64,000 bases of DNA, from NCBI RefSeq assembly GCF_012910905.1, contig NZ_WTVN01000001.1:1-64000 (forward strand), read 5' to 3'. Positions within the stretch are counted from its first letter, which is position 1; each line of letters begins with the position of its first letter. The DNA is from Aromatoleum toluvorans. Lineage in GTDB: Bacteria > Pseudomonadota > Gammaproteobacteria > Burkholderiales > Rhodocyclaceae. This document shows, piece by piece, positions 1 to 64,000 of this stretch. The position numbers were made by a program, and so were the translations under genes. The notes below the pieces were generated by a model. It had not been told where the DNA came from. It made no database searches and was given only the letters and a program-made list of their open reading frames with translations.

Positions 1-1424
1 TCCCCGCCCATCTGGGTGTTGGGCAGCATGGCCGGGCCGCTGTACATGGCCATGGCATGGCAGCCGATCCCGCCGGCGGCAATGCTGCCTTCCGTGGTAC
101 GGGTGCCCGAGTTGTGGGGGCAGCCGGAGCAGAAATAGGGGGATCGAGCCGCCTCGGCGGGCGCCAGCGCGGCGGCCCAGGTCAGCTCGTCGGCCAGTTG
201 GCGGGCGCGCTCAGCCACACCCACCGACTCCACCCCGAGGCGACGCAGGCGCTCGGCGATCACCACCGCGATCTGGATAGGCTCCAGCTGGACGTCGGAG
301 GGGATCATGAAGGCCCCGTCCTCGTCCTGCTTGCCCACCACCAGGGGCGCGCCGGGACGACCGTAAAGCAGCGCCTTGGCCTGGGCCTCGGTAAAGCCCT
401 CCTTCTCCTCCACGAAGAGCAGTTCTCGCTGGCCCGCGGCAAACTCGAACAGTCCCTCGGGTTCGACCGGGTACATGCAGCCCAGCTTATAGAAGGAAAT
501 GCCCAAGGCGGCCGCAGCGGTCTCGTCCAGCCCCAGGAGCTGCAGGGCCTGGATCACATCCTGCACCGCCTTGCCGGTGGCCACGATGCCCAGCACGCGC
601 CGGGGGGCGGCGATGCGAACCTGGTCGATGCCATTGGCGCGGACAAACTTGGCGACCAGGGGCCAGCGGTAGCGCTTGGCCACCACTTCCGACTGCTGGC
701 GGTCCAGGTGGGTGGGATGGTTGTGGAGTCCGCCGGGAGGCAGTTCCCCCCGATCCGGTTCGACCGACGCCGGGGTGGCAACGCCCCTTGCCTCCACGGT
801 CATGGTCTGCTCCAGCACCTCGTTGCAGAGCTTGAAGCCGGTGTAGAGGCCGGTATAGCGGGACATCGCGAAGCCGAGGAGGCCCAGGTCCAGCACGTCC
901 TGGACATTGGACGGCGCGAGGACGGGCATGCCCGCGTGCATCAAGGCCATTTCGCTTTGATGGGCCAGGGTGGAGGACTTGCCGGAGTGGTCGTCTCCCG
1001 CCACGACCAGCACGCCGCCATGGGGATGCGTGCCGGCGATGTTGCCGTGCCTGAGGGCGTCGCCGGAGCGATCCACGCCGGGCCCCTTGCCGTACCAGAT
1101 GGCGAAGACACCGTCCTTGTTGGCTTGCGGCGTGGTGGCCAGCATCTGGGTGCCCCACACGGCGGTCGCGGCGAGGTCCTCATTGACCCCGGGCTGGAAC
1201 AGGATGTCCTGCTGTTCCAGCAGTTCGCGGACCCGCCACAACTCCTGGTCGTAGCCCCCCAGCGGCGAACCGCGATAGCCGGAGATGAAGCCGGCGGTGT
1301 TGAGCCCGGCCTGCCGGTCGAGCGCCCGCTGGATCAAGGGCACCCGGACGAGGGCCTGGGTGCCAGTCATCATCACGGTGCCGGTTTCGAGGGTGTACTT
1401 GTCTTCAAGCTTTACGTCGCGCAT
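1..1424 (-). CDS. 2-oxoacid (indolepyruvate-type) ferredoxin oxidoreductase, N-terminal part, cut by window edge
   Basis: The frame starts at ATG 1424 and stays open through base 1, giving about 474 codons of a fused enzyme that is usually around 1150 residues long. The N-terminus carries the GFISGYRGSPLGG motif typical of indolepyruvate:ferredoxin oxidoreductases. Near the left edge the thiamine-diphosphate half begins with CSGCPHN and GIGCHAMAM, which carry cysteines expected for the family. Such enzymes convert 2-oxoacids, CoA and oxidised ferredoxin to acyl-CoA, CO2 and reduced ferredoxin. It follows the GST and GlcD-like oxidase genes on the same strand, so its substrate is plausibly a 2-oxoacid made by the neighbouring 2-hydroxyacid oxidases (inference). 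The C-terminal gamma domain is outside the window. Confidence 0.88.
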   Translation of the reverse strand, partial: MRDVKLEDKYTLETGTVMMTGTQALVRVPLIQRALDRQAGLNTAGFISGYRGSPLGGYDQELWRVRELLEQQDILFQPGVNEDLAATAVWGTQMLATTPQANKDGVFAIWYGKGPGVDRSGDALRHGNIAGTHPHGGVLVVAGDDHSGKSSTLAHQSEMALMHAGMPVLAPSNVQDVLDLGLLGFAMSRYTGLYTGFKLCNEVLEQTMTVEARGVATPASVEPDRGELPPGGLHNHPTHLDRQQSEVVAKRYRWPLVAKFVRANGIDQVRIAAPRRVLGIVATGKAVQDVIQALQLLGLDETAAAALGISFYKLGCMYPVEPEGLFEFAAGQRELLFVEEKEGFTEAQAKALLYGRPGAPLVVGKQDEDGAFMIPSDVQLEPIQIAVVIAERLRRLGVESVGVAERARQLADELTWAAALAPAEAARSPYFCSGCPHNSGTRTTEGSIAAGGIGCHAMAMYSGPAMLPNTQMGG

Positions 1425-1461
1425 GGCAGTTCCAATCAGGGGCATCAAGGGCGTTTGGGGG

Positions 1462-2160
1462 TCACGCGGGGCGATACACGGCGTTCTTCTCCGCCAGGTA
1501 GTCGGAGAACGCCTCGTCGAAGGCGGCCAGCACCACCCGGGCGCTGTCCCGCTGCGCCATTCGAGCCGACCAGCCGGAGAGCCCGTCCACCTGCGCCAGG
1601 AGGGACTCCCCGTACACGAAGCGGCTCAGCCGCTCGGCGATGTCCAGGCAGTAGAAGGCGAAGAGATCGGCGTAGGTCAGGGCCGGACCAAGGAGGAAGG
1701 GCCCGGGGGCAACCAGCTGGCGCAGAGCCCGCATCGCACGGGCGAGGACCGGGCGCGCGGCGGCGACCGTCGCCTCGCTGTTGCTGCCACCCATGAATAC
1801 CCCGGGGAACAGGGAGCGGGCCGGCACCTCCACGTACATCTGGACCACGTTGATCGTCTGGCGGACCTTGGCCCGCTCGAAGGGATCCCGCGGGTGCAGC
1901 CGAGGCTCGGGCAGCACGTCCTCCAGGAATTCGAGGATCGCCACCGTTTCGGCGATGCAGCCCCGCGGGGTTTCCAGGAAGGGGATCTTCCCCATCGGGC
2001 TCAATTCGAGGAATTCCGGCTCCTGGCTGGCGCGCCGGGTAATCACTTCGAATTCCACACCCTTTTCCAGCAGGGCGGCGCGCGCGATATTGAAGTAATT
2101 GCTCACCGCATAGCCGTGAAGGCGGAGGTGCGATTGGGCGGGAAATTGGACGTTGTTCAC
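1462..2160 (-). CDS. Glutathione S-transferase family protein
   Basis: This 232-residue protein has the two-domain GST layout. The N-terminal thioredoxin-like half contains HGYAVSNYFNIARAALLEKG and the cis-proline/SNAIL-like stretch LSPMGKIPFLET followed by IAETVAI. The C-terminal half is helical. I chose GTG 2160 because it lies just past the stop of the upstream flavoprotein (2177); a longer in-frame start at 2247 would overlap that gene by about 70 bases. In catabolic operons GSTs conjugate, isomerise or dehalogenate reactive intermediates. Here it lies between an FAD oxidase and a 2-oxoacid oxidoreductase. Its exact reaction cannot be read from sequence. Confidence 0.85.
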   Translation of the reverse strand: MNNVQFPAQSHLRLHGYAVSNYFNIARAALLEKGVEFEVITRRASQEPEFLELSPMGKIPFLETPRGCIAETVAILEFLEDVLPEPRLHPRDPFERAKVRQTINVVQMYVEVPARSLFPGVFMGGSNSEATVAAARPVLARAMRALRQLVAPGPFLLGPALTYADLFAFYCLDIAERLSRFVYGESLLAQVDGLSGWSARMAQRDSARVVLAAFDEAFSDYLAEKNAVYRPA

Positions 2161-2176
2161 GGTCGGCTGTCCGTCA

Positions 2177-3586
2177 TCAGCTTTGCGCGGCCGGTTCCAG
2201 ATCGAAGATCTTTCCCGGATTGAGAATCGAATGGGGATCCAGCGCACGCTTGATGATCTGCATCACGAACCGCTCATCCCGGCTGCGGCTGATCGGGAAC
2301 CAGGCCTTCTTCTCCAGCCCGATGCCGTGCTCGGCGGAAACCGAACCGGCATACCCCGCCAGCGGCTCGTACACGCAGGCTTCCACGGTCTCCCGGTCCT
2401 CCGGCCCGCCGGCGCCGATGGCGATGTGGAGGTTGCCGTCCCCGACGTGGCCGAGAAAGGCGATCGCACCGGCCGACCAGCGGGCCGCCAGCCGGGCCTT
2501 GACCTGCGCCATGTAGCCCTCCATCGCCCCAACAGGAACGGAGATGTCGAAGGCGTAGAAGGGACGAAAGTCCCGCACCACGTGCTCCAGATCTTCCCGG
2601 ATGGCCCAGATGGCGTCCCGCTCCCGCTCGGAACGGGCGATCACCGCATCGCTCGCCAGGCCGCGCTCGAACGCGGTTTCGAGGGCCTGCTCGAACAGCT
2701 CGGAATCCCGCGCCTGATTGGCCCCCAAGGCTTCGATGATCGCGTAGTAGGGCTTGTCCGTCGGCAGGGGCGGGGTGTGGCGCCCTTCCTTCGTGTTCAG
2801 GGTGTAGAAGCTGTTGTCCAGCATCTCGAAGGCGCTGAGCTGGCCGCCCAGAGCGCCATCCATATGACGAAGCAGGCCGGCGATCTGCTCGAAGCGATCG
2901 GCGCACACCATGGCCGTGTTGCTGCTCGACGGCCGCTCCCGCAGCCGCAGGACCAGGCGGGTGATGACGCCCAGTGTTCCCTCGCTGCCGATGAAGAGTT
3001 GCTTGAGGTCGTAGCCGGTGTTGTTCTTGATCATCCGATTGAGGGAGGACACGACCCGGCCGTCCGCCAGCACCGCTTCGACCCCCAGAACCTGCTCCCG
3101 CATCATCCCGTAGCGGATCACTCGCACGCCGCCGGCGTTGGTCGAGGCATTGCCCCCGAGCTGGCAGGAGCCCCGGCCTCCCAGGTCCAGGGCGAAGATC
3201 AGGCCGTCCTGCTCCAGCCGGTCCTGGAAAGCCTCGAGCACGACTCCCGCCTGGACCGTCGCGGTCCGGTTCGCCAGGTCGATTTCCTCGATGGCGTTCA
3301 TCCGCTCCAGGGAGAGGATCAAATCTCCGCGACGGCTTTGCGTGGCCCGCACCCAACCCGACATCCCCCCCTGTACCACGACCGGCTGACGGGCCTCATG
3401 GCAAAGGCGCAGGACTTGGGAAACCTGGGCCGTAGTGGACGGCCGGACCAGGATGGAGGCCTCGATGCGGGACATGAAGACGCCGGGATTGCGGGCATGC
3501 ACATCGTCCCCGGTCAGGATCCCTTCACTACCCACGATATCCCGCAGCCTGGAAATGAACTCGCGGTCGATGACTTCCCGTTCCAT
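2177..3586 (-). CDS. FAD-linked oxidase, glycolate oxidase GlcD / D-lactate dehydrogenase family
   Basis: This 469-residue flavoprotein oxidises a 2-hydroxyacid to a 2-oxoacid. The PCMH-type FAD-binding domain fills the first half (PVVVQGGMSGWV at about 68-79, GGNASTNAGG at about 143-152). The C-terminal FAD-oxidase domain has the conserved HVGDGNLH and SAEHGIG metal/substrate motifs. The frame is open upstream to 4054, but ATG 3586 has a good AGAGGTGAG ribosome site and gives family length. It is the first gene of the transcript that continues into the GST and the 2-oxoacid:ferredoxin oxidoreductase, so a hydroxyacid to oxoacid to acyl-CoA route is suggested. Glycolate, D-lactate or a larger 2-hydroxyacid are all possible substrates. 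Confidence 0.9.
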   Translation of the reverse strand: MEREVIDREFISRLRDIVGSEGILTGDDVHARNPGVFMSRIEASILVRPSTTAQVSQVLRLCHEARQPVVVQGGMSGWVRATQSRRGDLILSLERMNAIEEIDLANRTATVQAGVVLEAFQDRLEQDGLIFALDLGGRGSCQLGGNASTNAGGVRVIRYGMMREQVLGVEAVLADGRVVSSLNRMIKNNTGYDLKQLFIGSEGTLGVITRLVLRLRERPSSSNTAMVCADRFEQIAGLLRHMDGALGGQLSAFEMLDNSFYTLNTKEGRHTPPLPTDKPYYAIIEALGANQARDSELFEQALETAFERGLASDAVIARSERERDAIWAIREDLEHVVRDFRPFYAFDISVPVGAMEGYMAQVKARLAARWSAGAIAFLGHVGDGNLHIAIGAGGPEDRETVEACVYEPLAGYAGSVSAEHGIGLEKKAWFPISRSRDERFVMQIIKRALDPHSILNPGKIFDLEPAAQS

Positions 3587-3811
3587 GCCACTCACCTCTT
3601 CTTGTGCGGCGCGCGAGGCGCCTTCGTCTCTCTGTCCGTATTGCCGGGACCCCGCCCGCCTGCTCCACTGCCGGAATCGGGCCGACGTTTCATGGGGCCT
3701 ATTCTTCGTATTCCACACAGGCGATTCGATGGCACCTCGGCGGCCGAAAATGCAATTCGTGCCAAAATCGGCCATCCGGAGTCGGGGACCAGCAACTCGA
3801 TGTGCAGGCTG
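3587..3811. promoter_or_regulatory. Intergenic region, presumed promoter of the FAD oxidase transcript
   Basis: Together with the terminator, about 300 bases separate the enoyl-CoA hydratase stop (3891) from the FAD oxidase start (3586). The terminator at 3812-3841 closes the upstream operon, so a promoter for the oxidase-GST-oxidoreductase transcript must lie here on the minus strand. I see no convincing -35/-10 pair or palindrome, and no credible gene. Confidence 0.4.
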
Positions 3812-3841
3812 AAAAAACGAAAATCCCGCCGGCGGCGGGAT
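3812..3841 (-). terminator. Rho-independent terminator of the P450/beta-oxidation operon
   Basis: On the minus strand an 8-bp perfect stem (3834-3841 with 3823-3830, arms ATCCCGCC and GGCGGGAT, 3-base loop) is followed by TTTTCGTTTTTT. It lies 50 bases after the enoyl-CoA hydratase stop. Confidence 0.85.
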
Positions 3842-3890
3842 CTTTTGAACTGCTGGGCACGGGGCGGAATGCCCGTGGCGGATACCGCGC

Positions 3891-4670
3891 TCAACGGCCT
3901 TGGAACTGAGGTCGGCGGCGTTCGAAGAAAGCCGCAACCCCCTCGCGGAAGTCCGGGCCCGCGGCGCATGCACGGAATTGGTCGTGCTCGCTTGCCAACT
4001 GGGCAGCGTAGTCCCGGTTGCCCGCCTCCCGCAGCAGGCGCTTGACTCCGCCATATGCGAAGCTTGGACCGGCTGCGAGACGTGCGACGAGGAGGTCAGT
4101 TTCTTCCGCCAGGCGCTCCGTGGGCACCACCCGCGCTATGAGTCCGAGGGCAGCCGCTTCGTCGGCGGAAATGCTGCGATTGGTATAAGCCAGCTCCATT
4201 GCGCGCTGCAAGCCCACCTGCCGGACCAGATGCCAGGAACCACCGCCGTCGATGGTGGTGGCGATGCCCAGATAGGCCAGGCAAAATCGGGCATCCTGGG
4301 CGGCGAGGGTCAGGTCGCAACCCACGGCCAGACTGAAGCCGGCCCCGGCGACCGCCCCATGGACACTACCGATCACCGGCACCGGCAAGGCGGCCAGGAT
4401 TTCCAGAGCGGCGTGGAGCGGGCGGATGATGGCCGAGGCCAAACCCGCCGGATCCTCCGTGGTGCTGAAAGCCGCCAGGTCGCCACCTGCCATGAAGGCG
4501 CGGCCGTTGCCCGCGAGCACCACCACCCTGACATCGTCCCGCTGCTGGAGTGCCCGACAGTGCGCCAGCAGGCATTCGGACGTCGCCACGTCCACCGCGT
4601 TGAGGGCCTCGGGGCGATCGAAGATCAAGCGCGCCACCCCATCCGATACCACCAGGTTCACTGGCTCCAT
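3891..4670 (-). CDS. Enoyl-CoA hydratase/isomerase family protein
   Basis: This 259-residue crotonase has the oxyanion-hole segments GNGRAFMAGGDLAAF and VHGAVAGAGFSLAVGCDL. The usual second catalytic Glu region reads LGIATTIDGGGSWHL rather than PExxxGL, so it may be an isomerase or an atypical hydratase. ATG 4670 is preceded by GGAGAA at six bases; an in-frame ATG 12 bases upstream lacks a ribosome site. It is the last gene before the terminator and follows the ferredoxin reductase gene by 30 bases, placing it in the P450/beta-oxidation operon. Confidence 0.9.
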   Translation of the reverse strand: MEPVNLVVSDGVARLIFDRPEALNAVDVATSECLLAHCRALQQRDDVRVVVLAGNGRAFMAGGDLAAFSTTEDPAGLASAIIRPLHAALEILAALPVPVIGSVHGAVAGAGFSLAVGCDLTLAAQDARFCLAYLGIATTIDGGGSWHLVRQVGLQRAMELAYTNRSISADEAAALGLIARVVPTERLAEETDLLVARLAAGPSFAYGGVKRLLREAGNRDYAAQLASEHDQFRACAAGPDFREGVAAFFERRRPQFQGR

Positions 4671-4700
4671 CCGCTTCTCCATGCTTGCAGACAGGCGCGG

Positions 4701-5933
4701 TCAGGCGGCCGCCAGGGACTTCAGGGGGGTGGCACCGTCCGCCAGGAGGGGCGGTTCCACCTTCATGCGCGCCTTCACGAGCGCCTTGCCCTGCACGTAG
4801 TCGCGCACGATATTGACGCAATCTAGAGCGATCACCGCCCCGTCCTTCAGATATACGATCGAGAAGGAGCGGGTCGCCGGATCGCCGCGAACCACGGTCT
4901 CGTCATAGCCGGTCGACAGCCCCACCGTCTGAAGCCGCAGGTCGAACTGGTCGGACCAGAACCAGGGCACCGCGTCGTAGGCCTCCGGCTGGCCGGTGAG
5001 GAACTTGGCCACCACCTTTGCCTGATCGTTGGCGTTCTGTACCGATTCCAGACGGATCGGCGCGGCGCTGGCCGCGTAGGGGTTGCGATGGGCGGCGCAG
5101 TCGCCCACGGCGAAGACGTCCGGAAGAGCCGTGCGGCAGTACTCGTCCACCTCTACGCCGTTGGCAGGAGGCAACCCGGCCGCCACCAGGGGCTCCACCG
5201 CCGGAACGATGCCGATCCCGACGATCACCATGTCGGCGGGCAGCAGGGAGCCGTCCACCAGGCGCACCCCCGTGACGCGGCCGTCCTCGCCTTCCAGACG
5301 TTCCACAGCCACCGACAGCCGCACGTCCACCCCGCGGGCCCGGTGCTCCGCCTCGTAGAAGCGGGACAGGGCCTCCCCCGCCACCCGGGCCAGGACCCGA
5401 TCCTGGGCCTCCAGCACGGTCACCGACTTGCCGAGTTTGGTCAGCACGGACGCGGCTTCCAGGCCGATGTAGCCGCCACCGACAACCACCACGCGCTTCG
5501 TGCGGTCCAACCCCGCCATCATCCGATCCACGTCCGCACGGGTACGGACGGAATGCACTCCTTGAAGGTCGTGACCCGGGCAACTCAGCTTGCGGGGCGC
5601 TCCCCCGGTCGCCCATATCAGGGACCCGTACCCGAATTCCTCTCCACTGGCGGTTCGCACCCGGTGGGCCTTTGCATCCACCGCGACTACCCGCCGGCCC
5701 GGCACGACCTCGATTCCTTGCTCTGCCCAGAAGGAGAGAGGACGCAGCGCCAGGCGATCGAAGGTCTTTTCGCCGGACAGATAGTCCTTCGACAGAGGCG
5801 GACGTTCGTACGGATGCTCCGGCTCATCGCCAAACATGGCCACCGAGCCCTTGAAGTTCTGCTGCCGCAGGAGGGAAGCCACCTGCGCCCCGGCGTGGCC
5901 GGCCCCGACGATCAAAACGTCCCAGTGTTGCAT
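4701..5933 (-). CDS. FAD/NAD(P)-dependent ferredoxin reductase (P450 electron supply)
   Basis: This 410-residue class-I type reductase, of the putidaredoxin/rubredoxin reductase family, has two Rossmann motifs: GAGHAG near residue 10 for FAD and GGGYIG near residue 145 for NAD(P)H. It also has the [11 protein letters not shown] and FAVGDCAAH motifs and a C-terminal reductase domain. ATG 5933 is preceded by GGGAG at eight bases; an in-frame ATG at 5954 is less well served. The [2Fe-2S] ferredoxin gene is directly upstream and a P450 is in the same gene series, so this enzyme most likely passes electrons from NAD(P)H to the ferredoxin and then the P450. It is paralogous to the reductase at 56147-57382. 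Confidence 0.93.
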
Positions 5934-5980
5934 TCTGCTACTCCCGTTTGGCAAATGATTGATGGATAGGCGAAAGGTCT

Positions 5981-6298
5981 TCAGTCCTCGGGAGCAATCT
6001 TTACCCGGAGACCGTCCATCGTCTCTTTGAAAACGATCTGGCAGGCCAGTCGGGACGTGGGACTGCGGTGTTCCGAGTTATCCAGCAGATCGTGCTCGTC
6101 CGAACCCATCGGGTCCAGGCGGTCCACGAAGGCCGGGTCGATGATCACGTGGCAGGTGGAGCAGGAGCATGTCCCGCCGCACAGGGCGAGGATCTCGCCC
6201 ACTCCGCCCTCGCGCATGACTTCCATCAGGTTCCGGGAAAACTCCGCCTTCAACGTCGTTTCCACGCCTGCCCGGTTCTCGACAAGAATCGTTCCCAT
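5981..6298 (-). CDS. [2Fe-2S] ferredoxin, adrenodoxin/putidaredoxin type
   Basis: This 105-residue ferredoxin has cluster ligands C40, C46, C49 (C-x5-C-x2-C in [10 protein letters not shown]) and C86 (LACQIV). The acidic partner-binding region is around [10 protein letters not shown]. It lies immediately upstream of a matching ferredoxin reductase, and both belong to the minus-strand series with the P450 at 12694-13947. The most likely role is the electron carrier of a three-component P450 system. The ligand positions are identical to those of the second ferredoxin at 57420-57740, which accompanies a Rieske oxygenase. Confidence 0.94.
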
Positions 6299-6361
6299 AT
6301 CGCACTCATTTATTTGATCAAGCGTTCATCTCGGAACGTGCTCCCCGCGGGGAGACAGCGT

Positions 6362-7762
6362 TCAGCCATAAAAGCCTTGCCCCGCGACAACACGCTCGCG
6401 CAGGCTGGGCGAAACCTGAAAGCGCGGCCCGAACCACGCCGCCAGGTCGTCCGCCCGGGTTACGAAGGCTTCCATTCCTTCCATCTCGACAAAGGAAACC
6501 GGTCCTCCCGTCCAGGCAGGGAAACCGGCGCTCACCGCAATGGCATCGGCTTCCAGGGGATCGGATACCAGGCCTTCGTCTAGAGCCTGCAGCGCCGCCA
6601 GAACCTGGGCGTAGAGCAGGCGCTGCTCGACGCTGCCGGCCTCGGCCAGGTCGAAATCCGCCGCGCTGCCGTTCGCCACCGTCTCGCCGGCACCTTCGGA
6701 TCGAACGGCGACCTGGGCGCAAAGTCTGTTCAGGACGGTTTCCGGTACGTCCTCCTGCGCCAAGGCCTTGCATTCCCGCGCCACCGCCAACCGCAGGCGC
6801 TCCAACAAGGGGGCCGGATCGTCCCGGTGCGGGCGCTTAGCCAGCTTCTGACGCGACAGGAAGAAGGTGCGCACCATCGCCCGGGACCGCGCGGACCTGG
6901 CCGTATTGAAGAAGTAACGGGCCTCGATCCGCAGGCCGGAGTCGATCGGCACCTGCGTGCCTTCGTAGACGCACTTCAGGATGTTGCCAGTGGCCGGAAG
7001 CCGGTCGCCCCCATCCGCCAGCCGTGCCGCCATGGCCGGCGCGAAGTCGCGATAACCGTCACTGCCCTGGGCGCCGCCGCCGGGCACGCGGAAGCCCTTT
7101 TCGTCCCAGGGTGCGACCGCCCCCGGGTGCTCCAGCACCCAGCGGCGGGCCATCTCCAGCAGCTCGCCGGCGGGAGCGGTGGCATGCACCACGCCGCTGC
7201 TCAAAGCGTCGGCCAAGCCGATGGGCTTGCCGTCCAGCAGATGCGGCAGCGTGGCCGAGACGCCCATGATGCGCGGCAGGCGCTGAGTCCCGCCGGCGCC
7301 CGGCAGCAAGCCGACCCCGGCTTCAGGGAAGGCCAGACGCAGAGTGGGGTCATCCACCGCCACCCGGTAGTGGCACGCCAGGGCAAGCTCCAGGCCGCCC
7401 CCCAAGGCCATCCCGGCGATCACCGCCGCCACCGGCTTGCCGCAGGTTTCGAGGGCGCGGACGCGCCGCGACCAGCTGCCGGCATCAGCCACCCCCGCCT
7501 TCAGTTCCTCCTGACTGCGGGCCTCACTCCAGCGGGCCATGCTATCCACCAACTCGGCGAGATCGGCTCCGGCGCAAAAGCCGCTGGCCTTGCCCGACAC
7601 CAGCACCGCGCCGCGGATCGCCGGATCGGCGCGCAGGGTTTCCACCACCTCGTCGAACTCCCGCTGCACCTCGTCGGAGATCACGTTCATGCCCTTGCCA
7701 CGCACGTCGAAGCGAACCACCGCTACGCCCTGTCCGTCCACATCGATCGAAAAGTTGTTCAT
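6362..7762 (-). CDS. Enoyl-CoA hydratase fused to a 3-hydroxyacyl-CoA dehydrogenase C-terminal region, lacking the NAD-binding domain
   Basis: This 466-residue protein resembles FadB/FadJ with the centre missing. Residues 1-190 are a crotonase domain (SGFCAGADLAEL, GMALGGGLELALACHYR, PEAGVGLLPGAGGTQRLPRI). A FadB-like linker follows (IEARYFFNTARSARSRAMV, then FFLSRQ). The C-terminal about 100 residues match the second HAD C-terminal domain (GLVSDPLEADAIAVSAGFPA, GGPVSFVEMEG, GQGFYG). No GxGxxG Rossmann motif is present, and full-length FadB is about 715 residues. The frame is continuous, so it is not an obvious pseudogene. I expect hydratase but not dehydrogenase activity; the SDR at 8978-9760 may supply the oxidation step. 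Confidence 0.88.
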   Translation of the reverse strand: MNNFSIDVDGQGVAVVRFDVRGKGMNVISDEVQREFDEVVETLRADPAIRGAVLVSGKASGFCAGADLAELVDSMARWSEARSQEELKAGVADAGSWSRRVRALETCGKPVAAVIAGMALGGGLELALACHYRVAVDDPTLRLAFPEAGVGLLPGAGGTQRLPRIMGVSATLPHLLDGKPIGLADALSSGVVHATAPAGELLEMARRWVLEHPGAVAPWDEKGFRVPGGGAQGSDGYRDFAPAMAARLADGGDRLPATGNILKCVYEGTQVPIDSGLRIEARYFFNTARSARSRAMVRTFFLSRQKLAKRPHRDDPAPLLERLRLAVARECKALAQEDVPETVLNRLCAQVAVRSEGAGETVANGSAADFDLAEAGSVEQRLLYAQVLAALQALDEGLVSDPLEADAIAVSAGFPAWTGGPVSFVEMEGMEAFVTRADDLAAWFGPRFQVSPSLRERVVAGQGFYG

Positions 7763-7772
7763 GATTCAGGCC

Positions 7773-8981
7773 TCAAACACGCTCAATGACGGTGGCGGTA
7801 CCCATTCCGGCACCCACGCACAGGTTCACCAGGGCCGTGCCCTTGCCGGTGCGCTCCAGTTCGTCCAGGGCTATGCCCAGGATCATCGCGCCGGTAGCGC
7901 CGAGGGGATGGCCCATCGCGATGGCGCCGCCATTGACGTTCACCTTTGCCGGATCGAGGTTCAGAACCTGGAGGTAGCGCAGCACTACCGAGGCGAAGGC
8001 CTCGTTGAGCTCGAACAGATCGATGTCCCCGACCGTCATGCCCAAGCGGTCCAGCACCTTGCGGGTGGCCACAGCCGGCCCGGTCAGCATAATGGTGGGC
8101 TCGGAACCCACCGAAGCCGCCCCCAGGATGCGGGCGCGGGGCTTGAGGCCGATAGCCTCCCCGGCCTCCCGCGAGCCGATCAGCACTGCCGCCGCCCCGT
8201 CCACGATCCCCGACGAATTCCCGCCGTGATGGACGTGGTTAATCTGGCTGACCTGGGGGTAGCGGCGCAGCGCTGCGGCGTCGTAGCCCGACGCCCCCAT
8301 GGCGAGGAATGCCGGCTTCAGTCCCGCCAAGGTTTCCAGGCTGGTCTGGGGACGGATGGCTTCATCACGGTCCAGCAGCACCACTCCGGCTTGATCGGTC
8401 ACCGGCACCACCGAACGCGCAAAACGTCCTTCCGCCCACGCCAGGGCGGCGCGACGATGGCTTTCCACCGCATAGGCATCGACGTCCTGCCGGTCGAAGC
8501 CGTAAAGGGTCGCGATCAGATCGGCCCCGATACCTTGGGGCGCATAGCAATGATCGAAGGCGAAGCTCGGGTCCACCATCATGGCCCCGCCGTCGGCAGC
8601 CAAGGGCACGCGGGACATGGACTCGACACCACCGGCCACCACGAAACGCGCTTCGCCACTGGCGACCTTGCCGGCGGCCATGTTGCAGGCCTCCAGGCCG
8701 GATGCGCAGAAGCGGTTTACATGCACTCCAGGCGTGGTGACGTCGTAACCGGCCACCAGCGCCGCGATGCGGGCGATGTCGCTGCCCTGCTCTCCCACCG
8801 GCATCACACAGCCAAGGATTACGTCGTCCACCAGGCGCGTATCCAGCCCGTTGCGATCCCGGATGGCGCCCAGCACTTGGGCGGCCAGGGCCAGCGGGGT
8901 GAGCTCGTGCAGCGCCCCGTCGGGGCGGCCCCGCCCTCGGGGAGTGCGGACCGCATCGAAGATATAGGCGCCGGTACTCAT
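7773..8981 (-). CDS. Acetyl-CoA C-acyltransferase (thiolase)
   Basis: This 402-residue thiolase has nucleophile C92 in [10 protein letters not shown], the histidine motif GHPLGATGA and the second cysteine in [15 protein letters not shown]. It cleaves 3-oxoacyl-CoA with CoA in the last beta-oxidation step. Its start overlaps the SDR stop by four bases (ATGA), and the hydratase/HAD fusion follows after 10 bases. The three genes therefore form a translationally coupled beta-oxidation cassette of hydratase, dehydrogenase and thiolase. Confidence 0.94.
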
Positions 8982-9760
8982 CGCGGTGCCAGCCTGATGG
9001 CGCCGTCCAGCCGCACGGCTTCACCATTGATGTAGCGGTTGCTGACCATGAAGGCCACCAGATCCGCATATTCGGCAGGATCGCCGAGACGCCGGGGGAA
9101 CGGCACACCGGCCGCCAGCGGCTCGCGGACCGCATCAGGCAGGGATGCCATCATGGGGGTATTGAAGAGTCCGGGCAGGATGGTGTTCACCCGGATACCT
9201 TCGGTCATGAAGTCCCGCGCCACGGGCAGGGTCATGCCCAGCACGCCGGCCTTCGATGCGGCGTAGGCGGCCTGCCCTATCTGGCCGTCCTGGGCCGCCA
9301 CGCTCGCGGTATTGACGATCACCCCCCGCTCGCCGTCGACCAGCGGTTCGGCGTCCATCATGCCGGCGGCGGACTGGGCCATGCAGCGGAAGGTGCCCAG
9401 CAGATTGATCTGCACCACCCGCTCGAAGTCCGCCATCGGAAAGATCTTGACCTCACCACTCTTGCGGTCCCGGGCGGCGGTCTTGACACCGGTGACGATG
9501 CCGGCGCAATTCACCAGGATCCGCTCCTGGCCGTTGACCTTCCGCGCACGGGCGAAGCCCGCTGCAACCGATTCGTCGGAACTGACGTCCACCTTGCAGA
9601 ACACCGCCCCCAGTTCCCCGGCGAGGATCTCTCCCCGCTGCCCGTTCATGTCGAAGATCGCGACCTTGGCCCCCTCGGCCGAAAGGCGTCGCACCACCGC
9701 TTCCCCCAGACCCGAAGCGCCGCCCGTCACCACGGCTGAAATCCCTGCTCCAAGCTTCAT
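8978..9760 (-). CDS. SDR dehydrogenase, HSD10 / type II 3-hydroxyacyl-CoA dehydrogenase-like
   Basis: This 260-residue SDR has the cofactor motif TGGASGLG, the VNCAG motif, Ser in NTASVAA and the active-site YAASK. The C-terminal segments ([51 protein letters not shown]) strongly recall mitochondrial HSD10/HSD17B10, an NAD-dependent 3-hydroxyacyl-CoA dehydrogenase. ATG 9760 has GAGGGG eight bases upstream; longer in-frame starts (to 9847) add an unrelated leader. It overlaps the thiolase by four bases. It probably oxidises the 3-hydroxyacyl-CoA that the neighbouring fusion protein cannot. Confidence 0.9.
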
Positions 9761-9939
9761 CGATACGCCCCTCGCAATATGCACTTTGGAAATCCCTTGC
9801 TCCGGTACCGGAGGCCCGGGCTTGGTAGTAAATGTGCCCGTCCGCACCGCTGCGAGACAGAACCCAAGGTGCCAGCAGCTAACATTTCATGCCAATAATG
9901 CGAATCACCCGGAGAAGCCTGCTCGGATTCGCCCGGCAC

Positions 9940-9980
9940 AAAAAAAATCGGACGGCCGCCGGAAACCCGCCTTTCGGCGA
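9940..9980 (-). terminator. Possible terminator after the aldehyde dehydrogenase gene
   Basis: On the minus strand an imperfect GC-rich hairpin (CGCCGAAA ... TTTCCGGCG, one bulge) is followed, after about nine bases, by eight T residues. It lies in the 257-base gap between the aldehyde dehydrogenase and SDR genes. If functional, it splits the P450 group from the beta-oxidation group. The stem is imperfect, so confidence is low. Confidence 0.4.
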
Positions 9981-10017
9981 ACCCCGGACGAACCGCCCGC
10001 AAAGTGGAGAGTTCGGA

Positions 10018-11460
10018 TCAGTTCTGGACGTAGGCAACCTGGGTGTGAGTGAACTCGTACAGGCCGTGCTTGCCGTCGGCACCACCGATACCGGACCGCC
10101 GAACGCCGGCATGGAAACCCTGGATCGCCTCGAAGTTCTCGCGGTTCACATAGGTTTCGCCGTACTTCAGGCTGTTCATGGCCTTGAAGGCCGCCCCTAG
10201 GTTGGTGGTGAAAATGGAAGACGTCAGGCCGTATTCGCTGTCGTTGGCGCGGGCGATGGCTTCATCGAGGTCGTCCACCGGGTCCACCAGCACCACCGGC
10301 CCGAAGATTTCCCGCTGGAGAAGCTGCATGTCCGGACGGGTACGTGTCACCAGCGTCGGCTGGAAGAAGCAGCCGCTGCCGACCGCCGAACCTTCACCGC
10401 CCGCCAGGATCTCGGCGCCCTTGGCCCGGGCGTCGGCGACCATGGCGCCGATCCGCTCCACGGCCGCGCGGTTGATGACCGGCCCCATTTCCACCGGCGT
10501 CGTGCCAAGGGGATCGCCGTACACCACCGAGCGCAGGCCCGCCGCCAGCTTGTCGCAGAACTCGGCATAGACTTTGCGCTCGACATACACCCGCTCCGCA
10601 CAGTTGCAGGCCTGGCCGCTGTTGAGGGCCTTGGCGCCGCGGACCGCCGCCACGGCCAAGTCCAAATTGGCATCAGCGAGCACAATGGCCGGGGCCTTGC
10701 CGCCCAGTTCCAGGCTCACCTTGGTGATGTTGCGCGCGGCACTGGTCATGATTGCCGAACCCGCCGCGGAGCTACCGGTGAAGCTCACCATGTCCACGTA
10801 GCGATGCCCAACGAGGGACTGGCCCACCGTCCTGCCGAGCCCCCCCACCAGGTTGAACACACCCGGGGGCAGCCCCGCCTCATGAGCGATCCGGGCAAAT
10901 TCGTAGGCGCAGTAGGGCGTCTCCTCGCTCGGCTTGACGACGATCGTGTTGCCCGTCACCAGGGCTGGCGCTACCTTGCGGGCGACCATGAAGAAGGGAA
11001 AGTTCCAGGGAAGGATCCCCGCCACCACGCCCAGTGGCCGGCGAAACAGGAAGATGTTCTCGCCCTTGCGGTCGCTGGTGATGACCTCGCCTTCGATCCG
11101 GCGCCCCCACTCGGCGTTGTAATCGAGGTATTCGGCCGTGATGAACACCTCCATCTCCGCCAGCGGCAGCACCTTTCCCTGCTCCAGCGCCACCACGCGG
11201 GCGAGCTCGGGCAACCGCGCGCGTATCAGCTGGGCCATCTTGCGCAGGTAGTTGCCCCGTTCGTTGGCCGGGATTGCGGCCCAGCCGTCCTGGGCCGCCC
11301 GCGCGGCGGCCACGGCCTCCTCGGCCAGGCCCTCACCGCCGTCGCTGACGGCGCCGATCTCTCTCTCGTTTGCGGGATTGAACACCGGGATGCTTGCCGA
11401 TGGCCCCGACACGAATCGTCCGCCCAGGTAATGCTGAAAATTCAGTTCCAAATTAGCCAT
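10018..11460 (-). CDS. NAD-dependent aldehyde dehydrogenase, lactaldehyde/glycolaldehyde dehydrogenase (AldA)-like
   Basis: This 480-residue ALDH has PWNFPFFMVARKVAPAL, the catalytic Glu motif LELGGKAP and the nucleophile in SGQACNCAERV. The ending ETYVNRENFEAIQGFHAG followed by RRSGIGGADGKHGL closely follows E. coli AldA, which oxidises L-lactaldehyde and glycolaldehyde to hydroxyacids. ATG 11460 has GGAGGAAGG upstream and overlaps the hydroxyacid oxidase stop by one base. With the oxidase and P450 genes it suggests oxidation of a 2-hydroxyaldehyde or diol-derived aldehyde to a 2-hydroxyacid. The real substrate may be larger than lactaldehyde. Confidence 0.92.
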   Translation of the reverse strand: MANLELNFQHYLGGRFVSGPSASIPVFNPANEREIGAVSDGGEGLAEEAVAAARAAQDGWAAIPANERGNYLRKMAQLIRARLPELARVVALEQGKVLPLAEMEVFITAEYLDYNAEWGRRIEGEVITSDRKGENIFLFRRPLGVVAGILPWNFPFFMVARKVAPALVTGNTIVVKPSEETPYCAYEFARIAHEAGLPPGVFNLVGGLGRTVGQSLVGHRYVDMVSFTGSSAAGSAIMTSAARNITKVSLELGGKAPAIVLADANLDLAVAAVRGAKALNSGQACNCAERVYVERKVYAEFCDKLAAGLRSVVYGDPLGTTPVEMGPVINRAAVERIGAMVADARAKGAEILAGGEGSAVGSGCFFQPTLVTRTRPDMQLLQREIFGPVVLVDPVDDLDEAIARANDSEYGLTSSIFTTNLGAAFKAMNSLKYGETYVNRENFEAIQGFHAGVRRSGIGGADGKHGLYEFTHTQVAYVQN

Positions 11461-12671
11461 CAAGTCCTTCCTCCGATTTCTGTGAATTCCGTCCGGACAC
11501 GCCGCTCCCGAAGGAAATCGGGCACCCGGGCATTAACCGTCAGGTGATGACGACCCACCTCGTCCACGCTGGCGCAACCGATCAGCGCCAGGGTTCGTTC
11601 CGTTTCCTTGCGCAATAAGGTCAGCGCCCGTGCCACCCCGGCTTTGCCGAAGGCCGACAAGCTGTACAGGTAGGGGCGCCCGATCATGCACGCGCGGGCC
11701 CCCATCGCCAGGGCCTTGACCACGTGGCTGCCACGCCGGACGCCGCCGTCCATCACCACCTCGAGCCGATCCCCCACCGCATCGACGATGTCGGCCACCA
11801 GGTCGATGGTGGCCGAGCCGCCATCCAGCTGACGGCCGCCGTGGTTCGAGACGATGATTCCTGCAACACCGCAGGCGGCTGCATTGCGCGCATCCTCCAC
11901 CGACTGCAGCCCCTTCACGACGAAGGGCTTGCCCCAGTAGGCCATCAGCCGCTCGAGGCGCGACCAGGTGATGTTCTGTTCCATCTTGCTGGCGAAGTAG
12001 GCCGCCAGGCTCCCCAGATCGCCGCCGCTTGCGGCTGGCACGTTGGGCAGGCCGACTCCACCCGCGGCCAGATAGCGCAGGCACCAGGCCGGTCGCTGGA
12101 CGAAGTGGCGCAGGTTGCGCCGGTTCAGGCGGGGCGGCACCGTCAGTCCGGTACGGTGGTCCCGTTCCCGGTTGCCGGCCACGATGGTGTCAACGGTCAC
12201 GCAGATGGCATCGAAGTTCGCCGCTTTGCACCGATCGATCAGGCCGAAATTGAGCGCATCGTCGTTCAGCAAGTAGAGCTGGAAGATCTTGGGTCCCTGC
12301 GTCGCCGCCCCCACTTCCTCGATGCTGCTCGTAGCCATGGTGGAAAGTGCGTAGGCCGTCCCCGCCGCCGCTGCCGCCTCGGCCACCCCCACCTCGCCGT
12401 CGGGATGGAATACCCTGGTGAGGCCCGTGGGGGCCAGCATCAGGGGCCATTGCAGCTCGCAGCCGAACACCGTTCGGCGCATGTCGATCGCGCGGATATC
12501 GCGCAGGTAGCGCGGAATCAGGTGGTACTGCTCGAAGGCCGCAGTATTCGCCCGCTTCGTCACCTCGTCGTCGGCACCGCCGTCGATGTAATGAAAGACG
12601 GGGCCGGGCAATACGTCCCGCGCCGCACTCTCAAAATCGACCACGTTCAAACAGTCCTCGAGTCGCCTCAT
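11460..12671 (-). CDS. FMN-dependent alpha-hydroxy-acid oxidase/dehydrogenase
   Basis: This 403-residue TIM-barrel flavoprotein belongs to the LldD/glycolate oxidase/mandelate dehydrogenase family. It has FHYIDGGADDE near the start, PLMLAPTGLTRVFHPDGE, the active-site histidine motif SNHGGRQLDG, and the FMN-phosphate segment VVMDGGVRRGSHVVKAL with GRPYLYSL. It oxidises a 2-hydroxyacid to the 2-oxoacid. It sits between the P450 and the AldA-like dehydrogenase, overlapping the latter by one base, so the product of that dehydrogenase is a logical substrate. It is a second 2-hydroxyacid oxidase besides 2177-3586, possibly of opposite stereospecificity. Confidence 0.93.
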   Translation of the reverse strand: MRRLEDCLNVVDFESAARDVLPGPVFHYIDGGADDEVTKRANTAAFEQYHLIPRYLRDIRAIDMRRTVFGCELQWPLMLAPTGLTRVFHPDGEVGVAEAAAAAGTAYALSTMATSSIEEVGAATQGPKIFQLYLLNDDALNFGLIDRCKAANFDAICVTVDTIVAGNRERDHRTGLTVPPRLNRRNLRHFVQRPAWCLRYLAAGGVGLPNVPAASGGDLGSLAAYFASKMEQNITWSRLERLMAYWGKPFVVKGLQSVEDARNAAACGVAGIIVSNHGGRQLDGGSATIDLVADIVDAVGDRLEVVMDGGVRRGSHVVKALAMGARACMIGRPYLYSLSAFGKAGVARALTLLRKETERTLALIGCASVDEVGRHHLTVNARVPDFLRERRVRTEFTEIGGRT

Positions 12672-12693
12672 TGTCGGGCCCCGCTTCAGTCCT

Positions 12694-13947
12694 TCAACGA
12701 ACCTTGAACCGCACCGGCAAGGTGTGCGGACCGCGGGCGAAGTAGGAGTCGATCCAATGCACGTGATCCGACACCGGGCTCAATTCGGCGAAGCGCCGGA
12801 ACACGACCTCCAGCGCCACCTTGGCTTCCATGCGGGTCAGGTAGCTACCCAGGCAGAAGTGGGGCCCCTGACCGAAGGACATCAGCGGCGACTCGATGCG
12901 GCGGTCGATGTCGAACACCTCCCCGTTGGGGAAGCGGGTCTCGTCCCGGTTGGCGGAAGCCAGTAGCGGAATCATCGTGGAACCCTTGGGAATCTTCACC
13001 CCGCCCAGTTCGGTATCCTTGGTCGCGTGGCGGAAGATCATCTGGACCGGGGGGTTGTAGCGGAGCACCTCCTCGAGCAGCGGGCCGATCAGCGACGGAT
13101 CCTGACGCACCCGCGCGTACACCTCGGGATGGCGATCGAGCTCCACCAAGGTATTGCCGAGCAGGTTGGTGGTGGTTTCCACCCCGCCGATGAGGAGCAG
13201 CACCGACATCTGGAGAACTTCGGAACGGGTCAGCTTCTCCCCATTCACCTCGGCCTGGATGAAGGCCGAGATCAGGTCCGGACCGGGATTGGCGGCGCGC
13301 AGGTCGTACAGTTCCTCGAAGAAGGCGCGCAGCGAGTCGCGGCTATTGGCGATGTGGGCCAACCGCTCGGGGCTATAGGCCAGCCGGTTCGCGGCGGAGA
13401 GGATGTCATCCACCCACACCTTGAACTCTGCCCGCCGCTCGGTGGGCACCCCTAGGAATTCGGCGATCACGGTTACCGGAAACAGGGCGGTGAATTCCCA
13501 GGCCCAGTCGAATTGGCCTTCCTGTCCATGCTTCGCGATGATGTCATCCACCAGGGCGTTCGCGATCTCGCCGGCGCGGTTTTGGAGTTGGGCCACCTTC
13601 GAAGGCGTGAAGGCCTTGGTGGTGAGCTTGCGCAGGTGGGTGTGGTTCGGCGGGTCCATGGAGATCATGGGAGGCACTTCCGGCACCGGATCGTATTCGC
13701 CGAGAAGCTCGGGCCAGAACTTGGTCGAAGTGTAGGTGGCGGGATCCTTGAGCATGGCATCCACATCGTCATAGCCCGCGACCGCGAATGCCTTCATGTT
13801 CTCGAGCCAGATGATGGGCTGCTCCCGGCGCATCTTCTCGTAATACGGATAGGGACTCTGCTTCACCTCCGGGTCCAGGGGATCGTACTTCTTCCCGGAT
13901 TTTGCATCGGGGCGCATCTCATGTTTTTGTGCGGCACTCTCGATCAT
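12694..13947 (-). CDS. Cytochrome P450 (soluble bacterial class I type)
   Basis: This 417-residue P450 has heme-ligand Cys365 in FGQGPHFCLG, the I-helix LLLIGGVETTTN, the ExxR motif in EEVLR, and the N-terminal Pro-rich motif DPLDPEVKQSPYPYYEKMR. ATG 13947 is preceded by GGAGGAG; in-frame starts to 14112 lack this. There is no membrane anchor, so it is soluble and needs a ferredoxin, which the same gene series supplies (5981-6298) along with the reductase (4701-5933). As the promoter-proximal gene it is the likely initiating hydroxylase of the module. The overall type resembles CYP families acting on terpenoid or steroid-like alicyclics, but the substrate is not determinable. Confidence 0.95.
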   Translation of the reverse strand: MIESAAQKHEMRPDAKSGKKYDPLDPEVKQSPYPYYEKMRREQPIIWLENMKAFAVAGYDDVDAMLKDPATYTSTKFWPELLGEYDPVPEVPPMISMDPPNHTHLRKLTTKAFTPSKVAQLQNRAGEIANALVDDIIAKHGQEGQFDWAWEFTALFPVTVIAEFLGVPTERRAEFKVWVDDILSAANRLAYSPERLAHIANSRDSLRAFFEELYDLRAANPGPDLISAFIQAEVNGEKLTRSEVLQMSVLLLIGGVETTTNLLGNTLVELDRHPEVYARVRQDPSLIGPLLEEVLRYNPPVQMIFRHATKDTELGGVKIPKGSTMIPLLASANRDETRFPNGEVFDIDRRIESPLMSFGQGPHFCLGSYLTRMEAKVALEVVFRRFAELSPVSDHVHWIDSYFARGPHTLPVRFKVR

Positions 13948-14279
13948 GATTTTCTCCTCCTGACCTGTTTGAAGTCCGACCCCGGCCTCGCCGATTTCCT
14001 TCCGGAAGGTTGCGCGGACTCGATGTGTTGAATGGCAGGGCGAGATTAGGCCTGCCCCCTTGGGCCCCGAAGAGCCGAACGTGCCAACGGCAAACAAGCC
14101 GTGACAAATCAAGGCAGCTGACTACCTTTTCTGCTCCGCCACACCCCGCGAAATCGAAGTTGTCACGATCAGCCACGCCATGACTTCCAATGCAGTGGAG
14201 TCCGCTTGAGGGACGGGCTAAAACTCTGCTCGCTGCAACGCACGGCATTTGACGATTCCGATATTTCGAGGAGACAACC
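13948..14279. promoter_or_regulatory. Divergent intergenic region between the P450 operon and the NTF2/AKR operon
   Basis: This 332-base region has no credible gene and must hold promoters for the minus-strand P450 operon and the plus-strand 14280 gene. The only clear elements are ribosome sites at both edges: GGAGGAG for the P450, and GAGGAG seven bases before ATG 14280. I found no strong palindrome. Confidence 0.5.
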
Positions 14280-14990
14280 ATGCATATCCTTTATGGCCAT
14301 CAGGTTCGCGACGAGCACATGTCCCGCGAACAGCAGGAGTTCGCCCGCAGGCTGCGCGGCGGCACTTCCCCCTCCATCCACGGTGAATCCGCGATGGCAG
14401 GCGGCCGCCCGCGCAAGAATTTCGCCTCCGCTCAGGACTGGGTGACCGCCTTCTTCGAAAAGGGCGCTGATGAGGTGCTGGGTTACTACGCCGACGATTT
14501 CGTCTGGGAAGACATCGAATTTGCCCAGACCATCACGACCAAGGAAGAGCTCTACAAGGCCTTCGTGGTGTTCAACAATTCCGGTCCCGACTCACCGTTC
14601 GGCGTACACCTCTTCGAGATGATCAGCTACGACGGCGGCACTGCGCCCAGGGGCAGCAAGCCCGAAACGCGCAAGGACGGCGTGCCCGCGGGCTGGAACG
14701 CCAAGGACTATCACCGTCTGGCGGACAACATCCTGATCGGCTCGGATTTTGAGTACGACGAGTGGGGCTACATGCAGTGGGTCTGGAAAGCCACTCACAA
14801 TTCGGACTTCTTCGGCATTCCCGCCGCCGGCAAGACCACTGTCACCCGGGGCACCACGACCCAGTTCTACCGCGACGGGAAGATCGTTCGCTGCCGCACA
14901 CACTGGAATTTCCGCGAATTCGCGATGCAGCTGGGCGTCATCCCGGCCCCCGACGAAAGCTGGCGCAACAATCCGGAGTTGGTCCGCTGA
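14280..14990 (+). CDS. SnoaL/NTF2-fold protein with N-terminal extension
   Basis: This 236-residue protein has a SnoaL-like (polyketide cyclase/dehydratase-like, NTF2-fold) domain from about residue 50, with the signature HNSDFFGIPAAGKTTVTRG and FYRDGKIV. Its core resembles the shorter 136-residue protein at 18812-19222, so the two are probably paralogues. The first 45 residues are an extension not typical of the fold; an internal ATG (14396) would remove it, but the upstream ATG has a better GAGGAG site. It heads a plus-strand operon with an aldo/keto reductase and a Rieske ferredoxin. The fold supports isomerase, dehydratase or hydroxylase accessory roles; the reaction is unknown. Confidence 0.82.
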   Translation: MHILYGHQVRDEHMSREQQEFARRLRGGTSPSIHGESAMAGGRPRKNFASAQDWVTAFFEKGADEVLGYYADDFVWEDIEFAQTITTKEELYKAFVVFNNSGPDSPFGVHLFEMISYDGGTAPRGSKPETRKDGVPAGWNAKDYHRLADNILIGSDFEYDEWGYMQWVWKATHNSDFFGIPAAGKTTVTRGTTTQFYRDGKIVRCRTHWNFREFAMQLGVIPAPDESWRNNPELVR

Positions 14991-15004
14991 GCCGGGAGAC
15001 GAGC

Positions 15005-16051
15005 ATGCGCTATTCCATTCTCGGACGCAGCGGCCTGCGGGTCTCCCGACTGTGCCTGGGGTCCATGACCTTCGGCCCCGGCGCCGACTGGTCCCGTCCC
15101 GAAGGAGACGTCCGCGCGGTGTTCGACGCTTACGTGGAGGCCGGAGGCAACTTCATCGACACGGCCAACATGTACACCGGCGGCGAGAGCGAACGCATCG
15201 TCGGCCGGCTGGTTGCCCCCGAGCGGGAGCGATTCGTCGTCGCCACCAAATATGCGAACGCGACTCCCGGCAGCGGCAATCCCAACGCGGCGGGCATGCA
15301 CCGCAAGAGCCTGCGGCAGTCCCTGGACGAGAGCCTGAAGCGGCTCAACCTGGACTACATCGACCTTTACATCGTGCACTGGTGGGATTTCACCACGCCG
15401 GTGGAAGAGGTTCAGCGGGCTCTGGACGACGCGGTACGGGCCGGAAAGATCCTGCATGTGGGTTTGTCGGACGTGCCAGCCTGGGTGGTATCCCGGGCCC
15501 AGACCTTTCATGAGCTGCGGGGCCTGGCACCGGTGAGCTGCATGCAGCTCGAGTACAGCCTGGTGCAGCGCTCGATCGAGCGGGAACACTTGCCGCTGGC
15601 CAAGACATACGGGATGGGCGTAACCGCCTGGTCGCCGCTGGCAGGCGGCATCCTCAGCGGAAAGTACACTCGCCCCCGGCGCGCCGACGGGCCGGTGCGG
15701 CTCGACTCCATGCAGCTGCAGGCCCTAACCGAGCGCAATCGGGAAATCGCCCTGGCGGTGGACTCGGTCGCGGACCGGCTGGAGGTGGCGTCCTCCCAGG
15801 TGGCCCTGGCCTGGATCATGTCGCGGGGCGTGATCCCCATCGTGGGGGCGACCACCGCCGCGCAGATGCGGGAAAACATGCGGGCCGCCGACCTGCGTCT
15901 GGACGACGCCTCCCTCGCCATACTGGACAAGGCCAGCACCTTCGATCCAGGCCACCCCTACAACATGCTGGAATGGGACATGTCCATGTCGCTGGGCTAC
16001 GGCGGAATGTTCGAGCAGATCGACGTCCCCCACTTTCCCTTATCCCGCTAG
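15005..16051 (+). CDS. Aldo/keto reductase
   Basis: This 348-residue AKR has the typical start MRYSILGRSGLRVSRLCLGS. The catalytic tetrad is visible in FIDTANMYTGGESERIVG (Asp, Tyr), VATKYAN (Lys) and YIVHWWD (His). The cofactor loops are near AWSPLAGGILSGKY and GVIPIVGATTAAQ. It is an NADPH-dependent carbonyl/alcohol oxidoreductase of the YajO/AKR11-13 type. ATG 15005 has GGGAG just upstream; the frame is open further 5' but overlaps the preceding gene. It lies 14 bases after the SnoaL-like gene and 34 before the Rieske ferredoxin. Confidence 0.93.
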   Translation: MRYSILGRSGLRVSRLCLGSMTFGPGADWSRPEGDVRAVFDAYVEAGGNFIDTANMYTGGESERIVGRLVAPERERFVVATKYANATPGSGNPNAAGMHRKSLRQSLDESLKRLNLDYIDLYIVHWWDFTTPVEEVQRALDDAVRAGKILHVGLSDVPAWVVSRAQTFHELRGLAPVSCMQLEYSLVQRSIEREHLPLAKTYGMGVTAWSPLAGGILSGKYTRPRRADGPVRLDSMQLQALTERNREIALAVDSVADRLEVASSQVALAWIMSRGVIPIVGATTAAQMRENMRAADLRLDDASLAILDKASTFDPGHPYNMLEWDMSMSLGYGGMFEQIDVPHFPLSR

Positions 16052-16085
16052 GCACGTTCATTTCGTACTTGAAAGGAGATCATTC

Positions 16086-16391
16086 ATGTGTACTTTCCAT
16101 CGGGTTTGCTCTGTCGCCGAGTTGCAGAGCAAGGGGCAGCTCGGCGCTGAAGTGGGCAATCAGAAGCTCGCGCTTTTCAAAGTCGGCGAAGACTTCGTCG
16201 CCACCAACGGCCTGTGCCCGCACGCCAACGGCCCGCTAGAGGAAGGAGAGCTGGACGGCACGACCATCAGCTGCCCCTGGCACGGCTGGACCTTCGACCT
16301 GACCACCGGCGTATCGCCGGACGACCCCTGCATGATGCTGCAGCGCTACGAGGTCAAGGTGGAAGGGGACGACGTGCTGGTGGGACTATAG
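16086..16391 (+). CDS. Rieske-type [2Fe-2S] ferredoxin
   Basis: This 101-residue single-domain Rieske protein has ligands C44-x-H46 (LCPHAN) and C63-x2-H66 (CPWHGW). Such small ferredoxins deliver electrons to Rieske non-heme oxygenases or work with NirD-like systems. It has a clear AAAGGAG site and ends its operon before a strong terminator. No Rieske oxygenase is adjacent, so it may serve oxygenases elsewhere in the window or genome. Confidence 0.94.
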   Translation: MCTFHRVCSVAELQSKGQLGAEVGNQKLALFKVGEDFVATNGLCPHANGPLEEGELDGTTISCPWHGWTFDLTTGVSPDDPCMMLQRYEVKVEGDDVLVGL

Positions 16392-16412
16392 AGCGACCCG
16401 TAACGACAAGAA

Positions 16413-16450
16413 GAGAGGGGCGGATCCTGCGATCCGCCCCCTCTCCTTTG
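16413..16450 (+). terminator. Strong bidirectional-type terminator hairpin
   Basis: A near-perfect stem (GAGAGGGGCGGATC paired with GATCCGCCCCCTCTC, one extra C, 4-base loop CTGC) lies between convergent genes, 20 bases after the Rieske ferredoxin stop and 50 before the 16500 stop. The following T run is short (CTTTG). Confidence 0.75.
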
Positions 16451-16499
16451 CCCCCTTGCAGCCCCGCCATGCCGGTGACGGGCTGCCGGGTGACAGAGG

Positions 16500-16952
16500 C
16501 TAACCCGCAGGCATCACGCCCCGCAAAGCAACGCCCACATCCCCCGCCACGTGCTGCACCACCAAAGTCCGATGGACGATCCGCCAACCCTGCGGACGTC
16601 GCTCCAGGCTATCCTGGTACTCGCCCCACACCGTCATCGTATGCCCGGCATGGGGGCCGATACCGCCATGGGTGGCCTGAAGGTAACAGCTGGACCGCGC
16701 CGTGCTGCCCTGGAGCTCTATCCGGATGTTGGTGATCATGTGCTGCGTCGGGCCGCAGGCCCCGAGAAAATCCTGCACCACGGCAACGATCGCCTCGCGC
16801 CCCTCGAACACCCCGATGCCTCGGTAGTCGGTCACCGCGTCGGTGCTGAACACCTCTTCCAGGCCCGCCCAGTTCCGCTCGTCCAGCGCTGTGGCATAAG
16901 CCAGCAGCACCCCCTCGACGTTCTTCTGCTCCAGCAGCACTTCCAGTTTCAC
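16500..16952 (-). CDS. SnoaL-like / NTF2-fold protein
   Basis: This 150-residue protein matches the SnoaL_4 pattern: AYATALDERNWAGLEEVF, DAVTDYRG and the strand region IVHRTLVVQH. Family members include scytalone dehydratase-like, BaiE-like dehydratase and ring-hydroxylating beta-subunit-like proteins. It starts with GTG 16952, overlapping the stop of the EthD-like gene by four bases (GTGA), so translation is coupled. It may be an isomerase or dehydratase of the same pathway (inference). Confidence 0.85.
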   Translation of the reverse strand: MKLEVLLEQKNVEGVLLAYATALDERNWAGLEEVFSTDAVTDYRGIGVFEGREAIVAVVQDFLGACGPTQHMITNIRIELQGSTARSSCYLQATHGGIGPHAGHTMTVWGEYQDSLERRPQGWRIVHRTLVVQHVAGDVGVALRGVMPAG

Positions 16953-17902
16953 GATGTCACTCCTGTCTCCATGTCGCAGGTAGACGCGGGCGCGACCCCG
17001 TAGATCGCTTCCAGCACCGGGGTACTGCGCTGGTTCTCCGCTCCGGCGGCCGCAATCGTGTTCATCACACTGAACCCACGGAGACCGAGATGCGTGGGGC
17101 GTCCGCCGCGCACCATCTGGAAACGGCCCCGCACCTCATACGCGTGCAGCTTCCCCAGCGTGTCCAGCTGGCTCGGGGAAATCCGCCCCAAGCCCTGATT
17201 GACCAGTTCCACGACCCGGCTACCCGGCTCCCCCGTCAGCTGGAGCACGATGTCGAAAGCGGTGGCGGATGTCTGCCGGTTTTCGACGCCGGTCGTACAC
17301 CACAGGCTCGGATCGCCGGATGCCAGGGCATGGGTGCGCAGCTTGCGGATCCCCTCCTCTTCTGCCAGGGCCGGAATCAGACCGGCCTCCAGGCTTGCGG
17401 CAAACTCGTCAGGCGAGCAGCCCTTGCGACGCCCCAGCAGCAGGAACAGGGTGGCGTTGGCCGCCGTGCTCACGGTTGCATCGGACTCCGCGCGCCCCCG
17501 GCACACATGCGTCCGGCTCGCCCCCGGCGCCAGGTTGTAGAGCAAGGAAGTCCGGAAGACGTATTGCTCGTCCCCCTGGATATGAGCGGCTACCGTGCTG
17601 GACGCGAGCCCAGCCCGATCCTCCTCCGCATTGAGGATCACTTCCGCGATCCCGTGGATGCGCGTGCCCGACGGCACCGCCGTGGACACCCCCTCGGGCA
17701 GGTTCAGCCATCGTTGCATGGCTCGGCCGAGGTGGAACTGGGTGTAGGCCTCGAATCCCGGGATGCGGGCGGCAAGAATGCCGTGCACATCGCGCCAATA
17801 GGCGCTGAACAATTCGGGCGACAGGCCATTCTTCCTCGTCAGCAGGGCGATGGTTGTCACCTGGCTCGCGGGCCCCACCTCCGGGTTATTCACGCTGCGC
17901 AT
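16949..17902 (-). CDS. EthD-like dimeric alpha/beta-barrel protein
   Basis: This 317-residue protein has two halves that both look like ferredoxin-fold EthD-type repeats: TIALLTRKNGLSPELFSAYW in the first, and LFLLLGRRKGCSPDEFAASL in the second. The first contains the EthD motif pattern W-x2-VHG. Known EthD is required with a P450 for ethyl tert-butyl ether oxidation but its reaction is unknown. ATG 17902 overlaps the SDR stop by 13 bases; the frame is open to 18181 but inside the SDR gene. It forms an operon with the SDR upstream and the SnoaL-like gene downstream. Confidence 0.75.
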   Translation of the reverse strand: MRSVNNPEVGPASQVTTIALLTRKNGLSPELFSAYWRDVHGILAARIPGFEAYTQFHLGRAMQRWLNLPEGVSTAVPSGTRIHGIAEVILNAEEDRAGLASSTVAAHIQGDEQYVFRTSLLYNLAPGASRTHVCRGRAESDATVSTAANATLFLLLGRRKGCSPDEFAASLEAGLIPALAEEEGIRKLRTHALASGDPSLWCTTGVENRQTSATAFDIVLQLTGEPGSRVVELVNQGLGRISPSQLDTLGKLHAYEVRGRFQMVRGGRPTHLGLRGFSVMNTIAAAGAENQRSTPVLEAIYGVAPASTCDMETGVTS

Positions 17903-18678
17903 AGGAAGCCCCCATCCACCTGGGTGATGGTGCCGGTCAGGTAGGCACCGGCGCGCGAACACAGGAAGATCACCATGCCCCCCAGGTCCTCTGCGGTCCC
18001 GAGCCGATGAGCCGGGATCTTCCCGATCACCGCCTGCTTCAGGTCCGGGACAGCCTCGAAGAAACCTGCAGTCATGTCGCTCGGGAAAAATCCGGGCGCA
18101 ATGGCATTCACATTGATGTTGCTGGCTCGCAGGTCCGACGCGAGCATCCGGGTCAGCTGGTGCACGGCCGCCTTGCTGCACCCGTAGGCGTAGGCGCCAT
18201 TGCTCTGGGGCATCAGGCCACCGATGGAGCCGATGTTGATGATCCGGGCCGGATCCGCGCCGGAGGCCCGGGCGGTCAGGAGCGGCATTAGCGCCTGTAC
18301 CAACAGGAAGGGCGTACGCAGGTTGAGGGCCATCAGGCTGTCCCAGTCCTCCGCCTTGACTGAAGCGATGTCGGCCGCGTTGAAGCTCCCGGCATTGTTC
18401 ACCAGGATGTCCACCGCGCCGGCTCGGCGCCCGAGTTCCGCCGCCAGGACCTCGATTTGGGCGGGGCTGGCCAGGTCATGCTGAAGATAGGTGCACGACC
18501 CATGGGCCGCCATCCGCCGGGCAAAGGTTTCCCCGGCGTCCCGCGAGCGGCCGGTGACGAACACCCGGCAACCCGCCCGCACCAGCGATTCGGCAATGAA
18601 GGCACCAACCCCCTTCGCGCCGCCGGTGACCAGCGCCGTCTTGTCGGCCACCGAAAACAGTTCTTCGTAAATATTCAT
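17890..18678 (-). CDS. SDR family NAD(P)-dependent oxidoreductase
   Basis: This 262-residue classical SDR has TGGAKGVGAFIA for the cofactor, NNAG, Ser in INIGSIGG and the catalytic YGCSK, plus PGFFPSDMT and the C-terminal GTITQVDGGFLCAA. It oxidises an alcohol or reduces a ketone; the overall type resembles gluconate 5-dehydrogenase/3-oxoacyl reductases. It is followed, with a 13-base overlap, by the EthD-like gene and then a SnoaL-like gene. Confidence 0.92.
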   Translation of the reverse strand: MNIYEELFSVADKTALVTGGAKGVGAFIAESLVRAGCRVFVTGRSRDAGETFARRMAAHGSCTYLQHDLASPAQIEVLAAELGRRAGAVDILVNNAGSFNAADIASVKAEDWDSLMALNLRTPFLLVQALMPLLTARASGADPARIINIGSIGGLMPQSNGAYAYGCSKAAVHQLTRMLASDLRASNINVNAIAPGFFPSDMTAGFFEAVPDLKQAVIGKIPAHRLGTAEDLGGMVIFLCSRAGAYLTGTITQVDGGFLCAA

Positions 18679-18743
18679 GTTCGCTCAGACCCATCCGCAC
18701 TGGAAAATGAAGGTCGGGAGCCGGTCTGCTCCACGACAAGCCG

Positions 18744-18805
18744 CCCCGGCCGACGCTGGCGTCGTCGGGGCAAGAGCCATTCCGAGCCGGCCTCGGAGGG
18801 CCGGC
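18744..18805. repeat. Two consecutive GC-rich hairpins
   Basis: The first hairpin (18744-18770) pairs CCCCG/CGGGG and CGACGC/GCGTCG. The second (18786-18805) pairs GCCGGCC with GGCCGGC around a 6-base loop. They lie in the 133-base gap between the SnoaL-like gene (18812) and the SDR gene. There is no T run, so they may be an attenuator, RNA-stability element or weak terminator. Confidence 0.5.
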
Positions 18806-18811
18806 CCTAGG

Positions 18812-19222
18812 TCAGGCTATGACTTCAAGTTGGCGGAACACGGGCACCGCGTCCCAGATGCTGCGCTCCAGAATGATCTTGCCGTCCCGCCAGCCCATCA
18901 CCGTGACGCCCCGGGTCTTGGTCACCTTGCCGGCCGCCGGCACGCCAAGGAAGTCCCCCGCGTGTTTGGTTTCCCACGTCCACTGGAAGGAGCCGAGCTT
19001 GTCGTCGCCCATGTAGTCGAAGACCTCGAACTTGTTGTAGGACTCGTCGGGGTTGGCGATCACGAAACCGGAGAAGAACTCCCGCAAGGCCTTGAGATCC
19101 CCGTTGATACGGAGGTCGAAATTCACGTCCTCGAACTGGATATCCGGGGAATAGAGGGACATCAGTTCATCGGTGCGGCCGGCAAAGAGGCCGATCCAGT
19201 TTTGGGCCCATTTCAAATTCAT
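18812..19222 (-). CDS. SnoaL-like / NTF2-fold protein
   Basis: This 136-residue SnoaL-type protein has KHAGDFLGVPAAGKVTKTRG followed by GWRDGKII, the same signature as the C-terminal half of 14280-14990. It looks like a minimal version of the same fold. The family includes polyketide cyclases and hydroxylases that use a hydrophobic NTF2 pocket. It is the first gene of the minus-strand group with the SDR, EthD-like and third SnoaL-like genes, although hairpins separate it from the SDR. Function is not established. Confidence 0.85.
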   Translation of the reverse strand: MNLKWAQNWIGLFAGRTDELMSLYSPDIQFEDVNFDLRINGDLKALREFFSGFVIANPDESYNKFEVFDYMGDDKLGSFQWTWETKHAGDFLGVPAAGKVTKTRGVTVMGWRDGKIILERSIWDAVPVFRQLEVIA

Positions 19223-19419
19223 CTACGTCTCCTCGGGGAACGGCTCGGCGGCGCGCCGGTGCGCGCGACGATGGCGGTTCAGTATTCGTGGGATCGACGG
19301 GCGGCACGAAGCCGGCGTCGATGAGGAGACGTTAGACGACGCGCTGCGGAGACGGGATGGCAAAGGGCGCCACGGCAGGGCCGGACACGCCAAATATCAT
19401 CACCAGGTCCCTCCTCCGC

Positions 19420-22245
19420 TCAGGGCAGGCGGGCGATGAGCCCGGCAAGTCGCGCCTTCTCGATGACCTGGAAGCGGTCTGCTGCATCCAATTTGCTGAA
19501 AATGTTCTTCAAGTGCCATTTGACCGTGTCGATCGAGACGTTCATCGTCGTCGCAATACGCTTGTTGGGCATCCCCTGGGCGAGGAATTGAAGAACGTCT
19601 CTTTCGCGCATGCTCAACTTGAACGATCCGACCTCGGGAGACATCTCCCGTCGAGTCGGCACCGTCTCAGGCATCGGTTGTTGGGGTGCACCGAACGAGG
19701 CCAGAATCCGATCCAAATGAGCGCGCACATCATCGAGGTCCCGCTTACCCCCATCGAACTTTGCAGCAATCGCTCTAAGCACGGTCTCGCAGGACTTTCC
19801 TTCATCGGTAAAGCTGCGCACCACGCCTGCCGACGCACTCAACCGCAGTGCGACATCCATTTCCTGCTCTGCCCCTTCCCTTTCCTTCTGACTTTCCAGC
19901 GCCATCGCCCGCAGTATGTGAACCCGAATCGAGATATCGAAGCGCTCTGAAATCACCGGAAGACGTGCAAGCGAATCCAGGAATTGCAGCGCGTTGGCCG
20001 CATCGCCACTGGCGATCATGCAGCGGATACGTGACAGACGCGCCGTCAGCGGTATCTCAAGGGCGCTACCCAGAGACGGCCAGCAACTCTCGTCGCCATA
20101 ACCATCGGCGATGCCATCGAGTCGGCTTTGCAACGACTGCGCACTTGCTCTGTCTCCCTGCAGCAGCGCCATCCGGACCCGTTCACCTATCGCTGCTGCG
20201 ACCGGCCGCACGAGGCCCTTGCTGTTTCCATAGCTCTTGAGTCGGTCCAGCAGGTCATGGGCGCCATGCACATCACCCTGCACGAACCGTCCCCTCGCGC
20301 CCATCACGTACGCGCGAACAAGGCTTTCGAAGAAAAGCATCCGGTTCATCACGTCCAATCTGCCTGCCAACAGACCTTCCAAGTCGTCGAGTGCATTAGT
20401 CACATAGAGCACTTCGGCGAGATAGCCTGCAACGGCGCATGCCGGAATCGATCGCCGCCCGTACTTTTCCTCGGTAATCGAGACGGCGTCACGGAGCATC
20501 CTTTCAGCCGACGCAAGATCGCCCTGAATCACCGAAGTCCAGGCGATGACACCACGGTTGTATGCGAAAGTGATATTTGGCGCACGCACATTCTCCATGA
20601 GCCACGCCTGAACCTCCCTCACCTTCTCATGCCGTCCGGCAAAGGAATAGGCATAGCTCAGTGCGTTGCAAGCCACCTCATTATGAAATGTGTCGCCCGA
20701 AGGCGGCCAAAGTTCGTCGAGCTCCAGCACGTCCGCACTCTGTTCAGCCACGCAAGCGAACGCGGCCCGGCACACGGCAAACTCGAAGGGGGTGATTCCA
20801 TTCGGAACAGAAACGCCAGCAGAGAGCTTCTGCAGATCGACTGACGAGGCGCGCAGATCATTGCTCAGCACCGCTGCCCAGTACTTCGCCAGACGCAGGC
20901 GCCAGCGCTTCGACAATTCCGCCTCCGGCATGTTGGTCAGCCAGGCGAGCACGGTGTTCAAGTCCCCGTCCGCCACGACCGTCATCGCGCATCGTTCAAT
21001 CAGGTCGTAGGCATACTCGTCCTCATCTGCGCCGACAGCATGCTGCACAGCCTCGATATAGTAGCCGTGCTGCTCGAACCACACGCTGGCCTTGAGATGC
21101 AGGGATCCAAGATCTACGGTGGAAAGCGCGACGCGGCATTCCCGAATCAAGGCGATGAACTCGCGCGAAAGAGACGCGTCCTTACGCTCCAGGTGGGCGC
21201 GCGCCCTAGCATGCAATACACCCAAGTCGTCGACAACACCTGCCACCAGACGACGACCCAAGTAGTCCGCGAAGAGCGGATGAAAGCGATACCAACGGTC
21301 CTTGTGATCCAACGGCACGAGCAGTGCGCAATCCGCAGCCAACTTTTCAAGCGCTTCTTCCGCATTGCTTATGCCAATTACAGCTTCGCAGAGCTCTGCC
21401 GAGAAACGGTCGAAAATGGATAGCCGCTGAAGCATGTCGGCAATTTCGGGTGCCATGCTGTCGAGCGTGCTCTGCAAGATCGCTTCCGACATCTGGGGGC
21501 GCAGGGCACTGAGCGCCGTATGCGCGACGTCAGGATCGTCCGCACGCCAGGCCATCGAAAGCATCTGAATGCCCGCCACCCAGCCTTCCGTGGCGTCGTG
21601 AATCTCACGACTTTGCTCCTGACTGACCTCTGCGGGCACGCGCTTGGATAACACCTCGCGAGTCTCGTCGTGGGTGAACCTCAAAGCCTTGATCCCGACC
21701 TCGGTGACCCGATCGTGAATTCTTAGCTGCTGCAGCGCAAAAGGCGGTTCAGTGCGGGATGAAATCGCCAGATGAAAGTTGGTTGGCGCATACGCAAGCA
21801 CACGCTCGAGCAATGCATGGATCTCGTGGTTGGTGATGCAGTGGTAATCCTCGAGCACGAGATAGATTTCGCTGTCCAGGGTGGACAGGTCATTGATGAG
21901 CGCAGTCACGAACAATGCCGCCGCGTTGGGCTCACCCCGCTGATAGACTGCCAGTGCTCCCTGGCCGAAATCGCAGCCTGCCTGTTGCAGCGCCGCCATG
22001 ACATATCCAAGAAACTGGCTCTCCTCGTTGTCCGAGTCGTCCAGGTTTATCCAGCCGACCTTGCAGCCCTGCGCCAGCAAACTCTGGCGCCACTGGCTGA
22101 GCAGCGCCGTCTTGCCGAACCCGCTAGGAGCCTTGATCAGGAAGAGGCTGCGATAAGCCTCCTCATTCAACCGATCGACCAGGCGCGGCCGTTCGACGAG
22201 CTTGACTCGGTATGACGGAGGGACAAGTTTGGTCGCAATCAACAC
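19420..22245 (-). CDS. LuxR-family ATP-dependent transcriptional activator (MalT/LAL type)
   Basis: This 941-residue regulator has an N-terminal STAND ATPase with Walker A APSGFGKT at about 39-46 and a Walker B-like strand IYLVLEDYHC near 127. A long TPR-like helical middle follows. The C-terminal LuxR HTH starts at LSMRERDVLQFLAQGMPNKR, with TMNVSIDTVKWHLKNIFSKL. LAL proteins bind an inducer and ATP, oligomerise and activate catabolic promoters. The start is GTG 22245 with only a weak ribosome site, so the exact N-terminus is uncertain. It lies beside the P450/SnoaL module and diverges from an AraC regulator, so it is a likely activator of the left module. Confidence 0.92.
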   Translation of the reverse strand: MLIATKLVPPSYRVKLVERPRLVDRLNEEAYRSLFLIKAPSGFGKTALLSQWRQSLLAQGCKVGWINLDDSDNEESQFLGYVMAALQQAGCDFGQGALAVYQRGEPNAAALFVTALINDLSTLDSEIYLVLEDYHCITNHEIHALLERVLAYAPTNFHLAISSRTEPPFALQQLRIHDRVTEVGIKALRFTHDETREVLSKRVPAEVSQEQSREIHDATEGWVAGIQMLSMAWRADDPDVAHTALSALRPQMSEAILQSTLDSMAPEIADMLQRLSIFDRFSAELCEAVIGISNAEEALEKLAADCALLVPLDHKDRWYRFHPLFADYLGRRLVAGVVDDLGVLHARARAHLERKDASLSREFIALIRECRVALSTVDLGSLHLKASVWFEQHGYYIEAVQHAVGADEDEYAYDLIERCAMTVVADGDLNTVLAWLTNMPEAELSKRWRLRLAKYWAAVLSNDLRASSVDLQKLSAGVSVPNGITPFEFAVCRAAFACVAEQSADVLELDELWPPSGDTFHNEVACNALSYAYSFAGRHEKVREVQAWLMENVRAPNITFAYNRGVIAWTSVIQGDLASAERMLRDAVSITEEKYGRRSIPACAVAGYLAEVLYVTNALDDLEGLLAGRLDVMNRMLFFESLVRAYVMGARGRFVQGDVHGAHDLLDRLKSYGNSKGLVRPVAAAIGERVRMALLQGDRASAQSLQSRLDGIADGYGDESCWPSLGSALEIPLTARLSRIRCMIASGDAANALQFLDSLARLPVISERFDISIRVHILRAMALESQKEREGAEQEMDVALRLSASAGVVRSFTDEGKSCETVLRAIAAKFDGGKRDLDDVRAHLDRILASFGAPQQPMPETVPTRREMSPEVGSFKLSMRERDVLQFLAQGMPNKRIATTMNVSIDTVKWHLKNIFSKLDAADRFQVIEKARLAGLIARLP

Positions 22246-22684
22246 GGGATTTCAAGCCAGAACGGGTTGAAGAAAGCGATGCCGCAACGGGAACGTGCGC
22301 TATCACTAATGGAATTTGGTCGGGCCGGGCGGTTCGCACAGGGACCCACAGCCCCTGTGTCGAGTTGACGCCACCTGTTACGGGGCCACCGACCGTTCGC
22401 CCCCACTCTACCCAAGGAAGCCGGCGGGACGCCACAGACCGCAGCGGCGGCGCAAATGCATCAATCGCCGCAGTGAGGCGGGACAAGAAGCCCCAGTTCA
22501 TCCCAAGCTCGAATCGAAGTCAAGTCGCGGAAGTGCGGCCGACCGTCAAGACCCGGAAGCCCGAGGGTGCCGCCACCCACCCCAAAACCACTCGTTCGGA
22601 GTGGGCCAAATTCCCCACCAACGCTCTAAATTGCACTCAACAAAAACAAAACCGATTGCACAGCCAACGGAGTGAGAGAGACAA
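22246..22684. promoter_or_regulatory. Divergent promoter region between LAL and AraC regulators
   Basis: This 439-base noncoding stretch separates two divergently transcribed regulators and should hold both promoters. I see no convincing palindrome or -35/-10 pair, and small open frames here have no credible protein features. AGTGAGAGAG precedes the AraC start. Confidence 0.45.
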
Positions 22685-23788
22685 ATGAAAACAGGAATGT
22701 CGGGATGGGTGCTTGCCATTGCTCGCACCCTTGACGCAGAAGGCGTACCTCATGAGCGGATCTTTCGTCAGATCGGGATGGATCCCCGGCGCCTGAGCGA
22801 CGGCGTAAACCGCTACTCGCAAGAGGCCGTCAGCAGCCTGTGGCGCGCCGCCGTAAGCGAAACGTCGGATCCGTACTTCGGCCTGAAGCTTGCCGCGCAC
22901 ATTCGGCCTTCGACCTTCCACGTCGTGGGTTACGCAATGAGTTGCAGCGCTTCACTCGGCAATGCCCTGCAACGCTTCGCGCGCTATGCAAAGCTGGTTT
23001 CCAGTTCCGCGACAGTAACGCTGACCCAGACCCCCGGTCACCGCCGACTCGCGTTCAGTTTCGACACCGGCGATGCGCCCCCCATCTTCCAGACGATAGA
23101 CGCCGTTGTGGCCGGCATCGTGCATTTCAGCACTTGGATCGTGGGTGAGGATATCGTTCCCGCCGCGGTGCATTTCAGGCATGCGCCACCCGACGGAAGC
23201 GAGGAATACTCCAGAGCATTGAAGTGCCCCGTCGCTTTTGGCCAACAGGAAGACTGCATCGTCTTCGATGCCAGCGACATGGATCGCCCGATCCTCGCCG
23301 CCGACGAGCAGCTTGCGTCCTTGCTCGACCACATGGCGCTCAATCACATGGCCCAGATGTCGAGGCGCTTTTCGAGCAAGGTGCGCGACTACTTGTTGAA
23401 GGAGCTTTCGAACGGCGAGATCTCGAAGAGAGGAACGGCGTCCGCGATGCACATGACAGAGCGAACCTTGCTCCGCAGGCTGAAGGATGAAGGAACGACC
23501 TTCCAGGAAATACTGGACCATCTTCGCGAGCAGCTCGCCTATGACTACCTGCGTCGCTCCGACCTGACCGTTCAGGACGTCTCCGCGATGCTGGGATTCT
23601 CCGACGCTAGCACCTTCTCGCGCGCGTTCAAGCGCTGGACAGGCCGCCGACCGAGTTGCGCGCAACACGATCGCGGGTATCACGAAGAGGTTCCGAAGGT
23701 CGCAGATGATGAGCTTCCATCTACGTCGCCGTGGTCGCGGGGCAGTTTCAGCCGACGGCACGTCCCTGTCATGCAAGCGGGCTGCTGA
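22685..23788 (+). CDS. AraC-family transcriptional regulator (OruR-type), C-terminus probably altered
   Basis: This 367-residue protein has an N-terminal Arabinose_bd-type domain (MSGWVLAIARTLDAEGVPHE onward, HVVGYAMSCSASLGNALQRF) and a C-terminal AraC HTH (MTERTLLRRLKDEGTTFQEI, VQDVSAMLGFSDASTFSRAF, KRWTGRRPS). In the family the protein normally ends a few residues after RRPS. Here about 40 further residues without family character run to the edge of a decayed IS3 element, so the natural 3' end may have been replaced. The DNA-binding domain is complete, so it may still work. Confidence 0.88.
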   Translation: MKTGMSGWVLAIARTLDAEGVPHERIFRQIGMDPRRLSDGVNRYSQEAVSSLWRAAVSETSDPYFGLKLAAHIRPSTFHVVGYAMSCSASLGNALQRFARYAKLVSSSATVTLTQTPGHRRLAFSFDTGDAPPIFQTIDAVVAGIVHFSTWIVGEDIVPAAVHFRHAPPDGSEEYSRALKCPVAFGQQEDCIVFDASDMDRPILAADEQLASLLDHMALNHMAQMSRRFSSKVRDYLLKELSNGEISKRGTASAMHMTERTLLRRLKDEGTTFQEILDHLREQLAYDYLRRSDLTVQDVSAMLGFSDASTFSRAFKRWTGRRPSCAQHDRGYHEEVPKVADDELPSTSPWSRGSFSRRHVPVMQAGC

Positions 23789-23802
23789 ACGCGAGCAACG
23801 CG

Positions 23803-24120
23803 TCACGACGCGACGTTATAGTCCCGGCGCCAAGCTGCGATGAGGACACGCCCGAGACCCTGATCAACCGCGAACTCGATCGCCTTCTTCGTGAAATGGT
23901 CGACGATGGTCAGGATCTTGATCCGTCGTCCATTGGCCAGCGTTTCGCGTCGCCGATACCCGAATCGGCGCCGCTCGGCTGCCAATTCAATGAGCCGGCC
24001 CCACAAGGCGGCAGTATCGGCCCTATCGCTGAGTCGATAGTGCAAGACGGTGCGCGAGATCCCCACAAGACCGCACGCGCGGCGCCCAGAGAGCGTCGTC
24101 TGCGCCTGCGTTGCCATCAC
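23803..24120 (-). pseudogene. IS3-family transposase OrfB remnant with internal deletions
   Basis: The 105 codons preserve three pieces of an IS3-family OrfB in order: the N-terminal ACGLVGISRTVLHYRL with ELAAERRRFGYRR, an integrase-core piece (LANGRRIKILTIVDHFTKKA), and a C-terminal scrap (AAWRRDYNV). The segments between them, including most of the DDE core, are missing, and the normal C-terminus is absent. Just upstream on the minus strand, 24122-24181 encodes the OrfA tail (GKALKAALGRKR, stop), whose continuation lies beyond the IS21 insertion at 26873 onward. It is not functional. Confidence 0.85.
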
Positions 24121-24264
24121 TGCCTCTCGTCGGTCCTGTGGGGTCAGCGCTTTCGGCCCAGCGCAGCTTTGAGCGCCTTGCTGTCACTGACCGGCACAAT
24201 AGAGCCACCGATGATCGGCATATAGGAGCCAGCAGGAAGGGCTCTGACGAACGTCTTCGGGGGT

Positions 24265-25053
24265 TCAAGATTGGCTGTTTTTCGGGGTGCCGGCAAGGGC
24301 TGTTTTGGCCTTGTTCGGGCCCTGTCGCGGAGCGCGGTAAGAGGCCCCGTCGAGCGTCAGGCAATAGGCGTTGTGGCGCAGGCGATCGACGGTGGCGGAA
24401 GCCAGCAGGCGATTGCCGGGGAAGGCCTGGTCCCACTCGGTGAAGTCGAGATTGCTGGTGACGACGGTGGCGGACTGTTCGTAACGCTCGGCGATCAGGT
24501 CGTGCAGATCTTCGTCGGCGGGTGAACGAAGTGGTTTCAGTCCGAAGTCATCAATGATGAGGACCGGAACGCGCGCGAGTTGTTGGAGCTTCCGTTCATA
24601 GGCTCCCGTTGCCCGCGCGGCGTTGAGGCTCGCGAGCAGTTGCGAGCAGGAGGCGAAGACGACGTCGTGCCCCTGGCGCACGGCGCAGTGCCCGAGCGCC
24701 TGCGCGAGGTGGCTCTTGCCGGTGCCGCAGGGGCCGACGATCAGCACCGGGGCACGCTCGTCGATGTAGCGGCCGGTGGCGAGATCATGCACCAGCGCGC
24801 GGTTGGTCGAGGGCAGCCGGTCGAACTCGAAGCCTTCGAGCGTCTTGGTGGCGCGGAAGGCCGCGCGGCGTAGCCGTGTGGCGAATTTCTTCTGCTCGCG
24901 CCGCGCGACCTCGTCCTGGATCAGCAGCGCGAGGAATTCCGTATAGGCGAGCTTCGCGTCGATCGCTTGGCGGTTGCGGGCATCGAGCGAATCGAGGATG
25001 CCGGAGAGGCGCAGCTGCTTGAGTTGCGGCGCCAGTTCGGTGGTGGGATTCAT
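24265..25053 (-). CDS. istB: IS21-family helper ATPase IstB
   Basis: This 262-residue AAA+ protein resembles DnaC/DnaA and assists the IstA transposase in target selection. Walker A GPCGTGKS lies at 107-114 and Walker B VPVLIIDDFG follows, with the IS21-type start LRLSGILDSLDAR. Length is normal for IstB. It lies 42 bases downstream of istA on the same strand. Confidence 0.96.
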   Translation of the reverse strand: MNPTTELAPQLKQLRLSGILDSLDARNRQAIDAKLAYTEFLALLIQDEVARREQKKFATRLRRAAFRATKTLEGFEFDRLPSTNRALVHDLATGRYIDERAPVLIVGPCGTGKSHLAQALGHCAVRQGHDVVFASCSQLLASLNAARATGAYERKLQQLARVPVLIIDDFGLKPLRSPADEDLHDLIAERYEQSATVVTSNLDFTEWDQAFPGNRLLASATVDRLRHNAYCLTLDGASYRAPRQGPNKAKTALAGTPKNSQS

Positions 25054-25095
25054 GGTGGCAGACTCCTTGGGTTAAAAAGGGCGCGACGCGCCCGG

Positions 25096-26643
25096 TCAGT
25101 GACAGGTGGTGGATTCGTCGGCGAAGAGCGCCGCGGTGGCGCGGGCGAACCGGGCGCGGCCGGCATACGGTTCGGTGCTCATCGGGGTGAGCGGCTGCAG
25201 GTCGTGACCGCCGGCGAGGATGGTCTTGACGGTGCGGTAATGCGGGCTGTCATGGGCGAGCGCACGCTCGCAGGCCGCCTCCAGACGGGCGGCGCCGTAG
25301 CGGGCCTTCAACTGCAGCACGCCCTGCGCGGCACGTAGCCGCTCACTGATGCGGTCGCTGAGCAGGCGCCCAATGAGCCGGGCGCAGGCCTCGCCGATCT
25401 CCCCGGCCTGCTGCAGACACCAGCTGCGGTCGTGCGCGAAGAAACGCTGGGCGGCGAGCGGTAAATGATCGGCGACGGTGCGTCGCTCGCCGGGACGACG
25501 GGCGCGGGCATGCGTGGCAACGGGCTTGAAGTCCAGATAGACCGTCACCACGGTGTCGGTCGCCCGCAGCCACAGGCGCTTGCCGACCAGCGCGCAGGGC
25601 ACCGAGTACAGCGCACGCTCGAAGCTGACGTGGCAGTCGCGATGCACCGACACCTGATGCCACGAGCCCAGATCCGGCGGCACTGCGGGCAACGGCCGCA
25701 GCACGCAGCGCTCGACGGCGAAGCTCGCGAGCGGTTTGACGCGGGTCGTGCCGTGAATGCGCAGCCCCGCTTCCTTCAACACCCAATCGCGCACCTGGGC
25801 GTTCAGGTCGGCCAGATCGCGGAAGTTGCGCGTGGGCAGGAAGTTGCCTTTGACATATTTGACGCCCGCCTCGACGACCCCCTTCTTCTGCGGATCCTGG
25901 GGCGGACACGCGTCGATCCGGAAACCGTAGCCTTCGGCGCACTCGGCGTAGGCGCGCTGCACTTCGGGGTCGTGCGCGCAGGCCTTGGTGATGGCGCACT
26001 TGGCGTTGTCGATGATGAGCCGTGCAGGGACCGCGCCGAACCACTCGAAGGCACGCCGATGGCAACCGAGCCAGGTGCGCACGCTCTGGTCCCACACGAA
26101 CTCCACGTACTGATGCCGCGAGAAACACAACGTCATCACGAACGCCCACGTGCGGCGCAGCTCGCCGGTGGCGGGATCCACAAGGTGCGGTCCGGCGCCG
26201 AAATCGACCTGTGCTGCTTCGCCCGGCGCGAACGACAGGCGCACGGTCGCCTCAGGCGGGCGCTCGCGCTCGATCGCCGCGACAAGCCGGCGCACGCTCG
26301 AATAGTGCCCGGTGAAACCGTGCTCGCGTTTGAGCGTGGCGTGGATCACCACGCCCGACACCCCCTGCGCCAACCATTGCTCCACCAGCGGCCGGTAGGC
26401 GGCGATCGACGATTGCGCGCTCGCCGGCAGCCGCGGACGGCCGATCGCCGCTGCGATCTCGGCATCCTCCGGCACCGGACTCGCCGGATCGAGCCAACCG
26501 CGGGCCGCGGCCAGCTCGCGGAAACGGGCGGCCTTCACCCGTCCCATCAGTTTCGCGCGCGCAATCTCGCGTTCGGAATCGCCCTGACGCATGCGCATCA
26601 GGGCCTGGCGGTACTCGTACATCTCGATGCTCCTGCGGGCCAC
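25096..26643 (-). CDS. istA: IS21-family transposase IstA
   Basis: This 515-residue DDE transposase has an N-terminal HTH region (MRQGDSEREIARAKLMGR). The catalytic core carries Asp in EAAQVDFGAG, Asp in LIIDNAKCA and Glu in GVVEAGVKYVKG, and a basic C-terminal domain follows. The GTG 26643 start has AGGAGGGAG upstream; an ATG 21 bases inside (MYEYRQ) is an equally possible start. Length matches the family and no frame damage is seen. Confidence 0.96.
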   Translation of the reverse strand: MARRSIEMYEYRQALMRMRQGDSEREIARAKLMGRVKAARFRELAAARGWLDPASPVPEDAEIAAAIGRPRLPASAQSSIAAYRPLVEQWLAQGVSGVVIHATLKREHGFTGHYSSVRRLVAAIERERPPEATVRLSFAPGEAAQVDFGAGPHLVDPATGELRRTWAFVMTLCFSRHQYVEFVWDQSVRTWLGCHRRAFEWFGAVPARLIIDNAKCAITKACAHDPEVQRAYAECAEGYGFRIDACPPQDPQKKGVVEAGVKYVKGNFLPTRNFRDLADLNAQVRDWVLKEAGLRIHGTTRVKPLASFAVERCVLRPLPAVPPDLGSWHQVSVHRDCHVSFERALYSVPCALVGKRLWLRATDTVVTVYLDFKPVATHARARRPGERRTVADHLPLAAQRFFAHDRSWCLQQAGEIGEACARLIGRLLSDRISERLRAAQGVLQLKARYGAARLEAACERALAHDSPHYRTVKTILAGGHDLQPLTPMSTEPYAGRARFARATAALFADESTTCH

Positions 26644-26720
26644 CGGCTCCCTCCTGCCAAACCAAAACCCGGCAGGGTAGCGATGGACCGCTCAAGGTCG
26701 AGACGTCCGTCAGAACATCG

Positions 26721-26865
26721 CTGGCTCCATTACGCCGATCCGGCGCTGGCGCCTATGTGCCGATCCGTGACTGGCTCCAATATGCCGATCACGCGCTGGC
26801 CTCAATGTGCCGATCACAAGGTGGCTCCATTGTGCCGATCATCAACTGGCTCCTATGTGCCGGTC
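26721..26865. repeat. Six tandem 25-bp-period repeats at the istA-proximal end of the IS21 element
   Basis: Copies begin at 26721, 26746, 26771, 26796, 26821 and 26846, each a variant of CTGGCTCCTATGTGCCGATC. Two further inverted copies occur at the other end (about 24189-24207 and 24213-24232). Such end repeats are transposase-binding sites in IS21 elements; six at one end seems more than the usual two or three. Confidence 0.9.
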
Positions 26866-26872
26866 GGTGACA

Positions 26873-27470
26873 CTTGCCATCAAGTATGGTCTCGGCCAGC
26901 AGCATTTTGGGGAGAGCCGTGGAAGTTTCAAAACAACCTGCGACCTTGGGGTAGCGTCGGCCTAGATGTATCCCACATCATGCCCGGCACAAGCCGGGAC
27001 GGAGGGGCTGAGAGCCGTGTGAGAAGACGGCTACGCGGGATCTAGGACCGTGGCGCACAGGAACCGGAGAGCTGCGCTCCTGTGCTCGCGTCTGGTAAAA
27101 TAGGCACTTACAGCGCATTTCGTAATTTTCATAAGATGCTCTAAGCATCTCGAAAACACGTAAGTGCTTGAAAAAATGGGGCGACATACCGGGATCGAAC
27201 CGGTGACACCTGGAGCCACAAGACTGGGGCCTAACGCGTAAAATCAAACACTTGCGCCACTTTTTTTTCAAAACAACGTCTCGCCAACCCCAGCAACGGC
27301 ACCGAACTACGCCGGACTTTTGAAAGTTTCTTGGGTGCAATCTGACCTTTCCAGCGTCCTAATCAAACGCCAGTCACCGCGGTCACTGCGGCTGGATTAC
27401 GGCCACTCACCGGGCAGCAATAATAGGTCGAGCAACGGCGGTGCGGGTATGACTTGTGATTCAGCACAAT
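26873..27470. other. Gene-free stretch: IS3 OrfA remnant, then a hairpin-rich region
   Basis: The first about 60 bases, read on the minus strand, encode the continuation of the decayed IS3 OrfA (KMLLAETILDG). From 26980 to 27205 there are successive inverted repeats: CCCGGC/GCCGGG at 26983-26998, AGCCGT/ACGGCT at 27013-27032, GCACAGGA/TCCTGTGC at 27055-27085, and GCACTTAC/GTAAGTGC at 27104-27167 enclosing AGATGCT/AGCATCT at 27134-27150. A tRNA-end-like sequence follows. Base composition is visibly less GC-rich than in the flanking genes. I see no credible protein-coding gene. Confidence 0.6.
27177..27204 (-). other. tRNA 3'-end-like sequence (T arm, acceptor strand, CCA), possible attachment-site remnant
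   Basis: On the minus strand the sequence has a perfect 5-bp T stem (ACCGG/CCGGT) around the canonical TTCGATC loop. A 7-base acceptor strand ATGTCGC, a discriminator C and CCA follow, then six T residues. No matching 5' acceptor strand (GCGACAT) or D and anticodon arms lie upstream, so it is not a complete tRNA gene. Such 3' fragments are typical scars of tyrosine-recombinase integration into tRNA genes; that is inference. Confidence 0.45.
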
Positions 27471-27881
27471 TCAGAGCGCCCTTGTCCGGAGAGCCCAATC
27501 ATCGGGACCGCTCTCGGCCGGGTCGAAGTCGAGTTCGACTTCGACCCCGTTCGGATCCATGAAAAAGACCTGCCACGTGCGCAGTTCGCCCGGCGCGCGA
27601 ATGATGCGGTAGCTGACGCCCGCAGCATCCAGGCGCTCCAGCGTGGGCATCAGTCCCTCCGCGCGAAATGCCATGTGGTCGAGAACGCCCCGACGCGGCT
27701 CGGGCATCTCCTTGACACTGATGACGTGCAGCACGGGTTGCTGCGATATGTAGAGCCAGCAGCCTGGGACGGGAAAAGGCGGACGCGGCCCTTCCTCCAT
27801 CTCGAGCAGTTCCGTGTAGAAGCGACGCGTCACATCGAGCCGATCGGTAACGATCGTGAAGTGGTCCATTCGCGTGATCAT
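27471..27881 (-). CDS. VOC-superfamily (glyoxalase/extradiol dioxygenase-fold) protein
   Basis: This 136-residue single VOC protein contains MDHFTIVTDRLDVTRRFYTE, the second-half LDHMAFRAEGL and the C-terminal metal-site strand FFMDPNGVEVELDF. Candidate metal ligands are the His in the first and third motifs and the terminal Glu. VOC proteins include glyoxalases, extradiol dioxygenases and epimerases; this short form could be any of these. It has GGAG upstream of ATG 27881 and follows an SDR gene by about 70 bases on the same strand. Confidence 0.88.
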   Translation of the reverse strand: MITRMDHFTIVTDRLDVTRRFYTELLEMEEGPRPPFPVPGCWLYISQQPVLHVISVKEMPEPRRGVLDHMAFRAEGLMPTLERLDAAGVSYRIIRAPGELRTWQVFFMDPNGVEVELDFDPAESGPDDWALRTRAL

Positions 27882-27950
27882 GAATTGCTCCGTCGGAGGT
27901 TGAATTCTGTAAGGCGTCCGGACGCCGTGAGTTGCAACGGGTGAATGCTC

Positions 27951-28730
27951 TTACATGAGCCCGCTGTAGCTTCCCCCATCTACCTGCAGGTTCTGTCCCG
28001 ATATGTAGGAAGCCTGCATTGAACAAAGAAACGCACATGCGGCGGCGAACTCCTCGGGGCGGCCGAATCTGCCTGCAGCGACGGGCTTGAGCATGTCGTT
28101 CCGGGCCTCCTCGAAGCTGCACCCGGCTCTCCTCGCCTGCTGTTCGATTATGTAGCGCAGCCGGTCGGTTTCGATCCGCTCCGGCAGCAGGTTGTTGATC
28201 GTGACATTGTCACGCGCGACAGCTCTCGATAGCGCCTTGGAGAAGGCGGTCAATCCGGCACGCGCGGCAGTCGAGAGCCCTAGCGGGAGCTGCGGCGATT
28301 TCACCATCGCGGAGGTGATATTGACGATGCGCCCGAACTTGCGTTTCCGCATTCCCCCCACGACGGCCTGGATGAGGAGTATCCCGGACAGCATGTTGGC
28401 TTCGATAGCGCCCAGCCACGCTGCGTGATCCCAATCCTCGATCCTGCCGGGCGCGGGCCCACCGTTATTGGTGACGAGGATGTCCGGTTCGTCGCATGCG
28501 GCGAGCAGAAGCTGCCGCCCTCGCTCGGTATCGAGGTCGGCGACGACGGTGGCGGGCCTCACTCCGGTCTCCCACGCGATCTCGTCTGCCGCCAAGGTCA
28601 GGCGCTCCTCCTCGCGTCCGTTGAGGAAGACCGTACAGCCTTCCCGCGCCAACTCCAAGGCACAGGCTTTTCCAAGTCCTCGCGAGGAGGCGCACACGAT
28701 CGCCCGACGTCCATTGATTCCGAAATCCAT
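27951..28730 (-). CDS. SDR-fold protein with degenerate active site
   Basis: This 259-residue protein has the SDR fold: the cofactor motif CASSRGLGKACALELA, NNGGP in place of NNAG, NITSAMVKSP for the serine region, and C-terminal GQNLQVDGGSYSGLM. The usual YxxxK is replaced by LSTAARAG, so the catalytic Tyr and Lys are not visible. A recognised subgroup annotated as 3-oxoacyl-ACP reductase-like shows this change; its chemistry is unclear. It is divergent from the Rieske oxygenase gene at 28988 and probably co-transcribed with the VOC gene. Confidence 0.88.
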   Translation of the reverse strand: MDFGINGRRAIVCASSRGLGKACALELAREGCTVFLNGREEERLTLAADEIAWETGVRPATVVADLDTERGRQLLLAACDEPDILVTNNGGPAPGRIEDWDHAAWLGAIEANMLSGILLIQAVVGGMRKRKFGRIVNITSAMVKSPQLPLGLSTAARAGLTAFSKALSRAVARDNVTINNLLPERIETDRLRYIIEQQARRAGCSFEEARNDMLKPVAAGRFGRPEEFAAACAFLCSMQASYISGQNLQVDGGSYSGLM

Positions 28731-28778
28731 TCAGCTCTCCTGCCGTCTTGAATTTGCCTCGCAGGGACGGCATTGATT

Positions 28779-28796
28779 CACTTTTTGTAAAAAGTG
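28779..28796. promoter_or_regulatory. 18-bp palindrome, candidate operator between divergent genes
   Basis: CACTTTTTGTAAAAAGTG is a perfect palindrome (8-bp arms, GT centre) lying 49 bases from the SDR start and about 190 from the oxygenase start. It resembles a repressor operator; no cognate regulator is adjacent. Confidence 0.5.
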
Positions 28797-28864
28797 TTCA
28801 ACTTCACCAAAGCCACGCAAGCCTGCGCATGTCGCGTTTAGTCGAGGCACCACTGCCCGTTTTG

Positions 28865-28878
28865 TTGACATAGATCAA
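28865..28878 (+). promoter_or_regulatory. FNR/ANR/DNR-type box upstream of the first Rieske oxygenase
   Basis: TTGACATAGATCAA matches the FNR-family consensus TTGAT-N4-ATCAA at nine of ten positions. A -10-like GATACT at 28901-28906 is spaced so that the box would sit near -41.5, the class II activator position. It lies 110 bases before ATG 28988. Confidence 0.55.
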
Positions 28879-28987
28879 ATCGAACCGTGAACAACGGTAG
28901 GATACTGCGCTTAAATTATACATCTTTTGTGTTTGTGTTCAGTTTTTAAGCGCAGACGAACGGACAACCTTCAAGGAGGAGGAACAC

Positions 28988-30382
28988 ATGGACAGAACAT
29001 CAAACCCCAAACTCTCGGACGGCACCCTGCTTTCCGACCTGATCAACCTCGAAACCCGCGAAGTCAAGATGCGGGCGCTTTCCGATCCCGAACTGTTCGA
29101 GCTCGAAATGGAGCGCATCTTCGCCAAGACGTGGGTATTCCTGGGGCACGAAACCGAAATCCCGAACAAGGGCGATTTCGTCGTCCGCGACATGGGATCG
29201 GATTCCGTGCTGATGGCACGCGGGTCGGACGGCGAGGTGTACGTCTCCCTCAACGTATGCCCCCATCGGGGCATGAAAATCTCGACCCATGACGTGGGTA
29301 ATACGATGACTCACGTCTGTATCTACCACGGCTGGGCATTCAAGCCGAACGGCGACTTCATCGGTGCGCCGGTCGAGAAGGAATGCATGCACGGGAAGAT
29401 GATGACCAAGCAGGAACTCGGCTTGAAGAAGGCGCGCGTCGCGATCTATGGCGGCTTGGTCTTTGCGACGTGGAACATCGAGGGCCCCAGCTTCGAGGAC
29501 TTCCTCGGGGACGCGAAATGGTATTTCGACACGCTCTGGTGCCGCACTGACAAGGGCATGGAAGTGCTCGGCCCCCCGCAGCGTTTCACCATCCGTGCGA
29601 ACTGGAAGACCGCCTGCGAGCAGTCGGCGTCGGACGGATTCCATGTGCTGACCTTGCACCGCTGGCTGTCGGAAGTGGGTCCCTATCGCAAGCCAGGCAG
29701 CGAAGGTGGTGGTGGCGACCTGACGCCGGAGATGTACGGCACCGAGGTCTACACCGCGCACGCACACACGATGCGATGCATCGAGTTGGACCGCAAGATC
29801 CGACGCCTGACGGGGAAGGACCCGAGCGAGTTGTCGATCAAGGAGAAACTCGAGGCGCTGCCCCCGCCGGGCATCACGCCCGAGATGCTGCCGGAAGTGC
29901 TCCGTCGCTTCAGTGATGACCAGCTGCGCGTCATGGCCTGGCGTCCGCCCCAGGTGGGCAACTTCTTTCCCAACGGGCTGTTCGAGTTCGTCTACATCCC
30001 CTCGCCCGATGGCGTGATCGGGGTCATGGCGCTGCATGCGTATGTCCCGAAGGGGCCGGACAAGCTCGAATTCGTGAACTGGATCCTGGCCGAGAAGGAC
30101 ACTCCGCCGGAACTGAAGGCCAAGATGCTGCGCCTCGGCGTCCAACTCCTGGGCACCTCGGGCATGGTCGAGCAGGACGATTCGGACACTTGGCCGCACC
30201 AGACGCTCGCGGCGAAGGGTGCCGTTAGCAAGCACATCACGATGAAGTATCAATCGATGTACGAGAACAAGCGGCTGGAAGGCTGGCCAGGCCCCGGCGA
30301 TGTCGGCGACGGCTTCACGAAAGACGACACCCAGTGGCGCTGGTGGGAATACTGGTACGAACTGATGACTGCCGAGAACTGA
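28988..30382 (+). CDS. Rieske non-heme iron ring-hydroxylating oxygenase, alpha subunit (copy 1)
   Basis: This 464-residue alpha subunit has Rieske ligands C91-x-H93 (CPHRG) and C111-x2-H114 (CIYHGW). The mononuclear iron motif is D216-x2-H219-x4-H224 in SASDGFHVLTLH. It has AAGGAGGAGG upstream of ATG. With the beta subunit 34 bases downstream it forms an aromatic-ring-hydroxylating dioxygenase that needs a ferredoxin and reductase. No such pair is adjacent, but 57420-57740 and 56147-57382 could serve. It is co-linear with the 464-residue copy at 59745-61139, with identical metal-ligand numbering. The substrate is unknown. Confidence 0.95.
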   Translation: MDRTSNPKLSDGTLLSDLINLETREVKMRALSDPELFELEMERIFAKTWVFLGHETEIPNKGDFVVRDMGSDSVLMARGSDGEVYVSLNVCPHRGMKISTHDVGNTMTHVCIYHGWAFKPNGDFIGAPVEKECMHGKMMTKQELGLKKARVAIYGGLVFATWNIEGPSFEDFLGDAKWYFDTLWCRTDKGMEVLGPPQRFTIRANWKTACEQSASDGFHVLTLHRWLSEVGPYRKPGSEGGGGDLTPEMYGTEVYTAHAHTMRCIELDRKIRRLTGKDPSELSIKEKLEALPPPGITPEMLPEVLRRFSDDQLRVMAWRPPQVGNFFPNGLFEFVYIPSPDGVIGVMALHAYVPKGPDKLEFVNWILAEKDTPPELKAKMLRLGVQLLGTSGMVEQDDSDTWPHQTLAAKGAVSKHITMKYQSMYENKRLEGWPGPGDVGDGFTKDDTQWRWWEYWYELMTAEN

Positions 30383-30416
30383 TCACGAGTACCTACACCT
30401 ATTTCAGGAGACCTCC

Positions 30417-30986
30417 ATGCTTCAGCAACTGCTCGAACCGACTCCGCTGCCGCCCTCGATCAAGGCGAACCGTATTCCCTCCGGCAGCGACACTTACAAC
30501 GAGGTGCTCGACTTCCTCTATGACGAAGCCGAAATGCTCGACAACCTGCGCCTCGGCGAATGGGCGGAACTGCTCACCAAGGACCTCGAATACAACGCGC
30601 CCCTGCGCCACACACGTTCGACGTCCCAGTTCGACCAGACCTATTCGCGCAACGTCCAGCACCTGCACGAGAATTACGGCTCGATGCTCATGCGGGTCAA
30701 GCGCATTACCGACACCAAAAGCGCCTGGGGCGAGGATCCGCCATCGCGCATCAAGCGTCTGGTCACGAACGTACGCGTCTACCGAATCGACGACAGCGAT
30801 GACCTGAAGGTCGAGAGCTATCTGCTCCTCACACGCAGCCGCTTCGATTTCGACTACTTCGACCTGATCCCCTGCGTCCGCCACGACATTCTGCGCCGCG
30901 AGAATGGCGCGCTGAAACTCGCGCGCCGCGAGATCCTGCTCGACCAGGTCGTCATCGGCACCCCCAATCTGGGCGTGATCCTTTAG
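30417..30986 (+). CDS. Ring-hydroxylating dioxygenase beta subunit (copy 1)
   Basis: This 189-residue NTF2-fold beta subunit is the structural partner of alpha. It has YNEVLDFLYDEAEMLDNLRL, the family WGEDPPSRIKRLVTNVRV segment and the ending DQVVIGTPNLGVIL. It lies 34 bases after the alpha gene with AGGAG before the start. It aligns end to end with the copy at 59142-59705, which shares GEDPPSR/AEDPPSR and LDQAVLGTPNLAIFL. Confidence 0.94.
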   Translation: MLQQLLEPTPLPPSIKANRIPSGSDTYNEVLDFLYDEAEMLDNLRLGEWAELLTKDLEYNAPLRHTRSTSQFDQTYSRNVQHLHENYGSMLMRVKRITDTKSAWGEDPPSRIKRLVTNVRVYRIDDSDDLKVESYLLLTRSRFDFDYFDLIPCVRHDILRRENGALKLARREILLDQVVIGTPNLGVIL

Positions 30987-31078
30987 ACGCGCGACGGCGG
31001 CCACTACCACAAACACACCGCCTGCATGCCGCTCGGCCACGTGCGCGGCATGCCAGGCGGGATCGGAGACAACACGCC

Positions 31079-32395
31079 ATGAAACTTGAAGATCTCATCC
31101 TCGTCAGCATCGACGACCACGCCATCGAACCCCCGAACGCCTTTGCGCGCCACATGCCGGCCCGCTTCAAAGGGCGCGAGCCTCACATCGAGAAGCATAA
31201 GGGCCGCGATGTGTGGGTTTTCGAAGGACGGGCCACCGGCTACATGGGCCTCAACTCGGTCGTCGGCCGTCCCAAGGAAGAGTACGGCATGGAACCGCTC
31301 GGTTACGAACACATGAGGCGCGGCACCTGGGACGTCCAGGCGCGCGTCGACGACATGAACGCCAATGGCGTGCTCGGCTCGCTGTGCTTCCCGACCTTCC
31401 CCGGTTTCGCGGGCCAGCGCTTCCAGCAGTACGAGGACGCGCGCGACGTATCGCTCGCCGCCATCCAGGCCTACAACGACTGGCACCTGCACGACTGGTG
31501 CAACGCCGCCCCGGGTCGCTTCATCCCGATGGCGCTGATTCCCTGGTGGGATCCACAGGCGGCCGCCGCTGAAATCAACCGCATGGCGAAGGACGGGGTG
31601 CATGCGATCTCCTTCTCCGACAACCCCGCCCTGCATGGTTTCCCGTCGATCCACGATTCGTACTGGGACCCGGTGTGGAAGGCCTGCGCGGACAACGCGG
31701 TGGTCATCAACTGCCACATTGGCACCGGCGTCAAGGCCGAGCACGCCTCCGACCTGTCGCCGATCGACGCGTGGATCACTTCGATGCCGATCTCGATCGC
31801 GAACTCGGCGGCCGACTGGATCTGGGCGCCGATGTGGAGGAAGTACCCGACGCTGAAGATGGCGCTTTCCGAGGGCGGCATCGGGTGGATTCCCTACCTG
31901 CTCGAGCGCGCGGATTTCACCCACCGGCATCACAAGGCCTGGACGAATGCCAGCTTCGGCGGCAAGAAGCCGAGCGACATCTTCAAGGAGCACATCATCA
32001 CGTGTTTCATCGAGGACGACTTCGGGCTGCAGAACCTGAAGCACATCGGTGAAGACATGGTTGGCTGGGAATGCGACTACCCGCATTCCGATTGCACCTG
32101 GCCGAATTCTCCGGAAGTGGTGTGGGAGAGCTTCAGGCACCTCCCCGACGAGACCATCGTCAAGGTCACTCACCGGAACGTGATGCGCGAATACAGCTAT
32201 GACCCGTTCGCGATCCTCGGCCGCGAGAACTGCACCGTCGGCGCGCTGCGCGCGCAGGCTCGCGCCAAGGGCATCGACACCTCGCCCACGCAAGGCATGG
32301 GGGGCGCGGCACCGAAGCGGGAAGCCGGCAAGCCGGTCACTTCGGGCGACATCAACGCCATGTTCAAACAGGCGGACGCCGAAACCGCACTCTGA
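31079..32395 (+). CDS. Amidohydrolase-2 family metal-dependent hydrolase/decarboxylase
   Basis: This 438-residue TIM-barrel protein belongs to the ACMSD-like amidohydrolase family, in the subgroup beginning with SIDDHAIEPP rather than HxH. Other metal and active-site motifs are INCHIGTG and the catalytic Asp in WECDYPHSD. Members hydrolyse or decarboxylate ring-cleavage products. It follows the dioxygenase beta gene and precedes a desaturase-like flavoprotein, all on the plus strand. The last about 40 residues (after RAKGIDTSP) are a low-complexity tail. The second amidohydrolase at 52316-53407 is from a different subgroup. Confidence 0.9.
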   Translation: MKLEDLILVSIDDHAIEPPNAFARHMPARFKGREPHIEKHKGRDVWVFEGRATGYMGLNSVVGRPKEEYGMEPLGYEHMRRGTWDVQARVDDMNANGVLGSLCFPTFPGFAGQRFQQYEDARDVSLAAIQAYNDWHLHDWCNAAPGRFIPMALIPWWDPQAAAAEINRMAKDGVHAISFSDNPALHGFPSIHDSYWDPVWKACADNAVVINCHIGTGVKAEHASDLSPIDAWITSMPISIANSAADWIWAPMWRKYPTLKMALSEGGIGWIPYLLERADFTHRHHKAWTNASFGGKKPSDIFKEHIITCFIEDDFGLQNLKHIGEDMVGWECDYPHSDCTWPNSPEVVWESFRHLPDETIVKVTHRNVMREYSYDPFAILGRENCTVGALRAQARAKGIDTSPTQGMGGAAPKREAGKPVTSGDINAMFKQADAETAL

Positions 32396-32411
32396 TCCGG
32401 GGGCGCTTCAC

Positions 32412-32470
32412 GGCGCCCGCAGCATGAGAGGAAGACATCCCGCGCTATCCGCGATAGCGCGGCGGGCGCC
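32412..32470. repeat. Nested inverted repeat in an intercistronic gap
   Basis: An inner 10-bp stem (CCGCGCTATC at 32440-32449 with GATAGCGCGG at 32453-32462) sits within an outer 9-bp stem (GGCGCCCGC at 32412-32420 with GCGGGCGCC at 32462-32470). No T run follows, so it is more likely an RNA processing/stability element or attenuator than a terminator. Confidence 0.65.
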
Positions 32471-32508
32471 CTCACGCCCGACGATGGAACCGATAACGGG
32501 AGAAATCC

Positions 32509-34092
32509 ATGAGCGAACAATACGACATCGTGGTCGCCGGTGGCGGCCACAACGGTCTGGTGGCCGCGTGCTACCTGGCGAAGGCGGGACTGAAGGTATG
32601 CGTTGTCGAGAAAAACGACAAGGTCGGCGGCGGCGTCATGACGCGCGAGCTGACAGTGCCGGGCTTCAAGCATGACGTCTGCTCGGTCGCACACACCCTG
32701 CTGCAGGCCAACCCATTGCTGCGCAACGACGAACTACAGCTGAAATCGAAGTTCGGGCTGAAGTACATCAATCCCGACAAGATGACTGCGATCTTTTACG
32801 ACGATGGGACCACGCTCGAGTTCTACACCGACCTCGAGCAGACCGCCCAAGCGATTGCAAAATTCTCGCAGAAGGACGCGGAAGCCTACCGGCGCTTCAA
32901 CAAGGAGGTTTTCCAGAACCTCGACATGATGGTGATGGGCATGTTCCACGCGCCCCCGAACGCGGGGGCCCAAGCCGTTATGATGGAGCAGAGCGTGGTC
33001 GGGCAATCGCTGATGCGAACCCAGTCGATGAGCGCATGGGACTTCATCTGCGAATGGTTCGAGCACCCCAAGGTGCGCATCGCGCTGGCCCGCTATGCCT
33101 CGGAAGCCATGATGAACCCGTTCAACAACGGCACGGGATTCGGCTTCTACATCATTCTGCCCTTCATGCACCGTTACGGCGTCGGCATTCCGGTCGGCGG
33201 CTCGGGTGCCTTCGCGGACAAGCTGCGGGAGTGCTTCGAATCGCATGGCGGCGCGGTACGCGTCAATGCGCCCGTCAAGCAGATGCGCATGGATGGTAGC
33301 AAGGTGACGGGCGTCGTGCTCGAATCGGGCGAGGAGATCGTCGCGAAGAGAGGCGTCATCTCGACGATGCACGTGCAACAGGTGTTCCCGCACATGGTGC
33401 CGGGCGCAAATCTGCCGGAAGGATTCGAGCCGCGGATTCGGGGGCTGAAACGCAACAGCTTCCAGCCCTTCAACCTGCACCTCGCGCTGCACGAGGCGCC
33501 GCAGTACAAGGTCGGTCCGGCGGTGGACGATTTCTTCTGGGTCGAGCGTTCGCACTCCGACTGGGAGGAGTTCGCACGCGCCTTCTCCGATCTCGAATAC
33601 GGCATCCCGCGCCGCGACTTCGTCGCCTACGTGATGCAGGACGTCTATGACAAGACGCGGGCACCCGAGGGCAAGCGCGTACTCAACATGTACGCTTTCT
33701 GCCCCTACAACGTGAAGGGCGGCCCGCAGCGTTGGGACGAGATCGGCAAGGAAATCGCTCACGGATTCCTCGACGACCTGCGCAAGCTCACGACCAACAT
33801 GAGTGACGACAACATCATTGGTTTCTCGTGGTTCACCCCGCTCGATATCGAGCGCCACAACAACGCGATGATCGGCGCGGACATCCTGCACTTCGGCTCG
33901 TACAACTGGCAGATCGCGGGCAACCGCCCTGCCCCGGGCTACGGGCAGTACAAGTCGCCGGTGGCCGGTCTGTACATGGCGGGCGCCTCCACCCATCCGG
34001 GGGGCGGGGTCACCGCAGCGTCCGGACGCAACGCGGCGCAGGTGGTGCTGGAAGACCTGGGCATGGATTTCGATGAACTCATCGAAAACTGA
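32509..34092 (+). CDS. FAD-dependent phytoene desaturase-like oxidoreductase
   Basis: This 527-residue flavoprotein has the N-terminal dinucleotide motif VVAGGGHNGLVAACYLAKAG, and VVEKNDKVGGGVMTRELT. It ends with the carotenoid/phytoene-dehydrogenase signature GLYMAGASTHPGGGVTAASG. Family members desaturate, isomerise or oxidise hydrophobic polyenes and alicyclics. In this setting it may dehydrogenate a hydroxylated alicyclic or dihydrodiol intermediate, or act on a terpenoid-like substrate (inference). It has GGGAG before ATG 32509 and follows the amidohydrolase by 113 bases with a strong hairpin between. Confidence 0.92.
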   Translation: MSEQYDIVVAGGGHNGLVAACYLAKAGLKVCVVEKNDKVGGGVMTRELTVPGFKHDVCSVAHTLLQANPLLRNDELQLKSKFGLKYINPDKMTAIFYDDGTTLEFYTDLEQTAQAIAKFSQKDAEAYRRFNKEVFQNLDMMVMGMFHAPPNAGAQAVMMEQSVVGQSLMRTQSMSAWDFICEWFEHPKVRIALARYASEAMMNPFNNGTGFGFYIILPFMHRYGVGIPVGGSGAFADKLRECFESHGGAVRVNAPVKQMRMDGSKVTGVVLESGEEIVAKRGVISTMHVQQVFPHMVPGANLPEGFEPRIRGLKRNSFQPFNLHLALHEAPQYKVGPAVDDFFWVERSHSDWEEFARAFSDLEYGIPRRDFVAYVMQDVYDKTRAPEGKRVLNMYAFCPYNVKGGPQRWDEIGKEIAHGFLDDLRKLTTNMSDDNIIGFSWFTPLDIERHNNAMIGADILHFGSYNWQIAGNRPAPGYGQYKSPVAGLYMAGASTHPGGGVTAASGRNAAQVVLEDLGMDFDELIEN

Positions 34093-34158
34093 CCCGTGGA
34101 ACGCCGCGACCGCGTCACGCGGTTGCGGTCATGTCCAAAGTGATGGAGAGCGGCAGCC

Positions 34159-34386
34159 GTGAAGATGTTCAGCAAGGAAGGCGTGGAGATGGTCGAAGTG
34201 AAGTCCATCCAGCGAAAGGACGACACTTTGGTCATGAAGGGCAAGGTCATGGGCTCGATGGCGACGACGATCCTGATCCGCCCCGAAGACTGCTGGCAGG
34301 CGCTCCAGCTGCTCGGGTGGCGGACGCTGCTGCGAATGCCGCTGATCCTGTTCAGGGGCTACCGCCAGGCCGCAAGATCAAGCTGA
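34159..34386 (+). CDS. Small hypothetical protein (75 aa)
   Basis: I do not recognise this 75-residue protein. It starts at GTG 34159 with GGAGAG upstream; an ATG two codons inside is possible. The sequence has a beta-like N-terminal half (VEVKSIQRKDDTLVMKGKVM) and a more hydrophobic C-terminal helix-like half (WQALQLLGWRTLLRMPLILF). It lies 66 bases downstream of the desaturase-like gene on the same strand and closes the plus-strand operon before the convergent MFS gene. It could be a small accessory or membrane-peripheral subunit. Confidence 0.6.
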   Translation: MKMFSKEGVEMVEVKSIQRKDDTLVMKGKVMGSMATTILIRPEDCWQALQLLGWRTLLRMPLILFRGYRQAARSS

Positions 34387-34452
34387 TTCGCGGTCGCTCG
34401 CAGATAGCGCAGCCGTAAAGGAGCGCCCCCCTCATTGATGGGCCGCGGATCT

Positions 34453-35607
34453 TCAGCTGGACAGGCGGCCTGCCGCGACCACACCGACGACGCCGCACAG
34501 GGCGAGAGCAGCCGCTCCCAGCGCGAGCGACAGCAGCGAATGCCACATCAGTGGCGCCAGCACCGCGGCAATCCAGGCGTTGAATCCCGTCTGGATGAAC
34601 AGCTGAACCGATGAGCCGGTGCCGCGGCGCTCGGGTACGCAATCCAAGCCGCGCACCGTGATCGTTGGAATCATCACCGACATGCCCAGATTGAAGAACA
34701 GGAGATACGCTACATACCACGCCGTGCCCGCGGGTTCGACGAGGCACACGGAGAGATTCCAGAGGGTGGCGGCAGCCATGATTGTGAAGCCGGCCTTCAG
34801 CGTGGCGGCCGTGGACCAGCGCTGCGCAAGGCGGCCTGCAAGCGCGGAGCCCAACATTAGACCCACCGTCGCAGGTCCGAACATCCACAGGAAATCGGTC
34901 TCGCCCAGGCCAAGGTGCTCCATGAGAAACACTGGCGCAGACAGGACGTAAAGGAAAAAGCCGCCGAACATGCAAGCATAGGCCAGTGCCCAGCTCATGA
35001 AGCGAGCGTTTCCGAGCACGGACGCGTAACCGCGAAGCACACTCCCTGGATTGAACGGGTGACGCTGCGCGGCTGGCAGGGTCTCCGGTAATCCGAAAAA
35101 CACGGCGACGAGCAGGCTGGTAGCAAGCAGGCACAGGAACACGAAAACCGAGCGCCAGCCCAGTGCGACCTGCAACCAGCCGCCCACCAAAGGAGCGACG
35201 GCGGGCGCGATCGAGAACATCAATACCACCTGCGACATCATGCGCTGCGCACGCGGCCCTTCATGCAGATCCCGGACGACGGCGCGACCGATCACGATCC
35301 CGGCACCGGCCGAGAAGCCCTGGAACGCCCGCAGAACCCACAACTGTTCCACTTGCGTCGCAAGCGCGCATCCCAGCGACGCTAACGCATAGACGACCAG
35401 ACCGGCCAGCACCACGCGGCGGCGCCCGAAGGAATCCGAGATGGCGCCATGCCACAAGGCCATGAAGGCAAAGGCGGCGAAGTAGATCGCCACTGTCTGC
35501 TGCAATGCGACTCGATCCGTGCCCAGCACCACCGCCATTTCCCCGAAGGATGGCAGGTAGGTGTTGATCGAAAACGGGCCAAGCATCGCCAAGCCCGCCA
35601 GGATCAC
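34453..35607 (-). CDS. MFS transporter, Bcr/CflA drug-resistance type
   Basis: This 384-residue major-facilitator protein has 11-12 hydrophobic helices. The start LAMLGPFSINTYLPSFGEMA and the motif AISDSFGRRRVVLAGL (loop 2-3) are typical of Bcr/CflA exporters. The only in-frame start is GTG 35607 because a stop lies shortly upstream. It may export a toxic substrate or intermediate. It is the last gene of the minus-strand series beginning with the envelope block. Confidence 0.9.
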   Translation of the reverse strand: MILAGLAMLGPFSINTYLPSFGEMAVVLGTDRVALQQTVAIYFAAFAFMALWHGAISDSFGRRRVVLAGLVVYALASLGCALATQVEQLWVLRAFQGFSAGAGIVIGRAVVRDLHEGPRAQRMMSQVVLMFSIAPAVAPLVGGWLQVALGWRSVFVFLCLLATSLLVAVFFGLPETLPAAQRHPFNPGSVLRGYASVLGNARFMSWALAYACMFGGFFLYVLSAPVFLMEHLGLGETDFLWMFGPATVGLMLGSALAGRLAQRWSTAATLKAGFTIMAAATLWNLSVCLVEPAGTAWYVAYLLFFNLGMSVMIPTITVRGLDCVPERRGTGSSVQLFIQTGFNAWIAAVLAPLMWHSLLSLALGAAALALCGVVGVVAAGRLSS

Positions 35608-35655
35608 GGTCGTGCCGAGTTGCCCTGTACCGGGACGGGATCCGGATTGCAGAAA

Positions 35656-36699
35656 TCAGCCCCGCATGCCGAGCACTGCCGAAATGTCGGCACTCGGGTC
35701 GGCGTCGGCGCCATAGCCGAAGTCCCCGCGCTGCTGCCTCTCGGCGAGACGCACCATCAGCAATCGGTAGCGGTTGCCGGGGCCGTCGAAACGCGAGCTC
35801 AGGTCGCGGCGTTCGGTGGACTCGAAATAGCGTGCGTTCTGAGGGCGCAGCACCGAGTTGTCCTGGGGCTGGATCACGTAGGAGATGCGCGGCATCAGCC
35901 AGCGAAATGGTGCCGGCGCATGGACAGTGTAGTTCGTCTGGTCAACACGAGAACGGTGCTTGCCGACAGGCACAAAGGGCTGCACGTTCGGAATCGGGTA
36001 GCCTGGGGTGAAGTTCGGGTAGGAGATGCATACGTTGTTGCGCAGATGGACATGCAGCACTGCACGCAAATCCTGGTACTGGGCGCGTACGCCTCCGATC
36101 CAGCGCATCACCGGTGCAACCGACTTGCGGGTGACGTTGCGGATGCGAGTCACCGTCTCGGAGGTCGAATGGACCTCGACGACGTCGTTTTCAGACTGGC
36201 TGTCACCGATCGCATTGGCATGCAGGAAGTCGGCATGCGTCAAATCGATGAGGTTCTCGACGGACAGCGGCGAGGCCGCATCGAAGCGCACCGCGCGCTG
36301 TGTGTAGCGCGGGATCCCCTGACCATCGGGCGGCAGGAAGGGGATGTTCGGGATCAGTTCCTCGTGCGCGTTATCGGGGTTTCCGTACCACGCCCAGATA
36401 TACCCGTAGCGCTCGACAGCCGGGTAGAAACCGGAGCCGTTCGTGAAGGTACTTGCGCCGGCGCGCATCGCTTCAAGGCGGTCGGGGCGAAACTCGGCCG
36501 CATATAACCTCCCGCCGTCGCGCCATAGATATACGTCCTGCGCATGGACGATACGCCGTACCGCCCGCTCGCCGATGTCCGCACTGTAGGCGACCGGAAA
36601 CCAGGTGTCGCGCAGATCGAGATTGATCGGTACCCAGTCGCGCTTGGACGTCACCTCCGCTTCGCGCCCTGCCGCATCCATCATCGGGACTTCGCTCAT
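35656..36699 (-). CDS. Rieske-oxygenase-like catalytic subunit lacking the Rieske cluster
   Basis: This 347-residue protein follows the layout of a Rieske non-heme oxygenase (LRDTWFPVAYSADIG at the start, VERYGYIWAWYGNPDN before the catalytic domain). The segment that should hold C-x-H and C-x2-H has neither; no Cys occurs in the first 150 residues. The mononuclear iron motif is intact: D152-x2-H155-x4-H160 in IDLTHADFLH. ATG 36699 overlaps the stop of the next upstream gene (36696) by four bases. That gene encodes a protein with the opposite arrangement, so the two probably form one oxygenase. Confidence 0.85.
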   Translation of the reverse strand: MSEVPMMDAAGREAEVTSKRDWVPINLDLRDTWFPVAYSADIGERAVRRIVHAQDVYLWRDGGRLYAAEFRPDRLEAMRAGASTFTNGSGFYPAVERYGYIWAWYGNPDNAHEELIPNIPFLPPDGQGIPRYTQRAVRFDAASPLSVENLIDLTHADFLHANAIGDSQSENDVVEVHSTSETVTRIRNVTRKSVAPVMRWIGGVRAQYQDLRAVLHVHLRNNVCISYPNFTPGYPIPNVQPFVPVGKHRSRVDQTNYTVHAPAPFRWLMPRISYVIQPQDNSVLRPQNARYFESTERRDLSSRFDGPGNRYRLLMVRLAERQQRGDFGYGADADPSADISAVLGMRG

Positions 36700-37652
36700 A
36701 CTGCGCACCTCTCCTGCACGGGCACCACGCGCTCGGCCGGCGTGCTCGCATCGGTCTTCGCCAATCTGCGATCGCGTGACGGTGCAACTTCGAGTGCCGC
36801 CACGGCTGCGCCGTCGATATGGGGGAAGATTGCGAACGGAGCACGTCCGATCGCCCGCGCCATCCGCCACCGCCACGACAGCGGAGCAGGCGCGGTATGA
36901 AGAAAACCGCGCCAGACCAGACTGGTGGTACCGCGCCTGTTCTCGCTGGCAGCGATGAAGATCGTGACGAGCGGGTCTTCGTCGGCGCTGAGGAGTTCCA
37001 CGCGAATGTCGCCGCCCGTTAGCGGTACGCGAGTACGTACCCACAACGAATGGTCTCGCACGAAGGCCGGCCCATTTCCCTTGCCCTTCCACACCGCGCC
37101 TCGATCGAGGACAAGATGCCCGCCGTCGCGGCGCGCATCGCCGAGGAAAAAATCGGTGATGTGCACGCTGGGGAAGGAAAGCAGGCATTCCGGGCCGTCG
37201 AGCATCACGTCGAGATATTGCTCGAACGCGATATTGGCCACCGCTGAACCGGTATGTTCGCGACCTGCAGCCCGATACGACGCGCCCGGCAATTCGGCGG
37301 CAGGAGTTCCCTTCCCCCGCCAGACGTGGATGAAGCCGTTCGCCTCGGACGCCGGAAAGACGCGCGCCGCATAACGCGCGGGCACCCGCTCATCGCGGCG
37401 CAGATTGGGGATGTCATTGCACAGGCCCGTCGCGCCGTCGAAGGTCCAGCCGTGGTAGGGACACTGCAGACCGGCGGGTTTCACGGGTCCGGGCGATAGC
37501 GGCACACGCCGGTGCGGACACCGGTCCTCCAGCGCGAACACTGCGCCCCTCCCGTCGCGAAACACGGCGAGTTGCTCGCCTTCGCACGTCACCGCGAGCG
37601 CCTTGTCACCTTGCACCGCCTCGGACAGCGCGACCGCCCACCATCGTCCCAT
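36696..37652 (-). CDS. Rieske-domain protein with degenerate non-heme iron site (partner of 35656-36699)
   Basis: This 318-residue protein has an intact N-terminal Rieske domain: C45-x-H47 (CPHRR) and C64-x2-H67 (CPYHGW). A Rieske-oxygenase-like C-terminal domain follows. Where the iron ligands D-x2-H-x4-H are expected it reads DVMLDGPEC (from D150), so both His are lost. ATG 37652 has GGGGAGG seven bases upstream. Its stop overlaps the start of the Rieske-less subunit gene (ATGA), implying coupled synthesis. It probably supplies electrons to the mononuclear iron of its partner. Confidence 0.85.
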   Translation of the reverse strand: MGRWWAVALSEAVQGDKALAVTCEGEQLAVFRDGRGAVFALEDRCPHRRVPLSPGPVKPAGLQCPYHGWTFDGATGLCNDIPNLRRDERVPARYAARVFPASEANGFIHVWRGKGTPAAELPGASYRAAGREHTGSAVANIAFEQYLDVMLDGPECLLSFPSVHITDFFLGDARRDGGHLVLDRGAVWKGKGNGPAFVRDHSLWVRTRVPLTGGDIRVELLSADEDPLVTIFIAASENRRGTTSLVWRGFLHTAPAPLSWRWRMARAIGRAPFAIFPHIDGAAVAALEVAPSRDRRLAKTDASTPAERVVPVQERCAV

Positions 37653-37677
37653 GCCCAGCCTCCCCTGCCCTTGCCGG

Positions 37678-38604
37678 TCAGCCCCTGATCCGCGCGGTGA
37701 TCTTCGCGTGCGGCCCGGCAATCTGCGACGCCCAGGCTGCGGCAGCCTGATCCAGCGTATAGTCGACGTAGTCGACCTGGATATTTTCTGTGCGTGCAAT
37801 GCGCAGCAGACGCTCCCAGATCGCGCGGCGATCGGCCGGCGGGCGCTGCCCCGTGCCCACGCACGACAGCGTGCGGAAAAGCAGATCTGCGATATCGAGA
37901 TTGATCTGACGCCCTGCACCTGTGCCGATCGTCATGATGCGCGCGCCCCAGCGGGTCGCCTTGAGTGCGTTGAGCATCGGTTGCCCGCACACCAGATCGA
38001 GCACGACGTCGAAACCGTCGCCCGCCGCGTCCTTCAACGCCGCGACATCGTTCTCGCTACCGAGCGCCACGACTTCGTCGGCAATCCCGCGCGTCTTCAG
38101 GCGCTGCAGGGTCTCGGCGGAGCGCGCGGCCGCGACGACCCTGCCCGCGCCGAGATAGCGGGCGAGTTGCAGCGCGACCTGCCCGAGCGTGCCGGTCGCA
38201 CCGAGCACCAGCACCTGCTCACCCCGCTGGATGTTGGCCTGCTCGAGCGGCACCAGTGCGCCGGTGGCGGCGATGCCCATCGTGATCGCGGTCTTGTCGT
38301 CGACCTCGTCGGGCACGTTCCACATCTCATCGGCCGGCACCAGCGTACGCTCGGCCCACGCCCCGAAGGGCATCACCGAGCGCTCGCCGAAATACACGCG
38401 GCGGCCGTCCGGCGCCCTGCCCACGCCTTCGCCGCGGATCACGCACGGGTATTGCACGCCCAGCCGGTACGCGCCGAGTACGTCCCAGCCCCCGAGCCCC
38501 GCCGTGTCCATGTCGATGAGGACGGCGCCTTCCTGGGGCGCCGGTTCCGGAAACTCCTGCACGACCGGAGCGGCACCCCGCTCGCTGATGACAGCTGCTT
38601 TCAT
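37678..38604 (-). CDS. Medium-chain dehydrogenase/quinone oxidoreductase-like protein
   Basis: This 308-residue MDR protein has the NAD(P) motif VLVLGATGTLGQVALQLAR and a GroES-like N-terminus beginning MKAAVISERGAAPVVQEF. The zinc-binding cysteines of alcohol dehydrogenases are absent, so it is closer to the zinc-free quinone oxidoreductase/enoyl reductase group. It could reduce an enone or oxidise an alcohol intermediate. It lies 26 bases upstream of the Rieske-domain gene and 10 bases downstream of an SDR gene, all in one operon. Confidence 0.88.
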   Translation of the reverse strand: MKAAVISERGAAPVVQEFPEPAPQEGAVLIDMDTAGLGGWDVLGAYRLGVQYPCVIRGEGVGRAPDGRRVYFGERSVMPFGAWAERTLVPADEMWNVPDEVDDKTAITMGIAATGALVPLEQANIQRGEQVLVLGATGTLGQVALQLARYLGAGRVVAAARSAETLQRLKTRGIADEVVALGSENDVAALKDAAGDGFDVVLDLVCGQPMLNALKATRWGARIMTIGTGAGRQINLDIADLLFRTLSCVGTGQRPPADRRAIWERLLRIARTENIQVDYVDYTLDQAAAAWASQIAGPHAKITARIRG

Positions 38605-38614
38605 GGATGACTCC

Positions 38615-39445
38615 TCACATGCCCTTCGCGCCGGTCTGCGCGAAGAGGACCTTCATTGCGACAAGCGAGGGCGTGTGGCAGGAGAAACCGCCATCGGCGA
38701 CCAGCGTCGTTCCGGTCACGAAGGACGACTCGTCGGACGCGAGGAAGGCCACCACGTCGGCGATCTGGCGCGGGGTGCCGACATCCGGCGTGAGGTGATT
38801 GTCGCGGAGGATCTGGATCACGGCCGGCGGCATGCTCCCGTGGGCGTTCTCTGCTGGCGCGAGGCCGATCTGCAGCGCGTTGGAGCGGATGCCCTCCTTG
38901 CCGTACTGGGTCGCAATCGACTTGCTGAGCATCATCAGCGCCGCCTTCGAGGCGGCGTAGGCCGACAGCGACAGGTCGCCTTGGGCGCCGAGCCCGGAGG
39001 TCGCGAAGATCAGGGAGCCTTTCTTCTGCTTGAGCATCTCGCGAATCGCATACTTGGCGCACAGCATCGCACCGCGCAGATTCACCGCCATCGCCCGGTC
39101 CCAGGCCTCGACGTCCATGTTGGCAACGTCGCGGTCACGCTGGCGTTGCTCGACGCTCAGGATCGCCGCATTGCTGTACAGGACGTCCACTCGCCCGAAG
39201 CGGTCCACCACCGCCGCGACCATCGCCGCGACATCCGCCTCGGACGAGACGTCGGCCTGCACGGCGAACGCACGCCCACCGCCGGACTCGATCTCGGCGG
39301 CCACCTTGCGTGCGCCGTCGAGGTCAATGTCCGTGATTGCCACACTCGCACCGTGCATCGCCAGCACGCGGGCCGATTCGGCGCCGAGGCCGCCGGCCGC
39401 ACCGGTCACGATCGCGACACGGCCATCCAGTTTTCGCTCGCTCAT
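38615..39445 (-). CDS. SDR family oxidoreductase
   Basis: This 276-residue classical SDR has TGAAGGLGAESARVLA, a NAG-like SNAAIL, Ser in FATSGLGAQGD and the catalytic YAASK. The C-terminal GTTLVADGGFSCHTP is typical of the family. ATG 39445 is preceded by CAGGAGAC; the frame extends upstream to 39625 inside the enoyl-CoA hydratase gene. It is likely an alcohol dehydrogenase or dihydrodiol dehydrogenase-like enzyme in the same operon as the split Rieske pair. Confidence 0.93.
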   Translation of the reverse strand: MSERKLDGRVAIVTGAAGGLGAESARVLAMHGASVAITDIDLDGARKVAAEIESGGGRAFAVQADVSSEADVAAMVAAVVDRFGRVDVLYSNAAILSVEQRQRDRDVANMDVEAWDRAMAVNLRGAMLCAKYAIREMLKQKKGSLIFATSGLGAQGDLSLSAYAASKAALMMLSKSIATQYGKEGIRSNALQIGLAPAENAHGSMPPAVIQILRDNHLTPDVGTPRQIADVVAFLASDESSFVTGTTLVADGGFSCHTPSLVAMKVLFAQTGAKGM

Positions 39446-39485
39446 CTGTCTGTCTCCTGATTCTTGTCTGCGCGGAGCGCTTCGC

Positions 39486-40322
39486 TTAGCGACCGGTAAA
39501 GCGCGGTTCGCGCTTTTCGCGAAAGGCGATCGCCGCCTCCGTCGCGTCGTCGCTGGGTTTGAGCAGTGCGAAAAGATCCAGCTCGAGGTCCAGGCCCTTC
39601 TTGAGGTCCACGTCCAGTGCGGCACGCGCGGCGCGCTTCACGCACAGCGTCGCCGCCGGCGCCCGTGAGGCGATGCGCATCGCGAACGCGCGCACCTCTT
39701 CCACCAGCTTGTCCGGCGCGCTCGCCACCCGGGTGACCAGGCCGATCGCCTTCGCTTCATCGGCGCTCAGGCGGTCACCGGTGAGCAGCAGGTCCATCGC
39801 CCGGCCCGGCCCCACCACGCGGGGCAGGCGCTGGGTTCCTCCTCCGCCGGGAATCAGGCCCAGGGCAGTCTCAGGCAGACTGAAAACCGCGTCGGGGGTG
39901 GCAAAGCGGATGTCGCAAGCGAGGGCGAGCTCCATCCCCCCTCCCATGCAATAGCCATGAATGGCCGCAATCGTGGGTTTCTCGGCGGCATCGAACGCCT
40001 CGACCCAGCGCGCGCCCTGCATGCGCCGGCGCACTTCGATTGAGGTCTCGGGGCCACGCTGTTCCTTGATGTCGGCGCCCGCGCAGAAACCCCGCGGGCC
40101 ATCCCCGCGAATGACGATCACGTGGATCGCCGGGTCTGCCTCGAGATCCTGCAGAGCCTGCGGAACGCCGGTGCGAATGTCGTCGTTGATGGCATTGATC
40201 TGGGCCGGGCGGGTCAGCACGACCCAGCCGATATTGCCCTGACGCTCCACGGCCACGGCGTCGTTGAGCGGGACCGCCATCGATTCGGCGCCCGCATTCT
40301 TGACCGCAAGGTCGGATGCCAT
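39486..40322 (-). CDS. Enoyl-CoA hydratase
   Basis: This 278-residue crotonase has GFCAGADIKEQ, IHGYCMGGGMELALACDI and the catalytic Glu region LPETALGLIPGGGGTQRLPR, so both Glu residues of a hydratase are present. The ending EKREPRFTGR is typical. The ATG follows the VOC-like gene stop by one base and the SDR gene begins 40 bases downstream. It hydrates an enoyl-CoA produced by ring or side-chain oxidation. Confidence 0.94.
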   Translation of the reverse strand: MASDLAVKNAGAESMAVPLNDAVAVERQGNIGWVVLTRPAQINAINDDIRTGVPQALQDLEADPAIHVIVIRGDGPRGFCAGADIKEQRGPETSIEVRRRMQGARWVEAFDAAEKPTIAAIHGYCMGGGMELALACDIRFATPDAVFSLPETALGLIPGGGGTQRLPRVVGPGRAMDLLLTGDRLSADEAKAIGLVTRVASAPDKLVEEVRAFAMRIASRAPAATLCVKRAARAALDVDLKKGLDLELDLFALLKPSDDATEAAIAFREKREPRFTGR

Positions 40323-40323
40323 G

Positions 40324-41289
40324 TCAGACCTCCTCGAACTCGATGAGCTGCCCGCGCATCTCGCTCGGATCGATCCGGATCATCGCGCCGCCGCCGACGG
40401 CTTCGGACTCCTCGATCCATTGGAAACGGGTCCCGCGCGCGCGCAAGTCCTCGGCCTTGGCCTTGAGGCCGTTCACTGCGATGCGGATGTAGTAAAGACC
40501 CGGCCCCCAGTTATTCAGGTACAGGCCCGCGTCGCTGTCCCAGCGGCTGGGCTGGATCACGTCGAGGCTGGCGCTGTTGGCGACGGTAAAGGGCATCGTC
40601 GCGCGGCGGTATCCCTCGCGATGCAGCGCTTCGACTTCGCCGCTCGGCTCCCAGTCGAGATTCTTCGAGCAGCAGCGCAGCGTCTCGTCCAGATCGCGGA
40701 CGAGGAATCCGCGCGCACTGACGCGCACCATGTCGCCCGGCTTCGGGTCGCGCGGCTGCACGGGTTCCGCGGCGAATGTCTCGGACGGCATCTGCAGCGG
40801 TTCAGTCGGCATCACCTCGATGCACAGGCCGCCATCCACCACCGGGGTGTAACGCGGCCGCTCTGGCGTCGCGCCGAGCCACAACCGGTCGAACGGCATG
40901 TCCGGCGTGCGCTGGGCCATGCGGAACGGCAACCCGCGCCGCATCAGCTTGTCGACGAAGGCGTCGAATTTCGGCCCTTGCAACGCGAGCACGACCGAGT
41001 GGGTGAGCATCGGACGATGGCGTCCCTGGTAGTCCTTCAGGCTTTCGAGGAACTCGTGGAACATCGGGTCGCCGGGATTCTCGCGATCCAGATGCCATTG
41101 CGGTTCGAGCCGGGTCGGAGACACCGCCAGCGACTTGTGCACGCGCAGGAAGTGCGCGACGTAGGGATGATCGTCGAACGCCTGACGCCAGTTCGGATGG
41201 CCATGCACGCCGAGCTTGTTCACCAGCCGCGCAGCCATGTCGTCGGGATCAGGCAGCATCATGTCGGCACTCAGCAAGAGGTCGAACAT
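40324..41289 (-). CDS. Two-domain VOC-superfamily protein (extradiol dioxygenase-like fold)
   Basis: This 321-residue protein looks like tandem VOC modules; the second is clearest (VRVSARGFLVRDLDETLRCC, GLYYIRIAVNGLKAKAEDLR, ending MRGQLIEFEEV). The ending has the terminal Glu often used as a metal ligand. The usual His ligands are less obvious, so I cannot claim ring-cleaving activity. It starts 80 bases after the RND permease stop with CTGGAGAC before ATG 41289, and is followed directly by the enoyl-CoA hydratase. Glyoxalase or other VOC functions are alternatives. Confidence 0.75.
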   Translation of the reverse strand: MFDLLLSADMMLPDPDDMAARLVNKLGVHGHPNWRQAFDDHPYVAHFLRVHKSLAVSPTRLEPQWHLDRENPGDPMFHEFLESLKDYQGRHRPMLTHSVVLALQGPKFDAFVDKLMRRGLPFRMAQRTPDMPFDRLWLGATPERPRYTPVVDGGLCIEVMPTEPLQMPSETFAAEPVQPRDPKPGDMVRVSARGFLVRDLDETLRCCSKNLDWEPSGEVEALHREGYRRATMPFTVANSASLDVIQPSRWDSDAGLYLNNWGPGLYYIRIAVNGLKAKAEDLRARGTRFQWIEESEAVGGGAMIRIDPSEMRGQLIEFEEV

Positions 41290-41370
41290 TGTCTTGTCTC
41301 CAGTTGTGGTCTGTCTTGTCCGCCAGTCGCCCGCCGGGGCGATGTCGGCTTTCTTGAATTTCTTGAGGGA

Positions 41371-43812
41371 TCAGGCAGCCGCACGCAAAAGGGCTCCGCG
41401 TGCGCCGCTCGGTTCGCGCGGGTTGAGCATGAAATGCGACAGCGCCGGAATCAGGATCAGGGCACCGAGCATGTTCCACAGGAACATGAAGGTCAGCAGG
41501 ATCCCCATGTCGGCCTGGAACTTGATCGGCGACCATGCCCAGGTGATCACGCCGGCAGCCATCGTGAGTCCCACCAACGCGACCACCTTGCCGGTGAAAT
41601 CGAGCGACTTGCGATAGGCATCGCGCAAGCTTCCCCCGCGACGCTGGACGGCAATCTGCACACTCAGCAGATAAAGCGCGTAGTCGACGCCGACGCCGAC
41701 CGCGATGACCGGCAGGGTCGCGACCTTGAGTCCGATACCGAGCCAGACCATCAGCGCCTTGCAGAGGATCGTGGTGATGACGAGCGGGATCAGTGCGACG
41801 ATCGTCGCGCGAACGCTGCGGAACGTGATCAGGCACAGCAGCGCCGTTGCACCATAAACCGCGAGATACATCGTGACGATGCTCTTCTGTACCTCGATGT
41901 TGGTCGCCGCCTCGATACCAGCGCTGCCCGCAGCCAGCAGGAACTGCACCGGCTCCTTTGCATCGGGCGCGGTATTGTTGGCAGCCGCGTACGCTTCCGC
42001 AGTCTGCAGAATGCGTCCCACGGTATCCGCCTTGTGGTCCTTCAGGTAAGCGACCAGGGGCGACACGGAGCAACTCTGGTTCGTGATGTCCGGCGTCGCG
42101 ATCACGGCTGCCGACACGGAGCCGTCGGTGATCGACTGGTTACGGCTGATCGTGAGCCACTTGCCACTGCCCTCGAACATCGCCGAGGTCACGAAACGCA
42201 CCGTTTCGGCCAGTGAGGTCGTCGTCTGGACCGCCGGATCCTGCCGCAGCAGTTGTGCCAGCCCGTCCATCTTCTGCAGGCTCGAATACAGGCGACAGCC
42301 CTCGTCGCCGGTCTTCATGATGACCACGAACTGGTCGCTCGAGAGCCCGTAGTGTTCCGTGATGTATGCGTTGTCGCGGTTGTAGCGCGACTCGGGCCGA
42401 AGTTCGGGCGCCCCGGCATCCAGATCTCCGATGCGAAGGTCCTGCATGACGATTGCGGAGACGACGGTCACGATCGCGGCAATGGCGATGACCGGAATCG
42501 CCCACCTCCGCTCGGTGAGTTCGTCCAAACCGTGCCAGATCCGCCCCGGCAACGAACGTCGGCCGCCCGCCTTCATGTCGTCCGCCGTGGCATGCCGGAT
42601 GGCCGATTCGCTGACGCCGAGATAGGAGAGTGCGACCGGGATGAGGAAAAGCTTCGTGAAGATCAGGACCGAAACGCCGACGCTGGTGGTCAGGGCCAGA
42701 TCGCGGATAACCGGGATGTCGATGATGATCAGTACAGCAAAACCGACGATGTTCGCCAGCAGTGCCGTAAGGCCGGCCATGAACAGGCGCCGGAAGGTGT
42801 AGCGCGACGCGACGTACTTGTGGGTGCCACGGCCAATGTCCTGGATGATGCCGTTCATCTTCTGCGCGCCGTGCGACAGCCCGATAGCGAAGATCAGGAA
42901 AGGCACCAGGATCGAATACGGATCGAGCTCGTACCCGAGCAACTGCATCAGCCCAAGCAGCCACACCACGCCGATCACGGCGACCGTCACGAGAAGCGCC
43001 GTGCTGCGCACGCAGCGGGTGTAGAGATAGACGAAGAACGCGGCAACGACGACTGACACCGCGAAGAACACCATCACCTCGCGCAGGCCCGCGATCAGAT
43101 CGCCGACGATCTTCGCGAAGCCGACGATATGGATGCCGACCGTGTCACTCTCGTAGGTGCGGATCTTCGCTTCGAGAGCGTCCGCAAACTCGCCGTAATT
43201 CAGCGCTTCACCGGTTTTCGGATGGGTATCCAGCAGCGGCGCCACGATCATGCTCGACTTCATGTCATTTGCAACGAGTCTGCCGACGATGCCCGCCTTG
43301 CCGATGTTCTCGCGCAGTTTCGCGATCTCGTTCGCGCTGCCGTCGAAGCTCGCGGGCATGACCGCGCCGCCGGTGATGCCGTCTTCGGTCACCTCCCGCC
43401 AGCGGACGATCGGCATCCAGATCGACTTCATCCACGAACGATCGACGCCGGGAATCAGGTAAAGGTCATCATTGACTTTCTTGAGCACGTCAAGGTACCC
43501 GGGGTCGAAGACGTCCCCCGACTTGTTCTCGACGACGATCCGGATCGTGTTGCCCAGACCCGGCAACTCGCTTTTGTTATCCAGGTAATTCTTGATGTAC
43601 GGGCTGCCGAGCGGAATCATCCGCTCGAAATTCGCATTGACCTGGATGCGCGTCGCGGCGAAGCCGAGTACGAGAGTCGCCACAAGGCATGCCAGGAGCA
43701 CGACGATGCGATTGTTGAAGATGATGCGCTCGAGCACGCTGCCGGAACCGAGATCGAAATCCTTCAGGTCCCGGATCACCGGCATCACTCTTTGTTCGCT
43801 GTGGCCTGCCAT
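41371..43812 (-). CDS. RND/MMPL-superfamily permease
   Basis: This 813-residue membrane protein has an N-terminal helix (RIVVLLACLVATLVLGFAAT), a large periplasmic loop, and a cluster of helices (VFFAVSVVVAAFFVYLY, ILVPFLIFAIGLSHGAQKMN). The same pattern repeats (VALIPLVITTILCKALMVWL, LPVIAVGVGVDYALYLLSVQ), giving the 1+5+1+5 layout of RND pumps. It is shorter than AcrB types and resembles the hopanoid/lipid-type (HpnN/MMPL) exporters. With the YCF48-like, DUF1329 and DUF1302 genes downstream in coordinate order it forms a conserved envelope set often seen with hydrophobic-compound catabolism. Import or export role is unresolved. Confidence 0.92.
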   Translation of the reverse strand: MAGHSEQRVMPVIRDLKDFDLGSGSVLERIIFNNRIVVLLACLVATLVLGFAATRIQVNANFERMIPLGSPYIKNYLDNKSELPGLGNTIRIVVENKSGDVFDPGYLDVLKKVNDDLYLIPGVDRSWMKSIWMPIVRWREVTEDGITGGAVMPASFDGSANEIAKLRENIGKAGIVGRLVANDMKSSMIVAPLLDTHPKTGEALNYGEFADALEAKIRTYESDTVGIHIVGFAKIVGDLIAGLREVMVFFAVSVVVAAFFVYLYTRCVRSTALLVTVAVIGVVWLLGLMQLLGYELDPYSILVPFLIFAIGLSHGAQKMNGIIQDIGRGTHKYVASRYTFRRLFMAGLTALLANIVGFAVLIIIDIPVIRDLALTTSVGVSVLIFTKLFLIPVALSYLGVSESAIRHATADDMKAGGRRSLPGRIWHGLDELTERRWAIPVIAIAAIVTVVSAIVMQDLRIGDLDAGAPELRPESRYNRDNAYITEHYGLSSDQFVVIMKTGDEGCRLYSSLQKMDGLAQLLRQDPAVQTTTSLAETVRFVTSAMFEGSGKWLTISRNQSITDGSVSAAVIATPDITNQSCSVSPLVAYLKDHKADTVGRILQTAEAYAAANNTAPDAKEPVQFLLAAGSAGIEAATNIEVQKSIVTMYLAVYGATALLCLITFRSVRATIVALIPLVITTILCKALMVWLGIGLKVATLPVIAVGVGVDYALYLLSVQIAVQRRGGSLRDAYRKSLDFTGKVVALVGLTMAAGVITWAWSPIKFQADMGILLTFMFLWNMLGALILIPALSHFMLNPREPSGARGALLRAAA

Positions 43813-43848
43813 GCTGTGTCTCGCAAATTTCAGTATCAGGAGAGGCCG

Positions 43849-44976
43849 TTACCGGAGGGGCAAACGGATCAGATCAACGCCATTGACTCGGGCGAGCAGG
43901 AGCTCTTCCGGACCGGCCATCGCAGCGGCGAATACCTCCCCGCCGCGTTGCACCTCGAGCGCTGCCACGCTCGCCCCATCATCGTTACTCAGCAGAACCT
44001 GACCAGATTGGGTCACGAACACCATGCGTCCCGCGCCGCGGTCGAGGGCGGCGACAAGGCTCGCATCGCTGCCCATGGAGAGAGAGGACCAGCTCGCCGC
44101 CCCATCGCGGCTAATAAAGGCATTGCCACGCAGCCCGTAGACGATCAGCTTCGAGTCCCCTGCGGTGATACCGAAATACGTGCCCTTATAGGGCGTTTCG
44201 ACGGTCTGGAACCGGGCCGCGTCTCGATCGAGGCGACGCACCAGACCTTGCTCTCCGGCAAGAAACACCCCACCGTCGGGCGTCGGCTCGATCGCATACA
44301 GGTGCATGCGACGCCCGTTGTCCGCGCGCTCGATCCACGGCTCCCATGTGCTGCCACCGTCAGTCGTATGCAGCAGCAGACCGAAAGCGCCAGCCAGAAA
44401 ACCCTCGCCGCGCTCGTTTACGTTGATGTCGAGAAACGGATAGGCCAGCACGCCCGGCGTCGCGGACTGCTCGGCCGCCATCTCGACGTCCCGCAACACG
44501 CGTCCTGCCTCTTCATTGCCCGCATTGGCCAGAGCGCTGTAGTGTTTGGAGAGCAGTTCGAAGAGAGCATGACCGTCCATTACCCGGGACCAGGTTTCCC
44601 CGCCGTTATCCGAACGCAGGACGACTGCATCGTGTCCGAGCGCCCATGCGGTGCTGCCCGCCCCGAAGCGCACCGTCGTGAAGTCTGCGCTCAGCGGCGC
44701 GACGATCTGGGACCAGTTCCGACCGGCGTCGCGTGACAGCAGAATGATCCCGCGCGGCCCGACGGCCAGGGCGCGCCCATCCTTGCTGGCGATACCTGAC
44801 ATTGCACCCCGCAAGGACTGGGGAGAGATCACCGCGGGGACGGTTAATACGTCGCGCACGGCGGAACCCGTGGCGAGCGCCACGCCTGCCGCGCCGAGAA
44901 CCGCTGCCGCAAGGGTCAGACGCAGACGCCGGCCCGGGACCATGGAACGGGAGATCGAACTGCTAACGCGATTCAA
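43849..44976 (-). CDS. YCF48-like beta-propeller (BNR repeat) exported protein
   Basis: This 375-residue protein has repeated sialidase-type Asp-box motifs: SRDAGRNWSQ, SDNGGETWSR, TTDGGSTWEP and SRDGAASWSS. These mark a beta-propeller of the YCF48/HCF136 type. I chose TTG 44976 because AAGGAG lies seven bases upstream; ATG 44943 is an alternative without a good site. The N-terminus then has an Arg-rich stretch and a hydrophobic segment (LTLAAAVLGAAGVALATGSA) as a signal or anchor. Such proteins commonly accompany RND permeases and DUF1302/DUF1329 proteins, suggesting a periplasmic assembly role. Confidence 0.87.
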   Translation of the reverse strand: MNRVSSSISRSMVPGRRLRLTLAAAVLGAAGVALATGSAVRDVLTVPAVISPQSLRGAMSGIASKDGRALAVGPRGIILLSRDAGRNWSQIVAPLSADFTTVRFGAGSTAWALGHDAVVLRSDNGGETWSRVMDGHALFELLSKHYSALANAGNEEAGRVLRDVEMAAEQSATPGVLAYPFLDINVNERGEGFLAGAFGLLLHTTDGGSTWEPWIERADNGRRMHLYAIEPTPDGGVFLAGEQGLVRRLDRDAARFQTVETPYKGTYFGITAGDSKLIVYGLRGNAFISRDGAASWSSLSMGSDASLVAALDRGAGRMVFVTQSGQVLLSNDDGASVAALEVQRGGEVFAAAMAGPEELLLARVNGVDLIRLPLR

Positions 44977-45110
44977 GAGACAACTCCTTGCCGATGCGAT
45001 CCCCGCCGCCCACAACAAGCACCGGGCGGGGGTATCTATCTGGAGTGAGCCGGAACCGGAAGGGGCAACACGGCAAGCCGCGATGCCCGCTTCCACATGA
45101 GGGCTGACGA

Positions 45111-46466
45111 TCAGCGCGCGGTTTCCTGCGCGACGATTGCCTCGGGGTTGAGTTCGCGGTTGGCCATCGGCGCCTTCAGAACGCCATAACCGCCGACCAG
45201 GCCGTCATTCACCAGCGCGTACATGCCCTTGTTGAAGTCATACACCACGTTCTTCACGGTGTAGGGCGCCTGGACGTCATAGAGCTGAACCATCGAGTTG
45301 AAGATCGAGCGATACAACTGGCCGCTCTGGTCGAAGGCGTCGTACAGGCCTGCGCCGTATGTATCCTCGTCAAAGTAGTACATGCGCTTGGCGTACACAT
45401 GGCGGACGCCCGGCTTCAGCGTCGCTTCGACGACCCAGACGCGGTGAAGCTCCCAACGCCAGCAGGCCGGATTCGGGTGCTTGTCCATGAACTGCTCTTC
45501 GACGCCGCAACCGAAATAAAGCTTGTAGGCGTTGTAGGGGATGTACATCTCCTTCTTGCCGACCAGCTTAAATTCGAAACGGTCCATCTGTCCCGAGAAT
45601 ACGAAGAGCTCGTCGAACAGCGTGACGCCGCCCATGCTCGCGACCGGCGTGTCGTAGGCGAACTCCGGAGCGAGCTTGATGCGGCGCTGTCCCGGCGTGT
45701 AGCTCCACGCGCGGCGTGGCTTCTCGGTCGGATCGAGGAAGTCCGAGAGACCGGTCGCCTCGCCTGCCTTGCGGATCGGCGCCTGCGTTACCGAGTAGGT
45801 GCGCCAGTAGAGCTTTGCGTCACGGCCGTCCAGGTCGTCATGGTAGTAGGGCGTCTCTTCCATCGTCTTCTGCTGCGCCGCCATGACCACCTTGCCGTTG
45901 GAGTCCACGACCCACGAGCGCGACGACTTGGTCGTCGTATCGGCCTTGTAGCGAAGCTGCTGGTTCCACATCACCTCGTAGCCGGTCTTCGGCATGGGGA
46001 ACGGCAGACCGCCCCGGCATGCTTCCTCGACGGAGAGGCCGTTCTTGGCGGTGTTGCATGTCGTCGCATTGCGCACCGTGTTGTTCAGGACCTTGGCGGG
46101 ATACGACGCCGTACGGTGCGACGGATAGATATCCATATAGAAGCTCGGGTACTTCTTCAGGAGCTCCTTCTGCCCTTCCGACAGCTTGTCTGCGTGCTGC
46201 TGATAGTTCTTGCCGTCGATCCGGAGCAGGGGCTTTTCGTCCTTGAACGGATCCGCCCAGAAACCGCTGTCGGGCTTGAAGTCGGCCGGAGCCTTGGTCA
46301 GCCCTCCGGTGTATTCCGGGATCGTCCCTTCCTTGTTGCCCGCCTGGATCGCGCCGTACTTGGTCAGCGTCGCACCGAGCTGTTTCGCCTCTTCTGCCGT
46401 AACCGCCGCCATCGCGTGGCTCGAGAGGACCGCCGCGGCGGCCCATACGAAATTGCGCATCTTCAT
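45111..46466 (-). CDS. DUF1329 family exported protein (outer-membrane lipoprotein-sorting-like fold)
   Basis: This 451-residue protein has a clear signal peptide (MKMRNFVWAAAAVLSSHAMA) and the DUF1329 pattern: EEAKQLGATLTKYGAIQAGN and IPEYTGGL near the start, then RRAWSYTPGQRRIKLAPEFA, and WELHRVWVVEATLKPG. The fold is related to LolA/LolB-like lipoprotein carriers. It lies 26 bases downstream of the DUF1302 gene. The pair recurs next to catabolic clusters for steroids, alkanes and terpenoids; a role in moving a hydrophobic substrate across the envelope is inferred. Confidence 0.93.
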   Translation of the reverse strand: MKMRNFVWAAAAVLSSHAMAAVTAEEAKQLGATLTKYGAIQAGNKEGTIPEYTGGLTKAPADFKPDSGFWADPFKDEKPLLRIDGKNYQQHADKLSEGQKELLKKYPSFYMDIYPSHRTASYPAKVLNNTVRNATTCNTAKNGLSVEEACRGGLPFPMPKTGYEVMWNQQLRYKADTTTKSSRSWVVDSNGKVVMAAQQKTMEETPYYHDDLDGRDAKLYWRTYSVTQAPIRKAGEATGLSDFLDPTEKPRRAWSYTPGQRRIKLAPEFAYDTPVASMGGVTLFDELFVFSGQMDRFEFKLVGKKEMYIPYNAYKLYFGCGVEEQFMDKHPNPACWRWELHRVWVVEATLKPGVRHVYAKRMYYFDEDTYGAGLYDAFDQSGQLYRSIFNSMVQLYDVQAPYTVKNVVYDFNKGMYALVNDGLVGGYGVLKAPMANRELNPEAIVAQETAR

Positions 46467-46492
46467 GTCTCTCGTCTCCTGTTTGCGGCCTG

Positions 46493-48193
46493 TCAGAAAG
46501 CCGTCTTGAACGTGAAGGACAGCCAGCCACGGTCGATCACACCAACCGAGGAGTTGCTGTGGGCCGCACCGCCGGTAATCCGTTCCTCACCGCGAACGAC
46601 GCCCTTGCGCACCGGCAAGCTGCGGTCAGAGTAGTTGAGGGCGAATTCGTACTTGGACGCATAGGTCCAGGTGGTACCGATCGACCAACGCAGCTCACCC
46701 TCTGTGCCGCCACCTGAAGAGGGTGCGTTTCCGGAAAGCCCATAGTTGATGCTGACCGGCACCGCCAGGTCCCATGACGGAAAGATGTTGAGATATTGCG
46801 GCGAGAACCTGACCGCGAGCTGCAGGGCATCGACGGTCGAACAGCCATCCCGCTTGGTGCCGGTCCCCGGGCGTCCGACTGCCGAATTGACGCAACTTGC
46901 CGCACCGACCTTGCGATACAGCTGCTCGTTCTCGGTCACGCGATCGAGTCGGTTGTATGCGATCTCCGCGATCAATGTCCCGGTATCCCACATCGGCGTC
47001 TGCGGTAACAGATAAACGCCATTCACCACCGCATGCCAGGTGTCGCCGCGCGCGCCCGAGTCGAGCGTATGCGACGCCGGCGTATTCAAAGGCCCGTTCT
47101 TGCGGTACGACAACTCGGTACCCACGCTTACGCCACCGATCACACGCGAGAAGCTCACACTGTATTGCTCGATGTCCTCGGGATACAGGAAGCGTGCCTT
47201 GCTGGGTAATACGGCGGGACCGAGGCGAACGAAGTCCGAGAGCTGCACACCGAGTTCCGGCGCGTAGTCGTCGAACTTGCGGTAGTAAGCACCGAAGGTC
47301 GACTCGATCGCCTCCACGTTCCAGCGCGCACCCACGCCCCAATTGCCGCGCTTGCTCGGTTCCTTCGCGTCGATGATCGAGGCCTTGAGCTGGCCGACCC
47401 CGAAGGAAAGGTTATCGGACGACGGCGCGGTGTCAGCACCCATCAGGTAAGTGCCGGCGTGCGGTACGCGGGTAGGCTCCCAGTCGTAGAAATACTGCCC
47501 GACGACGGTCACGCTATCCGTGAGCTGGGCACTCGCGTGTACCTGCCCGATCGGAAGGAAAACTTCCTTGGTCTCAATGCCGGGGTTGGTTACGGCCTTC
47601 ACGCCGTCAACCGGGGACTGTCCGTAGGAGATTGCATGCGCACCGATCAGCAGGCCTTCACCCCACACGTTGGTCTGGCGACCGACCTTCAGGTTGAGCG
47701 GCACCTTGCCGAGATCGAGGTTGGTCCAGACGAAGGCGTCGAGGATTTCGCCCGAGGGACCATTCACATAGCGCTTGACCGTGCCGTTGTACTTGTCATT
47801 GCGATAGGCGGTGGCAGTGCCGGTCGGCGCAGTCACCGAATGATCGTCGTAGGCATGGTCGTACCACGCTGCACCGGTCACACGAGCGCCGATTTTGCCG
47901 CGATAGCTGACATCGAATTCGGAGAGCAGATCGAGACGGTTGGTCACGATGTCGCCTCGATCGAACTTGCTGTCGCCCTCGTCATAGACCGGATTGCGCA
48001 TCAGCTTCTTGTCCTGATCCTCGACACGCACGCCCGCCGTATATCGGATCGTGTTATCCCAACGCATCTTGACGTCCGGGTTGCCGGTTTCGACCTCGAA
48101 CGCCGACGCCCCCCCCACCCATGCAAGTGCAAGTGCGGCAGTGACGCCCCTCAGCGCGAACCGGGTACGGACAGACCTGCTCCCATTATTCAT
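46493..48193 (-). CDS. DUF1302 family outer-membrane beta-barrel protein
   Basis: This 566-residue protein has a signal peptide (FALRGVTAALALAWVGGASA) and then FEVETGNPDVKMRWDNTIRY, the DUF1302 start. Alternating aromatic/hydrophobic strands follow, and it ends in Phe (WLSFTFKTAF), as expected for a BAM-inserted barrel. ATG 48193 is preceded by GAGGAG; a longer frame to 48250 lacks a site. It is the first gene of the envelope operon and probably forms a channel for the hydrophobic substrate or an associated product. Confidence 0.92.
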   Translation of the reverse strand: MNNGSRSVRTRFALRGVTAALALAWVGGASAFEVETGNPDVKMRWDNTIRYTAGVRVEDQDKKLMRNPVYDEGDSKFDRGDIVTNRLDLLSEFDVSYRGKIGARVTGAAWYDHAYDDHSVTAPTGTATAYRNDKYNGTVKRYVNGPSGEILDAFVWTNLDLGKVPLNLKVGRQTNVWGEGLLIGAHAISYGQSPVDGVKAVTNPGIETKEVFLPIGQVHASAQLTDSVTVVGQYFYDWEPTRVPHAGTYLMGADTAPSSDNLSFGVGQLKASIIDAKEPSKRGNWGVGARWNVEAIESTFGAYYRKFDDYAPELGVQLSDFVRLGPAVLPSKARFLYPEDIEQYSVSFSRVIGGVSVGTELSYRKNGPLNTPASHTLDSGARGDTWHAVVNGVYLLPQTPMWDTGTLIAEIAYNRLDRVTENEQLYRKVGAASCVNSAVGRPGTGTKRDGCSTVDALQLAVRFSPQYLNIFPSWDLAVPVSINYGLSGNAPSSGGGTEGELRWSIGTTWTYASKYEFALNYSDRSLPVRKGVVRGEERITGGAAHSNSSVGVIDRGWLSFTFKTAF

Positions 48194-48465
48194 GAATTTG
48201 TCTCCTCTGGTTATATCGATGACCGTGACACCCTGACCTTGTCTTTTCACGCCTCGTTGGAGGGCGAATCCGGCCTGTTTTCAGATCAATCGCTGTGTCC
48301 CGGTACGTCGGGTTTTCACACAACTGAATTGTAGCGGGTAATTTCTCTTAATTCTACCCTTGAACGTAGATTCTCTTATTAGAATTTTGCCCCACGCGAG
48401 CAATCTGCTTGATAATTCATTTGCCATAGTCAAAACACACACCGATCCGGGTCCGCATCGACGAA
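48194..48465. promoter_or_regulatory. AT-rich promoter region of the envelope operon with an inverted repeat
   Basis: This 272-base region is markedly AT-rich around 48340-48430 and should hold the promoter of the minus-strand DUF1302 operon. AATTCTA (48350-48356) and TAGAATT (48380-48386) form a spaced inverted repeat that could bind a regulator. The SDR gene on the other side ends at 48466, so this region also follows that operon. Confidence 0.5.
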
Positions 48466-49317
48466 TCAGACTGACGCCGAGCCCTCGTTGCGCCGCTTCA
48501 CTGCTTCGGTGAAATCGCGCTTGAGTGTCGGGTAGTACGCGATCTGGCCCTGCAACCCGCCGGCGATATCGATCGAGGCCGCGCTGATGAAGCTGGCGTA
48601 GTCGCTGGCAAGGAACAGCGCCATGCCCGCCACGTCTTCCGGCTTGCCGAAACGCCCGATCGGCACCACCTTGAGGACCATTTCGTTGAACTCCTCACGG
48701 GAGACGCCGGGGCCGACCTCCCTGAAATGACGCTCCCACTGGCCGGTGTCGATCCAGCCCATGTTCAGCGAGTTGACGAGGATGTTTTCCTTCGCGAGCG
48801 ACATCCCGAGAGACTTGGAGAGCGCGAGGCAGGACGCACGATTGATGACCGACGGGATGCCGTCCGGAGTCGGGATCGCACCGGCCAGCGCGTTGATCTC
48901 GATGATGCGACCCCAGCGCTGCCGGCGCATGTACGGCACCACGGCCTGCACGAAGCGGAAGTGCCCCATCTGGAGAATGTTGGCGTGCTCGAGGATCGCC
49001 TCGGGGGTGAGCGTGTCCAGATTGCCCCCCAGCCCCTGGCCAGCATTGTTAACGAGGACATCGACCCCGCCCCAGCTCTCGGCGACCTCATCCACGAAGG
49101 CCTTCACACCCGGCGTGTCGGTCACGTCCACCGCGCGCGCGATAACCGCCTGGGCCTGCTGCGCAAGCTCCCTGCCGGTCTCTTCGACCGCTTCGGGAGT
49201 GCGTGCGCAGATCGCAACGCGCGCACCTTCCGCAGCGAAGGCACGCGCGATCGCACGCCCGATCCCGCGTGAGGCGCCGGTTACGATTACGCGCCGGTCG
49301 CTAAGGTCGATATTCAT
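48466..49317 (-). CDS. SDR-fold protein with degenerate active site
   Basis: This 283-residue SDR has TGASRGIGRAIARAFAAEGA and NNAG, but the serine/tyrosine region reads INALAGAIPTPDGIPSVINR followed by ASCLALSKSLG, with no YxxxK. It shares that feature with 27951-28730. ATG 49317 has CAGGAGAG upstream. It lies 37 bases downstream of the thiolase and ends the operon. It may bind the cofactor and substrate without classical dehydrogenase chemistry, or use other residues. Confidence 0.88.
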   Translation of the reverse strand: MNIDLSDRRVIVTGASRGIGRAIARAFAAEGARVAICARTPEAVEETGRELAQQAQAVIARAVDVTDTPGVKAFVDEVAESWGGVDVLVNNAGQGLGGNLDTLTPEAILEHANILQMGHFRFVQAVVPYMRRQRWGRIIEINALAGAIPTPDGIPSVINRASCLALSKSLGMSLAKENILVNSLNMGWIDTGQWERHFREVGPGVSREEFNEMVLKVVPIGRFGKPEDVAGMALFLASDYASFISAASIDIAGGLQGQIAYYPTLKRDFTEAVKRRNEGSASV

Positions 49318-49354
49318 GTCGTCTCTCCTGTCGTTTGCCTGCCGCGACGCCCGC

Positions 49355-50527
49355 TTACATGCGTTCGATGATCGTCGCGGTGCCCATGCCGCCTGCACAG
49401 CAGATCGCCTGCAGGCCGTAGCGCGCTTCACGTCGTTCCAGTTCGTGCAGCAGCGAGGTCATGATGCGCGAGCCGCTTCCGCCAAGCGGATGCCCGAGGG
49501 CGATCGCTCCGCCATTGACGTTGAGCCGGTCATGCGACACACCGAGCTCCTTCATCCACACCATCGGCACCGGCGCGAACGCCTCGTTGACCTCGAACAG
49601 ATCGATGTCCTCGACATTCAGCCCGGCCTGGGCGAGCACCTTCCGGGTTGCGGCAATCGGCCCGGTCAGCATCAGCGTCGGGTCGGAGCCGACCGTGGTG
49701 AAGGCGCGGATGCGCGCCCGGGGTTTGACGCCGAGCCGGTCAATCGCCTCTGCGGACATCAGCAGCAGCACCGCCGCACCGTCGGAGATCTGCGACGAAT
49801 TTCCGGCGGTCATCTTGCCGTTGTCGCGAAAGCTGGTCTTCAACGTGGCAAGCTTCTCGGCACTGGTGCCGGGGCGAATCGTTTCGTCCGCAGCGAAGAC
49901 TTCCGGCGCGGGCTCTACGTAGTCTCTATCCTTGAGCGCAGCGACAGGTACCGGCGCGATCTCCTTGCGGAAATATCCCCCTTCGGCCGCGGCCGCGGCG
50001 CGGCGGTGACTCTCCACCGCGAAGGCGTCTAGCTGGGCGCGAGTCAATTCCCATTTGTCCGCGACCCGCTCGGCCGCCTCACCCTGGCTGGTGAGCTCGT
50101 AGCGCTCGGAAGCCAGCCAGCCGAAGGTCTCGCCGTAGATTTCGCGGTTGCCGCCCATGCGCACGCGGCTCATGTTCTCGGCACCGCCCGCCACGACGAC
50201 CTGCGCCGATCCGGCGGCGATCAGGCCAGCGGCGACGTGCACCGCAGCCTCGCCGGAGCCGCACTTGCGGTCGATCGTGAGACCGGGAATCGCATCCGGC
50301 CAGCCCGCCCCCAGCAGGGAGGTGCGCGCGATGTTCGCGGATTGTTCGCCGACCTGGGTGACGCAGCCGAAGATGACGTCGTCCACCTCGGCCGCCGCGA
50401 TGCCGGCGCGCTCGACCACAGCGTTCAGGACGTGGGCCCCGAGGTGATCCGCGCGTACGCCGGCCAGACTCCCCCGGTACTTGCCGACCGGCGTGCGGAC
50501 GGCCTCGACAATGAAGACGTCGCTCAT
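49355..50527 (-). CDS. Acetyl-CoA acyltransferase (thiolase)
   Basis: This 390-residue thiolase has nucleophile C89 in DRKCGSGEAA, GHPLGGSGS as the His motif and a C-terminal CCAGGMGTATIIERM with the second catalytic Cys. It cleaves a 3-oxoacyl-CoA. Its start overlaps the stop of the 3-hydroxyacyl-CoA dehydrogenase gene (ATGA), so the last two beta-oxidation steps are co-expressed. It is distinct from the thiolase at 7773-8981. Confidence 0.94.
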   Translation of the reverse strand: MSDVFIVEAVRTPVGKYRGSLAGVRADHLGAHVLNAVVERAGIAAAEVDDVIFGCVTQVGEQSANIARTSLLGAGWPDAIPGLTIDRKCGSGEAAVHVAAGLIAAGSAQVVVAGGAENMSRVRMGGNREIYGETFGWLASERYELTSQGEAAERVADKWELTRAQLDAFAVESHRRAAAAAEGGYFRKEIAPVPVAALKDRDYVEPAPEVFAADETIRPGTSAEKLATLKTSFRDNGKMTAGNSSQISDGAAVLLLMSAEAIDRLGVKPRARIRAFTTVGSDPTLMLTGPIAATRKVLAQAGLNVEDIDLFEVNEAFAPVPMVWMKELGVSHDRLNVNGGAIALGHPLGGSGSRIMTSLLHELERREARYGLQAICCAGGMGTATIIERM

Positions 50528-51429
50528 AGGTTGCTCGCCTTCAGGCCCGAGCCCGGAACGCGCTGGCCGGTCTCGTCATATTTGTATACCCCGTGCCCGG
50601 TCTTGCGCCCGTAACGGCCGGCCGCCACCATCTTGATGATCAGCGGGCAGGGACGGAACTTCTCGCCGAGCGTCGAATGGAGATAGCGCAGCACCGACAG
50701 GCGCGTATCCCAGCCGGTCAGGTCACCCAGCTCGAGCGGCCCCATCGGGTGGTTGAAACCCATCCGCAGCGCGGTGTCGATGTCCTCTGCGCTGGCGGTG
50801 CCTTCCTGCAGCATCCACATCGCTTCGTTCCCCAGCATCGCGGACATGCGGCTAGTGGTCAGGCCGGGGGACTCATTCACCAGGATCGAGGTCTTGCCGA
50901 TCGCATCGCACCATTCGCGGCTGGTCGCGACAGTGGCTTCGTCGGTCGCGATACCGAGCACCAGCTCGACGAGCTTCATCTTGTGCACCGGGTTGAAGAA
51001 GTGCATGCCGATGACGCGCTCGGGACATGGCACCGACGCGGCAATCTCGGTGACGCTGAGCGCCGATGTGTTGGTCGCGATCACCGCGTTCGCGGCCAGC
51101 ACGGGAACTGCCTCGCCCAGCACCGCCTTCTTGACCGCGAGATTCTCCGAGACGGTCTCGATCAGGAGGTGCGCACCTTCGGCCGCCTGTTTCAACACGG
51201 TATTGGTGGAAAGACGCGCTTTGGCGGCGTCGGCCACATCCACCGCGAGCTTTCCGAGCTTCACGCCACCATCCAGGATGCCGTGGATGTTCTTCTCCGC
51301 CCTGGCGAGTGCCTCTGCGCTGGTATCCACCAGTTGCGTCGCGAAGCCGCTGCTCGCGAACGCATGCGCGATTCCGGTACCCATCAGGCCGGCACCGACC
51401 ACCACAACCTTGTGATTCTTGTCGAGCAT
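50524..51429 (-). CDS. 3-hydroxyacyl-CoA dehydrogenase
   Basis: This 301-residue classical HAD family enzyme has the NAD motif VVVVGAGLMGTGIAHAFASS, the catalytic His region GMHFFNPVHKMKLVE and the C-terminal domain MGPLELGDLTGWDTRLSVLR. ATG 51429 has AAGGAGG eight bases upstream; the frame extends to 51747 inside the FAH gene. It oxidises 3-hydroxyacyl-CoA with NAD. It is a stand-alone HAD, unlike the incomplete fusion at 6362-7762. Confidence 0.95.
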   Translation of the reverse strand: MLDKNHKVVVVGAGLMGTGIAHAFASSGFATQLVDTSAEALARAEKNIHGILDGGVKLGKLAVDVADAAKARLSTNTVLKQAAEGAHLLIETVSENLAVKKAVLGEAVPVLAANAVIATNTSALSVTEIAASVPCPERVIGMHFFNPVHKMKLVELVLGIATDEATVATSREWCDAIGKTSILVNESPGLTTSRMSAMLGNEAMWMLQEGTASAEDIDTALRMGFNHPMGPLELGDLTGWDTRLSVLRYLHSTLGEKFRPCPLIIKMVAAGRYGRKTGHGVYKYDETGQRVPGSGLKASNL

Positions 51430-51446
51430 TTGTCTTGCCTCCTTGC

Positions 51447-52319
51447 TCAGACGCCGGGTTTGGGCCCGACGACGTTCGTGATCGTCCCGACCCCCTCGAT
51501 TCCGGCTTCGACGACGTCGCCGGGATTGAGGAATCGGCCCGTACCCTGTCCCACGCCAGCCGGCGATCCAGTAAACAGGATGTCGCCGGGCGCGAAACTG
51601 GAACGCTCTTCGACGAACTTCACCAGCTGCGCGACGTTCCACGTCATCTCGCCGGTATTGCCGTCCTGGCGCGTCTCGCCGTTCACCTTCAGGGTCAGTC
51701 GCAGCTTCGGGCTCCCCTCCGGGAACTCGTCGCGCGTCACGATCCACGGACCCACTCCCGTGCTGCGGTCCTGGCTTTTCGCCGCGAAGAGATCCATGCC
51801 GATGCCGGCCGGACCGCTGCGCTGCAGGTCGCGCGCCGATACATCGTTGCCCACGGCATAGCCGAGAACGCTGGCGAGCGGGTCTTCCGGGTCGACCGGC
51901 ACATCCCCCACGATGACGACGAGTTCGACCTCATGATCGAGTTCGTTCGTCAACGGCGGATAGCGGATCGGATCATTGGCACCGATCAGGGCGCCGTACG
52001 CCTTGAGGAACGCGATCGGCTGCGGGGGAGACTTCAGGCCGAAGTCGTCGGCCAAATGCTTCGCGTAGTTCGCGCCCGCGACGACGACCCGATTGACCGG
52101 CTCGATCGGCGGCAGCAGCCTTACCGAATCGAGCGGCCGGGCATCGCCGTCGGGCGTCAGCAGCGAATGTGCTGCTCCGCCCTGCCCCGCGGCAATCGCG
52201 CGGGTCAAGGCAGGCCCCCAATCCGCGAAGCTGCCGACGATCGGGGTGACCGTGCGGGCTTCGGCATTGACCACGGCCCAGAATGGCGCGCCGCTATCGC
52301 TGCAGCGCGCGAGCTTCAT
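51447..52319 (-). CDS. Fumarylacetoacetate hydrolase-family protein
   Basis: This 290-residue FAH-fold protein has the metal-binding acidic motif LDHEVELVVIVG and the NDVSARDLQ motif, with FLPG-like region ILFTGSPAGVG and the terminal beta domain (FLNPGDVVEAGIEGVG). Members hydrolyse or decarboxylate ring-cleavage products (for example 2-hydroxypentadienoate hydratases or acylpyruvases). Its start overlaps the amidohydrolase stop (ATGA). The second FAH at 61312-62298 is more divergent. Confidence 0.93.
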   Translation of the reverse strand: MKLARCSDSGAPFWAVVNAEARTVTPIVGSFADWGPALTRAIAAGQGGAAHSLLTPDGDARPLDSVRLLPPIEPVNRVVVAGANYAKHLADDFGLKSPPQPIAFLKAYGALIGANDPIRYPPLTNELDHEVELVVIVGDVPVDPEDPLASVLGYAVGNDVSARDLQRSGPAGIGMDLFAAKSQDRSTGVGPWIVTRDEFPEGSPKLRLTLKVNGETRQDGNTGEMTWNVAQLVKFVEERSSFAPGDILFTGSPAGVGQGTGRFLNPGDVVEAGIEGVGTITNVVGPKPGV

Positions 52320-53407
52320 GCTGCCACCTCGGCCTTTGCGATGGAGCCTACTTTCGCCGGGTCGAGGTGGAGCAGTTCGCAGGCATTCTTCCAGCGGATC
52401 TTCTGCAGATCCTCCTCCGAAAGGCGCAGGCCTTCGGTGAGGTCGTGACGCACCGCATCACTGCCTCCGAAGTTCGAACCGTAGAGGATGCGGTCGGCGC
52501 CGATGACGTCGATCAGCGCCTGACGCATCGGCAGTTCGTGCAGTTCCACGTCGAACCAGAAGTTGCGCATGTACTCCAGTACAGGCTTCTTGTTGTGGTA
52601 CGTGTCGAGGTTGGGGTTGGTTTGCGCCAGTCGGCCGAGCTGATAAGGCACATAGCCGCCGCCGTGCGTGATATAGACCTTGAGCTTGGGGAAGCGGTCG
52701 AACACACCGCCGTTCACCAGGTACCAGAAGGCCTTCGTCTCGTCGTAGTTCATGCCGACGATGGCCGTGGTTTCGTAGCGGTCGGTGTTGGCCTTGTTGC
52801 CCCACGTGACCGACTGGTTATAGCCATGCACGAACATCGGCAGGTCGAGGTCGCACAGGGCCTCCCACACCGGATCCATCTCAGGCGAATCGAACTCCAG
52901 GCCGCCGAAATTCGAACCACCCGCACCCAGACCCTTTGCGCCCAGTTGGGTGCACGCGCGGCGAATTTCCTTGGCCGCCTCTTTCGGATCCTGCAGGGGC
53001 GCCTGCGCCCAGAACATCAGCCGGTCGGACGCCGCCGAGCAGTATTCGGCGAGCACGTCGTTGACCTTGCGCGAGAACGGGATCGCGTAGTCGAGCTCCG
53101 TCCAGTACATGTAGCAATGCGAAGGCACCGAGACGACCTGGGCGTTCTGGCCGGCTGTATCCATCCCCGCCAGGCGCGTCTTGGGGTCGCGCCAGCGGCT
53201 CATGTAGTCCTGCACGTTCAGGGCATTGCCCTCGGCCTTCGCTTTGCGCAAGGCGGCTTTTCGCTCGGGCGCGCCGAGTGTGAGGATCCAGTCGCCGACG
53301 CGAAGCTTGATGTCGCCGTCGGGCTGCGACTCGAAAGCCGGCCCCCAATAGGGGTGCTGGTCGTAGTAATCCGGATGGGGGGCGTGGGCGTGGAGGTCGA
53401 TGAGCAT
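52316..53407 (-). CDS. Amidohydrolase-2 family protein (ACMSD-like)
   Basis: This 363-residue protein has HxH near the start (IDLHAHAPHP), FVHGYNQS, and a second His in ITHGGGYVP. At the position of the usual catalytic Asp (GSDFP-like), it reads YGSNFGGSDA, with Asn. The Asp two residues later may substitute or activity may be altered. ATG 53407 has CTGGGAGA upstream. It heads the FAH/HAD/thiolase/SDR operon, about 160 bases downstream of the palindrome at 53565-53599. Roles include hydrolysis or decarboxylation of a ring-opened acid. Confidence 0.9.
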   Translation of the reverse strand: MLIDLHAHAPHPDYYDQHPYWGPAFESQPDGDIKLRVGDWILTLGAPERKAALRKAKAEGNALNVQDYMSRWRDPKTRLAGMDTAGQNAQVVSVPSHCYMYWTELDYAIPFSRKVNDVLAEYCSAASDRLMFWAQAPLQDPKEAAKEIRRACTQLGAKGLGAGGSNFGGLEFDSPEMDPVWEALCDLDLPMFVHGYNQSVTWGNKANTDRYETTAIVGMNYDETKAFWYLVNGGVFDRFPKLKVYITHGGGYVPYQLGRLAQTNPNLDTYHNKKPVLEYMRNFWFDVELHELPMRQALIDVIGADRILYGSNFGGSDAVRHDLTEGLRLSEEDLQKIRWKNACELLHLDPAKVGSIAKAEVAA

Positions 53408-53564
53408 GTGGTGTCTCCCAGTGCAGGTTGGTGGAACCTGCCGAGTGCCGCAATCGCGGACGGGAGCATCGATGCGCCGGACGGACCTCGCCTGGCTATC
53501 GGGGATTTGTCTCCTGCCTGCGACACTCGACCGGTGTCTTTGCAACGATGAGATTCATCATGCC

Positions 53565-53599
53565 AAACATAAACAGATTTTGCAAATCTGTTTATGTTT
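53565..53599. promoter_or_regulatory. 35-bp perfect inverted repeat, candidate TetR operator
   Basis: Arms AAACATAAACAGATTT and AAATCTGTTTATGTTT (16 bp each) flank a 3-base centre. The core TAAACAGA-N9-TCTGTTTA matches the site at 63166-63190. It overlaps the end of the TetR gene and lies upstream of the amidohydrolase operon. On the plus strand it is followed by a T-rich run, so a terminator role is also possible. Confidence 0.7.
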
Positions 53600-54293
53600 T
53601 TTCTTTTTCGCGGCGTCGAGAGCCCGTGAAACGTGCCGGCGCAGCTACCTGGACAGCGTCATCGCCCTTGGTGGCAGGAAAACCGATCAGCGAGCGCACG
53701 AGACGCTCGATGCGCGCCGTGCCTTCGTTTGCGCGCTCATTGGGGACGAGCTGTTCGCTCAATACGTAGCGGATCAGCATTTCGCACACGAGCTCGCGAT
53801 CGATGCTGATGCCGAGACGCCCATCCCAGGCGTCGAAGACGGTCCTGAGGACGTCCTGCAAGCGCACACGCGCGTCGTTGAAGACGCGGCGAAAAAAGCT
53901 CATCGCATAATCGGGCGCCACCACCAGCAGACGCCGCGCCTGTCCGTGCGCCGCGTAGTGCTCCAGGTAACCGATCAGGGCGCGAAATTTCTCGTCGGGG
54001 TCGTCGTAAGGGGCGGTGACTTCCTGCATCGCGCTGTGAAAACCCTCGCGTTTGTGGCGCGAAAACGCATCGAGCAGATCATCCTGCGAGGAGAAATAGC
54101 GGTAGAACGTGCCCCGCGAGACACCTGCGTCGTCGCACACATCGATGATGGAAATGCGCTCGGCACCTGCCCGGAGGATGATCCTTTCCGTCGATGCCAG
54201 GATTCGTGCAATGGTCGCATCCGAGCGGCGATTGCGCCGAGCGGACTCCATTACCGGTCCGTCTTCAGCGACTGCCTCGGTTTCGTCGTTCAT
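53592..54293 (-). CDS. TetR-family transcriptional regulator
   Basis: This 233-residue regulator has an N-terminal HTH (RIILRAGAERISIIDVCDDA, GVSRGTFYRYFSSQDDLLDA) and a helical ligand-binding domain, with a basic C-terminal tail (RFTGSRRREKEKT). ATG 54293 follows a weak AAGGCA. It sits between a downstream catabolic operon (amidohydrolase onward) and the SDR at 54355, all on the minus strand. It is the most obvious candidate to bind the palindromes at 53565-53599 and 63166-63190, probably as a repressor released by a CoA ester or ring metabolite (inference). Confidence 0.93.
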   Translation of the reverse strand: MNDETEAVAEDGPVMESARRNRRSDATIARILASTERIILRAGAERISIIDVCDDAGVSRGTFYRYFSSQDDLLDAFSRHKREGFHSAMQEVTAPYDDPDEKFRALIGYLEHYAAHGQARRLLVVAPDYAMSFFRRVFNDARVRLQDVLRTVFDAWDGRLGISIDRELVCEMLIRYVLSEQLVPNERANEGTARIERLVRSLIGFPATKGDDAVQVAAPARFTGSRRREKEKT

Positions 54294-54354
54294 GCCTGTG
54301 CCTTGGGAATGGACGGACCGCGGGGCGAACCGCAGGGCCCGCCAGAAATTCGAT

Positions 54355-55155
54355 TCAGTATTCGCGCACCGGCACATCCGCCGGACGCGAGTTGTAGCCC
54401 GGCAAGTGCAGGCCGCCGTCGACATGCAGCATTTCGCCGGTGACATAGCGGGACATGTCCGATGCGAGAAAGACCACAACGGGGCCGATGTCGAGTTCCG
54501 GATCGCCACACCGGCCGAGGGGGCGCATCGCGGCGGAGCGTTCGGCGAAACCAGGGTTCTCCGCGGCCAACTTGTTGAAGGTCGCTCCCATTGCCGTCGG
54601 TGCGACGGCATTCACAGTGATGTTGAAACGCCCCCATTCCGCCGCCGCACTGCGCGTGAGGCCGACGATGCCGCCCTTCGCCGTGTTGTAGTCGGCATGC
54701 AGCCACGCGCCGATCTCGACGTCGATCGAGTAGAAATTGACGATCTTCCCGCCCCCGCGCGCCCGCATGTGCGGCAGCGACGCCTGCATCGCCCACCACG
54801 ACGCCTTGATCGTCGAGGTCAGCGTCTGCTCGAGCATTTCGTCCGTCTTGTCTTCGAGGCGCACGTTCGGCGTCGGAACGAAGGCGTTGTTCACGAGGAT
54901 GTCCAGCCCGCCGAAATGGGCGACTGCCGCCTCGATCGCTCCCGTCACGGACGCCTTCTGCATCACGTCGGTACGCACGAACAGCGCCCGCCCGCCCAAC
55001 TCCTCGAGTTCGCGCGCCACTTGAGTTCCAGTCTCTTCGTTGATCTCCGCGATCACCACGGCTGCCCCCTCGCGCGCGAAGCTGTGCGCCACGCCGCGCC
55101 CGATGCCGCCGCCGGCCCCGGTAATCAACGCAACCTTGTCCTTCAGCAAACCCAT
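54355..55155 (-). CDS. SDR family oxidoreductase
   Basis: This 266-residue SDR has TGAGGGIGRGVAHSFA, NNAF, YSI in NFYSIDVEIG and the catalytic YNTAK, with C-terminal GEMLHVDGGLHLPGYN. ATG 55155 has CGAGGAGAC upstream; in-frame codons to 55203 precede it without a site. It probably dehydrogenates an alcohol intermediate. It diverges from the DUF2889 gene, and TetR lies 61 bases downstream. Confidence 0.93.
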   Translation of the reverse strand: MGLLKDKVALITGAGGGIGRGVAHSFAREGAAVVIAEINEETGTQVARELEELGGRALFVRTDVMQKASVTGAIEAAVAHFGGLDILVNNAFVPTPNVRLEDKTDEMLEQTLTSTIKASWWAMQASLPHMRARGGGKIVNFYSIDVEIGAWLHADYNTAKGGIVGLTRSAAAEWGRFNITVNAVAPTAMGATFNKLAAENPGFAERSAAMRPLGRCGDPELDIGPVVVFLASDMSRYVTGEMLHVDGGLHLPGYNSRPADVPVREY

Positions 55156-55171
55156 TTTCGTCTCCTCGCAT

Positions 55172-55201
55172 TTATTGCACACTATTTTTGTTATTGTACA
55201 C
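55172..55201. repeat. Direct repeat in a divergent promoter region
   Basis: TTATTGCACAC (55172-55182) and TTATTGTACAC (55191-55201) form two direct repeats of 19-base period in the 85-base gap between the SDR and DUF2889 starts. They may bind a regulator or overlap -35/-10 elements. Confidence 0.45.
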
Positions 55202-55240
55202 ATTCATAAGAAAGAAACACTTCCAACGGAAGCCATTGCA

Positions 55241-55984
55241 ATGCCCTCCTTTTGCCGACGGATCCAGCTTGAAGGCCGCCAGACCAGCCAAGCGGGCGAA
55301 GTCCGTGCCGTCCTCGAAGACGACTTTCACCACTTCCGCGTCGCGCTGCGTCATCGCCTCGGCCGCGTGAGCGAGATCTCCGCCGAGGCTCCGCGACATC
55401 CGTTCACCGAGTGCCCGAATGCCGCCGCACCGCTGAACGCACTACTCGGCATGCAGCTGGAACCCATCGCCAGCGCAGTAACCCGCCATACCGACGCCAG
55501 CCTGCAGTGCACGCACATGTTCGACCTCGCCGGCCTCGCGATCGCCGCAGCGGCGCGGGGCATCACCCATCGCCGCTTCGACATCGAAATTCCCCGTCAT
55601 GTCGACGGCGGTTCGCACGCCCGTCTGGTCCGTGACGACGGCTTGCGGCTCGACTGGGAAGTGCAGGAACGTACGATCGTGTCCCCCCCGCCCTATGCCG
55701 GCATCGACATGCGCCAAGGCATGGCGCGCTGGGCGCTCAGCAGTCTCGCGCCCGACGAGGCGGAAGCGGCCCTCGTGCTGCGCCGCTGTGCGCTGATCGC
55801 GCTCGGACGCCTGCGGGACATCGACAAGGACTTGCACGCCCGCCCGAGCGGCCGTTGCTTCGCGCAGCAACCCGAACGCGCGCCCCAGGCGATTCGCATC
55901 GTGGGCTCGACCGGGGACTTCACCGCGCATCCTGAACGCCTTTGCCGCGACGACCAGTCCTGGCTCCACGCTTTCGCAGAGTAA
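55241..55984 (+). CDS. DUF2889 family protein
   Basis: This 247-residue protein matches DUF2889: IQLEGRQTSQAGEVRAVLED followed by DFHHFRVALRH near the start, then TECPNAAAPLNALLGM, and THMFDLAGLAIAAAARG in the middle. ATG 55241 follows a modest ACGGAAG site; the frame is open upstream to 55040 but overlaps the divergent SDR. The family is of unknown biochemical role and recurs beside aromatic and steroid catabolic genes. It is transcribed alone on the plus strand between minus-strand operons. Confidence 0.83.
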   Translation: MPSFCRRIQLEGRQTSQAGEVRAVLEDDFHHFRVALRHRLGRVSEISAEAPRHPFTECPNAAAPLNALLGMQLEPIASAVTRHTDASLQCTHMFDLAGLAIAAAARGITHRRFDIEIPRHVDGGSHARLVRDDGLRLDWEVQERTIVSPPPYAGIDMRQGMARWALSSLAPDEAEAALVLRRCALIALGRLRDIDKDLHARPSGRCFAQQPERAPQAIRIVGSTGDFTAHPERLCRDDQSWLHAFAE

Positions 55985-56146
55985 GCGCGCGGTCGAGGTG
56001 TCGTCGCGAGCGCCACATGGCGGCCTTCGCCGCTGGACGTCGATCAGCATGTGATCTGCCTCCCACGTGGCGTGCTGCGGCCGGCACGACGGACGCCGGC
56101 ATGCGATCGGCGCCCCGATTTGCCGGCCGAGCAGCACACCGGACGA

Positions 56147-57382
56147 TCAGGGCCGGTTGGCCGCTTCCCAGGCTTTCAGATCGAAGTCGGGCGCAGCGGC
56201 GGCAGCGGGCGTGAGCGCGGGGGGGCGTGCGAGGATCTTGCGTGCAAACACGTGATCGCCGGGACGGTTGCAGGACTCGACCGCGATCAGCTCCTCCCCG
56301 CGGAAGCACAGCACCGAGAGCTGTTGCGCGGCGGCGTCACCCAGCGTCACGTAGTTGTCTGCCCCGATCGACAGACCTGCGATCTGCAGCTTGAGATTGC
56401 CCTGGTCGGTCCAGAACCAGGGCAGCGCTGTGTATGGGGTGGGTTTGCCCACGAGGCGGGCCGCGATGAGCTTGCCTTGGTCGACCGCGTTCTGTACGGA
56501 CTCGAGGCGAGTCAGATTTTCGCCGTTTTGCACGCACGGGAAGGCGGCGACGTCACCCAGCGCCGAGATGTGCGGGTCCGAAGTCAGGAGACTGGAATTG
56601 ACGCGAATCCCGTTATCGATGTCGAGTCCGGCCTCGAGCGCGAGCTGCACGTTGGGAATCACGCCGATGCCGTAGACGACCAGCTCGGCAGGCAGGCGTC
56701 GTCCGTCCGATGTCGTCACGGCGCTCACCTTGCCGTCCTCGCCTTCCAGCTCCGCCAGCCCGGTACGGAAGTTGAACTTCACGCCCCAGCCTTGATGTGC
56801 GGCACGGAAGAGCTCCGACATCTGCGGGGACACTGCCCGGGCCATCGGGCGGTCGCCGAGTTCAAGCACTTCGACCGCAGCCCCTTCGGCCGCCGCCACC
56901 GCGGCGAACTCCAGACCGATGAAGCCGGCTCCGATCACGACGACATTCCTGGCCTGCTTCACCAGCGGCGACAAGAGGTCGGCATCCGCCTTGGTCTTGA
57001 TGCCGAAGATACCGCTCAGCGTCGAACCCGGCACGTTGAGCGGCCGATTGTGGGCACCCGTCGCGAGCACCAGATGGCCGAAGTCGAGCGCACTCCCCGA
57101 GTCGAGCATGACACGACGGTTCTGCCGATCGATCGCCGCTACGCGGTCATGGACGAGCTCGATGCGCTGATCGGCGTAGAAGGTCTCCGGCCTGAAGAGC
57201 ATCGCAGTGGCGTTGATCTTGCCGAGAAGGTAGGCCTTCGACAGGGGCGGCCGTTGGTAAGGCAGACCGGGCTCGTCGTTCACGAGCACGATGCGGCCCC
57301 TGAAACCTTCCTGGCGCAGCGAAATCGCCACTTGCACGCCCCCGTGCCCCGCCCCCACGATCACCACTGAATCGAGCGACAT
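56147..57382 (-). CDS. FAD/NAD(P)-dependent ferredoxin reductase (Rieske oxygenase electron supply)
   Basis: This 411-residue reductase has GAGHGG near residue 10, the second Rossmann motif VVVIGAGFIGLEFA, YQRPPLSKAYLLG and the SALGDVAAF motif. ATG 57382 has AAGGAGACGG upstream. A [2Fe-2S] ferredoxin gene lies 37 bases upstream, and the ring-hydroxylating alpha and beta genes belong to the same minus-strand series. Together they make a complete oxygenase-ferredoxin-reductase system. It is paralogous to 4701-5933. Confidence 0.94.
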   Translation of the reverse strand: MSLDSVVIVGAGHGGVQVAISLRQEGFRGRIVLVNDEPGLPYQRPPLSKAYLLGKINATAMLFRPETFYADQRIELVHDRVAAIDRQNRRVMLDSGSALDFGHLVLATGAHNRPLNVPGSTLSGIFGIKTKADADLLSPLVKQARNVVVIGAGFIGLEFAAVAAAEGAAVEVLELGDRPMARAVSPQMSELFRAAHQGWGVKFNFRTGLAELEGEDGKVSAVTTSDGRRLPAELVVYGIGVIPNVQLALEAGLDIDNGIRVNSSLLTSDPHISALGDVAAFPCVQNGENLTRLESVQNAVDQGKLIAARLVGKPTPYTALPWFWTDQGNLKLQIAGLSIGADNYVTLGDAAAQQLSVLCFRGEELIAVESCNRPGDHVFARKILARPPALTPAAAAAPDFDLKAWEAANRP

Positions 57383-57419
57383 CTTCCCGTCTCCTTGTCG
57401 TTTTTTTAGATCGCCGTCT

Positions 57420-57740
57420 TCAGAACTGCGCAGCCGGCAGGCGCAGCGTGAGGCCGTCCATGTCCGCTCCGACGACCAGCTGGCACGTGAGCCGACTGGT
57501 GGGCTGGCGCTCGACGACGTTCTCGAGCATGTCGTATTCGGTGCCTTCGGCGGGCGCAAAACGCTCCACCCAGGCTTCGTCCACGTAAGCGTGGCAGCTG
57601 GCGCAGGCGCAGGCGCCGCCACAGTCACCGGGAATGCCGGGAACGCCGGCAAAGGTCGCGGCCTGCATGGCCGACTGGCCGACTTCGGCGTGCACTTCGT
57701 GCCGGGTGCCGTTGTGTTCGATGAAGGTAATCGTGGGCAT
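57420..57740 (-). CDS. [2Fe-2S] ferredoxin, adrenodoxin/putidaredoxin type
   Basis: This 106-residue ferredoxin has ligands C40, C46, C49 (CGGACACASC) and C86 (LTCQLV). The positions are identical to those in 5981-6298. It is unusual for a plant/adrenodoxin-type rather than a Rieske-type ferredoxin to serve a ring-hydroxylating oxygenase, but such combinations exist. It is located between the MFS and reductase genes of the second Rieske operon. Confidence 0.94.
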   Translation of the reverse strand: MPTITFIEHNGTRHEVHAEVGQSAMQAATFAGVPGIPGDCGGACACASCHAYVDEAWVERFAPAEGTEYDMLENVVERQPTSRLTCQLVVGADMDGLTLRLPAAQF

Positions 57741-57767
57741 TTATTTGCTCCGATGAGAGGGATGAAA

Positions 57768-59039
57768 TCAGGCCCGCTGCGCTTCGGCGTGCAGGGCAAA
57801 CTGGGGACTGCGCCCGAGCGTCAGCAACAATGACGCGCCGAGCAGGGTGGCCACGGTGCAATAGACGAGCATCGCAAAGTAGGTACCGGTGACACTCAGC
57901 ATCGCTGCAAACATCAGCGGCGCGGCTGCCGACGCTACCGTGATGAGCCCCTGATGCACGCCGAACAACCGGCCGTAATCCTTGAGGCCGAAGTAGCGCG
58001 CGATGAGGAAGGCCGCGATGTCGAACTCGGCGCCGGCGCCAAGTCCGACCAGCGCCGCGGCAAGACTCATGACAGCCGGATCGGTGGTTCCCGACAGGAA
58101 AATCAGACAACCCACCCCGGGCAGGGAAAGGCTCAAGGCCGCCACGCCGGGCGGCCACAGCCGATCGAGCAGGTAGCCGACCACCAGGCGACCGCAAATC
58201 AGCGCAATGCCGAAGTAACCGAAGACCAGGGTCGCATCCGCCGCCGACAGCCCCTTATCTCGCAACATCGGCACGGTACTGGTAACGAGGCCCACCACCG
58301 CCGACACGACCAGCGACAACGCCACATTGCAGATCCAGAATCGCGGCAGGAGCATTCCTTCCTGGAAGCTCACGCCGCTCCGCACCAGCGGCGGACCGTC
58401 GTCTGCCTTCGCGCCGCTCACCGCACGTTCGCCAGGCAGGCGGAACCACCATAGGGTCAGCGGCAGTCCCACCAGCACATTGAGCAGCGCCAGGATGACG
58501 AAGGCGGCCCGCCAGTCCCAGTTCTCGACCCCCCAACCCAACAGTCTCGGTACCAGCGCGGCGGTGATGCCGGTGCCCGAAAGCCCGATCGCGAGCGCCA
58601 GTCCGCGGTTGCGGTGAAACCAGAGATTGAGGAGTTGCGTCCACGTGACCGCCAGCGCACCCATGCCGATGATCGGGAGCAGGAAAAATGCTGCGTAGAG
58701 CGACCAGATCGAGCCGCCAATCTGCGTCGTCGCCAGATAGCCGAGCGCCATCAGCAGCAACGAAAGCACTGTCACGCGCTTCATGCCGAAACGCAGGTTG
58801 AGCCAGCCGACGAGTTGCAGGCCGAGCACGGCGCCGGCGAACAGGAAGGTTATTGCCGCCTGCAGCGAACCACGGTCCCAACCGAAAGCCTGCTGGAAGG
58901 GGATCACCAGGACGCCGAAGCCATACAGCAATGCGGCGTTGATACTGATCGCCACACCGATCACCGACAGAACCACGATCTGCCAGCCCTGCCTGAACTC
59001 GGTCAGATCGATCGCCGCGTGATTTCCGTTTAATGCCAT
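57768..59039 (-). CDS. MFS transporter (monocarboxylate/OFA-like)
   Basis: This 423-residue transporter has 12 predicted helices and the MFS loop 2-3 region LNLRFGMKRVTVLSLLLMAL. The start GWQIVVLSVIGVAISINAAL and the pattern WDWRAAFVILALLNVLVGLP resemble the OFA/monocarboxylate group (RhmT/MCT-like) that imports organic acids. It lies between the Rieske beta gene and the ferredoxin gene, so it probably imports the oxygenase substrate, likely an aromatic or alicyclic acid (inference). Confidence 0.92.
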   Translation of the reverse strand: MALNGNHAAIDLTEFRQGWQIVVLSVIGVAISINAALLYGFGVLVIPFQQAFGWDRGSLQAAITFLFAGAVLGLQLVGWLNLRFGMKRVTVLSLLLMALGYLATTQIGGSIWSLYAAFFLLPIIGMGALAVTWTQLLNLWFHRNRGLALAIGLSGTGITAALVPRLLGWGVENWDWRAAFVILALLNVLVGLPLTLWWFRLPGERAVSGAKADDGPPLVRSGVSFQEGMLLPRFWICNVALSLVVSAVVGLVTSTVPMLRDKGLSAADATLVFGYFGIALICGRLVVGYLLDRLWPPGVAALSLSLPGVGCLIFLSGTTDPAVMSLAAALVGLGAGAEFDIAAFLIARYFGLKDYGRLFGVHQGLITVASAAAPLMFAAMLSVTGTYFAMLVYCTVATLLGASLLLTLGRSPQFALHAEAQRA

Positions 59040-59141
59040 TTTTCTACTCCACTCCCCGTCCCGGCTCTCGTATCAGCCTCGTGGCGAAGGACAGATCGGG
59101 CACCGTCCGATCCGTAACCGGGCCGGCGGCGCCCGCGTTGC

Positions 59142-59705
59142 CTAGAGGAAGATCGCGAGGTTCGGCGTGCCCAGCACCGCCTGGTCGAGAATGACTTCGC
59201 GACGCACGAGCTTGAATCCCTCGCCATCGACACGCAGCAGATCGTTGCGCTCGCCGCTGATGAGATCCATATCCGGAAAGTCGAAACGGCTGCGTGTCAG
59301 CAGCAGATAGCTCACGACCGCGAACTCGTCGGGCCTGTCGGTAGCGAACACCTGCACGTTGCTGACCATGCGGCGGGTGCGCGAAGGGGGATCCTCGGCC
59401 CACGCGCTGCGCGTCTCGGTGAGCCGCATGATGCGCCCCATGATCGAGCGGTAGTTGTCGTGGTAGTGCTGCACCGTGCGGATAACCGACTGGGCCTGCT
59501 GGGACATCGGGCGGGTCTGCCGCAGAGGCACGGTGTAGACCAGGTCGGGCGCAAGCGTCGCGCCCCACTCCTTGAGACGGATCGTGTCGAGCAGCGTCGC
59601 TTCCTGATAGAGGAAACCGACGATGCGGTTATAGACTTCGGCCCCGACCGGGATCGGGTTTCCGATGACGGGGGCGTTCTCGGCAACTTGTTGTGCGGCG
59701 CTCAT
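59142..59705 (-). CDS. Ring-hydroxylating dioxygenase beta subunit (copy 2)
   Basis: This 187-residue NTF2-fold beta subunit aligns with 30417-30986 over its whole length: YNRIVGFLYQEATLLDTIRL, WAEDPPSRTRRMVSNVQV and the ending DQAVLGTPNLAIFL. It starts at ATG 59705 with AAGGAGCG and is 39 bases downstream of the alpha gene. It is the structural partner of alpha copy 2. Confidence 0.94.
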   Translation of the reverse strand: MSAAQQVAENAPVIGNPIPVGAEVYNRIVGFLYQEATLLDTIRLKEWGATLAPDLVYTVPLRQTRPMSQQAQSVIRTVQHYHDNYRSIMGRIMRLTETRSAWAEDPPSRTRRMVSNVQVFATDRPDEFAVVSYLLLTRSRFDFPDMDLISGERNDLLRVDGEGFKLVRREVILDQAVLGTPNLAIFL

Positions 59706-59744
59706 GTGTCGCTCCTTCGAAGGTGTTGGGTCGGACCGGACGGC

Positions 59745-61139
59745 TCAGGCCTTGGCGTTCATCAGTTCGTTCCAGTACAGCCACCAGTGCCACTGGGTGT
59801 CGTCCTTGGTGAACCCTTCATTGACAATGCCCGGCCCGGGCCAGCCGGCAGGGGCGCCGGTCTCGTACACCGCCTGGTACTTGAGGGTCGAGCGACGCCC
59901 GCGCGCGCCCTTGGCGGCGAGGGTCATGTGGGGCCAGGTATCGGAGTCGTCCTGCTCGACCATGCCCGAGGTGCCGAACAACTGGATGCTCTGCATCAGC
60001 ATCTTGTCCTTGAGCTCCTGCGGGGCATCCTTCTCAGCAAGCACCCAGTTCACGAACTCGAGTTGATCCGGCCCCTTCGGCACGTAGGCGTGCAGCAGCG
60101 TGAGGCCGAGCACGGAGCCGTCGGCCTGCGGGATATACACGAACGCGAATAGCACGTTGGGGAAAATCCCGCCCACCTGCGGCGGCATCGACACCATCAC
60201 TTCGAGTTGCTCTTCGCTCAGGCGCTTCCTGAGCTGAGGCAACATTTCATGCGTCATCCCCGGCGGCGGCAGTGCTTCGAGCTTCTGGTCCACCGTCAGC
60301 TCCGCCGGATCGAGGCCAGTGAGCTTCCTGATTTTGCGTCCGAGGTCGATGCAGCGCAGCGCATGGCCGTGCGGCGAACTCACCTCGACGCCGTACATCT
60401 CGGGCGACAGGTCGGCGCTGCCGCCCTCGCCACTCTTGGAATAGTTGCCTACCTCACCCAGCCAGCGGTGAAGGGTCAGCGTGTGGTAGCCGTCGGCGGC
60501 CGACTGCTCGCCAGCGGCTTTCCAGTTCGCGCGCACGATGAAACGCTGCGGCGGGCCGAGCACTTCGAGCCCCTTGTCGCTGCGCTCGAACAAGGTGTCG
60601 AAATACCATTTCGCATCACCGAGGAACTCTTCGAACGACGGTCCCTCCAGGTCCCACGTCGCGAAAATGATGCCGCCGTAGAGCGTCACCCGCGCCTGCG
60701 GCAGGCCCAGATCCTCCTTCGGCATCATCTTCCCGTGCATGCACTCCTTCTCGACCGGCGCACCGATGAACTCGCCACTCGGCTTGAACGCCCATCCGTG
60801 GTAGATGCACTTGTGAATCTGGGTATTGCCCGCATCGACCGTCGAGATGCGCATGCCGCGGTGGGGACACACGTTGAGCGAGACGTGGATGTTCCCGTCC
60901 TTCGCACGCGCGACGATGACCGAATCCGACCCCATGTCGCGCACGACGAAATCGCCGGAGTTCGGCACTTCGGATTCGTGCCCGAGCAGCAGCCAGGTCT
61001 TGCCGAAGACGCGATCCATCTCCAGCTGATAGATCTCCGGATCCGACAGGGCCCGCATCTGGACTTCCCGCGTCGGGACGCGAACCAGATCGGACAGCGG
61101 CGTACCGTCCGCCAACGTGTAGCTTGCCTTGGTCAACAT
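59745..61139 (-). CDS. Rieske non-heme iron ring-hydroxylating oxygenase, alpha subunit (copy 2)
   Basis: This 464-residue alpha subunit has Rieske ligands C91/H93 (CPHRG) and C111/H114 (CIYHGW), and the iron motif ADGYHTLTLH (D216, H219, H224). It matches the copy at 28988-30382 in length and ligand positions, with near-identical blocks such as IYHGWAFKP and APVEKECMHGKMM. ATG 61139 has AGGAG seven bases upstream; the frame extends further upstream without a better site. It belongs to an operon with beta, MFS, ferredoxin and reductase genes, giving a complete multicomponent oxygenase. Confidence 0.95.
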   Translation of the reverse strand: MLTKASYTLADGTPLSDLVRVPTREVQMRALSDPEIYQLEMDRVFGKTWLLLGHESEVPNSGDFVVRDMGSDSVIVARAKDGNIHVSLNVCPHRGMRISTVDAGNTQIHKCIYHGWAFKPSGEFIGAPVEKECMHGKMMPKEDLGLPQARVTLYGGIIFATWDLEGPSFEEFLGDAKWYFDTLFERSDKGLEVLGPPQRFIVRANWKAAGEQSAADGYHTLTLHRWLGEVGNYSKSGEGGSADLSPEMYGVEVSSPHGHALRCIDLGRKIRKLTGLDPAELTVDQKLEALPPPGMTHEMLPQLRKRLSEEQLEVMVSMPPQVGGIFPNVLFAFVYIPQADGSVLGLTLLHAYVPKGPDQLEFVNWVLAEKDAPQELKDKMLMQSIQLFGTSGMVEQDDSDTWPHMTLAAKGARGRRSTLKYQAVYETGAPAGWPGPGIVNEGFTKDDTQWHWWLYWNELMNAKA

Positions 61140-61311
61140 TGTCATCTCCTGTGGAGTGAAGCCGTCCGTGAGGACGATCCTCGTTCGATGGGCCTGACGG
61201 CCACTTCTTGTGGGTTGTTCATTTGCTCGAGCTCCGGTGCTCGGCACCCTGTGTTTCGGCAGCCGTAGCCCGCCGGCCGACGTCCTTATTGCGAAGACGT
61301 GCGTGGTTCCG

Positions 61312-62298
61312 TCATGGCTTCGTCACGCGCGTGCGCAGCGTGCCGATCGCCTCGATCTCCAGTTCGACCACGTCACCCGGTTTGAGATAGCGCAGCTGCT
61401 CGAGTCCGCAGCCGTTGCCGACCGTGCCCGAGCCCAGCACTTCACCCGGATAGAGCGTTTCCGAGCGGGAGATGTGCGCGATCACGTCCTCGAACGTCCA
61501 GCGCATGTCGCGGGTGGTGCCGCGCCCCCATTCCTCGCCATTCACGCGAGCGATCATTTGCAGGTCGTAGGGATCGGGCACCTCGTCCGCGGTGACGAGG
61601 CAAGGCCCCATCACGTTACCGGTGTCGAAGTCCTTGCTCTTCGCCGGGCCGAGCATGCCGGGCATCTCGAGGGCCTGCGCATCGCGGGCGCTCATGTCAT
61701 TGAAGATCGTGTAGCCCACGATGTAGTCGCGCGCCTTGTCACGCGGCACGTCCTTCCCCTTGCGGCCGATGTAGCACGCAAGTTCGAGTTCGAAGTCCAT
61801 CGCCTTGCTGTACGCCGGCCACACGACGTCCTCGTCCGGACCGATCACCGCGAAACGATTGCACTTGTAATAGATCGGCTGGCGGTTGAAGGTCTCGATG
61901 ACGCGTTCGTCGGCGCGCGTGTTCATCTGCCGCAGCGCCTCCTCGGGGTCGGGCAAGTGCGCCACGCGCGCGCGCCGCGCAGCAGCGAAGCTCTGTCGCA
62001 GATGCAGCTCGAAACAGGAGCAGTCGCGCATCTGCGGCGGCGGCTGGATGGGTGCGCACAGCTTCACGCCCTCACGCGCGATGACCGCCGCCGACGGAGC
62101 TTTCCGGACCAGGACGCGTGCCGCTGCAAGCGCCTCTTCACCGGCCTCGACCAAACCGAGCACGCTCGCGAAGGTGGGGGACACATGGCCGTTTACGACT
62201 TCGCAAGCCGTGGCGAGGTCGACGATCGCCGAATCCGATTCGATCAGCGCGCCGGCACGCTGAAAGCCGTGAGAGTCACGATATGTGACGAGTCGCAT
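61312..62298 (-). CDS. Fumarylacetoacetate hydrolase-family protein
   Basis: This 328-residue FAH-fold enzyme has FELELACYIG, NDMSARDAQ and a metal site supported by the acidic residues in those motifs, with C-terminal GSGTVGNGCG and LKPGDVVELEIEAIG. It has an N-terminal domain characteristic of full-length FAH-like enzymes (ring-cleavage product hydrolases). It lies between the SDR gene and the Rieske alpha gene and likely processes a later intermediate of that pathway. Confidence 0.93.
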   Translation of the reverse strand: MRLVTYRDSHGFQRAGALIESDSAIVDLATACEVVNGHVSPTFASVLGLVEAGEEALAAARVLVRKAPSAAVIAREGVKLCAPIQPPPQMRDCSCFELHLRQSFAAARRARVAHLPDPEEALRQMNTRADERVIETFNRQPIYYKCNRFAVIGPDEDVVWPAYSKAMDFELELACYIGRKGKDVPRDKARDYIVGYTIFNDMSARDAQALEMPGMLGPAKSKDFDTGNVMGPCLVTADEVPDPYDLQMIARVNGEEWGRGTTRDMRWTFEDVIAHISRSETLYPGEVLGSGTVGNGCGLEQLRYLKPGDVVELEIEAIGTLRTRVTKP

Positions 62299-62395
62299 CT
62301 ATTGTCTCCTGTCGGGGGACTCGTCCCGCTCGATGCGGGCGAATCCTCTCTTCTTCGAGTTCTGCCCCTCCCCACAGGAGAGGCGCTGGCGGTTG

Positions 62396-63097
62396 CTACA
62401 CCCGGCCGCTCACCGGCACGCAGGCTCCGGTGACGGCCGAGGCGTCATCCGAGAGCAGGAAAGCGATCACCGCGGCGAGCTTGTCGGGCGCCACCCAGCG
62501 GCTGGCATCGGCGTCCGGCATGTCGGCGCGGTTGGCGGGAGTGTCGATGATGCTCGGCAACACCGCATTCACGGTGACGCCACGGTCCTTGAGCTCTTCG
62601 GCAAGTGATTCGGTCAACCGCGCGACGCCGGACTTCGATGCGGCATACGCCGCCATCCCCATCCCGGCCTTCTGTGCGGCCAGCGCGCCGACGTTCACAA
62701 TGCGCCCCGCCCCGCGCGCCAGCAGATGCGGCAGGGCCGCCCGGCAACTCGCTACGGCGGTACGTACATTCATCGTGTACAGGCGATCCCAGGTCTCGAG
62801 CGCTCCGCCTTCGATCGGCTCCCACGCGAAGCCACCTGCCACATTCACCACGCCGTCGATGCCACCAGCGGCCACACGCACGCGCGCATAGGCTGCCGCG
62901 CAGGCTGCTTCGTCGCTCAGGTCGACCTCGCCGAGCACAACCGCGACGCCTGCAGGCAGGCCGCCAGCGGGCGCCACCACACGATCCACAAGCGTGACAT
63001 GCGCGCCGTCTTCCACGAGGCGCTGCGCGACCGCGCGACCGAGCGCGCCGAATCCACCGGTTACGACGATACTTCTGGCTTCGAGTCGAGTACTCAT
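62396..63097 (-). CDS. SDR family oxidoreductase
   Basis: This 233-residue SDR has the cofactor motif TGGFGALGRAVAQRLVEDGA, VNVAGGF, Ser region NVGALAAQKAG and the catalytic YAASK. ATG 63097 follows AAGGAACTC; the longer frame (to 63181) would run into the operator. It is the first gene of the minus-strand operon for the second Rieske system and may be a dihydrodiol or alcohol dehydrogenase (inference). Confidence 0.92.
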   Translation of the reverse strand: MSTRLEARSIVVTGGFGALGRAVAQRLVEDGAHVTLVDRVVAPAGGLPAGVAVVLGEVDLSDEAACAAAYARVRVAAGGIDGVVNVAGGFAWEPIEGGALETWDRLYTMNVRTAVASCRAALPHLLARGAGRIVNVGALAAQKAGMGMAAYAASKSGVARLTESLAEELKDRGVTVNAVLPSIIDTPANRADMPDADASRWVAPDKLAAVIAFLLSDDASAVTGACVPVSGRV

Positions 63098-63165
63098 GAG
63101 ATGAGAGTTCCTTGTATGGCCTCCGCGTCGTTGCACGCTGGCAGGCAGGTCCTTGCGACAAACTT

Positions 63166-63190
63166 TAGACAGATTTTGCACTTCTGTCTA
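63166..63190. promoter_or_regulatory. Palindromic operator candidate matching the site at 53570-53594
   Basis: TAGACAGA (63166-63173), nine bases TTTTGCACT, then TCTGTCTA (63183-63190). The other site reads TAAACAGA-TTTTGCAAA-TCTGTTTA. It lies in the 150-base gap between the divergent SDR (start 63097) and OB-fold (start 63248) genes, where it could control both directions. Confidence 0.7.
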
Positions 63191-63247
63191 TATGTGCATG
63201 TAGAATCCCGCTTGACCGATCGTCAAATCGTCGAGAGCGCGCAGACC

Positions 63248-63646
63248 ATGACCCGAAAACTCCCCCTCCTCACCGAGGACAACTCCCCGTTCTGGCAGGG
63301 CGGCGCGCAGGGGCGCCTGCTCATACATCATTGCGCGGACTGCACGCGCTTCTTTCATCCGCCCGCCCCGATCTGCCCGCACTGCGGCAGTTTCGAGGTG
63401 ACACCGCGGGCGGTCTCCGGCAAGGGCAAGGTCCTGAGCTACACGATCAATCACCAGGCATGGCGCCCCGACCTCACCGAGCCTTATGTCGTGGCGATCG
63501 TCGAACTCGCGGAACAGGCCGGCCTGCGCTTCGTCACGAATATCGTGGGACTTCCCGCCGAGGCCGTGCATATCGACATGCCCGTCAGGGTGCGCTTCGA
63601 GCAGCACGAGGACGTGTGGCTCCCCCTCTTCGAGAAGGACGCATGA
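63248..63646 (+). CDS. DUF35-type Zn-ribbon/OB-fold acyl-CoA-associated protein
   Basis: This 132-residue protein has a zinc ribbon with C29-x2-C32 and C43-x2-C46 (CADC, CPHC), followed by an OB fold (GKGKVLSYTINHQAW, PYVVAIVELAEQAGLRFVTN). DUF35 proteins pair with SCP-x-type thiolases or lipid-transfer proteins, as in the ChsH2/Ltp2 side-chain retro-aldolase of steroid catabolism. Its stop overlaps the next gene (ATGATG), a thiolase-like protein, exactly this pairing. Confidence 0.93.
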   Translation: MTRKLPLLTEDNSPFWQGGAQGRLLIHHCADCTRFFHPPAPICPHCGSFEVTPRAVSGKGKVLSYTINHQAWRPDLTEPYVVAIVELAEQAGLRFVTNIVGLPAEAVHIDMPVRVRFEQHEDVWLPLFEKDA

Positions 63647-64000
63647 TGTTCGATCGAATCTTCGAAAAGGACGTCGCCATCACCGGTGTCGGCCAGTCCG
63701 AGGTGGGACGCCCGGTTGCACGATCGGGCATGCGACTCACGCTGGACGCCTGCCTCGACGCCATCGCCGACGCCGGACTCACGCGCGCGGACATCGACGG
63801 CGTGGCGTGCTGGCCGGGCGACAACAACAATGGCGATGCCTTCTCACCCGTCGGCCCCAACGCGCTGATAGGTACCCTCGGCCTCAAGGTCAACTGGTAC
63901 GGCGGAGGCTACGAAGGCCCCGGACCGCTCGCAGGCATCATCAATGGCGCGATGGCGATCGCATCCGGCCTGTGCCGCCACGTGCTGGTCTTCCGCACCA
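63643..64000 (+). CDS. SCP-x / lipid-transfer-type thiolase-like protein, cut by window edge
   Basis: The frame starts at ATG 63643 (a second ATG at 63646 is also possible) and stays open to the window end, giving about 119 codons. The start FDRIFEKDVAITGVGQSEVG, with RLTLDACLDAIADAGLTRAD, is typical of non-condensing SCP2-type thiolases (Ltp2-like) that pair with DUF35 proteins. The catalytic region is beyond the edge, so it could be a retro-aldolase, a thiolase or an inactive carrier. Confidence 0.88.
   Translation, partial: MMFDRIFEKDVAITGVGQSEVGRPVARSGMRLTLDACLDAIADAGLTRADIDGVACWPGDNNNGDAFSPVGPNALIGTLGLKVNWYGGGYEGPGPLAGIINGAMAIASGLCRHVLVFRT

Follow-up and report, generated by a model that had tools for sequence, protein, structure and literature searches.

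Can two overlapping genes, each encoding an oxygenase-like chain with only one of the two metal sites of a Rieske oxygenase, together specify a single enzyme? This question is raised by a gene pair in a 64,000-nucleotide stretch of Aromatoleum toluvorans DNA, which is called the window below. Both genes lie on the minus strand: P0002 (37652-36696, 318 aa) is the upstream gene of the pair, and P0001 (36699-35656, 347 aa) is the second. The start of P0001 overlaps the stop codon of P0002 in the tetranucleotide ATGA (36696..36699, minus strand), an arrangement that makes translational coupling of the two genes possible. The initial annotation of this DNA had the coordinates of both genes and their overlap right, to which the minus strand has to be added, and its central claim was that the two roles of a Rieske oxygenase are divided between the two gene products. 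In the genome to which the window belongs, the Rieske domain occurs at 17 places, and P0001 is matched once.

In P0002 an intact Rieske domain precedes an oxygenase-like C-terminal domain that lacks an iron site. In a Pfam search at E up to 1, only the Rieske and Rieske_2 models matched (Rieske at 6.2e-22), and neither a catalytic domain nor a reductase domain was detected. The cluster ligands C45-x-H47 and C64-x2-H67 (37452..37520, minus strand) are invariant in the aligned relatives (38/38) and in all rows before thinning (58/58, window included). Alignment with 36 complete oxygenases showed that the stretch where D-x2-H-x4-H is expected reads N140-x2-F143-x4-D148 in P0002 (37209..37235, minus strand). 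Among the 38 aligned relatives the bridging Asp and the second His are present in none, the third Asp falls into a gap in every one, and His at the column of the first His is still kept in 28. The initial annotation had identified the dead iron motif as DVMLDGPEC; this register is wrong, since the true stretch lies upstream, but with both Asp residues and the second His gone, its conclusion that the iron site is lost stands. Judged by its residues, P0002 on its own would thus have the cluster half of a one-chain Rieske α subunit and lack the mononuclear iron site and the bridging Asp. The fold of P0002 was predicted well as a monomer (pLDDT 87). The first Foldseek match of this model was dicamba monooxygenase, aligned over 350 columns with TM-scores of 0.63/0.60 and an rmsd of 11.4 Å, and the rmsd of the Foldseek matches overall was 5-12 Å. 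Such high values suggest that the domains may fit better than their arrangement does, and that this arrangement is perhaps unlike that of an ordinary oxygenase.

P0001 combines a degenerate Rieske-like N-terminal domain, devoid of cluster ligands, with a VanA_C catalytic domain. At E up to 1, VanA_C (1.9e-26) was its sole Pfam match; the Rieske models gave none. The iron motif N149-x2-D152-x2-H155-x4-H160 (36220..36255, minus strand) is invariant in 27/27 aligned members of the family, and D280 (35860..35862, minus strand), the probable third iron ligand, aligns with an Asp of 36/36 complete oxygenases and is likewise present in 27/27. D152 we take to be the bridging Asp, and not a ligand, as in the structures of Rieske oxygenases; in ordinary oxygenases the bridging Asp meets a Rieske His. 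Both cluster Cys and the second cluster His fall into gaps in all 27 aligned sequences, and the single Cys of P0001 is residue 224, with none in residues 1-150. P0001 alone would accordingly offer the iron site and the bridging Asp of a one-chain Rieske α subunit and, as far as the sequence tells, none of its cluster ligands. A remnant of the Rieske domain, with both cluster loops deleted, was recognized by hhalign and alignment in residues 31-123 (36331..36609, minus strand). In the hhalign profile comparison, residues 2-128 of P0002 matched residues 31-123 of P0001 with a probability of 86.6 and an E-value of 4.4e-6; the direct comparison of the two sequences was weak (E 0.023). Both chains look as if they derive from two-domain subunits. 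The monomer prediction for P0001 was poor (pLDDT 55, residues 31-120 better), and its iron pocket is therefore argued from sequence.

All ligand positions named in the initial annotation, C45, H47, C64 and H67 in P0002 and D152, H155 and H160 in P0001, were confirmed, as was its remark that the first 150 residues of P0001 contain no Cys and that this chain has no Rieske motif. Two ways in which a complete set of Rieske ligands might have been missed were rejected: the motif is found in 0/61 P0001 rows, with the cluster loops appearing as deletions in the alignment, and the motif in the neighbouring frame is that of P0002 itself. Searches for P0002 relatives in viral_contigs and for P0001 relatives in a phage collection returned none.

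The complementary state of the two chains is not confined to the window. The comparison set comprised 36 complete oxygenases, all nine site residues being present in 36/36; five loci were kept out of it, three because they are the pair itself (L086-L088) and two as neighbours of places already included (L096, L097). In the full sets of rows before thinning, the Rieske motif was present in 58/58 P0002 rows and 0/61 P0001 rows. The motif N-x2-D-x2-H-x4-H was found in 59 of the 61 P0001 rows, the two exceptions (L058, L060) being fragments. D-x2-H-x3/4-H following the Rieske motif was absent from 57 of the 58 P0002 rows, and the one copy, in L009, lies by position outside the aligned motif. The third-ligand pattern missed the alphaproteobacterial members and L105, and the count for the D280 column was taken from the alignment. 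For the alignments, near-identical rows were thinned, which kept 37/57 P0002 loci and 26/60 P0001 loci plus the window, and four short P0001 rows (L042, L057, L058 and L060) were excluded from the P0001 alignment. The same complementary state was seen in 17 loci fetched otherwise, several of which are the same place twice. Five ordinary oxygenases that had appeared to be iron-less chains (L068, L069, L070, L072 and L075) contain D-x2-H-x3-H and are therefore complete. When P0002 and P0001 are taken together, every ligand of both metal sites is present, and the two-chain pair would by its residues have the ligand set of a Rieske oxygenase.

A species-wide scan seeded on exact stretches of P0001, with one genome per species for 84,980 species, yielded 60 loci. 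They include members of Thauera, Aromatoleum, Massilia, Pseudoduganella, Zoogloea, Paraburkholderia and Polaromonas, as well as Pseudomonas, Stutzerimonas, Halopseudomonas, Marinobacter, Acidocella and sphingomonads. Both genes were found in 57/60 loci, so that the co-occurring homologues with the same losses for which a search had been proposed do exist. In 57/57 of these loci the genes are neighbours on the same strand with P0002 first, at estimated gaps of -14 to 66 bases. Two of the remaining three loci (L042 and L060) start at a contig end, and the third (L058) carries a deletion. In this last locus, from Aromatoleum toluolicum, the deletion (near 6000) begins at the start of the Rieske gene and reaches into the iron gene as far as about residue 238, with the neighbouring genes present; it is either real or an assembly collapse. 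Of 149 genomes in the genus that includes Pseudomonas vancouverensis, the same 6 carry relatives of P0002 and of P0001, and none carries one alone (E up to 1e-40). In the family of a Sphingomonadaceae genome, P0002 relatives occur in 3/189 genomes, and P0001 adjoins P0002 in 5/5 places above 290 bits, which lie in those three genomes and in Paraburkholderia fungorum. The four records of a plasmid collection with the best P0001 matches are also the four with the best P0002 matches; three further records cover at least 80% of P0002 at about 26% identity, and one further record covers 82% of P0001 at 22.7% identity. In the samples of the order and the phylum, P0001 was detected in the window's own genome only (1/399 at 1e-30; 1/398 at 1e-25). 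The P0002 profile reached 8 other genomes in the order sample, at 9 places scoring 109-121 bits versus 490 for the window, all of them complete oxygenases. Within the window's family (101 genomes), 26 of the 29 VanA_C matches (E up to 1e-10) are complete one-chain oxygenases and 3 are this pair. Solitary P0002 was sought in the order, plasmid, Pseudomonas-genus and Sphingomonadaceae-family samples, with part of the candidate places per genome scored. In one sphingomonad genome (L105, 4871-6882) we observed a second, divergent pair of a Rieske-only and an iron-only gene, complete and adjacent, located between genes that by eye resemble sdhA and sdhB.

Purifying selection acts on both genes: dN/dS against three near relatives was 0.02-0.06 for P0001 and 0.25-0.30 for P0002, and between two Pseudomonas it was 0.04 and 0.09, respectively. 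The distances of the two genes correlate over 48 loci with r 0.96, a value reached in 0/999 permutations and confounded by joint transfer and by shared ancestry, the latter of which would by itself account for much of r. Four lines of evidence speak strongly for the two metal sites being split between the products of this gene pair: the constant order and strand, the all-or-none occurrence within the 149 Pseudomonas genomes, the losses that complement each other and the purifying selection on both genes. In this respect the central claim of the initial annotation held. A duplication origin of the pair was neither shown nor rejected by trees of 17 P0002 relatives, 13 P0001 relatives and the 36 complete oxygenases. 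In the catalytic-domain tree the two families were joined with a support of 23.7 only, at a point where long branches meet; on the full alignment, one clade for both families was not rejected (p-AU 0.167). The smallest FastTree clade that held both families also contained 13-14 complete oxygenases, with supports of 0.89 for the Rieske part, 0.92 for the catalytic part and 0.42 for the whole.

The pair is part of a minus-strand gene run consisting of DUF1302, DUF1329, YCF48-like, RND/MMPL transporter, VOC-like, enoyl-CoA hydratase-like, SDR, zinc-type dehydrogenase, P0002, P0001 and MFS genes. Their names were taken from Pfam and NCBIfam, except for the YCF48-like, RND and enoyl-CoA hydratase genes, which were named after their counterparts in a similar gene order in Massilia putida. 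The DUF1302/DUF1329/YCF48-like/RND cassette upstream of the pair (41371-48250, minus strand) resembles AmeABCD of Castellaniella defragrans, an exporter for monoterpene tolerance that has close homologues in Thauera terpenica (PMC6394551). Of the four cassette genes, at least one was found in 16/60 loci when flanks of up to 6 kb were considered. Elsewhere the window encodes a P450, an aldehyde dehydrogenase, a 3-hydroxyacyl-CoA dehydrogenase and two fumarylacetoacetate-type hydrolases. The neighbourhood resembles a terpenoid-type catabolic island, and our guess is that the substrate is hydrophobic, perhaps a terpenoid. The resin-acid (dit) pathway was considered as a context and set aside, as the literature consulted, including passages of PMC10710418, showed nothing tying the pair to dit. 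A Rieske ferredoxin (16086-16391, plus strand) and two ferredoxin-reductase-like genes of the window could serve as electron suppliers. The window also contains two paralogous α subunits of ring-hydroxylating dioxygenases (28988-30382, plus strand, and 59745-61247, minus strand), the second of which is about 63-69% identical to relatives of the first, and two genes (24265-26643, minus strand) that by eye resemble an IS21-type transposase pair. In P. vancouverensis, SDR, VOC, CoA-transferase, SDR and acyl-CoA dehydrogenase genes come after the pair; LLM/F420-type genes and a small 2Fe-2S protein surround it on two sphingomonad plasmids. The neighbours of the pair therefore vary between groups. 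Beside the pair on the plasmids of Croceicoccus marinus and Novosphingobium resinovorum (L063, L064), an LLM/F420-dependent oxidoreductase together with the F420 biosynthesis genes cofC, cofH and npdG was observed.

We consider it likely that P0002 and P0001 constitute one heteromeric Rieske non-heme-iron oxygenase, with the cluster on one subunit and the iron on the other. The subunits of an ordinary Rieske oxygenase are arranged so that about 12 Å separate a cluster from the iron of the adjacent subunit, and the characterised enzymes are C3 oligomers (PMC12445004). Since the electron step ordinarily already crosses subunits, the loss of one site per subunit can leave one kind of interface working. 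P0002 would be an α-like subunit that carries the [2Fe-2S] cluster only and is supplied with electrons by a ferredoxin or a reductase whose gene lies elsewhere; the electrons would leave it through H67 to D152 of P0001. P0001 would be an α-like subunit with the mononuclear iron only (H155, H160 and D280), which would bind the substrate and O2 and perform the chemistry. We infer a physical hetero-oligomer of the two chains with this metal content, this electron path and oxygenase activity. Two kinds of subunit cannot alternate around a three-membered ring, from which we deduce either a trimer with one live interface or an assembly other than C3; by the same deduction, a mixed trimer of either composition would have one productive interface. 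That the pair represents an obligately heteromeric class of bacterial Rieske oxygenases, in which each α-like subunit has permanently lost one metal site and which assembles as an asymmetric single-interface trimer or an even-numbered ring, seems to us evenly balanced between true and false.

The inability of a three-membered ring to alternate two subunits, together with the C3 symmetry of the characterised enzymes, would also suit a different role for P0002, namely that of a Rieske protein with an additional domain which serves as a dedicated electron carrier and docks transiently on homotrimers of P0001. The Rieske domain of P0002 also matches ferredoxin models (AndAb at 2.9e-12, a score below the curated cut-off of AndAb), and the faster evolution of P0002, whose distances are 1.4x those of P0001, might count against a subunit, as it would be expected of a looser carrier. 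However, the best Rieske matches of P0002 are mostly oxygenase α chains, and the large oxygenase-like C-terminal domain that it keeps would be needless for a carrier; we regard such a carrier as improbable. The low confidence of the P0001 model and the putative nature of the oxygenase activity leave some room for P0001 having become a non-redox enzyme that uses the VanA_C fold and P0002 having another role in the same pathway, but the N/D/H/H residues and the third Asp are invariant in 27/27 sequences, bridging Asp included, and P0001 stands in fixed pairing with a Rieske protein, which makes this very unlikely. Each chain does lack a site that the 36 comparison oxygenases have, as would two broken remnants of ordinary oxygenases produced by decay or by an assembly artefact. 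Yet the same state recurs at 57 loci in many genera, named isolates included, and selection preserves both genes, so that the probability of mere remnants is negligible.

The heteromeric oxygenase that we favour can be compared with several known systems. Kunugi et al. 2013 are said to have assigned the cluster of the two-chain chlorophyllide a oxygenase (CAO) of Micromonas pusilla (MpCAO) to one chain and the iron to the other. MpCAO, which we liken to the pair by description, is an enzyme of pigment synthesis in a eukaryotic alga, whereas the pair is found in bacterial, probably catabolic, clusters. Like the proposed enzyme, MpCAO is a single Rieske oxygenase on two polypeptides; it is active in vitro, and a heterodimeric or trimer-of-dimers form has been suggested for it (PMC9615114). 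Similarly, NdmC of Pseudomonas putida CBB5 (from NdmCDE, a 7-methylxanthine N7-demethylase) is described as an iron chain without a Rieske cluster for which electrons are postulated to come from the cluster of another protein (PMC4408171), and P0001 would share with it the character of an iron-bearing oxygenase chain whose Rieske cluster is on another protein. In NdmCDE the reductase NdmD carries the extra Rieske cluster as a fusion, and the GST-like protein NdmE is required (PMC4408171), whereas here the cluster is on a second oxygenase-like chain in which Pfam (E up to 1) found no fused reductase. NdmA/NdmB is likewise a hetero-oligomer (α3-α'3) of two oxygenase α chains (PMC12445004), but NdmA and NdmB each have a Rieske cluster (PMC4408171), unlike P0001. 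Dicamba O-demethylase (DdmC/DMO) and guaiacol O-demethylase GdmA are among the top sequence matches of both chains, whose solved relatives also include SxtT/GxtA, and DMO is the top Foldseek match of both models; in DMO and GdmA both sites are on one chain of an α3 homotrimer (PMC12445004), whereas the pair splits them. In the open-licence PMC literature we found neither a description of the pair nor a bacterial family with the sites divided between two oxygenase-like chains. The idea of split sites has precedents in NdmC/NdmD and Micromonas CAO (PMC4408171 and PMC9615114), so that the label of a little-described class, given to the pair initially, fits this family and not the principle. We assign the pair to the Rieske oxygenases as a variant, and would not give that name to either chain on its own.

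Three annotated plasmid records give the iron gene the name 'oxygenase' or 'aromatic ring-hydroxylating dioxygenase subunit alpha' and list the partner as a Rieske protein of its own; as the chains are annotated separately, either one expressed alone would be expected to fail. Since P0002 and P0001 travel together across many bacteria, they probably must combine to give one working enzyme. In homotrimers every subunit carries both sites, and donor and acceptor therefore cannot be altered separately; in a natural pair with the roles on separate genes, either site could be mutated, labelled or titrated alone. The pair also raises the question of how two complementary chains assemble in a family that is described as forming C3 oligomers, and, if the obligately heteromeric class is real, its asymmetric-trimer form would be a natural single-interface Rieske oxygenase.
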